A DNA stretch of 31,720 nucleotides, taken from the IMG/VR virus record IMGVR_UViG_3300008267_000216, positions 1-31,720 of that record; one strand, 5' to 3'. Under the pieces are notes generated by a model. That model ran no database searches. It was given only the letters and a program-made list of their open reading frames with translations, and was not told where the DNA came from. This document shows, piece after piece, positions 1-31,720 of this stretch; position 1 is the first letter of the stretch; every line of letters starts with the position of its first letter. This stretch comes from a virus. The translations under genes and the position numbers were made by a program.

Positions 1-225
1 TTCATAGTGAGCAGGCATAGGTTCAAATGCGTGTACCTGCTGAAACAATGTTGACCAATGATCTACGCTGATTCCTACATGTGCTCCTATATCTATTACT
101 GTACAAAAACTATGCACATACTTTAAGGCCTGAATCCTAGAGTTCAATCCAAATAATCTTATGTTCTGGTTAAATTTTTCAAAATAATCTTCATAAGGTA
201 GATTAAACCCATCAACTAAATGCAT
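1..225 (-). CDS. FkbM-type SAM-dependent methyltransferase (partial, N-terminal part only)
   Basis: Reading leftward from the ATG at 225-223 gives 75 open codons that run off the left edge of the window. About residues 38-48 contain VIDIGAHVGIS, followed by HAFEPMPAHYE. This pairing of a glycine-rich SAM-binding motif I with an 'xFEPxP' motif is typical of the FkbM family, which methylates sugar hydroxyls in polysaccharides and glycosides. The start overlaps the stop of the upstream leftward gene by 10 bases (ATGCATTTAG), which implies co-transcription and translational coupling. The catalytic C-terminal half lies outside the window, so substrate and completeness cannot be judged. Confidence 0.8.
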   Translation of the reverse strand, partial: MHLVDGFNLPYEDYFEKFNQNIRLFGLNSRIQALKYVHSFCTVIDIGAHVGISVDHWSTLFQQVHAFEPMPAHYE

Positions 226-1064
226 TGGGTATTTAGTCTACCCAACAATCTTTCAACCGGTCCGCCTGACGCAATCTCGCCTAGTGTCCATTCTGTATGA
301 CATAGATCTTCCAACCACGCGGCGCGATCAGGATGTGGAGGATTTTCTATTTGTGATAAGTCCCAGTTGGCAATTGGACTTGCCAAACTGTCTGGACCAA
401 CAAACACTGGCACACCTGCCATCACGGCTTGCGGCCCTGGCCCTGAGTTCCAATTCAGTACACAGTGAGCACTACTCAACACTCGATCAAAATCAAAATC
501 ATCGTATGATCCCGCAGTAAATCCTGGACGATCAATCAAACACCCTGAAGGTATATTGCATCCACTTCTTGGATGTGATCGAATCACAATAGGTCGATCA
601 GAGTGTTTTCTAATTTCTGCTACAGTTGATTCCAACCATTGATCCATTGGCGGTTGTCCGTGCCACTGCTCACTATCTTGTCGTTGCATGGCAATCACAA
701 TATTAGATCCGTTACGCCATGGTTGTAATTTTAAATTTAAATTGACAGCACGATTAGCGATGAGATTGTCAAAATTGTAACTGCCAATACCAGTGCCATT
801 GATGCCAATCTTCCAGGTTTGCCCACGTTGTATCATGCCAACTTCGGCAACAATCACCGGCTTGCCTTGACGCCTAAATGCTGCGTAAACTTCTTGATTG
901 GGACGCATCCGTCCAGCCCACAGCATACTCCATATCACAGCCACATCGGCGGTGAGGTCATGATAAACCACCGTGTGTCCTTGAGACACAAGTCCTTGGG
1001 CAATGGCTTGAAACACCGGCACTGAATTCTTGGCACCAAAGTTATTAAATAGACTGATCTTCAT
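216..1064 (-). CDS. Capsule-type polysaccharide transferase-like protein (paralogue A)
   Basis: A 282-residue protein read from ATG at 1064 (MKISLFNNFG). An upstream in-frame ATG at 1127 would add 21 residues, but it would overlap the divergent gene and the family N-terminus starts at MKIS. It shares several blocks with the proteins at 3957-4925 and 4922-5734: a 'LxPWRxxGxxxxxxxQR' block, 'IRSHPRSG', a 'NWNSGPGPQAVMAGVPVFV' block near the C-terminus, and a final 'LSQIENP..PDRAAWLEDL' block. The N-x-N-S...A-x-x-G-x-P-V-F-V pattern resembles the nucleotide-sugar-binding half of GT-B polysaccharide transferases such as the KpsS/KpsC group. That comparison is an inference by eye and the substrate is unknown. 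It is probably co-translated with the FkbM methyltransferase downstream. Confidence 0.6.
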   Translation of the reverse strand: MKISLFNNFGAKNSVPVFQAIAQGLVSQGHTVVYHDLTADVAVIWSMLWAGRMRPNQEVYAAFRRQGKPVIVAEVGMIQRGQTWKIGINGTGIGSYNFDNLIANRAVNLNLKLQPWRNGSNIVIAMQRQDSEQWHGQPPMDQWLESTVAEIRKHSDRPIVIRSHPRSGCNIPSGCLIDRPGFTAGSYDDFDFDRVLSSAHCVLNWNSGPGPQAVMAGVPVFVGPDSLASPIANWDLSQIENPPHPDRAAWLEDLCHTEWTLGEIASGGPVERLLGRLNTQCI

Positions 1065-1068
1065 TGTG

Positions 1069-1076
1069 ATTAAATA
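1069..1076 (+). promoter_or_regulatory. Putative late promoter (ATTAAATA)
   Basis: ATTAAATA lies 7 bases before the ATG at 1084, in the divergent gap between two genes. It resembles the T4 late -10 element TATAAATA and matches the TAAATA core found before most other non-overlapping genes in this window. Confidence 0.4.
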
Positions 1077-1083
1077 GTTATAT

Positions 1084-1731
1084 ATGCATAAAATAAACTC
1101 ACACTGGTATTCGTCTGAACCGCCCAATGGCTTCTTCAGCCAACGCCTGCAAGACGTAGTAGATGTACACTATCAGCAACGATATCGATACTATGTGTAT
1201 CAAAACATACCCAGCAAGCGTGTCATGATTGACATTGGTGCCAATATTGGTATATTTGCCAGACCCAGTGCAGAACAGTTCGAACATGTGATATGTTTTG
1301 AACCAGTGCTTAAAAACTTTGAAGTGCTGGAGAAAAATTTAGAAAACTACAGCAACGTTGAACTCTATAATTTAGGTCTCAGCGATAAAGATCAAACAGC
1401 AACATTTGAATTACAAACCCTCAAGTGTGGACACACCACACAAGTAGCAGAGTTTGTGCCCAATCCAGAATTCGAACAACACACTGGAGAGTTAACCACA
1501 CTGGATCGATTCAATTTTGAATCAGTTGATTGGATCAAGATTGACGTTGAAGGTTTTGAAAATGCAGTGTTAGAAGGAAGTCGAGACACCATACAACGTA
1601 ATAGGCCATGGCTGCTGATTGAAGACAACGGTCAACAAGACCAGCATAGACAATGGCTCAATGATTTGTGCGGTCCGTATGAGGCAGCTTTGGTCAAGAG
1701 TAAAAGCAACACAATATGGATACCACTATGA
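1084..1731 (+). CDS. FkbM family methyltransferase
   Basis: A 215-residue class I SAM-dependent methyltransferase. MIDIGANIGIF (about residues 48-58) is motif I, ICFEPVLKNFEVLEKNL (about 69-85) holds the acidic ribose-binding residue, and TTLDRF...VDWIKIDVEGFE (about 138-158) followed by VLEGS is the FkbM signature. Proteins of this family transfer a methyl group to sugar hydroxyls. It begins the rightward block diverging from the leftward gene at 216-1064, and its stop overlaps the next start as ATGA. It is a second FkbM gene within about 1 kb of the partial one at the left edge, and the two clearly differ in sequence. Confidence 0.88.
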   Translation: MHKINSHWYSSEPPNGFFSQRLQDVVDVHYQQRYRYYVYQNIPSKRVMIDIGANIGIFARPSAEQFEHVICFEPVLKNFEVLEKNLENYSNVELYNLGLSDKDQTATFELQTLKCGHTTQVAEFVPNPEFEQHTGELTTLDRFNFESVDWIKIDVEGFENAVLEGSRDTIQRNRPWLLIEDNGQQDQHRQWLNDLCGPYEAALVKSKSNTIWIPL

Positions 1732-2444
1732 ATCATTTACCGTATGAGCGACAAGGATTTAGTCAAAACCATGAAACTGGAATCATTGAATACATGTTAG
1801 CAGGAATATTAGATTCTGACAAAACTTTTGTAGAGATCGGATTCGGTGATGGAACACAAAACATGACTCTAGACTTGCTACATCAAGGATATTCGGGGGT
1901 CGGTATAGATGGCTGGGATTGGGATCCATCCGTGGTTGAACGGTGGCCTGACCAATTGATCAAAATACAACGAATGATTTCTCCCGGAGATGTCGCACAG
2001 TATATCCCAGAACAATATTGGCAACCAGACTTTTTTAGTCTAGACATTGACACTTTTGATTATGAAATAGCATCAACCCTGTTGAAATCAGGATTCCGCC
2101 CAGCCACAGTATGTTGTGAGATCAACAAGCACTTTGGTAATGACTGGGGTAGTTTTCCTTATGTTGAAAACCCAGTAAAAAAAGTCACATACAATAGAAG
2201 ATTTCTTTTTGGTTGTTCATTATCAAAGTACAAAGATTTGTGGTCACAATACGGATATGAGTATTTTACATTTGACACCAGAGGAGTGAATGCATTTTGG
2301 TTCCACCCAGATCGAGTCAGCATAGATTTAGATGTTCCTAGAAATCAAACACTTGATGAGATAGATACCAGTGTGCTAAAACAACAAATTGCCGATCATC
2401 AGTATTGGGGCAATAAACAAAACGAAATATATCAAACAATATGA
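1728..2444 (+). CDS. SAM-dependent methyltransferase-like protein
   Basis: A 238-residue protein. I chose ATG 1728 because it forms the ATGA overlap with the upstream stop that is usual in this genome. An in-frame ATG at 1716 would add MDTT. It contains FVEIGFGDGTQNMTLDLL and GVGIDGWDWD, a motif I plus acidic loop arrangement, then FFSLDIDTFDYEIA, which corresponds to the FkbM 'IKIDVEGxE' position. It looks like a distant FkbM-like or general class I methyltransferase. The C-terminal third (after about residue 160) has no motif I recognise. Its stop overlaps the following glycosyltransferase start (ATGA at 2441-2444). A sugar substrate is inferred from the neighbours. Confidence 0.65.
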   Translation: MNHLPYERQGFSQNHETGIIEYMLAGILDSDKTFVEIGFGDGTQNMTLDLLHQGYSGVGIDGWDWDPSVVERWPDQLIKIQRMISPGDVAQYIPEQYWQPDFFSLDIDTFDYEIASTLLKSGFRPATVCCEINKHFGNDWGSFPYVENPVKKVTYNRRFLFGCSLSKYKDLWSQYGYEYFTFDTRGVNAFWFHPDRVSIDLDVPRNQTLDEIDTSVLKQQIADHQYWGNKQNEIYQTI

Positions 2445-3256
2445 AATACGCAGTACTAACAACATTCCACGCCGAGGGTTACCAACGCTATGCCAGCCGC
2501 ATGATTGATACATTTTTACAAAACTGGCCTCAAGAAGTCGACTTATACGTTTACACAGAAGACTGTACTATTACACAATCTGCACCCAACCTGCATGTGA
2601 GAGACCTACATGCTGTGAGCCCAGAAATTGTGGCATTCAAGCAACGCTGGGGGTCAGACCCTAGAGCACGTGGACTAGTTGCTACAGGACCTGCGGACCG
2701 CAAAGGCAAAGCACCAGGCATAGGTTTCCGTTGGGACGCAATACGATTCAGTCACAAAGCATACTCTGTTGTTCACTGTGCTGCCAACTGCGATGCGGAC
2801 GTGTTGTTCTGGATGGATGCAGACATGGTGTGCCATACACCTATCTCCACGGACTTTATTACCAGTCAAATGCCCGCCAAGATAGGACTGGCCTACCTAG
2901 GACGCGAACGTAAGTTTAGTGAATGTGGTCTGTACGGCATGAACCTACGTGATACTGCTACACTAGCGTGGCTCAAAGAGTTTCAGTTGGCCTATGATTC
3001 AGGACGCCTTATGACCATGGCCGAATGGAATGACTGCTGGGTGTTTGATGAGACTCGCAGCGAAGTGCAAGCCACACACCCTAAATGGCGCCAACTAAAC
3101 TGGAGTGCAGGATTGATCAAAGGAGAAGGGCATCCACTGATCAACACTGCCTGGGGTGCGTATCTTGATCATCTCAAAGGCAAGCGCAAAGAAACTGGTC
3201 GTAGCCCAGCCAAAGACCTTGTTCAACCACGAAGCGAAAGTTATTGGTCTGCTTGA
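2441..3256 (+). CDS. GT-A type glycosyltransferase
   Basis: A 271-residue protein beginning MKYAVLTTFHAEGY. About residues 122-131 read VLFWMDADMV, which carries the D-x-D metal and nucleotide-sugar binding motif of GT-A glycosyltransferases, preceded by the conserved 'RWDAIRFSHKAYSV' helix. It ends convergently with the leftward glycosyltransferase at 3241-3960, and the two coding ends overlap by 16 bases. It is the last gene of the three-gene rightward block starting at 1084. Donor and acceptor sugars cannot be read from the sequence. Confidence 0.75.
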   Translation: MKYAVLTTFHAEGYQRYASRMIDTFLQNWPQEVDLYVYTEDCTITQSAPNLHVRDLHAVSPEIVAFKQRWGSDPRARGLVATGPADRKGKAPGIGFRWDAIRFSHKAYSVVHCAANCDADVLFWMDADMVCHTPISTDFITSQMPAKIGLAYLGRERKFSECGLYGMNLRDTATLAWLKEFQLAYDSGRLMTMAEWNDCWVFDETRSEVQATHPKWRQLNWSAGLIKGEGHPLINTAWGAYLDHLKGKRKETGRSPAKDLVQPRSESYWSA

Positions 3257-3960
3257 TATTCTGCCTTGCTGTGTTTGGCCTTGTAGTGTATTAGATATTC
3301 ACCTAGTACTGTGTGTGGTAAAGGTGTTTTGTAAGGTTTGGCAAATCCCTCACACAAATCATACACTGGGGCATCAGCAAAATTGACAGCAGCTCCCAAC
3401 ACATCATTGTCGTAGAATCTGCGCAGGTCTGCATGATCACATTCAACATAGCGTCTACGATACTCATGTCTAAAAGTTTCAAACTTTGCATGCTTGGCGT
3501 TTACAGCAAACACACCAGTTTCGGGCACAAGCCATGATCCAGGATTGCCTGATTTGTCGGTACTGTAAGTCACGCCCATGTACATGCTGAGATCTTCAGA
3601 CCGCAGGCAGTCCAAGATCAGGCGGGCCGGCAATGCTTTCATAGTGACTACATCAGCATCCAACCACAATATCCAATCTGCAGTGCTGTGATACATGGCA
3701 TGTATCACACTGAATGCTTTCTTGCTGAACTTTTTCACTTGCACACCATAGGCAGTGTCTTTTTGCAATTCATGATACTTTGGGTCCACTTGCAAGTTAA
3801 AATCAATCTGCTTGATTCTTGCATGGTCGGGCAAGACAAAACCTTCTACATAACAGGTCAACTCAAACTGTGAATCCCAGTGTTCTAAGAAACTGCTTAC
3901 ACAATCCTTGCCTATTAGGTCATAGTATCTTTGATCAAAGCTGGTAATAATTTCTATCAT
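3241..3960 (-). CDS. GT-A type glycosyltransferase
   Basis: A 239-residue protein from ATG 3960 (MIEIITSFDQRYYD). This start gives an ATGA overlap with the stop of the gene at 3957-4925, whereas the longer in-frame ATG at 4050 lies inside that neighbour. DWILWLDADVVTMKALP contains the D-x-D motif, preceded by VQVKKFSKKAFSVIHAMY, a block also found in the rightward enzyme at 2441-3256. The two convergent genes are therefore related in architecture. It is the last gene of a five-gene leftward run (7181 down to 3241) with overlapping starts and stops. Confidence 0.75.
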   Translation of the reverse strand: MIEIITSFDQRYYDLIGKDCVSSFLEHWDSQFELTCYVEGFVLPDHARIKQIDFNLQVDPKYHELQKDTAYGVQVKKFSKKAFSVIHAMYHSTADWILWLDADVVTMKALPARLILDCLRSEDLSMYMGVTYSTDKSGNPGSWLVPETGVFAVNAKHAKFETFRHEYRRRYVECDHADLRRFYDNDVLGAAVNFADAPVYDLCEGFAKPYKTPLPHTVLGEYLIHYKAKHSKAEYQADQ

Positions 3961-4925
3961 TTTTCCACGAACTTTCTCATGTGTGCCCAGGCTGTGCCGT
4001 CTTGGAGTTCTTGGTGACTCCAGTGGAACTGGCTGAGACGTTGTATCCATGCGTCACGGTCCGGTGTTATGGGAGTTTCTATTTTGTCCAATCTTGTTTC
4101 AGCAATTTCTCGCACTTGACTGCGTTCGGGATCAGTGACAAAAACTGGAATACCTTCAATTGCTGCACCCACTGCAGGGCTGGAATTATGATTGACCACC
4201 GCCCAACAATTTTTTAAATCATGCTCTAGCGATGTGTCTGGTGTGCTGAGTTCCACATTGAGCAGTCTGCGGCCCACACACAGTTTCATCAATCGATCGC
4301 AATATTTCTTGGCCCGCTTGTCGCCAGGGTGCGCACGTATTCTAATGGGCCGGTTGGTATATCTGCGCAATTGCAGTATGATCTTCATTGCCCAGTCCAG
4401 TACTTCAACTCCGCCCATGCTCCAGCCACCGTCACGTTGCAAACACAACAGGACATGATTGCCTTGTGTGCGCCAAGGTTTGAGATGTATGTTGAGATTT
4501 TGTTGCACTGCTGACCACCGAGACGGGTCAGGTGCAGTGTCACAGTATTGTCCTGTGTTGGGGAATATGCCATCAAAACTGTAGCGCAGCCAGTAGCCAG
4601 GATTGGTTGTGTTTTTGTACAGAAAAAGATTGCTGTCAGCAATCACAGTGCGCCCGTTGTACACACGTTGCCCGTCCAGTATCTGCTGACGCAGTTGCAG
4701 ATGTGGGGCAGTTTTGCCATGTTCGTGTACCCAACCCAGTATCACAGCCACGTCACTGGGCTGATAGGTAGCGTCATCTACAATAACACCTTCGTCGCCG
4801 CAGGCCTGTACACCTTGAATAAAAAACTTCAAAGTATTGAGTTTGTCTGTGGCAGCTTTAAGGCTTTGTTCAGACGTGTATTCTAATTTTTTTGGCAGCG
4901 TGGCCAAATAGCTTACGACTTTCAT
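3957..4925 (-). CDS. Capsule-type polysaccharide transferase-like protein (paralogue B)
   Basis: A 322-residue protein related to those at 216-1064 and 4922-5734. Shared blocks are 'IHLKPWRTQGNHVLLCLQRDG', 'RPIRIRAHPGD', 'VVNHNSSPAVGAAIEGIPVFV' and 'LDKIETPITPDRDAWIQRLSQFHW', in the same order as in paralogue A. The N-x-N-S...G-x-P-V-F-V segment fits the donor-binding part of a GT-B capsule-type transferase. This is an inference: no catalytic residue has been established here. ATGA overlaps on both sides (4922-4925 and 3957-3960) place it in the middle of a tightly coupled leftward operon. Confidence 0.6.
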   Translation of the reverse strand: MKVVSYLATLPKKLEYTSEQSLKAATDKLNTLKFFIQGVQACGDEGVIVDDATYQPSDVAVILGWVHEHGKTAPHLQLRQQILDGQRVYNGRTVIADSNLFLYKNTTNPGYWLRYSFDGIFPNTGQYCDTAPDPSRWSAVQQNLNIHLKPWRTQGNHVLLCLQRDGGWSMGGVEVLDWAMKIILQLRRYTNRPIRIRAHPGDKRAKKYCDRLMKLCVGRRLLNVELSTPDTSLEHDLKNCWAVVNHNSSPAVGAAIEGIPVFVTDPERSQVREIAETRLDKIETPITPDRDAWIQRLSQFHWSHQELQDGTAWAHMRKFVEK

Positions 4926-5734
4926 AGTTCTTGCATCATTCTAAAAGCTGTACCATCGCGCAGTTCGCGCACATGATATTGACCATAGGCCATACTATGG
5001 CACCATGCATTTAATTTGTCTTGATCTGCCCAGTAAGGATTGTCAATTTGACTCAACTGCGTATTGGCCACAGGTTGTGCTATATGGCTAGGAGCCAGTA
5101 CAAATGCTGGCACTCCTGACAAAATAGATTCTACTGCCGCAATACTGTTAAATGTCACAAGAGCATGAACGTCTTGGGTCAGCACCTGCTGCAATGGCGC
5201 AGTTGATACCCGGTCAATTCGCTTTGGTGCTCGTTGACGCACTTCCACCGGACGGTTGGTGTATTTTTTTATTTCTTCAATAGTTTGTTGCACCCACTGT
5301 GCTTGATCTATTCCATAATACCTACAGGGCTTTTCGTCAGGTGCCGCAATAATAATTTTTTTGCCAAATTTTCTTGACTGTAGGTTGATGCCAAGAGCTT
5401 GCCAACGATCGTTTGGACGGGGTCGTATTTCAGTTTGTTGCAAATCGTTCTTGACAATGCGATGATACAGTTTATTGCCCACAGGGTTTAGTCGGTTGAT
5501 GTTGTTGCCAACATAGCCAGAATCCACGTAGTAAAAATCTTTGCCGTCGGCCAGGCATTTTTGCATGATCTTGTATTTCAAGATACCACGGAGCACTGGA
5601 GTCATGCTGTCTTGCAGTACATCATACCTGTAGTCAAAAAAGTCTGTGTTAGTGGGTTCTTTACCTGCGCTATTGGCCAACATGTTGATGTATTCATCTT
5701 CGCCACCTTTGCTAAGAAAAATAAAATTTGTCAT
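4922..5734 (-). CDS. Capsule-type polysaccharide transferase-like protein (paralogue C)
   Basis: A 270-residue protein, MTNFIFLSKGGEDEY. I chose ATG 5734 because AAGGAG (5746-5741) sits just upstream and because the start shares a base with the upstream stop (TGATG). An in-frame ATG at 5755 would place the ribosome-binding site inside the gene. It is the most divergent of the three paralogues. It keeps 'RPVEVRQRAP' where the others have 'IRxHP', 'LVTFNSIAAVESILSGVPAFVLAP' for the N-x-(N)-S...G-x-P block, and 'LSQIDNPYWADQDKLNAW'. The loss of the H-P pair may mean altered activity. Confidence 0.58.
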   Translation of the reverse strand: MTNFIFLSKGGEDEYINMLANSAGKEPTNTDFFDYRYDVLQDSMTPVLRGILKYKIMQKCLADGKDFYYVDSGYVGNNINRLNPVGNKLYHRIVKNDLQQTEIRPRPNDRWQALGINLQSRKFGKKIIIAAPDEKPCRYYGIDQAQWVQQTIEEIKKYTNRPVEVRQRAPKRIDRVSTAPLQQVLTQDVHALVTFNSIAAVESILSGVPAFVLAPSHIAQPVANTQLSQIDNPYWADQDKLNAWCHSMAYGQYHVRELRDGTAFRMMQEL

Positions 5735-6420
5735 CAGGTGCTCCTTTGTTGACAATAGTCAGTCAGTAGTCTTTCTTTGTGCCAATCTTCTGCAAAATCT
5801 CCCACATCTGCAAACTCATGAAAGCACGGTGTGCCCAAGGTATAGTGTACCAGTTTGGCCAAAGGATTCCATTCATATTCAACATCCAACCAGTTCCACT
5901 CTGGGGGCAGTTCACCAATGCGTTCATCGTCTATCCAGGAGAATCTGTGCAGTTCAGACCCTGTTGATTTTTGCACAAACTCAGGAGTTAGTTTGCGGTT
6001 GGGATAACTGTTGCAGTTCCACAGTATCACACTTGACCAATTCTTTCTTGGATAGTCTTCGTTCTTAGACCCAAGATACTTTTCAGTCATGCGTGTTTTG
6101 TAGTCGTGTTTGACCACCATGACGTCGTTGTAAGGACTTTGTAGATTCCATAGTTCTACAATGTCTCCGCGCAGGATCATGTCGCCATCAATGAATATGG
6201 CCCAGCCCTGGTAGTCCATCAAGTGTGGCACAAGAAAACGGCTGTAGATAAATTGATTGCTGCCATCAGTGTGTGTTTCATCGTAGTCTTGAAACAAGTT
6301 TAGAGCCACTGGGATTATGGCCACTGGCTGGCTGGCTTGCCTAATGATTGAGTTCACACACACGTGATATGCTACGGCTTCCCTAGGATCGTATCCTACA
6401 AACACAGGAATTGGTTTCAT
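5734..6420 (-). CDS. GT8-like glycosyltransferase
   Basis: A 228-residue protein. It starts MKPIPVFVGYDPREAVAYHV and continues SIIRQAS, then YSRFLVPHL and WAIFIDGDMILRGDI. This order of N-terminal 'xFxGYDxRE', an 'RF.vP.L' helix and a D-x-D ('DGD') motif is characteristic of GT8-related glycosyltransferases and their phage relatives. WNCNSYPNRKLTPE and a late TLGTPCFHEF segment are also family-like. It overlaps the nucleotidyltransferase-cupin gene upstream by ATGA (6417-6420) and the next gene by one base, so it sits mid-operon. Confidence 0.8.
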   Translation of the reverse strand: MKPIPVFVGYDPREAVAYHVCVNSIIRQASQPVAIIPVALNLFQDYDETHTDGSNQFIYSRFLVPHLMDYQGWAIFIDGDMILRGDIVELWNLQSPYNDVMVVKHDYKTRMTEKYLGSKNEDYPRKNWSSVILWNCNSYPNRKLTPEFVQKSTGSELHRFSWIDDERIGELPPEWNWLDVEYEWNPLAKLVHYTLGTPCFHEFADVGDFAEDWHKERLLTDYCQQRST

Positions 6421-7181
6421 CGACGTTCAATATCTTCCTCAACACAGCAATCACCGTATTGTATTTCAATCAATTTGAGTGGTTGGTCAGTTTCATTGCA
6501 CAACTGATGCCATTCGTTTGTTTTGATAAATGTGTGTTCATGTATGACAAGACTGCACTTGACTTCTTGATCAGTTGAAGCTTCATCCAAGGTGTACACC
6601 GTGGCCGCGCCTTCAGCCACAAACCAAAATTCTGCACGTTGATCATGTCGTTGCATGCTTAGGCATGTTTTGGGCATCACAGTAAGTTCTTTAAGTTTGG
6701 TATTGGCACCTACTTCATGCAACACACGATAGTAACCCCATGCACGATCAGTTTTTGGTGTTTTCCATTCAGTCAGTATCCATGAACTTGAGTTTAATTT
6801 GTTTTCGCCACCTACTCCAAAGCAAAAGTCTACATCATCAAATACCATTTCGGGAATATTGTCGGCTGTGCGATCTCCGCCATTGGCAAAGATAAATTTA
6901 GTGCCCGGACGTATGTAGAAGTCCCGTACCGAACGGATGGCATCGATAGCAGTGTCATCATCATCATTGAACTCAATTACCTTGTCTACCATGCGTAAGT
7001 TTTCAATGATAGCCCGCCGCTCAGTAGCAGACATAAACGGTCGACCTTTTTTGCGTGTGAGCCATGCATCGCTGTTGATACCAACCACAAGTCTATCGCC
7101 TAGTGCTCGGGCTGCTTCAAAATAGGCAATGTGTCCCGAATGTAGCGGATCAAATCCACCTGTAACTAATACTATTTTCAT
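6417..7181 (-). CDS. Nucleotidyltransferase (RfaE/TagD-like) fused to a sugar-isomerase-type cupin
   Basis: A 254-residue two-domain protein. Residues 1 to about 135 form a cytidylyl/adenylyltransferase domain: GGFDPLHSGH (8-17) has the HxGH nucleotide-binding motif, MSATERRAII (about 50-59) is the ISSTxR-type motif, and FANGGDR is typical of HldE/RfaE C-terminal domains. Residues from about 155 to the end form a cupin, MSMQRHDQRAEFW-like, ending IQYGDCCVEEDIERR, which matches the tail of type II mannose-6-phosphate isomerase/ManC cupins. Such a fusion could activate a sugar or polyol phosphate and isomerise or bind a sugar phosphate. It is the first gene of the leftward operon and has a TATAAATA element directly upstream. 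Confidence 0.82.
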   Translation of the reverse strand: MKIVLVTGGFDPLHSGHIAYFEAARALGDRLVVGINSDAWLTRKKGRPFMSATERRAIIENLRMVDKVIEFNDDDDTAIDAIRSVRDFYIRPGTKFIFANGGDRTADNIPEMVFDDVDFCFGVGGENKLNSSSWILTEWKTPKTDRAWGYYRVLHEVGANTKLKELTVMPKTCLSMQRHDQRAEFWFVAEGAATVYTLDEASTDQEVKCSLVIHEHTFIKTNEWHQLCNETDQPLKLIEIQYGDCCVEEDIERR

Positions 7182-7186
7182 GTAGA

Positions 7187-7194
7187 TATTTATA
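7187..7194 (-). promoter_or_regulatory. Late promoter (exact TATAAATA), leftward
   Basis: The minus strand reads TATAAATA, identical to the T4 late promoter -10 element. It lies only 5 bases before the ATG of the nucleotidyltransferase-cupin gene, so a transcript starting at the usual distance would have almost no leader. Confidence 0.55.
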
Positions 7195-7204
7195 GGCTAA
7201 GATT

Positions 7205-7789
7205 ATGAGTAAATACAAAATGAATCACTTTTATCAAAACATCGACGGATTTATGAGTCATAAAAACACAGTAATGTTGGACATTGTGTTGGACTTGTTC
7301 CCAGCAGGAGGCTGTTGGGTCGAGCTGGGTGCGTGGACTGGCAAAAGCACAGCCTATTGCGTGATTGAATTGTTGCAGAAAAAAAAGTTTGGTAAATTCT
7401 ACTGTGTGGACACCTGGGACGGCGGCATAGAACTAGCTGAACAAGACATAATAAAATCACAAACTTTGGAACAAGTGTTTGCACACAATGTGGCGCCGGT
7501 ATTGGATCTTATTGTACCTATCAAAAGTTTGAGCTGGGACGCAGCCAATCAGTTTGACGATGGCAGTGTGGACTTTTGTTACGTTGATGCTGGACATACC
7601 TACGATTGTGTGATAAAAGATCTGCATGCCTGGTGGCCAAAAATACAACCCGGTGGCCAATTTGGCGGTGATGACTACACCAAGGGGCATCCAGGAGTAC
7701 AAAAAGCTGTGTGGGAATTTTTTGGCAATCGTAATCTCAAAGTACGCCGCTCTGGACGCTGCTGGTTGGTGGACAAGCCCAGATTTTGA
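7205..7789 (+). CDS. Class I SAM-dependent methyltransferase
   Basis: A 194-residue protein. CWVELGAWTGKSTAY (about residues 36-50) is the SAM-binding motif I, KFYCVDTWDGG holds the acidic residue after strand 2, and VDFCYVDAGHTYDCVIKDL followed by WWPKIQPGGQFGGDDY matches the post-I/II region of the methyltransferase-24 type often found beside sugar-modifying enzymes. The substrate is unknown. It diverges from the leftward operon across a 23-base gap. The last residues (LKVRRSGRCWLVDKP) are basic. Confidence 0.75.
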   Translation: MSKYKMNHFYQNIDGFMSHKNTVMLDIVLDLFPAGGCWVELGAWTGKSTAYCVIELLQKKKFGKFYCVDTWDGGIELAEQDIIKSQTLEQVFAHNVAPVLDLIVPIKSLSWDAANQFDDGSVDFCYVDAGHTYDCVIKDLHAWWPKIQPGGQFGGDDYTKGHPGVQKAVWEFFGNRNLKVRRSGRCWLVDKPRF

Positions 7790-7808
7790 CAACAGCGGTA
7801 TCTAGCTA

Positions 7809-7816
7809 CTTAAATA
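7809..7816 (+). promoter_or_regulatory. Putative late promoter (CTTAAATA)
   Basis: CTTAAATA lies 4 bases before the ATG at 7821 in a 31-base gap. It shares the TAAATA core of the other late-type motifs in the window. Confidence 0.38.
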
Positions 7817-7820
7817 TCCC

Positions 7821-8453
7821 ATGACATGGCTTAAACATTATCGTGAACAATATTTTGATTGTTTGAACTCAAACACCAGCGGCGCCAAGCGTGGCTTGCA
7901 TGAAGGTTTGTATTGCCGTGCAGATGGCTTTGATTTGATATTTGCCTACCTGGAAAGTCTCCAGCAATCTCAATACCACATTGTGGAAACTGGTACTCTG
8001 CGTACCCCAGGCAACTGGAAAGATGGACAAAGTGCTCGATTGTTTGTGGAGTTTGTCGAGCACCACAGCGGCACAGTAAGATCAGTAGACATTGATCCTG
8101 CGGCAGTTGACATTGCTCAGGCAACCTTGCCCAATGCTTGTTTCCTTGCCAGTTGCAGTGACAGTGTGACTTGGCTATTGCATCAAAACGATCTTGACCA
8201 AGTAGATTTGTTTTATCTAGACTCTTGGGACGTAAAATGGAAAAACGATCATGACAGCGCCGAACACCACTTGAAAGAATTTCAAGTCATTGAATCACAC
8301 ATCAAACCAGGTGCTGTTGTGGCCATAGATGACAATGCTAGATTTTTAGAAGACAATCGTAGAACAGGCAAAGGTCGACGCATTGTCGAATATCTAGCAC
8401 AACAAGGCAAACAGCCCATTTACGATGCTTACCAAATAATTTTTAAATTTTAA
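7821..8453 (+). CDS. Class I SAM-dependent methyltransferase-like protein
   Basis: A 210-residue protein. YHIVETGTLRTPGNW (about residues 52-66) fills the motif I position, VRSVDIDPAAVDIA (about 90-103) supplies the ribose-binding acid, VDLFYLDSWD is the next strand, and IKPGAVVAIDDNARF the strand after. The order fits a Rossmann methyltransferase, although motif I is degenerate (ETGT instead of GxGxG). It heads a rightward run with the GT17-like and D-x-D glycosyltransferases, one base apart from the former. The substrate is probably a glycan or a precursor, inferred from context only. Confidence 0.62.
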   Translation: MTWLKHYREQYFDCLNSNTSGAKRGLHEGLYCRADGFDLIFAYLESLQQSQYHIVETGTLRTPGNWKDGQSARLFVEFVEHHSGTVRSVDIDPAAVDIAQATLPNACFLASCSDSVTWLLHQNDLDQVDLFYLDSWDVKWKNDHDSAEHHLKEFQVIESHIKPGAVVAIDDNARFLEDNRRTGKGRRIVEYLAQQGKQPIYDAYQIIFKF

Positions 8454-8454
8454 C

Positions 8455-9237
8455 ATGATAATAGATACTACACTTTTCAACAACGAGTTTGACATGCTGG
8501 ATATACGTCTGGAGCTCACCAAACACTACGTGGACAGTTGGGTCATCTGTGAAGGCAATCGTACCATGAGCGGTCGACCCAAACCATTCTATCTGTCTGA
8601 CAACATGGCTCGCTACAGCCACTGGGGAGATCGACTGCGTGTGGTGCGCCTTGACATTCCTGAGACCTGGACCAACTGGGACATCGAAAACGGACAGCGC
8701 TCGGCCTTGTTAGAAGGCTATCAAGATTGCAGTGATGACGACATTGTGATGCACAGCGACTTGGATGAAATTATTAATCCTGAGTTATGGCCAGAAATAT
8801 TACAAACGGTCAACACTGCCAATCAGCCTGTGACTTGCACACTTGACATGTATATCTATCGGTGGGATCAACAAGTGGATCGTAAGTGGACTGGAAATGT
8901 TGTGGCCAAAAAACACATGTTTGCAGACCCATGCAAACTATACAAGGGTTTGCAGAGTGGAGTGGGACATGCCCAAAAGAAAAAAGACCGTAGTCACTGT
9001 GTACTGTTCCCCAAAACTGCTGGTTGGCATTGGGGCTGGATTGGCAATGATGACATCATCAAGAGCAAGGCCTGGAGTTGCATTGAGACACAACATCGAG
9101 ATGCAGATGAAATGCTAGAAACATTCAAACGCCTTGACGGCACTGCTATCAATCACAAAACTGCCACGCACCAAGTTGACCCTCAGTATCCCCCACTAGT
9201 TGATGCTGTGTTACGTCAATATCCCTATTGGTCATGA
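8455..9237 (+). CDS. GT17-like glycosyltransferase
   Basis: A 260-residue protein. The N-terminus MIIDTTLFNNEFDMLDIRLE is the family opening, followed by VDSWVICEGNRTMSGRPKP and DIENGQRSALLEG. DDDIVMHSDLDEIINPE (about residues 97-113) carries the S-D-x-D-E motif of GT17 (N-acetylglucosaminyltransferase III-like) proteins and their bacterial and phage homologues. The C-terminal half keeps W-H-W-G-W, seen in these enzymes. It starts one base after the preceding stop and ends with an ATGA overlap into the next glycosyltransferase. Confidence 0.83.
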   Translation: MIIDTTLFNNEFDMLDIRLELTKHYVDSWVICEGNRTMSGRPKPFYLSDNMARYSHWGDRLRVVRLDIPETWTNWDIENGQRSALLEGYQDCSDDDIVMHSDLDEIINPELWPEILQTVNTANQPVTCTLDMYIYRWDQQVDRKWTGNVVAKKHMFADPCKLYKGLQSGVGHAQKKKDRSHCVLFPKTAGWHWGWIGNDDIIKSKAWSCIETQHRDADEMLETFKRLDGTAINHKTATHQVDPQYPPLVDAVLRQYPYWS

Positions 9238-9977
9238 GCAAACACTCTCCACAACATGATCAGATTGTAGATTGCGCCTGTGTAATCCACGGCACAGGTT
9301 ATGACTGGCAGTATGTGGAAAAATTGTACAACATGTTGTCACGACATCTGCACATGGGTATACGTTTTCATGTGTACACCGAGCAGGATAGGCCAGTACC
9401 GTCACACATGATCAAACATGTGGTAAAAGAATGGCCAGGTATTTCAGGACCCAAACGTGAATGGTGGTACAAGATGCAGTTGTTCAATTCTGAATATCAC
9501 GCAGGCAACTTGCTGTACTTTGATCTTGATTGTGTGATCATAAATGATTTGAGTTGGATTCCAGCATTGAGTACAGAATGCTTTTGGACCATTAGAGACT
9601 TCAGGTATCTCCAACGCAAAACACATTCAGGAATGAACTCAAGTGTAATGTGGTGGAATGTTTCAAAATTTGCGCATGTGTGGCACGAGTTTGATCAGTT
9701 AGACATCAACAGAACAGTTGTAAAATACCCCGGAGACCAAGACTACTTGGGAGTGGTAATTGACCCCATGCAACGCAGATACTTTGACCAACAACATCTA
9801 CAAAGTTGGCGCTGGCAGGTGGCCGATGGTGGCTATGACTTTGCTGGACGAAAACCCAACAAGCCTGGTACAGGTGCCAGTCCATACGTTGGCGGCGATA
9901 CCAGCATATTGGTATTCCACGGGCGCCCCAAGCCGCACGAAATAAATGATCCTGTTGTTGCAAACAACTGGTGCTAG
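9234..9977 (+). CDS. Glycosyltransferase with D-x-D motif
   Basis: A 247-residue protein. ATG 9234 (MSKHSPQHDQ) overlaps the upstream TGA as ATGA and is preferred over the in-frame ATG at 9228. CACVIHGTGYDWQYVEKLYNML, then WYKMQLFNSEYHAGNLLYFDLDCVIINDL: the 'YFDLD' motif following a 'W.KMqlF' helix is typical of GT-A enzymes of the glycosyltransferase 8/32-like phage group. MNSSVMWWN and YPGDQDYL also match that group. It is the last gene of the island; the first of the repeated promoters begins 2 bases after its TAG. Confidence 0.75.
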   Translation: MSKHSPQHDQIVDCACVIHGTGYDWQYVEKLYNMLSRHLHMGIRFHVYTEQDRPVPSHMIKHVVKEWPGISGPKREWWYKMQLFNSEYHAGNLLYFDLDCVIINDLSWIPALSTECFWTIRDFRYLQRKTHSGMNSSVMWWNVSKFAHVWHEFDQLDINRTVVKYPGDQDYLGVVIDPMQRRYFDQQHLQSWRWQVADGGYDFAGRKPNKPGTGASPYVGGDTSILVFHGRPKPHEINDPVVANNWC

Positions 9978-9978
9978 G

Positions 9979-10024
9979 TAATACTCTAGTAGTACTTGAC
10001 CAGAAATTCCCATTCTGCTATACT
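9979..10024 (+). promoter_or_regulatory. Sigma70-like promoter, repeat-cassette copy 1
   Basis: TTGACC (9996-10001), a 17-base spacer ending in TGC, and TATACT (10019-10024) form a strong promoter with an extended -10. Upstream are TAATACT (9979-9985) and TAGTACT (9990-9996), two related 7-mers whose starts are 11 bases apart. It drives the small gene at 10055. Confidence 0.82.
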
Positions 10025-10054
10025 AGTGGCATACAAAGCAAAAAGGAGTCAGCA

Positions 10055-10264
10055 ATGGGATATCGTGTGGTCGACACCATAGATGTTATGCGCAACAAAT
10101 ACAGTGCTCGTGCAGGACTGGAAGGCCCATTCAACTTTTCTGGTCGTGTGTTGTATTATGACAACAAAGAGGGCCAGTACTACGATCCTACTACTGACTT
10201 CTATGTGGAGCAGGCTGAAATGGACGCAATCAACACCCGTTTCTTTGAAAACTTCATTAAGTAA
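10055..10264 (+). CDS. Small unknown protein
   Basis: A 69-residue protein starting MGYRVVDTIDVM. The start is set by AAAAAGGAG about 6 bases upstream (10041-10048 region); longer in-frame reading upstream would be translated promoter sequence. No family recognised. It is rich in aromatic and acidic residues (VLYYDNKEGQYYDPTTDFY), with no membrane segment or signal peptide. It is the first of three small genes, each with its own promoter copy, ahead of the AAA+ ATPase. Its TAA stop (10262-10264) is the first three bases of the next promoter cassette. Strong promoter and ribosome-binding site suggest early, abundant expression. Confidence 0.7.
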   Translation: MGYRVVDTIDVMRNKYSARAGLEGPFNFSGRVLYYDNKEGQYYDPTTDFYVEQAEMDAINTRFFENFIK

Positions 10265-10307
10265 TACTTTGATAGTACTTGACCAATAATTCCCAAAATG
10301 CTATAAT
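10262..10307 (+). promoter_or_regulatory. Sigma70-like promoter, repeat-cassette copy 2
   Basis: TTGACC (10279-10284), a 17-base spacer ending TGC, and a perfect TATAAT (10302-10307). The paired 7-mers TAATACT (10262-10268) and TAGTACT (10273-10279) start 11 bases apart, as in copies 1 and 3. It precedes the gene at 10338. Confidence 0.88.
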
Positions 10308-10337
10308 ACTGACATACAACGCAAAAGAGGACAGATT

Positions 10338-10598
10338 ATGAAGGTAAAACTTTTTGTTACAGGTAGTCAAAATTACATGTATTTCAAAAATAAACTGCCT
10401 ACCAGGCGTTGGGATTACTGTGAGACAGCCCGTACAGTGACCATTATTCCTGATCCAGTCAACGTGTATCAAGACGGTGAGTATGGTTTTGTGACAGTTT
10501 TTGGTCGTAAGATTTTTGTCAAATGTGACGGAAGTCATTGGGAAATTGTTGGCGCTGAGAAATCAAAAAGTAATACTTTGGTAGTACTTGACCAATAA
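10338..10598 (+). CDS. Small unknown protein whose C-terminus is encoded by a promoter repeat
   Basis: An 86-residue protein starting MKVKLFVTGSQNYMYF, with AAGAGGA upstream as the ribosome-binding site. No family recognised; the sequence looks like a small beta-rich basic domain (TVTIIPDPVNVYQDGEYGFVTVFGRKIFV). The last residues, SNTLVVLDQ, are encoded by promoter cassette copy 3: the frame passes through TAATACT, TAGTACT and the -35 and stops at the TAA just after it. The same DNA thus serves as coding end and promoter. Confidence 0.68.
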   Translation: MKVKLFVTGSQNYMYFKNKLPTRRWDYCETARTVTIIPDPVNVYQDGEYGFVTVFGRKIFVKCDGSHWEIVGAEKSKSNTLVVLDQ

Positions 10599-10616
10599 TT
10601 GCCAAAATGCTATAAT
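10571..10616 (+). promoter_or_regulatory. Sigma70-like promoter, repeat-cassette copy 3
   Basis: TTGACC (10588-10593), a 17-base spacer ending TGC, and TATAAT (10611-10616). TAATACT (10571-10577) and TAGTACT (10582-10588) are again 11 bases apart. It overlaps the 3' end of the upstream gene and drives the one at 10647. Confidence 0.88.
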
Positions 10617-10646
10617 AACCACATACAAAGCAAAAAGGAGCCAGCA

Positions 10647-10829
10647 ATGCAGATCACCACAGCCGTCAAACAAATACAAAAAGAAGCAGACTTTCAAGGC
10701 ATGGGCCTGTTGGAAGTTTTACAAGACATCAAACAACATGGTCGCATGATGTACAGTGAACGCACAATGGAAGCGTTTGTTGTTTTTGTGCAACAAGGGC
10801 AAGAACTGTTTGCCCCGGTTGACCATTAA
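10647..10829 (+). CDS. Small unknown protein
   Basis: A 60-residue protein starting MQITTAVKQIQKEADFQG. AAAAAGGAG (10632-10640) lies just upstream and fixes the start. No family recognised. It looks mostly helical (VKQIQKEA, LLEVLQDIKQHG, MEAFVVFVQQGQ). Its last codons (P-V-D-H-stop) contain the TTGACC -35 element of the promoter for the AAA+ ATPase. Position between repeated promoters suggests early expression alongside the two neighbours. Confidence 0.66.
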   Translation: MQITTAVKQIQKEADFQGMGLLEVLQDIKQHGRMMYSERTMEAFVVFVQQGQELFAPVDH

Positions 10830-10847
10830 TTCAACATTTGCTATAAT
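10819..10847 (+). promoter_or_regulatory. Sigma70-like promoter for the AAA+ ATPase
   Basis: TTGACC (10819-10824), a 17-base spacer ending TGC, and TATAAT (10842-10847). It matches the core of the three cassette copies but lacks the paired TARTACT 7-mers. The -35 lies in the last codons of the preceding gene. Confidence 0.85.
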
Positions 10848-10890
10848 AGAGACATAAACAGTAAACAACCGCATTTCAAAGGAGCCAACA

Positions 10891-11919
10891 ATGAGTGCAA
10901 TTCGAGTCATCAAAGGTGTGTATCGCAACAAACCCGTTCGCAATATCGCTTTCAATCTTGTGTCCGGTTATCAAACTGGCGCCAAAGGTAATTTTGTGAC
11001 AGTAGAAAACAATGGGACATTTCCTGATTGTCCCGACACCATCCGTATCAAAGTCAACAACATCAAAGACATCGAGTATGTCAATGGAGAAGCAGTGAGT
11101 AATGACAACACCGTGGCCTTTGTTGCCGCACAAACTGAAACTGAAACTGAAGATCAAATTATGACTCGCATCCGCGAGCGTTTTGACATTCTTAACGACA
11201 TGACCAAAGCCTGTGTCAACGGTGACATCCGTGCCATGATTGTGTCGGGTCCTCCCGGAGTGGGCAAGAGCTTTGGCGTCGAGCGTGAGATCGAAAAGGC
11301 CACACTGTTTGACAAATTGGCAGGCAAGCGCCTTCGTGCCGAAGTTGTGAAAGGTAGTGCAACACCTATTGGTTTGTATCAGACACTGTACAAGTATTCA
11401 GATGCCAATTGTGTGTTGGTGTTTGATGACTGTGACAGTATTTTGCTGGACGACGTGGCCCTGAACTTGTTGAAGGGTGCCCTGGACTCAGGTAAGAAAC
11501 GTACTATTTCGTGGTTGTCAGAGTCAAGTGCTTTGCGCCGAGAAGGCATTCCTGATCGTTTCGAGTTCAAGGGTTCGGTAATTTTTATCACCAACTTGAA
11601 GTTTGACACAATGAAATCGCAAAAATTGCGTGATCACTTGGATGCACTGCAATCGCGCTGTCACTACCTGGATTTGACACTTGACACCATGCGTGACAAG
11701 GTGTTGCGTATCAAGCAGATTGCCAAGGACGGCGTGCTGTTTTCAGACTATGATTTTGAGCCTGTAGTACAGGACGAGATTGTGGAGTTCATGGAAGCAA
11801 ATCAGAATCGCCTGCGTGAGATGAGCTTGCGTATGGCCCTGAAGATTGCAGACTTGCGCAAGAGCTTTGCAGGCAACTGGAAGCGCATGGCTGAGACCAC
11901 ATGTATGAAGAGTGCCTAA
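10891..11919 (+). CDS. AAA+ ATPase
   Basis: A 342-residue protein behind AAAGGAG (10878-10884). Residues 1 to about 85 are a beta-rich N-terminal domain with no recognised family. The ATPase core follows: Walker A GPPGVGKS (120-127), Walker B VLVFDDCD (175-182), sensor 1 IFITN (231-235) and a possible arginine finger in LQSRC (R256). It is not gp44, the T4 clamp-loader ATPase: it lacks the clamp-loader N-terminus, the Walker B acid pair is DD rather than DE, and the C-terminal region differs. Remodelling of a DNA-bound or protein complex is likely, but the partner is unknown. It closes the early-type block and is followed by two terminators. Confidence 0.82.
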   Translation: MSAIRVIKGVYRNKPVRNIAFNLVSGYQTGAKGNFVTVENNGTFPDCPDTIRIKVNNIKDIEYVNGEAVSNDNTVAFVAAQTETETEDQIMTRIRERFDILNDMTKACVNGDIRAMIVSGPPGVGKSFGVEREIEKATLFDKLAGKRLRAEVVKGSATPIGLYQTLYKYSDANCVLVFDDCDSILLDDVALNLLKGALDSGKKRTISWLSESSALRREGIPDRFEFKGSVIFITNLKFDTMKSQKLRDHLDALQSRCHYLDLTLDTMRDKVLRIKQIAKDGVLFSDYDFEPVVQDEIVEFMEANQNRLREMSLRMALKIADLRKSFAGNWKRMAETTCMKSA

Positions 11920-11920
11920 C

Positions 11921-12010
11921 ATGGCTTGGCTTCTTGTGCTACTGTAAATATTTTTAGGGCACATTGGCTTTGCATTCTTGTTGGCATTCTTTATTTTGAT
12001 ACTTGATTAA
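11921..12010 (+). other. Tiny hydrophobic ORF interrupted by an in-frame stop
   Basis: ATG 11921 reads MAWLLVLL and then TAA (11945-11947). The same frame continues IFLGHIGFAFLLAFFILILD and ends at TAA 12008-12010. Joined, this would be a 29-codon single-membrane-span peptide. There is no good ribosome-binding site. It may be a decayed microprotein gene or chance in AT-rich DNA between the ATPase gene and the terminators. Confidence 0.25.
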
Positions 12011-12017
12011 GATTTAC

Positions 12018-12050
12018 CCCGGAGATTGGTTGGCTCCGCTCCGGGTTTTT
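12018..12050 (+). terminator. Rho-independent terminator
   Basis: CCCGGAG (12018-12024) pairs perfectly with CTCCGGG (12039-12045) around a 14-base loop, followed by five T. It ends the block containing the AAA+ ATPase. Confidence 0.82.
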
Positions 12051-12052
12051 AC

Positions 12053-12078
12053 ACAGGCTCTTCGGAACCTGTTTTTTT
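12053..12078 (+). terminator. Rho-independent terminator with a TTCG tetraloop
   Basis: An ACAGGCTC/GAACCTGT hairpin with one mismatch closes on a C(TTCG)G tetraloop and is followed by seven T (12072-12078). It lies directly behind the first terminator, giving a tandem stop before the gene at 12111. Confidence 0.88.
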
Positions 12079-12088
12079 GACTTTACTT

Positions 12089-12096
12089 GTTAAATA
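12089..12096 (+). promoter_or_regulatory. Putative late promoter (GTTAAATA)
   Basis: GTTAAATA lies 14 bases upstream of ATG 12111, directly after the tandem terminators. It shares the TAAATA core of other late-type elements here. Confidence 0.4.
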
Positions 12097-12110
12097 CTAT
12101 ATAATTAAAC

Positions 12111-13355
12111 ATGATTGTTAAACATATTACCTGTATTGATCATCCATTTTTGCCATTGACGCAAGCTCATAGTCTACTAGATCAATACACAGCTGTCGAC
12201 GATGTTGTCATACTTTTAGATCATCTTTGGGAACCTCAGTTATCAACCGCTTTAATAAAGACTTTTGTTGCGGTCATTAAGGAAAAACGTCCTTGGAAAA
12301 TATTGCTGATAGCAAATTCATGGGAAAAACCCAATGCAGGATTTATACAAGAAACAAGAGTCGACGATGTGTTGTATGTTGACTTTTTTTTGTATCGGGT
12401 GTTTAAAGAAATTGTAGTGCATAAAAAAAGTGCATTTAGACAAGTAGGCAATTCATCAATATTTGATAGACAAAAATTTTTATTTTTAACTGGAAAAGCG
12501 GCTAGGGTTAATCGCGTAGGACTACTAAAAAAATTTGCAGATGCTGGATTAATGACTCATGCAGAATGGTCTTTTCATCATTACGAATTAAATAAAAAAT
12601 ATAATCGATTGGTCAAAAATCAACTACCAGAATTAACTGATGAAGAATTTGAAGAATTTGTAAAAACATGGTCGCGTAATCCAGACAACATTGACATTGC
12701 TCTAGCGCCCGATGGATCTGGTTATGAGTACAATGGTATTCCGTATGATGTTGGTCTTTATATGCAGACTGACTTTTCAGTAATAAGTGAAACCAGTTTT
12801 TGCCAGACTGACAACCCGTGGATAACCGAAAAAGTATGGATTCCAATACTTAACAAGCATCCATTTATCATAGCAGGGGATACAAACACCTTACAAAAAT
12901 TAGAACAAATGGGATTTGAAACCTTTAGAAATTTTTTAAAAATACCCGACTATGATCAAATTGCAGATACTGCCGATCGATTAACAGCAGTTGTAGAAAA
13001 TACCCAATATTTTTTAGACAACATAAAGAAAAATTCTGTATTGATAACCCAAGATGTGAACTGGAATTTTTCAAGACTCAATGCATTGTATCTTCAAAAT
13101 AACGAACGCATTTTAAATTTTATGTATACTCATGAGCTGACAGAATTGACAATTGATAATATAGTTTCTACGGGCGGGCGAATGGAAAGTTATAATAATA
13201 AAAAAGAACAAGATCGCATCTTTGCTACATTTTACAATAATGTCAAAGATTCTGCCTGGCCAGATGCAAAATCGATTGATGAGTTTTATAAACTGTCAGA
13301 ACATATACAACATGAATGTATTGATACTTTTGGTCTTGTACTACCTACAAAATGA
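12111..13355 (+). CDS. GT10-like glycosyltransferase with C-terminal WP/EC module
   Basis: A 414-residue protein. The middle segment SVISETSFCQ...NPWITEKVWIPILNKHPFII followed by LEQMGFETF (about residues 228-285) matches the C-terminal donor-binding signature of alpha-1,3-fucosyltransferase-like (GT10) proteins, in which an E-K-x-W/x-x-A segment and a following 'P..yG' loop bind the nucleotide sugar. The N-terminal 200 residues have no motif I recognise. Residues about 375-405 (VKDSAWPDAKS...EF..L..HIQHEC) are a short module also present in the proteins at 18890 and 19795. The gene is visibly AT-richer than UvsW next to it. Its end overlaps the UvsW start by 4 bases. Confidence 0.6.
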   Translation: MIVKHITCIDHPFLPLTQAHSLLDQYTAVDDVVILLDHLWEPQLSTALIKTFVAVIKEKRPWKILLIANSWEKPNAGFIQETRVDDVLYVDFFLYRVFKEIVVHKKSAFRQVGNSSIFDRQKFLFLTGKAARVNRVGLLKKFADAGLMTHAEWSFHHYELNKKYNRLVKNQLPELTDEEFEEFVKTWSRNPDNIDIALAPDGSGYEYNGIPYDVGLYMQTDFSVISETSFCQTDNPWITEKVWIPILNKHPFIIAGDTNTLQKLEQMGFETFRNFLKIPDYDQIADTADRLTAVVENTQYFLDNIKKNSVLITQDVNWNFSRLNALYLQNNERILNFMYTHELTELTIDNIVSTGGRMESYNNKKEQDRIFATFYNNVKDSAWPDAKSIDEFYKLSEHIQHECIDTFGLVLPTK

Positions 13356-14821
13356 AAAAAGCCAGAATAATAATTCGAGACGAAATAAACATTAAGATTG
13401 AAGGCCTGGACCTGGATGCTCGCAAGGTCTTGGTCACGGCGTTCAAATACGAAAACCCTGCCGCACGTTATTTGCCAGCAGTACGCTTGGGACGCTGGGA
13501 CGGCAAGGTAGCGTACTTCCAACTGGGTGGATCAACTTATGTGAATCTGTTGCCAGAGATCATGCCTATTCTGGAACGGTTTGACTATGATATTGAACTG
13601 GATGATCAGCGAGACTATTCAACCATATTTAACTTTGAATCAGTCACTGAAGCAAGTTTTGCACATGTGAAATGGCCTAAGACCCATCCTGCCGCAGGTG
13701 AACCCATCATATTGCGTGATTATCAAGTGGAGATCATCAACAACTTCTTGGCCAATCCACAGTGCATACAGGAAGTGGCCACTGGTGCAGGCAAGACCAT
13801 AATGACAGCAGCCTTGAGCAATGCTGTTGCACCATATGGACGTAGCATTGTGATTGTGCCCAACAAAAGTCTTGTGACACAAACCGAAGCAGATTATATC
13901 AACATGCAACAAGACGTTGGTGTGTACTTTGGTGACAGAAAAGAATATGGACGCCAACACACCATATGCACATGGCAGAGCCTAAATAACTTATTGAAGA
14001 ACAGCAAGGCCGGCATAGGTGACTGCACCATAGGTGAGTTTCTGGAAGATGTTGTGTGTGTTATTGTGGATGAAGTACACATGGCCAAAGCAGATGCACT
14101 CAAAACTTTGTTAACAGGCGTGATGGCGCAAGTGCCAATTCGCTGGGGATTGACTGGAACTGTGCCCAAAGAAAAGTTTGAAAGTCAAGCACTGCTTGTG
14201 AGTCTTGGTCCGGTGATTGGCCGGCTCAGTGCCAGCGAACTGCAACAACAAGGCGTGCTGGCCAACTGTCATGTTAACATTGTGCAGTTGATTGATCATG
14301 TAGAGTACAAGGACTATCAAAGCGAACTCAAATACCTGCTGGAAGAGTCCGGACGCTTGGACACCATGGCTGACTTGATAAATCGAGTAAATGAAACAGG
14401 CAACACACTAGTGCTGGTTGACCGGACCGAATGTGGTAGACAACTGGTAGAACGCCTGGGTGACCGTGCAGTGTTTGTATCGGGAGCAACCAAAACAAAA
14501 AATAGACAAGCAGAATACGACGAAGTGGCTGACGCAACAGACAAAATCATTGTGGCCACATATGGTGTGGCTGCTGTGGGTATCAATATTCCTCGGATTT
14601 TTAATTTAGTTCTTGTGGAACCCGGAAAGAGTTTTGTGCGGGTGATTCAGTCAATCGGTCGTGGCATACGCAAAGCCGAAGACAAAGACCATGTTCAAAT
14701 CTGGGACTTGACCAGCACCTGTAAATTTGCCAAGCGTCATTTGACCAAACGCAAACAGTTTTACAAAGAAGCCAACTATCCTTTTACACAAGAAAAACTG
14801 GATTGGATGAAATTAGGATGA
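13352..14821 (+). CDS. uvsW: UvsW-type ATP-dependent DNA helicase
   Basis: A 489-residue superfamily 2 helicase, close to T4 UvsW (about 500 residues). Motif I is ATGAGKT (143-149), motif II DEVH (240-243), motif III LTGT, and motif VI QSIGRGIRK (433-441). The N-terminal about 100 residues (RKVLVTAFKYENPAARYLPAVRLGRWDG region) match the small DNA-binding domain of UvsW. In T4, UvsW unwinds branched DNA and R-loops, helping the switch from origin to recombination-dependent replication. Its start overlaps the preceding stop by ATGA (13352-13355), and its stop overlaps the next start by ATGA (14818-14821). Confidence 0.93.
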   Translation: MKKARIIIRDEINIKIEGLDLDARKVLVTAFKYENPAARYLPAVRLGRWDGKVAYFQLGGSTYVNLLPEIMPILERFDYDIELDDQRDYSTIFNFESVTEASFAHVKWPKTHPAAGEPIILRDYQVEIINNFLANPQCIQEVATGAGKTIMTAALSNAVAPYGRSIVIVPNKSLVTQTEADYINMQQDVGVYFGDRKEYGRQHTICTWQSLNNLLKNSKAGIGDCTIGEFLEDVVCVIVDEVHMAKADALKTLLTGVMAQVPIRWGLTGTVPKEKFESQALLVSLGPVIGRLSASELQQQGVLANCHVNIVQLIDHVEYKDYQSELKYLLEESGRLDTMADLINRVNETGNTLVLVDRTECGRQLVERLGDRAVFVSGATKTKNRQAEYDEVADATDKIIVATYGVAAVGINIPRIFNLVLVEPGKSFVRVIQSIGRGIRKAEDKDHVQIWDLTSTCKFAKRHLTKRKQFYKEANYPFTQEKLDWMKLG

Positions 14822-15717
14822 GTTTAGATTTTATGAAAGACGACGGGGTATTCATGCCCATGCTCAATGACACTGGACGAAATATTTTTTATAAAGCTGC
14901 AATTGAAGCAGCAGTTCCAGGAAAAACAGTATGCGATATTGGCGCAGGCACAGGATTTTTAAGTGTGCTGGCAGCACATGCTGGAGCAAAGCATGTGATT
15001 GCAGTTGAAAGAGATTTGCAAAGATATCAGTATGCCAAATCAATCATTGAAAAATTGCAACTGACTGATCGTATTGAATTGGTGCACGGGGACTTTCTTG
15101 ACCTTGACATCCGAGCAGAGGTATACGTGTCAGAAACCATCAACACACAAATATTTGGCGAAGATATGATAAAATTATCCAACCATGCACAACGGCACGG
15201 CGGCGAATTTATACCTGGTCAGTTTAAAATTCACGCAGAAGTATATCAAATGCATCCAATATTTGTTGTTGACCAATCGGGGTCAGAAGCATTTGAATAT
15301 CAACCTGACATTGACGTTGATCCTGCCTTTGCCAACATCATTGATACTGATTTTCAGCAACAGTACAGTCTGGCTGACACACGTTACCGGGCCAATCAAC
15401 TCAATAGATTGTTTACAATGTTGCCACAGTTTACTGATCTAAAACTGACAAAATATCACCAAACTCAACCCATCACTATTGATTTAAATCAGTTAAACAC
15501 TGAGTCGGACATCACTGTCACTATTCCCTTCAATGACGTTAAAAAATTCCAACAAAGCATGTATGTGGTGTTGTTTTGGCAAGCCAAATACGGCGAGATA
15601 ATAATGGATTGTAGAGATGTTTGGTTTGGCAATATTGGCAAACACATCATGGGAGCTACTACCGACATTGTAGTCCGGTATGATCCTCAGATACGCAACT
15701 GGCGGTTGACTTATTGA
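14818..15717 (+). CDS. PRMT-like class I methyltransferase
   Basis: A 299-residue protein. ATG 14818 gives the ATGA overlap with UvsW; an in-frame ATG at 14803 lies inside UvsW. VCDIGAGTGFLSVLAAHAGA (from residue 38) is motif I, VIAVERD the post-I acid, and VYVSETINTQIFGE (about 103-116) has the two acidic residues spaced like the 'double-E loop' of protein arginine methyltransferases. The remainder is a beta-rich domain, again PRMT-like. The target might be a protein or an arginine-like small molecule; this cannot be read from sequence. The end overlaps the promoter of the next gene. Confidence 0.72.
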   Translation: MSLDFMKDDGVFMPMLNDTGRNIFYKAAIEAAVPGKTVCDIGAGTGFLSVLAAHAGAKHVIAVERDLQRYQYAKSIIEKLQLTDRIELVHGDFLDLDIRAEVYVSETINTQIFGEDMIKLSNHAQRHGGEFIPGQFKIHAEVYQMHPIFVVDQSGSEAFEYQPDIDVDPAFANIIDTDFQQQYSLADTRYRANQLNRLFTMLPQFTDLKLTKYHQTQPITIDLNQLNTESDITVTIPFNDVKKFQQSMYVVLFWQAKYGEIIMDCRDVWFGNIGKHIMGATTDIVVRYDPQIRNWRLTY

Positions 15718-15734
15718 TGCAAACCCTGTAAACT
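15706..15734 (+). promoter_or_regulatory. Sigma70-like promoter giving a possible leaderless transcript
   Basis: TTGACT (15706-15711), a 17-base spacer and TAAACT (15729-15734). The ATG of the next gene is at 15741, so transcription starting about 7 bases after the -10 would begin at the start codon. Confidence 0.5.
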
Positions 15735-15740
15735 AAACAC

Positions 15741-16241
15741 ATGCGAATTTTAACCTTAGACAACATTCATTACGACCTAGATCATTTGCCTGAAGAAGTG
15801 GATGACATGAGATTTGCCATACTTGACAACTCAAATCCCCAAGAGCCAGATTATCATTTTATCCCACTGATCTTTTTGGAAAGTTTTAATGCACCTGCAT
15901 TAGTATTGCGTATTGGAACCAACACTATAAAAATGCCCATGGACTGGCAAATACTCATAGGTGAACCCGAAGTGGGCGATTTGGAAGTGTTGCCATTGAC
16001 ATCCATAAATGATCGTGGATTTAAAGTATTTCAGTTCAACCCACTCACCAGTTTCCGCCCAAGTTTTCCGGACATTGAAATACTAGATGTGTATCACGAA
16101 GTGTCGTGGTATGCACCCAAACTAAAGAATGGCCAATTACTTTCAGTGCCACTCAACGATGACCCAGATCCAGACTGTGTGTACTTTGTGAAAGACATCA
16201 GTCGCAACTGTGAGATAGTAGACTACAACAAGGCTTGGTAA
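15741..16241 (+). CDS. Conserved phage protein of unknown function
   Basis: A 166-residue acidic protein starting MRILTLDNIHYDLDHLPEEV. The features are FAILDNSNPQEPDYHFIPLIFLE, ALVLRIGTNTIKMPMDWQILIGEPEVGDLEVLPLTSINDRGF and a C-terminus DCVYFVKDISRNCEIVDYNKAW. It looks like a compact alpha/beta protein without membrane segments. From general knowledge it resembles hypothetical proteins carried by many marine T4-like phages near replication genes, but I cannot name a function. No ribosome-binding site is visible; its promoter's -10 ends 6 bases before the ATG. Confidence 0.72.
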   Translation: MRILTLDNIHYDLDHLPEEVDDMRFAILDNSNPQEPDYHFIPLIFLESFNAPALVLRIGTNTIKMPMDWQILIGEPEVGDLEVLPLTSINDRGFKVFQFNPLTSFRPSFPDIEILDVYHEVSWYAPKLKNGQLLSVPLNDDPDPDCVYFVKDISRNCEIVDYNKAW

Positions 16242-16242
16242 C

Positions 16243-16389
16243 ATGGCATATACCGAACCACAAATATTTGAAATGATCAATCGCTTGGCCAAGATTTACT
16301 TGGAAAGTTACCCAGAAGATCAGGAAGGTCTTGAACGATTCCTGCGCTGGGCACATGCACAATATGGCTACAAGTATGGGAACTCTTAA
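16243..16389 (+). CDS. Small unknown protein (48 aa)
   Basis: ATG 16243 lies one base after the preceding stop and opens a 48-residue frame beginning MAYTEPQIFEMINRLAKIYL and ending YGYKYGNS. The protein is helical-looking (FEMINRLAKIYLES, LERFLRWAHAQYG). Its end overlaps the next gene's start by 14 bases. Coding status is supported by tight packing and an open frame filling the gap exactly. No family recognised. Confidence 0.6.
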   Translation: MAYTEPQIFEMINRLAKIYLESYPEDQEGLERFLRWAHAQYGYKYGNS

Positions 16390-16675
16390 ACCCGGCGCCA
16401 CCTACATTTATGAACGTGTGGGCAATGAAGTGTATGCACGTGAAGCAGGTGCCGATCCCAGCACTAGAGAACTCATGGGCTATGGGTACGATCCGGTGAA
16501 TGGTCACCAAGTCGATTATGACAAACGCACCAGTGATGGTAGATCCTTGGTTGATCATATGCGTGAAGATAAAATGTGGGGCGATATACGGCGACTAGCA
16601 AAAACCAATCCCACTTTACAAGATGCTGTGGACCGTGTTATAATGGTATACAAGTTGATCAAGGTAGACAAGTGA
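16376..16675 (+). CDS. Conserved small phage protein
   Basis: A 99-residue protein from ATG 16376 (MGTLKPGATYIYERVGNEVY). In-frame ATGs at 16367 and 16331 would lengthen it inside the preceding small gene. The pattern KPGATYIYER...YAREAGADPSTRELMGYGYDP followed by LVDHMREDKMWGDIRRLAKTNPTLQDAVDRVIMVYKL is familiar from hypothetical proteins of T4-like aquatic phages. The function is unknown. Its stop overlaps the GTG start of the gp62-like gene (GTGA), and a promoter-like element for that gene lies within its last 60 bases. Confidence 0.72.
   Translation: MGTLKPGATYIYERVGNEVYAREAGADPSTRELMGYGYDPVNGHQVDYDKRTSDGRSLVDHMREDKMWGDIRRLAKTNPTLQDAVDRVIMVYKLIKVDK
16615..16644 (+). promoter_or_regulatory. 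Possible sigma70-like promoter inside the upstream gene
   Basis: TTTACA (16615-16620), an 18-base spacer, and a perfect TATAAT (16639-16644) with an extended TG (16636-16637). It sits about 28 bases before the GTG start of the gp62-like gene. Confidence 0.45.
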
Positions 16676-17124
16676 GCGACAAACTAAACATTGCCAATGA
16701 GATGCGACAACTAGATCGCAAGAACAGAGACTTTTACAGCGAACTCACAGATGAGGAACGCAAGAAGTTCTCCAACTATCTCATGATTCGTTGGGCGTCA
16801 TGTGTGGAAGGCTCAAGAGAACTGCAAGAGTTTTATTTGATTGCCACCAACGAGCGATTGAACAAACACTTTTTCAACATCAGCCGACACCCTGAACTGC
16901 AATGGCTGTGTGCTACCACTGTGAGTCCAGACATGGGCACACCCAGACACAACTGGATCTCGCCCAAGAAGAAAGAAACAGGTGCCGGAGCAAGTGCCGT
17001 CAAAAAGCAACTGGCAGAGTTGTTTCCCACATACAAAGAAGATGAAATAGCCATGCTGGCCTCAATGACCACAAAGAAAGAACTTGATCAACACATCCGA
17101 GACCATGGCCGAGACACTAAGTGA
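16672..17124 (+). CDS. 62: Clamp-loader small subunit, gp62-like
   Basis: A 150-residue protein starting at GTG 16672, which overlaps the preceding TGA (GTGA). The segment NYLMIRWASCVEG...YLIATNERLNKHFF, then LQWLCATTVSPDMGTPRHNWISPKKK, then LFPTYKEDEIAMLASMTTKKEL has the same order of helices and basic loop as the small clamp-loader subunits (gp62) of aquatic T4-like phages. T4 gp62 (187 residues) partners the gp44 ATPase to load the gp45 clamp. It is shorter than T4 gp62. Neither gp44 nor gp45 is adjacent here, unlike the T4 order 45-44-62. The assignment is by pattern, not by an alignment. Confidence 0.62.
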   Translation: MSDKLNIANEMRQLDRKNRDFYSELTDEERKKFSNYLMIRWASCVEGSRELQEFYLIATNERLNKHFFNISRHPELQWLCATTVSPDMGTPRHNWISPKKKETGAGASAVKKQLAELFPTYKEDEIAMLASMTTKKELDQHIRDHGRDTK

Positions 17125-17794
17125 ACTAACCTGCGGCTACTGCAAGAAAACATTTCGACGAGCAGAAAGTCTTGTGGTTCACATGTGTGAGCCCAAACGG
17201 CGCAGATCAGAACGGTCGGAGCGCGGTGTTGAACTGGGCTTTCAATCTTACTTGCGGTTCTATGAGATTGCACAAGGATCGGCCAGACTCAAAACATTTG
17301 ATGACTTTGCAGACTCACCTTATTATCGAGCATTTGTAAAGTTTGGCAGATACTGCTATCACACACGAGCAATCAATCCTGCACAGTTCACAACCTGGTT
17401 GTTGAAGCACAACAAAAAAATTGACAACTGGGGATCGGATAAAATCTATACCGAATACTTGTTGGACTACTTGAAAGTAGAAGCAGTGGCAGACGCACTT
17501 GCACGAGCAGTGGAGTTTGGTATAGACTGGAGTGAGAAATACTCAGCACCACCACATGATTGCCTGCGCTATGGCAGCACACATGCCATGTGTTATGCCG
17601 TCACAACCGGACGCATCAGTCCCTGGGTGATATACAACTCAGAATCAGGACAAAAGTTCCTAGGCGAACTCACAGCAGACCAAGTGAGCATGATATGGCC
17701 CTACATAGACTCAGACACATGGCAAAAGCGATTCTCAGACTATGCTGCAGACGCTGAGTACGCAAAACTAATATTGAAACAAGCAGGATGGTAA
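17105..17794 (+). CDS. Zinc-finger phage protein of unknown function
   Basis: A 229-residue protein from ATG 17105 (MAETLSELTCGYCKKTF); the in-frame ATG at 17084 lies deeper in the gp62-like gene. The start overlaps the end of that gene by 20 bases. Residues 10-28 hold C-x2-C-x12-H-x-C, a likely zinc-binding finger (CGYC...VVHMC), followed by a very basic stretch (KRRRSERSER). The rest is a helical domain rich in Tyr/Trp, ending AKLILKQAGW. A DNA- or RNA-binding role is plausible. The gene sits directly downstream of gp62, in a replication neighbourhood. No family name recognised. Confidence 0.7.
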   Translation: MAETLSELTCGYCKKTFRRAESLVVHMCEPKRRRSERSERGVELGFQSYLRFYEIAQGSARLKTFDDFADSPYYRAFVKFGRYCYHTRAINPAQFTTWLLKHNKKIDNWGSDKIYTEYLLDYLKVEAVADALARAVEFGIDWSEKYSAPPHDCLRYGSTHAMCYAVTTGRISPWVIYNSESGQKFLGELTADQVSMIWPYIDSDTWQKRFSDYAADAEYAKLILKQAGW

Positions 17795-17795
17795 C

Positions 17796-18155
17796 ATGAT
17801 CAAATCAATAATGAGCATGGGCAAGCACGTGATAGTGGGTAGTGGCAACAGTGCCAGCAACTACATCAATACCGGTGCTGGCATGATGGGTGTGGGCGAC
17901 CTACGATTCAACACCAGCACTCAACAAATTGAATTCTACAACGGTCAGACCTGGCAAATATTTATTATGGCACAGGCCACTGTGGGACTCACTGGCACAG
18001 CCGAATTAGCCATTGACTGGGCACTAAATAAAATGGAACAAGAAAAAGAAGTACGGCGCATGGCCGAACAGTATCCTGCTGTGGCCGACGCATTAGGTGC
18101 GGTTTGTGAGGCCGAACAACAATTGAAAACTGTTGTGGCGCTGTGCAGAACATGA
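17796..18155 (+). CDS. Small fibre-like protein with helical tail
   Basis: A 119-residue protein. About residues 31-53 (GVGDLRFNTSTQQIEFYNGQTWQ) match the short 'LRYNT.t..fE.Y.G..W' element common in phage fibre and virion proteins. It continues with QATVGLTGTAELAIDWAL and a charged helix rich in Glu/Ala to the end. A role in a virion appendage is an inference. The start is ATG 17796; an alternative start at 17814 (MSMGKHV) is possible. Its TGA overlaps an ATG at 18152 (ATGA) that would open the SGNH-like gene but for a frameshift. Confidence 0.6.
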   Translation: MIKSIMSMGKHVIVGSGNSASNYINTGAGMMGVGDLRFNTSTQQIEFYNGQTWQIFIMAQATVGLTGTAELAIDWALNKMEQEKEVRRMAEQYPAVADALGAVCEAEQQLKTVVALCRT

Positions 18156-18893
18156 TGTACAAAAAATAGCCTATATGAAAGTAGTATTATAAAAAGATTA
18201 TTTACTTTTGGTTGTAGTTTTACCAGTTACTCTTGGAGTACCTGGGCAGACATTCTTGGCACCACAGCTGAAGAATTTCAAAACTGGGGCATGTCGGGCA
18301 CAGGCAATCAATTCATCCTGGCCAGCATAACAGAATGTCATCAACGAAATCAATTTTGTCCAGACGACACAGTGATAGTGTGTTGGACCAACGTCATGAG
18401 AGATGATCGATACACATCACAGTGGTGTACTAGGGGCAACATCTATACCCATCCCAAGTATGATCCTGCCTGGGTACGTCAATGGATAACCGAACGTGGA
18501 TGTCTCATACGAGATCTAGCAGTATTGTCAGCGGTGACTCATATATTAAAATATCATAAAGTAAACTGGCATTTTTTAAGCATGGTGCCATTTGACCAGG
18601 CTGACCAATATCGTGCCACCCCAAATACCAATCAAGATTTATTATCTTTGTATCGAGAATACCTGTCAGAAATAAAACCCAGTTTTTGGGAAACGTTGTT
18701 TGATCGAGTGCCACTGTCATTTGATGCACATCCCAGTCCTGCAGATCATTTGCGATACCTAGATCGAACACTTCCAGAATTTGGCATACCCTATTCAACA
18801 AGATTGAAAATTCAACAAGAAGATGCTGTAATAAGATCACCAGGCTACAAAAGATCCGACACTCCAATTACACCACTGATACATCGAGCATGA
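18152..18893 (+). CDS. SGNH/GDSL hydrolase-like protein with apparent frameshift near the start
   Basis: From ATG 18291 the protein has 200 residues (MSGTGNQFILASITE), but the same frame is open from 18156 and encodes a typical block I of SGNH hydrolases: RLFTFGCSFTSYSW with the putative nucleophile Ser. The C-terminal FDAHPSPADHLRYL provides the D-x-x-H of block V. No ATG exists in frame upstream of 18291. ATG 18152, overlapping the previous stop, reads M-M-Y-K-K-stop; removing one A from the A6 run (18161-18166) would join it to the block I frame. This suggests an indel, a slippage site or a non-ATG start (for example ATT 18186). The role may be esterase/deacylase of a surface glycan, by family. 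Confidence 0.6.
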
Positions 18894-19798
18894 TACACAT
18901 TGATTTTCAAGGCGGTGCGCACGGTAATTATTTAGAGTTTGTGTGTAACAAAATTGCAGGAATAACTGTAGGAACACCATTTAATGCACATGGTGCATCG
19001 CATGCAAAAGTCTATACCGGAAACAAAGTATTTTATGCTGACCATTATTCTTTTTGGCCTAAGCCATTGATGTTTAACAAAGTAATTGATATACATATTG
19101 ATACAGATGATTTGCTACAACTTCAACAAATCAGTTTGCTCAGAGCAGGAGATTTTGGGTATGATAACAATCAACTAGAAATCAATACCTATAACAAACT
19201 TAATAATATACACTATAAATGGGTATTAGAAAATATTGTACAAAATTTTTTCACCAATCAAATTCAAAACAGTTACAATGCAGTAAAAGATCCATCTTGG
19301 CCAATGATTGCTACATTAGATGAATTCAACGATTTGCCAGCAGAAATCAAACAAGAATGCTTAGAGCAACACAAATTAGAGTTGTTTGAGTTATCATCTG
19401 AGCGACCCAACTGCCCAAGATCTATCCTTAAGGAATTTTTTCAGATTGGATTTTTACATCCAGAGCAACACGGATTTATTGTTAGACAACAGCAAACAAA
19501 ATATGATTCAACCAAACAAGTGTATCAGTGGCCGTTTCAATGTTTTTACGATATGACAGAGTTTTTGCAAGAAATCAAAAAGGTTGCTGAGTGGGCAGAA
19601 ATATCATATACTTGTCAGGATGATATTGAGGAATTGCACAACGATTTTTTGAAAAGACAACCGTATAAAAACTCTAAAATCAAATGCAACACAATTATTA
19701 AAGAGATACAAAGTAACACAACGCCAAATCTTGACAATGTAAATTTAATTGAAGAAGCATATATCAACACCAAACTAGGTTGGAATTATTTTGCATGA
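18890..19798 (+). CDS. Conserved phage protein (GGAHGNYLE type) with WP/EC module
   Basis: A 302-residue protein starting MIHIDFQGGAHGNYLEFVCN. The G-G-x-H-G-N-Y-L-E opening resembles conserved unknown proteins of aquatic phages that some annotators place with sulfotransferases; I do not claim that activity. Residues about 129-163 (AVKDPSWPMIATLDEF..LPAEIKQEC) are the short module shared with the proteins at 12111 and 19795. The rest is AT-rich with many Asn/Gln. It overlaps the SGNH-like gene (ATGA 18890-18893) and the amidinotransferase gene (ATGA 19795-19798), so the three form one translational unit. Confidence 0.68.
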   Translation: MIHIDFQGGAHGNYLEFVCNKIAGITVGTPFNAHGASHAKVYTGNKVFYADHYSFWPKPLMFNKVIDIHIDTDDLLQLQQISLLRAGDFGYDNNQLEINTYNKLNNIHYKWVLENIVQNFFTNQIQNSYNAVKDPSWPMIATLDEFNDLPAEIKQECLEQHKLELFELSSERPNCPRSILKEFFQIGFLHPEQHGFIVRQQQTKYDSTKQVYQWPFQCFYDMTEFLQEIKKVAEWAEISYTCQDDIEELHNDFLKRQPYKNSKIKCNTIIKEIQSNTTPNLDNVNLIEEAYINTKLGWNYFA

Positions 19799-20934
19799 GT
19801 GATAAATTTTCAGTATATCAGCATTGGGATCCATTAAAAATATGTGTGGTAGGACGCAGTTATCCTCCTGAATTTTATTCATGGATCACGATTTCTCATG
19901 TGAGAAGTTTGTTTGAAAAAATTGCAATCGAAACTGAAGAAGATTATCAGGCCATTATACGCAAACTTAACGAATTTGGTGTCGAAGTGTTGCGGCCCAA
20001 TTTGCCAGCCAATGCATTTATCAACGGGAAATATTTTCCGCCACCTATGACTCCTAGAGATTATATGATAATGATTGGGGAAACATTTTACAAAGGGTAC
20101 GAGTTAAACTTTGAAAATTTTTATGCAAAAGTAAAAGCTGAGGGGTGGCCACAGTGCAATTCTTCTGAAGAGTTTTTGACATTACCAGCCCATATACAAA
20201 ATGAATGTAATGATCTGCACAATTGGTCTCAGTTGCGCGATTTTTATTCAAGTTATAATCACATATTTGATCGTATTGCACACCAAGGAAATACAATTAA
20301 AACAAATTCTATTTCCCAGGCACCTGGTGCGTATATTACCAGAGTTGGACAAGATTTGTATTTTGGCACAAATTCATACTATCAAAATCAAATTGAATAT
20401 CGAAATCAGATTAATACTGAATTTGTCAATACACGTAATCACATTGTGAACACAGGAGGACACAGTGATGGAGTCTATTGTCCAGTATGCCCTGGTCTAA
20501 TCATTAGTCTTAGAGATGTTCCAACTTATGCAACTACTTTTCCTGATTGGGAAGTGGTATATCTTCCTAGGCAGGGTTGGAATCAATTACATCCTTTTCT
20601 GTCATTAAAACAAAAAAACAAAGGTAAATGGTGGATACCAGGATTCGAACATGATCAAGCAGTGATTGACACAGTTGAAACTTGGTTAGGACATTGGGTT
20701 GGATATGTTGAAGAAACAGTGTTTGATGTCAACATGTTGATCATAGATCCAAAAAATGTCATAGTGTTTAATTATAATAAACAAGTATTTGATGCATTAG
20801 ATCGTTACGGCATTACTCCGCACATTATACCGTTTAGGCACAGATATTTTTGGGATGGTGGCATACATTGTGTAACCAGTGATTTGCACAGAGAAGGAAC
20901 CATACAAGACTATTTCCCAGAAAGAAAAAATTGA
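19795..20934 (+). CDS. Amidinotransferase-like protein (guanidino-group modifying fold)
   Basis: A 379-residue protein from ATG 19795 (MSDKFSVYQHWDPLK), which gives the ATGA overlap; the in-frame ATG at 19780 lies in the preceding gene. LKICVVGRSYPPEF is the N-terminal strand, PPPMTPRDYMIMIGE holds a conserved R-D, IVNTGGHSDGVYC supplies a His (H223), and DGGIHCVTSDLHREG contains the candidate catalytic Cys (C359), as in glycine/inosamine amidinotransferases. Members move an amidino group from arginine to an amine. Residues about 109-144 are the WP/EC module (VKAEGWPQCNSSEEF..LPAHIQNEC), apparently inserted after the R-D loop. Its end overlaps the next start as TTGA. Confidence 0.8.
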   Translation: MSDKFSVYQHWDPLKICVVGRSYPPEFYSWITISHVRSLFEKIAIETEEDYQAIIRKLNEFGVEVLRPNLPANAFINGKYFPPPMTPRDYMIMIGETFYKGYELNFENFYAKVKAEGWPQCNSSEEFLTLPAHIQNECNDLHNWSQLRDFYSSYNHIFDRIAHQGNTIKTNSISQAPGAYITRVGQDLYFGTNSYYQNQIEYRNQINTEFVNTRNHIVNTGGHSDGVYCPVCPGLIISLRDVPTYATTFPDWEVVYLPRQGWNQLHPFLSLKQKNKGKWWIPGFEHDQAVIDTVETWLGHWVGYVEETVFDVNMLIIDPKNVIVFNYNKQVFDALDRYGITPHIIPFRHRYFWDGGIHCVTSDLHREGTIQDYFPERKN

Positions 20935-21503
20935 AACAAGCTGACATTGACATCGACGTTCCGGATCGTGCCCGGATATTGGAACTAATCCAGCACACAC
21001 CTGCCAGGCAAATTGTGGACGGCAAACCTCGTAAACACAACTCTGGTATCTACATCACAGACATTCCGCAGGATCCCGAACACGGCTGTGCAGCCATTGA
21101 TTACGAGACTGCGGAACATCGTGGCTACTTTAAAATTGACTTGTTGAACATGAGCGTGTATCAGTTGATCCAAGATCCTGCACACTACGAAGCCATGTTG
21201 TCAGCAACACCTCCATGGTCTCGACTATGGACAGACAGACCCTGGGCCTCTCAGTTGGTTCACGTGGGCAACTACGTGGATTTGATGGTGGCAATGCAAC
21301 CTGACTCGATACCCAGGATGGCTGCTTTTATTAGTATTATTAGACCAGGCAAAGCACACCTACAGCGCAAGCCCTGGGATCAAGTGTTTGCTAGCGTGTG
21401 GGATGGAGATGAATTGCGTGGATATACGTTTAAAAAGTCACACGCTGTGAGTTATGCAGCCTTGGTAGCCCTGCACATGAACTTACTCAATACGACGAAC
21501 TAG
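20931..21503 (+). CDS. Mini-protein with C-family DNA polymerase (DnaE) active-site motifs
   Basis: A 190-residue protein starting at TTG 20931 (TTGA overlap with the preceding stop). Near the N-terminus ADIDIDVPDR (residues 4-13) matches the PDxDxDF active-site motif of bacterial DNA polymerase III alpha, which holds two catalytic aspartates. GYFKIDLLNM (65-74; D70) matches the KxDxLGL motif holding the third. IIRPGKAH resembles the conserved RPG segment, and YTFKKSHAVSYAALVALHMNLL the 'Y.FNKSHAaaYa' block. PHP domain, fingers and tau-binding parts are absent. From general knowledge similar short proteins occur in aquatic T4-like phages. Whether it polymerises DNA is unknown. Confidence 0.72.
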   Translation: MKQADIDIDVPDRARILELIQHTPARQIVDGKPRKHNSGIYITDIPQDPEHGCAAIDYETAEHRGYFKIDLLNMSVYQLIQDPAHYEAMLSATPPWSRLWTDRPWASQLVHVGNYVDLMVAMQPDSIPRMAAFISIIRPGKAHLQRKPWDQVFASVWDGDELRGYTFKKSHAVSYAALVALHMNLLNTTN

Positions 21504-21860
21504 TGTAATTGATTTGCGTTTGCTCTTTTTGCGAGCAATGTCTATTAGGCTGCACACAGGCCCGTGCAATATTTCCAGATCTTTGTTTGAAAATGTACGC
21601 AAAGTAAAACGAAATTGATCCCAGTCCCCACGCAGGAATATGTTGATGGGTATGCTCCTATTGCTTTCCCACCACCAGGTATTGGCCAGTTCTAAGAATT
21701 CCAGTTTGTGTTGTTGTGAGAGCACAGCACCAAAGTCGTAGATGGTTGTGACAGCATCGTCTCTGTTTTGAACTATTCCAATATACTCATTGCTGGCGTA
21801 CACGCAAAGAGTTATAAAGGGGTATTTTTCCGCCAGTTTTTCAAAGATGTTATTACCCAT
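21483..21860 (-). CDS. Conserved phage protein of unknown function
   Basis: A 125-residue leftward protein starting MGNNIFEKLAEKYPFITLCVYASNEYIGIVQN. NTWWWESNRSIPINIFLRGDWDQFRFTLRTFSNKDLEIL is followed by a basic tail (ARKKSKRKSITLVRR). The W-W-W-E and R-G-D-W-D-x-F clusters look like a conserved core, familiar from hypothetical proteins of aquatic T4-like phages. It is alone on the minus strand, its 3' end overlaps the DnaE-like gene by 21 bases, and it diverges from the virion-type gene at 21881. Confidence 0.7.
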   Translation of the reverse strand: MGNNIFEKLAEKYPFITLCVYASNEYIGIVQNRDDAVTTIYDFGAVLSQQHKLEFLELANTWWWESNRSIPINIFLRGDWDQFRFTLRTFSNKDLEILHGPVCSLIDIARKKSKRKSITLVRRIE

Positions 21861-21865
21861 AAATA
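21858..21865 (+). promoter_or_regulatory. Putative late promoter (CATAAATA)
   Basis: CATAAATA, one base from the T4 late element, lies 15 bases upstream of ATG 21881, with GAGG between them as a ribosome-binding site. The downstream gene looks like a virion protein, which fits late timing. Confidence 0.5.
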
Positions 21866-21880
21866 CGTTTTGAGGATCCT

Positions 21881-22960
21881 ATGTATTCAACCACCATTTA
21901 CTTATATCAACAAATCATTCGGGTATTATTGATTGACACCAGTGGTGGATACTTTACTGCGAGGTACGACCCAGTGTACGCAAAAACTTTAACTGTTAAC
22001 AAAGGTGTAGACAACGTTTTGTTGTTTGAGTTCATCAACCAAGACCAGAAACCTGTGAACATCACAGGCAGCACATTCCGCTTTAGATTGCTGAATCAAA
22101 CTGGTGATGAGTTGTTGATTGAAAAAGATATGACTGTGCTTAGTGCTAGTCTAGGCCGGGCCAAAGTTGTGCTGGACACAGCAGATACCCTTGAAATAGT
22201 GGCACAACCTGGTAGTTACAGCATTGAGCGTACACAAGGCAACTATGTGCAGGCAGCATTCACAGATGACAATGCTGGCGCTAGAGCTGACTGTGATATT
22301 GTAGATAGTGTACTGCCACAATTTATGGCCAGTCAACCTGTAACAATTCCCACAATAAACGGCAAAAACTCATGGCCACAACCTGGACCAAGTTCGTACC
22401 CAGACTGGGCATTGAACCCACAGCCATTGTCACGCAATTATCTTACAGAATACTATTCAAGCCACATTGACACCATTGGTGCCAGTTTGACCACAATCAA
22501 GTATGACTTGGAGCACTACACCGGCACCGTCAAAGTGCAGGCAGCCCAAGACTACGAAGCTGTTTGGGTAGATGTGACATCAAGCACAGAATACTTTGAT
22601 GAAACAGGAACCTTTTATATTAATGTAGTAGGGTTTCATCCCCTGTTGCGGTTGGCCATCAACAACAGTCAGGGCTATGGTGCAAGTGCAACTGCCACAG
22701 TGGTCAACGGTGTGGTCACTGGTATCGCAGTCACCAATGCTGGTTCAGGATACATGGCTGCACCTTATGTGCAGATTCTGGGCAACGGTGCTGGAGCAAC
22801 AGCCATTGCTGCTCCATTCACAGGCCCAAGTGGCATTGGTGCAATCACTGTCACAAACGGAGGATCCGGGTACTTACCCTTGAACTTCGGTGGCACTGAA
22901 GCACAGGCTGTTACTGTGCTGATCACAACTGGCTACGTCACCAATATCTTTTATCGTTAA
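21881..22960 (+). CDS. Virion-type (fibre/baseplate) protein with GSGY repeats
   Basis: A 359-residue protein. The N-terminal half contains immunoglobulin-like beta segments (LTVNKGVDNVLLFEFINQD, VNITGSTFRFRLLN, GSYSIERTQ). After about residue 265 it has two copies of a glycine-rich beta repeat: 'VVTGIAVTNAGSGYMAAPYV' with 'GAGATA', and 'IGAITVTNGGSGYLPLNF', a pattern common in phage fibre and adhesin proteins. A late-type promoter (CATAAATA) and GAGG ribosome-binding site precede it. The position between a leftward hypothetical gene and the primase is unusual for a structural gene. The exact structural role is not identifiable. Confidence 0.68.
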   Translation: MYSTTIYLYQQIIRVLLIDTSGGYFTARYDPVYAKTLTVNKGVDNVLLFEFINQDQKPVNITGSTFRFRLLNQTGDELLIEKDMTVLSASLGRAKVVLDTADTLEIVAQPGSYSIERTQGNYVQAAFTDDNAGARADCDIVDSVLPQFMASQPVTIPTINGKNSWPQPGPSSYPDWALNPQPLSRNYLTEYYSSHIDTIGASLTTIKYDLEHYTGTVKVQAAQDYEAVWVDVTSSTEYFDETGTFYINVVGFHPLLRLAINNSQGYGASATATVVNGVVTGIAVTNAGSGYMAAPYVQILGNGAGATAIAAPFTGPSGIGAITVTNGGSGYLPLNFGGTEAQAVTVLITTGYVTNIFYR

Positions 22961-22963
22961 GCA

Positions 22964-22992
22964 TTGCATTTGCGTGACAAATCTGTTACAAT
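22964..22992 (+). promoter_or_regulatory. Sigma70-like promoter giving a possible leaderless primase transcript
   Basis: TTGCAT (22964-22969), a 17-base spacer and TACAAT (22987-22992). The primase ATG is at 22999, leaving 6 bases after the -10, the same geometry as the promoter before 15741. Confidence 0.48.
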
Positions 22993-22998
22993 CAACAG

Positions 22999-23985
22999 AT
23001 GCTTGATATCCTTGCTTGTCTACCTGCAAAAAAGAAACAAACACCTTCGGGTTGGTTGAGTTTCAATGCAGTATGTTGCCAGCACACAGGAGGTACATCG
23101 GATCGGCGAGGACGTGGCGGACTCAAAGCCACTGAGGCTGGCTGGAGTTATCACTGTTTCAATTGCTCATACACAGCCAGTTTTATGTTAGGCCGTAGTG
23201 TAAGTTACAAGGCTCGAAAACTCCTTGGCTGGTTGGGTGTTTCAGAATCAGAAATAGAGATGTTGAATCTAGAAAGTTTGAGACATCGAAGTATTCATGG
23301 CATAATACAAGATCGACAACAAACATGGAACACCCTGGCAGGTATCACATTTGAAGAACGAGACTTGCCACCGTTTGCTGAGTTGTTAACACCCGAGCAT
23401 AAAACATATTGGGAGTATGTGCGTATTAGACATGTGCCCGCTGACTTTCCTGCCATGGTGCAGGTACAGAATGACGGCGTTCATTGGGTTCGACCGCATG
23501 TGGTCATACCTTTCACGCACGATGACAAGATCGTGGGATACACCTGTAGATTTTTAGACAACCGGCAACCTAAATTTATTAGCGATAGCCAACCTGGGTA
23601 CGTGTTTGGTGTTGACTTGCAACCATCAAACTGGCAGCATGTGATAGTTGTGGAAGGCATCTTTGATGCACTCAGCATTGGTGGGGTGTCTGTGATGCAC
23701 AACACTGTGTCAGATGCACAGGTCAGATTGATACGCAGCTTGAGTCGAGAAATAACAGTGGTGCCAGATCAAGACCAAGCCGGTGTTGAATTGATTGACC
23801 GTGCTGTGGAACTGGGTTGGGCAGTGAGCATACCTGAGTGGCCTGTGGGTTGCAAGGACGTGAATGATGCTGTGATAAAGTTGGGCCGATTAGGTGCTCT
23901 ACTAACTATAATGCAATCAAGAGAAACCAGCAAGATCAAAATAGAACTAAGGAAGAAAGCACTTGTTAAAAGAATACGGACTTGA
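22999..23985 (+). CDS. 61: DNA primase (T4 gp61-like)
   Basis: A 328-residue DnaG-type primase, close to T4 gp61 (342 residues). A zinc-binding cluster is formed by C26/C27-x-H29 and C53-x2-C56 (CFNCSY). The TOPRIM core has VVEGIFDALS with catalytic E219, and VVPDQDQAG (D257, D259), followed by PVGCKDVNDA. In T4, gp61 makes pentanucleotide primers together with the gp41 helicase, whose gene follows and overlaps it by 23 bases. No Shine-Dalgarno is visible; the promoter's -10 lies 6 bases before the ATG. Confidence 0.92.
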   Translation: MLDILACLPAKKKQTPSGWLSFNAVCCQHTGGTSDRRGRGGLKATEAGWSYHCFNCSYTASFMLGRSVSYKARKLLGWLGVSESEIEMLNLESLRHRSIHGIIQDRQQTWNTLAGITFEERDLPPFAELLTPEHKTYWEYVRIRHVPADFPAMVQVQNDGVHWVRPHVVIPFTHDDKIVGYTCRFLDNRQPKFISDSQPGYVFGVDLQPSNWQHVIVVEGIFDALSIGGVSVMHNTVSDAQVRLIRSLSREITVVPDQDQAGVELIDRAVELGWAVSIPEWPVGCKDVNDAVIKLGRLGALLTIMQSRETSKIKIELRKKALVKRIRT

Positions 23986-25384
23986 CGTTCAACGTTTATT
24001 TTTAGAAATGATGTTGGAAGACGCACAGAGCTATGTGCGTGTGCAGAACATCTACAACCCGCAAAACTTTGACAAGAGTCTGAGAGCTGCGGCTGAGTTT
24101 ATCAAAGAACATTCAGACAAGCACAAGACACTGCCGGACCGCATGCAGATTAGTGCCACCACCGGCATCAAACTACAAGCAGTGCCAGATCTAAACGAAG
24201 GGCACTTTGACTGGTTTATGATTGAGTTTGAGCAGTTTACCAAGCGTCAGGAACTAGAACGTGCGATTCTTAAGGCAGCAGACATGCTGGAAAAGGGCGA
24301 CTTTGAACCTGTGGAGAAACTGATCAAAGATGCTGTACAAATATCCTTGACCAGGGACATGGGCACAGACTATTTTGCAGATCCGGCTGGTCGCATCAAC
24401 AAGTATTTCAACTCAGGTGGACAAGTGTCTACAGGTTGGCCACAACTGGACAGATTGTTGTATGGCGGATTTAGTAGAGGTGAACTCAACATCTTTGCCG
24501 GTGGATCAGGCTCGGGCAAAAGTCTTGTGATGATGAACATTGCACTTAACTGGTTGCAACAAGGACTTAGTGGGGTGTACATCACACTGGAACTGAGTGA
24601 AGAACTCACAAGTTTGCGAACAGATGCTATGTTGACCAATATGAGCACCAAGGACATTCGCCGGGACATTGACACTACAGAACTCAAGGTCAAACTGGTA
24701 GCAAAAAAATCCGGCAACTATCAAGTCAAAGGCTTGCCGGCACAAAGCAACATCAATGACATACGTGCGTACTTGAAAGAGTATCAAATACAAACAGGTA
24801 AACGTGTGGACTTTGTGATGATTGACTACTTGGACCTGTTGATGCCGGTGAGTGCAAAGGTCAGTCCCAACGACTTGTTTGTGAAAGACAAGTATGTGAG
24901 TGAAGAATTGCGTAACTTGGCCAAAGAACTGGGGTTCTTGATGGTGACTGCGTCACAGTTGAATCGATCAGCTGTGGAAGAAATTGAATTTGATCACAGT
25001 CATATTTCAGGTGGTATATCTAAAATCAACACAGCGGATAATGTGTTTGGCATCTTTACCAGTCGTGCCATGAAAGAGCGCGGCAAGTATCAGATACAGT
25101 GTATGAAGTCTCGAAGCTCGACCGGCGTTGGTCAAAAAATTGATCTGGAGTACAACATTGAAACCATGCGCATTACTGACGAAGGCGGAGAAGATGGAGA
25201 TGCTTATTCAAAGAAACCATCTGTATCCATCATGGACTCAATCAAGGCCCGCAGTCAAGTTAGCTCGGCTAGTGGTGACGCAAACACACCTCCATGGGAA
25301 GGTGCGGAATCAGCCGCAAAAGTCACAGCAGACGTTCAAAGTGCAAAACTAAAACAACTGCTGGGCAAGATCAAAACTGGTTAA
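23963..25384 (+). CDS. 41: Replicative DNA helicase (T4 gp41/DnaB-like)
   Basis: A 473-residue protein, the size of T4 gp41 (475). Translation starts at TTG 23963 behind GGAAG, inside the end of the primase gene. Walker A is GGSGSGKS (180-187), Walker B VMIDYLDLL (D288), and the DnaB-type VTASQLNRSAVE and MKSRSSTG segments follow. The N-terminal about 130 residues form a helical domain. The C-terminal about 60 residues after the RecA-like core are low-complexity and end KLKQLLGKIKTG, perhaps contacting partners. It unwinds the fork 5' to 3' as a hexamer with the gp61 primase. The gene converges with the fibre gene, and the two TAA stops share the palindrome TTAA (25381-25384). Confidence 0.93.
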   Translation: MLKEYGLDVQRLFLEMMLEDAQSYVRVQNIYNPQNFDKSLRAAAEFIKEHSDKHKTLPDRMQISATTGIKLQAVPDLNEGHFDWFMIEFEQFTKRQELERAILKAADMLEKGDFEPVEKLIKDAVQISLTRDMGTDYFADPAGRINKYFNSGGQVSTGWPQLDRLLYGGFSRGELNIFAGGSGSGKSLVMMNIALNWLQQGLSGVYITLELSEELTSLRTDAMLTNMSTKDIRRDIDTTELKVKLVAKKSGNYQVKGLPAQSNINDIRAYLKEYQIQTGKRVDFVMIDYLDLLMPVSAKVSPNDLFVKDKYVSEELRNLAKELGFLMVTASQLNRSAVEEIEFDHSHISGGISKINTADNVFGIFTSRAMKERGKYQIQCMKSRSSTGVGQKIDLEYNIETMRITDEGGEDGDAYSKKPSVSIMDSIKARSQVSSASGDANTPPWEGAESAAKVTADVQSAKLKQLLGKIKTG

Positions 25385-26754
25385 GACGATGTAACCACGT
25401 TGGTCCAAGTGGTTGCGCCATTGGTGTTGATGTACATCCTTGTGGTAGTTGAACTGCCATCAGTTCGCAAATACAATGATCCTTGAGCAGCACTCAATGT
25501 GGGTGCACCAGAACCAAAAAATATGCCAAGATTAGCAGTGCTGGACATTTTGTAACCTGCACCTGCTGTACCGCCAACTGGAATAGCAGTTCCGGAAAGT
25601 ATTGTGGCCGCACCCACAGCAGAAACCACTGCACTGCTCAGCACATTGCCGCCAGTGACATTGCCCGTGACAGTTATTAAACCTGCAGTATTGACATTAC
25701 CGCCAGTTACATTACCAGAGGCCGACATCTGCCCAGTTGTGCGCAAGTTGCCACCAGTTACATTGCCTGTTGAGCTGACAAAACCACCAGTGAGTAAATT
25801 GCCACCAGATATGTTGGCTGTGGTTGTGACATTGGCTGTGGAGTTGACAGCACTGAGCACGTTGCCACTCAAACTCAATGTGGTAGAAAGCAAGTTGCCA
25901 CCTGTGACATTGCCAGTTGCCAAAACAATCCCGCCAGTGAGCATATTACCGCCTGTGACGTTGCCCGTGGCGCTAACCAATCCGCCAGTGAGCAAGTTGC
26001 CAGCCGTGACGTTGCCTGTAAATGTAGAACCAGTGACCACAATGTTGCCCACAATGTCACCAGTCACATACAAATTGCCACTAACGCCCACACCGCCAGC
26101 CACAATCAGCGCACCTGTACCTGCATTGGTGCTCACAGCCGTGTTGGCAATGGTCACTGTGTTGGTGTAATAGTTCAACGGTCTAGTAAAATCATACATG
26201 ACAATTGTGGTACCAGCATCAATGGTGCTAAACCCAAATTCAAATGTGCCAGCAGTGGCAAATGTCAGCACACTGGATGCAAGTCCTTGTATGGCAGTTG
26301 TGCCCTGTAATACTGTGGCGGGCAGAGTCATGGTGCGACCAGCAGCATCTACGGTAACTCGCAATCGTATCATGCCAAATGTGCCTGTTGGTGGCCAAGT
26401 AGCGGTGTTGAATGATAGAGTTATGTTACCATTTATTGCAATAGTTTGATAGGGACCAGCATTGCAGTCTATGCTCACAGTGCCCGAAGTGGTTGCAAGG
26501 GCGACCACAGTGCCCGACATGCCACGCACTTGTGCATTGTAGATCACATTGTTGGCCATGTTGTTGTCCAGGGTTGTGCCAGTTAGTGCAGCTTTGAACA
26601 CACCTTTTGACTGCAGGTCATTTAGTTCGTCCTCTGCGTATTGAAAGTTTGTTTTGATGTTGGTAAAATTGTCGCGCATGCCCTGTGTGTTGTTGCTGAC
26701 ACCGGCTACGGGATATTCGCCGTTTATGTTATCTGGATTAATTTGACTGGTCAT
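25381..26754 (-). CDS. Fibre-like structural protein with 17-residue repeats
   Basis: A 457-residue leftward protein. The N-terminus MTSQINPDNINGEYPVAGVSNNTQGMRDNFTNI is a conserved opening of virion proteins in aquatic T4-like phages and may anchor it. A beta-rich domain follows. Residues 247-380 hold eight copies of a 16-17-residue repeat (consensus GNVTGGNLLTGGLVSAT), probably a beta-helix shaft. The C-terminal part (LGIFFGSGAPTLSAAQGSLYLRTDG...TTWTNV) is a fibre-tip-like segment. The ribosome-binding site is AAGGAA on the minus strand, and a late-type element is present upstream. It could be a receptor-facing appendage; this is inferred from architecture. Confidence 0.78.
   Translation of the reverse strand: MTSQINPDNINGEYPVAGVSNNTQGMRDNFTNIKTNFQYAEDELNDLQSKGVFKAALTGTTLDNNMANNVIYNAQVRGMSGTVVALATTSGTVSIDCNAGPYQTIAINGNITLSFNTATWPPTGTFGMIRLRVTVDAAGRTMTLPATVLQGTTAIQGLASSVLTFATAGTFEFGFSTIDAGTTIVMYDFTRPLNYYTNTVTIANTAVSTNAGTGALIVAGGVGVSGNLYVTGDIVGNIVVTGSTFTGNVTAGNLLTGGLVSATGNVTGGNMLTGGIVLATGNVTGGNLLSTTLSLSGNVLSAVNSTANVTTTANISGGNLLTGGFVSSTGNVTGGNLRTTGQMSASGNVTGGNVNTAGLITVTGNVTGGNVLSSAVVSAVGAATILSGTAIPVGGTAGAGYKMSSTANLGIFFGSGAPTLSAAQGSLYLRTDGSSTTTRMYINTNGATTWTNVVTSS
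25615..26016 (-). repeat. Tandem 48-51-base coding repeat in the fibre gene
   Basis: Eight consecutive units of 17, 17, 16, 17, 16, 17, 17 and 17 codons share GNVTGGN at their start; the fourth and fifth units are the most degenerate. The nucleotide units are diverged, so this is an old protein repeat rather than a recent DNA expansion. Confidence 0.8.
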
Positions 26755-26773
26755 ACTGGTTCCTTGTATTAGA

Positions 26774-26781
26774 TATTTATT
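26774..26781 (-). promoter_or_regulatory. Putative late promoter (AATAAATA), leftward
   Basis: The minus strand reads AATAAATA 19 bases upstream of the fibre gene ATG (26754), with AAGGAA between. It differs in one base from TATAAATA. Confidence 0.48.
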
Positions 26782-26795
26782 GCCACAGCAGTTCC

Positions 26796-26803
26796 GCTAA
26801 ATA
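26796..26803 (+). promoter_or_regulatory. Putative late promoter (GCTAAATA)
   Basis: GCTAAATA lies 20 bases upstream of ATG 26824, back to back with the leftward late-type element of the fibre gene. Confidence 0.38.
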
Positions 26804-26823
26804 ATCCAAAGGCCCTTGAGCAA

Positions 26824-27072
26824 ATGCAAAAGAAAACTAAAAGCATATTGGAAGAACTGGACAGTCTGTACATAGAACGTGATCGTAAAGCCATCATTGA
26901 AACTCGCGCCAGCAATCTAATAGAAACAGCCATTCGTTTGCTGGAACAAATTGACGCTGAATTCTCGCCTGACCAAGCAGAAAATCTTCAGCGCAAACTG
27001 CTGAATGCAATACGTCACCGAGATACCACTAAATTCTCAAGGTCCGTTAGGAGAACCAATGCAGATATTTGA
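26824..27072 (+). CDS. Small helical protein of unknown function
   Basis: An 82-residue protein (MQKKTKSILEELDSLYIERD) that looks almost entirely helical and charged, with possible coiled-coil heptads through IETRASNLIETAIRLLEQIDAEF. No signal peptide or membrane span. AAAGG lies upstream. Its last 14 bases overlap the start of the Pro/Ala-rich protein gene, so the two are probably co-translated. No family recognised; the late-type promoter and neighbours suggest a virion-assembly role. Confidence 0.65.
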   Translation: MQKKTKSILEELDSLYIERDRKAIIETRASNLIETAIRLLEQIDAEFSPDQAENLQRKLLNAIRHRDTTKFSRSVRRTNADI

Positions 27073-28447
27073 ACTCACACAGTCCAAAAAGCCTATCCTC
27101 AAAGAGTACGACCCCAACAGATCTCCACAAAAGAAAAATTTTGGTACTGGTGTAGGCCCAGGTGTACAACCACAGATGACTGGCACACCCAGAATGAAAG
27201 GAGCCCCGCAGGCCTCTGCCGCACCACAACTGCCAGCACCTGCAACAGGTGCTGTAAAACCAGCTGCCACTGCCCCTGAACTACAAACAATTGATACACC
27301 GGCGCGATTGTCTGGACCCGAACCTACAAAACAAATTGGCACAAATTATGATCCCAATGTTGTTGACGTTGTGGCCAAAGAAAAATCTCCTCAACAAGCC
27401 TTGGCAGCACCTACTCCAGCACCTACTCCAGCACCTACTCCAGCACCTGCTCCAGCACCTGCTCCAGCACCAGCAGCGTCACCCAGTCAGCCCACATACA
27501 ATGTGCCATTGGCCAATGTGCCTGCGCAACCTGCCATTATGCCGACAAACATGTCAGCCACAGGTGCTCCTGTAGCTGCACCAGTAGTGGCAGCACCAAG
27601 CACACCTGGTATCAAAGGATCTAGAACTGGTGCTATTGTAGGGGCATTAGGTAACAAATTACAACAAAAACTGGCTGCTGATGTTGGACTCAGTGGTGTT
27701 CCTGACACAGGTGACAACAATGCTTATGGTGACCAACGTGCGGCTGCTGCCAAGGCCGCTGGACCGCTAATTAGCCAACAGGCACGTCAAGAATTAGCCA
27801 AATGGAATCAAGCAGTGGCCAACACAGTCAACCAAGCCGGTATCAACGTTGATCCAACTATGCGTAAAAAGAACCCAACTGCAGGCATCGGACAACTGTC
27901 CCCGACCAGCCGCAATGCGCTAAAGCTCAGTTTGATGAATCAAGTAAATTCAAACTTTTTGCAAAAACAATTAGGCAACAACTACAAAGAACTTCCAGAA
28001 TATGTAGATGACACTGCACAACAAGAAGCAGCCGCACAAATAGCAAAATTAGACAATGCTATAAACGCTATATTAAATTTTAATGCTCCTAAAAGTGACG
28101 CAGCGGCAGAGTTACAACGCTGGCAAGATTTATCACAAGCCACGTATGACATGCTATCATTGATGCAGTTTCACCCCAAGACCGTGACACGGCGGGTACC
28201 TAACGCACCTGGTGTTAAATCTACTGCACCGGGCACTGCACCCGCCAACCCTGAAGTAGAACAAGTATTGGTAAGGATGGGATATTCTGATTCGCAGGCT
28301 AGAGTGTTGGCTAAAAAAGTACCACAAGGTACAAGCACTCAGGAGGCCGTAAAACAAATACTTCAAGGTAGAATAGCAGAATCTCTGACTTGGAGTCAAA
28401 GTTTTGATCCCAGCCGAACATTATTGAAAAAAATTAGACAACTATGA
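27059..28447 (+). CDS. Pro/Ala-rich protein of unknown function, probably late
   Basis: A 462-residue protein. ATG 27059 (MQIFELTQSKK) is set by TAGGAG (27048-27053) 5 bases upstream; a longer in-frame ATG at 27005 has no such site. The N-terminal about 230 residues are low-complexity, rich in Pro, Ala, Thr and Gln, with a P-A-P-T repeat (residues about 117-138). The C-terminal half is helical, with AGIGQLSPTSRNALKLSLMNQVNSNFLQ and VLVRMGYSDSQARVLAKKVP, which resembles a small UBA-like helical bundle. The C-terminus RIAESLTW...LLKKIRQL overlaps the next gene (ATGA). A scaffold or head-associated role is possible but unproven. Confidence 0.68.
   Translation: MQIFELTQSKKPILKEYDPNRSPQKKNFGTGVGPGVQPQMTGTPRMKGAPQASAAPQLPAPATGAVKPAATAPELQTIDTPARLSGPEPTKQIGTNYDPNVVDVVAKEKSPQQALAAPTPAPTPAPTPAPAPAPAPAPAASPSQPTYNVPLANVPAQPAIMPTNMSATGAPVAAPVVAAPSTPGIKGSRTGAIVGALGNKLQQKLAADVGLSGVPDTGDNNAYGDQRAAAAKAAGPLISQQARQELAKWNQAVANTVNQAGINVDPTMRKKNPTAGIGQLSPTSRNALKLSLMNQVNSNFLQKQLGNNYKELPEYVDDTAQQEAAAQIAKLDNAINAILNFNAPKSDAAAELQRWQDLSQATYDMLSLMQFHPKTVTRRVPNAPGVKSTAPGTAPANPEVEQVLVRMGYSDSQARVLAKKVPQGTSTQEAVKQILQGRIAESLTWSQSFDPSRTLLKKIRQL
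27407..27475 (+). repeat. 12-base tandem repeat (GCACCTACTCCA)
   Basis: Five units of 12 bases (GCACCTACTCCA, the last two with GCT for ACT) plus a partial unit encode the A-P-T-P / A-P-A-P run. Low-complexity linker, likely to vary in copy number. Confidence 0.85.
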
Positions 28448-30360
28448 AAAGCCTACGCACACTACTAGAAGGCGGCAATGTGTTCAAAGACGCAGATGGC
28501 CAACCACTTACAGGTCGCATCAATCAAAGTGATGTGCCTGCCACAGTGGCCTGGATTGAACAACTAACTGGCATAGAATTTCCACGTGAACGCTGGCTGG
28601 GCTCAACTGGCAAAGCTGCCACATCGGGTGACATGGACCTGGCTGTGGATGCAAATGAAATATCTAAAGATCAATTGGCCGCAAGCCTAACACAGTGGAT
28701 AGTGGGGCACAAACTACCGCCTGCAGAATGGATCAAAAAAGGCGGAGAAGTTCACTTACGCACACCCATACAGGGACGCCCTGACCTGGGTTATGTTCAA
28801 ACCGACTTCATGTTCTTTCCCAATTTGGACTGGGGCACATTCTACTACAATCAAGGCGCAGGATCAGCCTACAAAGGCATGAACCGTGCAGTGCTGATGT
28901 CAAGCCTGGCCAAGTATCACGGACTTACGCTGGGCAGTAATGGCGTGATTAGCCGAGCTACCAAGCAATTGGTCACAATGGATGTTGATCAAGCAGCAAA
29001 AATGATTCTTGGACCTGGAGCCACAAGAGACAGTCTCAGCACTGTGGAAACCATATTTGCCGCACTAGCAAAAGACAAAGATCGAGAAGTCAAGATCAAA
29101 GACTTCCGTGAGTATTTGACCCGAGAAGGCTTGCCGCAACCTGATGCTGTGACAGAAAATACAGACACTTACTTCTTGGCAAGACTACGTGATAGAATTG
29201 TGAACCAAGGCATGCAACCTCTAGTGGAAACTGAGCCAGCCAATCCTTATCGTATCTACGAAGCTGACGAAGCCGGGGTTGGTGGCAAAGCCAAGGGCAT
29301 TGAACACTTGGAAGACTATGTGTTCCGTAACGGATTACCCGGTGTGACCAAAGCATTACAAATTGTGGCAGCGGCCGCTGCTGCACCCACCAAGACCACC
29401 ACTGTGAAATGGGACGGAAAACCTGCTGTGATATTCGGGCGCAAACCTGACACAGGACAGTTTGTGCTGACAGATGGATCAGGCTTTGAAGCCAAGGGCT
29501 ATGACGGCCTGGCCACAAGCCCACGCATGATGGCTGACATTCAAAGCACACGTTCTGGTGCTAGAGGCGAGCTGATTCAATTGTATGCCACATTGTGGCC
29601 CAAGCTAGAAGCAGCCTTGCCCACCAACTTTCGTGGTTATGTCAAGGGCGATCTGTTGTACATGTCGACACCACCATTAGAATCTGGCAACTATGTGTTC
29701 ACGCCCAACACAGTGCCCTATAGAATTCCAGCAAAAACTACACTGGGACAACGTATTGGTGCCAGCAACACAGGTATTGCCATGCACTCCATGTATGCAG
29801 ACGCAGGCGATGCCCGTCAGCCCTTGAGTGGTGTGCGTTTTAATGAAGTGCCCGGTTTGTTGTTGATTGAACCCATTGGTGGCAAAGAAATTGTGCCTGA
29901 TGCTGGGTTGATCAAACAAATCCAATCTGTGGCCAACAGTGGGGATGGCCGCGCCATTGCCACACTGTTCAACCCTGCAGAATTGCGAGCTCAGCAGATC
30001 ACAGATCTAGCAAAACTGTGCGTGGACTACATCAACTTCAGAATCAAAACCAGTGGCGACTTTGACAACTTGTTGCCTGGGTTTGGTGAGTGGTTGCAGA
30101 CCAAGGTCACACCCAAGAAATTTGCCAACATTGTAGAATACCTAAAAAGTCCAGCCAGCAATACAGGTGCACTGGCAGCGGCATTTACCCTGTTCTTGTT
30201 GTTGCATGATTTGAAACTGGACATACTGAAACAGTTGGATTTAAAAGATCCCGGGCACGAGGGTTGGGTAATGGCCACTGATGCAGGCTATGCCAAAGCA
30301 GTGAATAGATTTGATTTCTCAGCAAGAAATGCGGCACAAAACAATCCTCAACCGGGGTAA
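28444..30360 (+). CDS. Nucleotidyltransferase-like and ligase-like two-domain protein
   Basis: A 638-residue protein. The N-terminal domain has WLGSTGKAATSGDMDLAVD (G53-S54, D63, D65) and GYVQTDFMFF (D121), the G-S...D-x-D...D layout of the polymerase-beta nucleotidyltransferase fold. The C-terminal domain has TTVKWDGKPAVIFG (K322-x-D324-G325), which resembles motif I (KxDG) of the DNA/RNA ligase superfamily, followed by GYVKGDLLY (400-406), in the place of a motif III. Both assignments rest on motifs only. The N-terminus MKSLRTLLEGGN contains L-x-E-G, like the gp21-protease-cut capsid-targeting ends of T4 internal head proteins. It overlaps the preceding gene by ATGA. Confidence 0.65.
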   Translation: MKSLRTLLEGGNVFKDADGQPLTGRINQSDVPATVAWIEQLTGIEFPRERWLGSTGKAATSGDMDLAVDANEISKDQLAASLTQWIVGHKLPPAEWIKKGGEVHLRTPIQGRPDLGYVQTDFMFFPNLDWGTFYYNQGAGSAYKGMNRAVLMSSLAKYHGLTLGSNGVISRATKQLVTMDVDQAAKMILGPGATRDSLSTVETIFAALAKDKDREVKIKDFREYLTREGLPQPDAVTENTDTYFLARLRDRIVNQGMQPLVETEPANPYRIYEADEAGVGGKAKGIEHLEDYVFRNGLPGVTKALQIVAAAAAAPTKTTTVKWDGKPAVIFGRKPDTGQFVLTDGSGFEAKGYDGLATSPRMMADIQSTRSGARGELIQLYATLWPKLEAALPTNFRGYVKGDLLYMSTPPLESGNYVFTPNTVPYRIPAKTTLGQRIGASNTGIAMHSMYADAGDARQPLSGVRFNEVPGLLLIEPIGGKEIVPDAGLIKQIQSVANSGDGRAIATLFNPAELRAQQITDLAKLCVDYINFRIKTSGDFDNLLPGFGEWLQTKVTPKKFANIVEYLKSPASNTGALAAAFTLFLLLHDLKLDILKQLDLKDPGHEGWVMATDAGYAKAVNRFDFSARNAAQNNPQPG

Positions 30361-30373
30361 TTTTTACCGAATG

Positions 30374-30381
30374 TATAAATA
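30374..30381 (+). promoter_or_regulatory. Late promoter (exact TATAAATA)
   Basis: TATAAATA, identical to the T4 late -10 element, lies 44 bases upstream of ATG 30426 and just after the preceding stop. It drives a gene with an AAAGGAA ribosome-binding site and its own terminator. Confidence 0.72.
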
Positions 30382-30425
30382 AAAGCAGGTCCAACAAGAC
30401 CACTTAACCCTAAAGGAAATTTATC

Positions 30426-30833
30426 ATGGCACAGTTTACAAAAACAAACGGAACCGCACAACCAGTATTTGCACTGGACGTGGCCAACGGTTCAATCGCA
30501 GGAACAGCCAACGTTGCGGCCCAAGGTCCAGTACAAATTGCTGGTCCAAAACTGGACTTCTTCTCATTCACAGCCAACGCTGCCCTTACCAATGCTGGTA
30601 ACGTCAACGGTTACCTGAACAATGTGTTGCAAGCAATTCAACAAACTGGCGTTATTGCCATGTATCAAGCCGGTGCAGTGGCAGGTGTTATCAACTTGGC
30701 CATCTACCCAGCAGGTGCTTACACCACAGCTACCATTGTTACCGCTGCTCAAACAGCCAATGCCACAGGTGGTTTGAACATTGGTATCCCAACTGCCAAC
30801 GTTGCTGCTAGTGCAACATTCACTAACCTGTAA
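30426..30833 (+). CDS. Probable abundant virion protein (decoration-type)
   Basis: A 135-residue protein beginning MAQFTKTNGTAQPVFALDV. It is rich in Ala, Asn, Gly, Thr and Val with almost no charge in its second half (VAGVINLAIYPAGAYTTATIVTAAQTANATGG), as in small capsid-surface proteins. QGPVQIAGPKLDFFSF and GNVNGYLNNVLQAIQQ are the apparent conserved blocks. An exact late promoter upstream and a strong terminator directly downstream make it a monocistronic late gene, and codon choice looks restricted. Similar proteins occur in aquatic T4-like phages as I recall them; the capsid decoration role is an inference. Confidence 0.66.
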   Translation: MAQFTKTNGTAQPVFALDVANGSIAGTANVAAQGPVQIAGPKLDFFSFTANAALTNAGNVNGYLNNVLQAIQQTGVIAMYQAGAVAGVINLAIYPAGAYTTATIVTAAQTANATGGLNIGIPTANVAASATFTNL

Positions 30834-30851
30834 TCAGTTTAGTTCCAACCC

Positions 30852-30885
30852 AACCCTGGACGTAAAAAATCCAGGGTTTCTTTTT
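30852..30885 (+). terminator. Rho-independent terminator
   Basis: AACCCTGGA (30852-30860) pairs perfectly with TCCAGGGTT (30870-30878) around a 9-base A-rich loop, followed by TCTTTTT. It ends the monocistronic virion gene. Confidence 0.9.
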
Positions 30886-30888
30886 GGC

Positions 30889-30896
30889 GTTAAATA
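30889..30896 (+). promoter_or_regulatory. Putative late promoter (GTTAAATA)
   Basis: GTTAAATA begins 3 bases after the terminator T-run and ends 8 bases before ATG 30905, restarting transcription immediately. Confidence 0.42.
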
Positions 30897-30904
30897 TGCG
30901 CATA

Positions 30905-31348
30905 ATGAAAGTCATGTGCCGCACTCTTTTTGACTGCACCTTTACTGGTGTCACTGGACATCTCCGACCACAGCAGTTGCCTTTTGTCACAAAAACAGGC
31001 CTGGTGATTGACACGCCTGACCAATGGAATCGCAGTCGCAATCAGCAACGCAACTGGGAAAGCATATTGCAGATCATCAGCCTGAGAACACAGCCCATGA
31101 ATGTTGTGTATCCAGTGAAACAAAAAGACGGATGGCATTTTGAATTTGAAGTAGAAGCAGAGGGCGTTCTCAGCAGTGAGTTTGGCAGCAGTGATCTAGC
31201 AGGACTTGTAGCAGACTGTGAAGCCGTGCCCATGGTCACAGGCTTAGACGAAGCAGAAGTAGTCACTGCCACACTGCATGCTCAAGGCACCAATCAGAAC
31301 ATTTGGTTCTCAGCCATAAATACGCCATTGGAGCCTGAACATGGTTGA
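30905..31348 (+). CDS. Conserved phage protein of unknown function
   Basis: A 147-residue protein. I chose ATG 30905 (MKVMCRTLFDCTFTG) because the in-frame codons further upstream overlap the late-type promoter and terminator; ATG 30896 and ATG 30914 remain possible. The core QWNRSRNQQRNWESILQIISLRTQ and GWHFEFEVEAEGVL...ADCEAVPMVTGL look like a conserved block, familiar from hypothetical proteins of aquatic T4-like phages. No function can be assigned. Its end overlaps the next gene by 8 bases. Confidence 0.7.
   Translation: MKVMCRTLFDCTFTGVTGHLRPQQLPFVTKTGLVIDTPDQWNRSRNQQRNWESILQIISLRTQPMNVVYPVKQKDGWHFEFEVEAEGVLSSEFGSSDLAGLVADCEAVPMVTGLDEAEVVTATLHAQGTNQNIWFSAINTPLEPEHG
31315..31322 (+). promoter_or_regulatory. 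Putative late promoter (CATAAATA)
   Basis: CATAAATA lies 18 bases upstream of ATG 31341, within the end of the preceding gene. It is identical to the element before the virion-type gene at 21881. Confidence 0.38.
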
Positions 31349-31607
31349 TACTACGGATATTGAAAAGAAAAGTCTTGAAGCTCACGTGGAGTTGTGTGCC
31401 GAACGTTACCGCATGCTGGAACTCAAAATAGAAACAGTGGAACAAGAAGTTGGCCACGTCAAACACATGGTCACTGAAGTGCATGGCATTGTGCGCAAGA
31501 TGGGTGAAAAACGCAACGATCAAATCATTGCCTGGGGCATAGGTATTATTGGTGCATTGCTGGGTGTTGTGGCGTGGTTGGCCACTCACTATGTTAAAAC
31601 ACTATGA
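31341..31607 (+). CDS. Small coiled-coil membrane protein
   Basis: An 88-residue protein. Residues about 8-55 are a charged helix with heptad character (VELCAERYRMLELKIETVEQEVGHV region), and residues about 61-82 (IIAWGIGIIGALLGVVAWLA) are one membrane span near the C-terminus. This layout, a coiled coil followed by a C-terminal anchor, is shared with XhlA-like lysis accessory proteins and with other small phage membrane proteins. A lysis role is only a possibility; no lysin gene is visible nearby. It overlaps the previous gene by 8 bases and the next by ATGA (31604-31607). Confidence 0.7.
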   Translation: MVDTTDIEKKSLEAHVELCAERYRMLELKIETVEQEVGHVKHMVTEVHGIVRKMGEKRNDQIIAWGIGIIGALLGVVAWLATHYVKTL

Positions 31608-31720
31608 CCCGTGATCAAAAATTAGAACGCTTTGCCGAGCGTGAACTCAAACGTGTGTACACTGAACTTATCATTGACGATGAACATGGTGGATATGTAG
31701 CGTTTGGACGTTATCATGTA
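31604..31720 (+). CDS. Unknown protein (partial, N-terminus only)
   Basis: ATG 31604 overlaps the previous stop (ATGA) and opens a frame that stays open for 39 codons to the right edge of the window. It begins MTRDQKLERFAERELKRVY, a charged helix, then ELIIDDEHGGYVAFGRYHV. No family recognised from this fragment. Confidence 0.6.
   Translation, partial: MTRDQKLERFAERELKRVYTELIIDDEHGGYVAFGRYHV

Follow-up and report, generated by a model that had tools for sequence, protein, structure and literature searches.

The window, by which we mean the whole 31,720-nucleotide stretch of IMG/VR virus record IMGVR_UViG_3300008267_000216 that was analysed, encodes a 638-residue protein in which a domain resembling DNA polymerase family X is joined, through a disordered linker, to a ligase-superfamily-like domain of the family DUF6267, the two being preceded by a putative head-targeting peptide (Table 1). 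The reading that we prefer, tentatively and at a little short of an even chance, is that this protein is a head-targeted, protease-processed precursor of two injected enzymes for DNA gap filling and sealing. Packaging and processing, as judged from sequence comparisons, seem reasonably likely; a role in DNA repair is possible, with the balance leaning somewhat against it, and the choice of DNA rather than RNA as the substrate is the weakest step.

Table 1. Positions in the window of the two-domain gene, its domains, motifs and putative processing sites, and of the gene upstream.
Feature	Residues	Position	Strand	Basis or remark
Main ORF: tag, polymerase X-like domain, disordered linker, DUF6267 ligase-like domain	1-638	28444..30360	+	638 aa
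N-terminal extension MKSLRTLLE, putative head-targeting peptide with protease site after E9	1-9	28444..28470	+	E9 76/76, L7 76/76
Family X-like nucleotidyltransferase domain (G53-S54, D63, D65, D121, S141, R148)	10-255	28471..29208	+	AlphaFold and Foldseek PDB, invariant triad
Linker	256-285	29209..29298	+	Predicted disordered at 256-280, pLDDT <50
LVE, putative internal protease site	260-262	29221..29229	+	L 75/76, E 76/76, next residue variable
IYE, putative internal protease site	271-273	29254..29262	+	I/L/V and E 76/76
DUF6267 domain, ligase-superfamily-like, with helical insertion	286-638	29299..30357	+	PF19782; model pLDDT 92; Foldseek
Motif I KWDG, K322 the candidate AMP acceptor		29407..29418	+	K, D, G 55/55
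Motif III-like GDLLY, D403 in place of ligase Glu		29647..29661	+	D 55/55
Motif IV EGWV, E606		30259..30270	+	E, G, V 55/55
Motif V-like K618-A-V-N-R622		30295..30309	+	K and R 55/55, V 54/55
Upstream gene, start probably 27059, giving MQIFELTQSKKPILKE, a second tag-like N-terminus		27059..28447	+	Relatives' starts; 4-base overlap with main start

The main ORF starts with ATG, is free of internal stops and had 526 confirmed relatives in IMG/VR, the best 80 of the 526 sharing 74-94% identity with it. Comparison with three of its relatives gave dN/dS values of 0.06-0.08, indicating strong purifying selection, and across 76 full-length sequences residues E9, D63, D65, D121, K322, D324, G325, D403, E606, G607, K618 and R622 were invariant. 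An AlphaFold2 model of the whole protein, built from an alignment of 80 sequences, reached a mean pLDDT of 89 and consisted of two confident domains and the disordered linker, with low confidence at residues 1-7. The motifs on which the original prediction had been based were all found at the residues given for them, namely G53-S54, D63-M-D65 and D121 within the first 125 residues, K322-W-D-G325, G402-D-L-L-Y406, and the N-terminus MKSLRTLLEGGN.

The phage is T4-like: the window encodes a UvsW-like helicase, a Toprim primase and a DnaB-type helicase, and a gp23-type capsid protein is encoded by a relative whose contig spans 212 kb. The ORF itself lies downstream of the primase- and DnaB-type helicase genes, outside any structural cluster. 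A gp21-type protease gene was found in three related records and was not found in the incomplete contigs of the closest relatives, one of which has a capsid gene at the contig edge. In an 88-kb relative, the gp23-type capsid gene apparently breaks off some 115 codons in, an intron or insertion being a possible cause (G004:C1:75528-75656, locus L265). For the gene immediately upstream of the main ORF, comparison with its relatives, which start MQIFE[IL]T and often extend to [LIV]xE, suggests that the annotated-length start at 27005 is probably wrong and that 27059 fits better. Its product (P0002) had no match in the phage collection or in Pfam; by eye it is rich in Pro and Ala and has, close to its end, a stretch resembling UBA. 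At the other end of the window, positions 216-9977 hold a run of genes that are glycosyltransferase- and methyltransferase-like by eye, as well as a cytidylyltransferase-like gene at 6417-7181, perhaps for surface or DNA modification.

Computation supported the nucleotide-adding domain that had been predicted in the N-terminal part of the protein, with DNA polymerase family X as its closest likeness. All 50 matches listed in a Foldseek search of the PDB with the whole model belonged to this family, the best being Pol lambda (E 2.7e-4, probability 1.00), behind which Pol mu, Pol beta, TdT and Thermus PolX appeared among the matches listed; we assigned them to residues 10-255 from the motifs. 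In the predicted model, domain 1 displayed the family X palm and thumb. The G53-S54 pair, the DxD and the third Asp of the family X active site were invariant in the 76 close sequences, and the catalytic triad (Asp63, Asp65 and Asp121) was also invariant in 31 divergent domain-1 homologues. The palm-like domain begins at residue 10 of the AlphaFold model, with no 8-kDa lyase domain N-terminal to it, and profile and single-sequence searches of the solved structures in the PDB returned only chance matches, with no polymerase or ligase among them. Going by the model, domain 1 is very likely family X-like.

The second domain matched PF19782 (DUF6267) with 93.8 bits against a curated cut-off of 27. 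Relatives of this family are present in 471 phage records, mostly from marine cyanophages, and no mention of DUF6267 was found in the literature searched. The proposal that this domain is ligase-like, first made from K-x-D-G, held in its motifs: a search for further ligase motifs found the motif IV EGWV and the V-like K618-A-V-N-R622, and K322, D324, G325, D403, E606, G607, V609, K618 and R622 were invariant in 55 divergent DUF6267 proteins. Structure gave it weaker backing. Modelled alone (pLDDT 92), the domain had archaeal and human DNA ligases as its best Foldseek matches, at E 2.6e-3 and a TM of only 0.21, with T4 Rnl1, T4 DNA ligase, African swine fever virus ligase and tRNA ligase ranked lower, and hhalign against a single T4 Rnl2 sequence gave no match. 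A helical insertion separates the IIIa-like and IV regions, and the model ends in a helix soon past motif V; since the C-terminal OB domain is thus missing, we did not file the domain as a DNA ligase proper. We consider that it probably belongs to the ligase superfamily. Ligation by the predicted enzyme is uncertain because of the Asp in motif III, the K-x-V-x-R in motif V and the missing OB domain, and confidence is lowered further by Gly345, which in the window's clade replaces a Lys that is near-invariant elsewhere in DUF6267 (50/55). Capping, which the original prediction had offered as an alternative activity, gained no specific support, and mRNA capping was rejected, capping enzymes falling far below ligases among the structural matches of the DUF6267 model. 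A hit to PHROG 4419, annotated 'head protein' (E 0.25), was regarded as chance.

Among 253 loci with a match, which were picked by searches for these domains so that the counts describe the sample and not nature, the two domains were fused in 96 and encoded by adjacent genes in 52, while DUF6267 was alone in 89 and domain 1 lacked a detected partner in 11. In the remaining five, two of which came from Agrobacterium phage Atu_ph07, domain 1 lay beside a distinct ligase-like gene. One fusion protein had the reversed domain order, and another (L225 5344-7791) joined three domains, one cytidylyltransferase-like, one polymerase X-like and one DUF6267, and had an ITE site at each junction. Since domain 1 is paired with ligase-like proteins of two different families, nucleotide addition and end joining can be argued to act in concert. 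The distinct ligase-like set of the jumbo phages aligned with DUF6267 at only 35% probability (hhalign) and weakly matched RNA_ligase PF09414 (E 0.001-0.085). Together with a weak match of one DUF6267 member to RNA_lig_T4_1 (E 0.017) and the lack of an OB domain after motif V, this match speaks for an RNA substrate, such that the same packaged precursor would extend cleaved tRNA or other RNA by nucleotides and then seal it, countering at once the RNA-cutting defences of the host. We regard this as unlikely: the matches listed for domain 1 were family X DNA polymerases and not CCA-adding or poly(A) enzymes, DNA ligases outranked RNA ligases for domain 2, and the genes adjoin those for primase and helicase. 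DNA was preferred over RNA because of the family X likeness of domain 1 and the replication genes that the genes adjoin.

We then compared the occurrence of known DNA ligase families with that of the two domains. Cyanomyoviruses have been reported to lack homologues of the gp30 DNA ligase (reviewed in PMC2984593). In the nine DUF6267-only phages tested, the PF01068 ligase was absent from eight, the exception being S-CRM01, and PF01653 was absent from all nine. Kyanoviridae-type records with DUF6267 and without domain 1 (W01-W04, W06, W07, G005 and G006) had neither the ATP- nor the NAD-dependent DNA ligase family. PF01068 was present in all seven records tested in which the two domains are paired or fused (G001-G004, G008, G009 and G011), and, of two records with domain 1 and no detected DUF6267, in G007 and not in the partial G010. 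Because ligase presence differs between these sets, which comprise few records, some partial, marine phages may use DUF6267 as their ligase, and in the window's lineage it may be a packaged enzyme with a specialised role. So simple a split does not suit HTVC008M and Melnitz-3, in which a tag-like start goes with the lack of a ligase. Substitution for DNA ligase as the main role in the window's phage was set aside, since close relatives carry the PF01068 ligase.

These distributions also bear on whether the protein is packaged at all. It could be an unpackaged intracellular replication or repair enzyme, DUF6267 serving as the ligase where there is none and domain 1 serving repair, with the LxE sites otherwise explained. 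The reported lack of gp30, the near-absence of both ligase families from the DUF6267-only phages, the location beside gp41 and UvsX, and the several cyanophage members that are untagged are in keeping with such an enzyme. We nevertheless hold it to be improbable, about as much so as the RNA substrate, given that a PF01068 ligase is present in each of the seven window-type records that have the two domains paired or fused, and that LxE is conserved at both domain boundaries beyond the needs of folding.

The T4 prohead protease cuts after [LI]xE, and the sequences of T4 gp23 and gp24 carry LTE and LRE at their known cleavage points. The N-terminus had been described as capsid-targeting-like, and sequence comparison agreed, in that the extension ends in a T4-protease-like LxE conserved across the family. 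Among 39 domain-1 clusters below 80% identity, 32 had [LIVM]xE immediately before the GG that opens domain 1, and the other seven start M-GG or nearly so, or hold domain 1 inside a fusion. In rearranged fusions the site reappears at the junction, as LTE|GG in L214 and ITE|GG in L225, and across the clusters the middle residue of the triplet is unconstrained, which would be expected of a cleavage site. A site lay within 16 residues before the DUF6267 core in 16 of 17 split and 9 of 15 fused clusters, compared with 11.6% of control windows, being near the N-terminus in split proteins and in the linker in fused ones. The other six fused clusters, all from the window's clade, have conserved [LI]xE farther up the linker, at 260-262 and 271-273. 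Because of these additional sites in the disordered linker, the precursor would probably be cut into two enzymes, beyond trimming of its start.

Against packaging, an [LIV]xE triplet is common by itself. A strict tag pattern (M[KR]xxxFIxE type) occurred in unrelated neighbours at 13 of 170 downstream N-termini and at 2 of 2149 internal methionines, with a modest contrast between downstream and upstream genes (p 0.011); with a loose pattern the two groups of genes were not told apart (p 0.08). Since the loose pattern failed and the strict one separated only modestly, the main basis of the tag claim is position-specific conservation. An N-terminus of the form MRAxxF[IL]xE was common to many unrelated neighbours in six loci (L180, L186, L187, L194, L197 and L218); among its bearers were 'YYGQGTRWCTAA' proteins and members of a second family that is nucleotidyltransferase-like.

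Published virion data from relatives concern genes near DUF6267. Proteins encoded just downstream of it were detected in virions of S-SZBM1 (S-SZBM1_140, _139 and _136; PMC9146016), S-CREM2 (ORF154-156; PMC10665884) and S-SM1 (a cytidylyltransferase; PMC3037559), and PMC10665884 cites the S-CRM01 kinase, also downstream of DUF6267, as a virion protein. The authors of the S-CREM2 and S-SCSM1 studies considered that such proteins were possibly contaminants of the virion preparation. Several of the cytidylyltransferases and the S-CRM01 kinase have tag-like starts. The DUF6267 protein of S-SZBM1 is untagged (MAKNTHLEHLED) and absent from the virion list; the absence counts against packaging of the family, although, for this one phage, it fits the tag idea. 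In Atu_ph07, the homologue gp65 falls in a virion-rich gene cluster (CDS 31-76), with 29 proteins detected (PMC6102473). Directly downstream of the domain-1 gene of this phage (L082 7591-12480, at about 45.7-50.6 kb), there are at least six adjacent paralogues that by eye resemble ADP-ribosyltransferases. Nearly all of them begin M[RK]WxQL[TIN]E, and the array looks like a set of head-packaged effectors.

Those paralogues with their tag-like starts and the protein kinase neighbour in S-CRM01, all of which are likely to act on the host, lend something to the idea of an injected protein that modifies the host by nucleotide transfer to host proteins, and the departures of motifs III and V from active ligases to that of a catalytically worn-down internal head component. 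Either is quite improbable in our estimation, as the catalytic residues of both domains are fully invariant and a polymerase-like domain is repeatedly paired with a ligase-like one, which in jumbo phages comes from another ligase-like family.

In the packaged-precursor reading that we favour, the MKSLRTLLE peptide would direct the precursor into the prohead core, where a protease of the T4 gp21 type would cut after E9 and, in the linker, after E262 and/or E273. Cleavage would free a minimal family X-like polymerase or nucleotidyltransferase of about 250 residues and a DUF6267 ligase-superfamily enzyme of about 365-375 residues. Both would be ejected with the genome and could set to work immediately on gaps, ends or nicks in the DNA, domain 1 adding nucleotides and domain 2 sealing via AMP on K322.

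A testable function is thereby proposed for DUF6267, and the family is also a candidate to be the DNA ligase that cyanomyoviruses are said to lack (PMC2984593). On this reading, DNA-repair enzymes would be delivered by phage heads in addition to host modifiers and inhibitors of defence, and fused enzymes could be separated by the prohead protease as in a polyprotein. The broadest version, in which many T4-like phages carry a head-packed polymerase X-ligase polyprotein as a repair kit and DUF6267 is the missing ligase of cyanophages, is unlikely.

Compared with known systems, domain 1 shares with DNA polymerase family X (Pol lambda, Pol beta, TdT and the minimal viral Pol X) the palm-type fold, the GS...DxD...D active site and a GS..Y....R stretch past the third Asp. 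It differs from that family in having no lyase domain, which the minimal viral forms also lack, in being fused to a ligase-like domain, and in a sequence too distant for profile detection in the PDB. Residues 286-629 clearly belong to DUF6267 (PF19782; PHROG 455), but the cyanophage members lack domain 1, whereas the window's protein is fused to it and has the tag and linker sites. With ATP-dependent DNA and RNA ligases, covalent nucleotidyltransferases that gave the DUF6267 model its best structural matches, the domain has in common the KxDG motif I, the EGxV motif IV and the III- and V-like positions; it departs from them in the Asp, not Glu, of motif III, the K-x-V-x-R, not K-x-K, of motif V, the helical insertion and the absence of the OB domain. 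As in the T4 internal head proteins (IPI-III and Alt), whose capsid targeting sequence is cut by gp21, a short N-terminal peptide ends in LxE, and unrelated neighbours bear such a tag too. Unlike the T4 proteins, the window's protein is predicted to comprise repair-type enzymes, with extra inter-domain sites as in a polyprotein. Finally, a primase-type polymerase and a ligase share a single chain in LigD, and Pol X and a ligase are encoded by separate genes in African swine fever virus. The window's protein likewise combines polymerase-like and ligase-like functions, on a single polypeptide or within the same repair pathway, but its polymerase-like domain is family X-like and not primase-type as in LigD, and its two enzymes are fused, unlike those of African swine fever virus.
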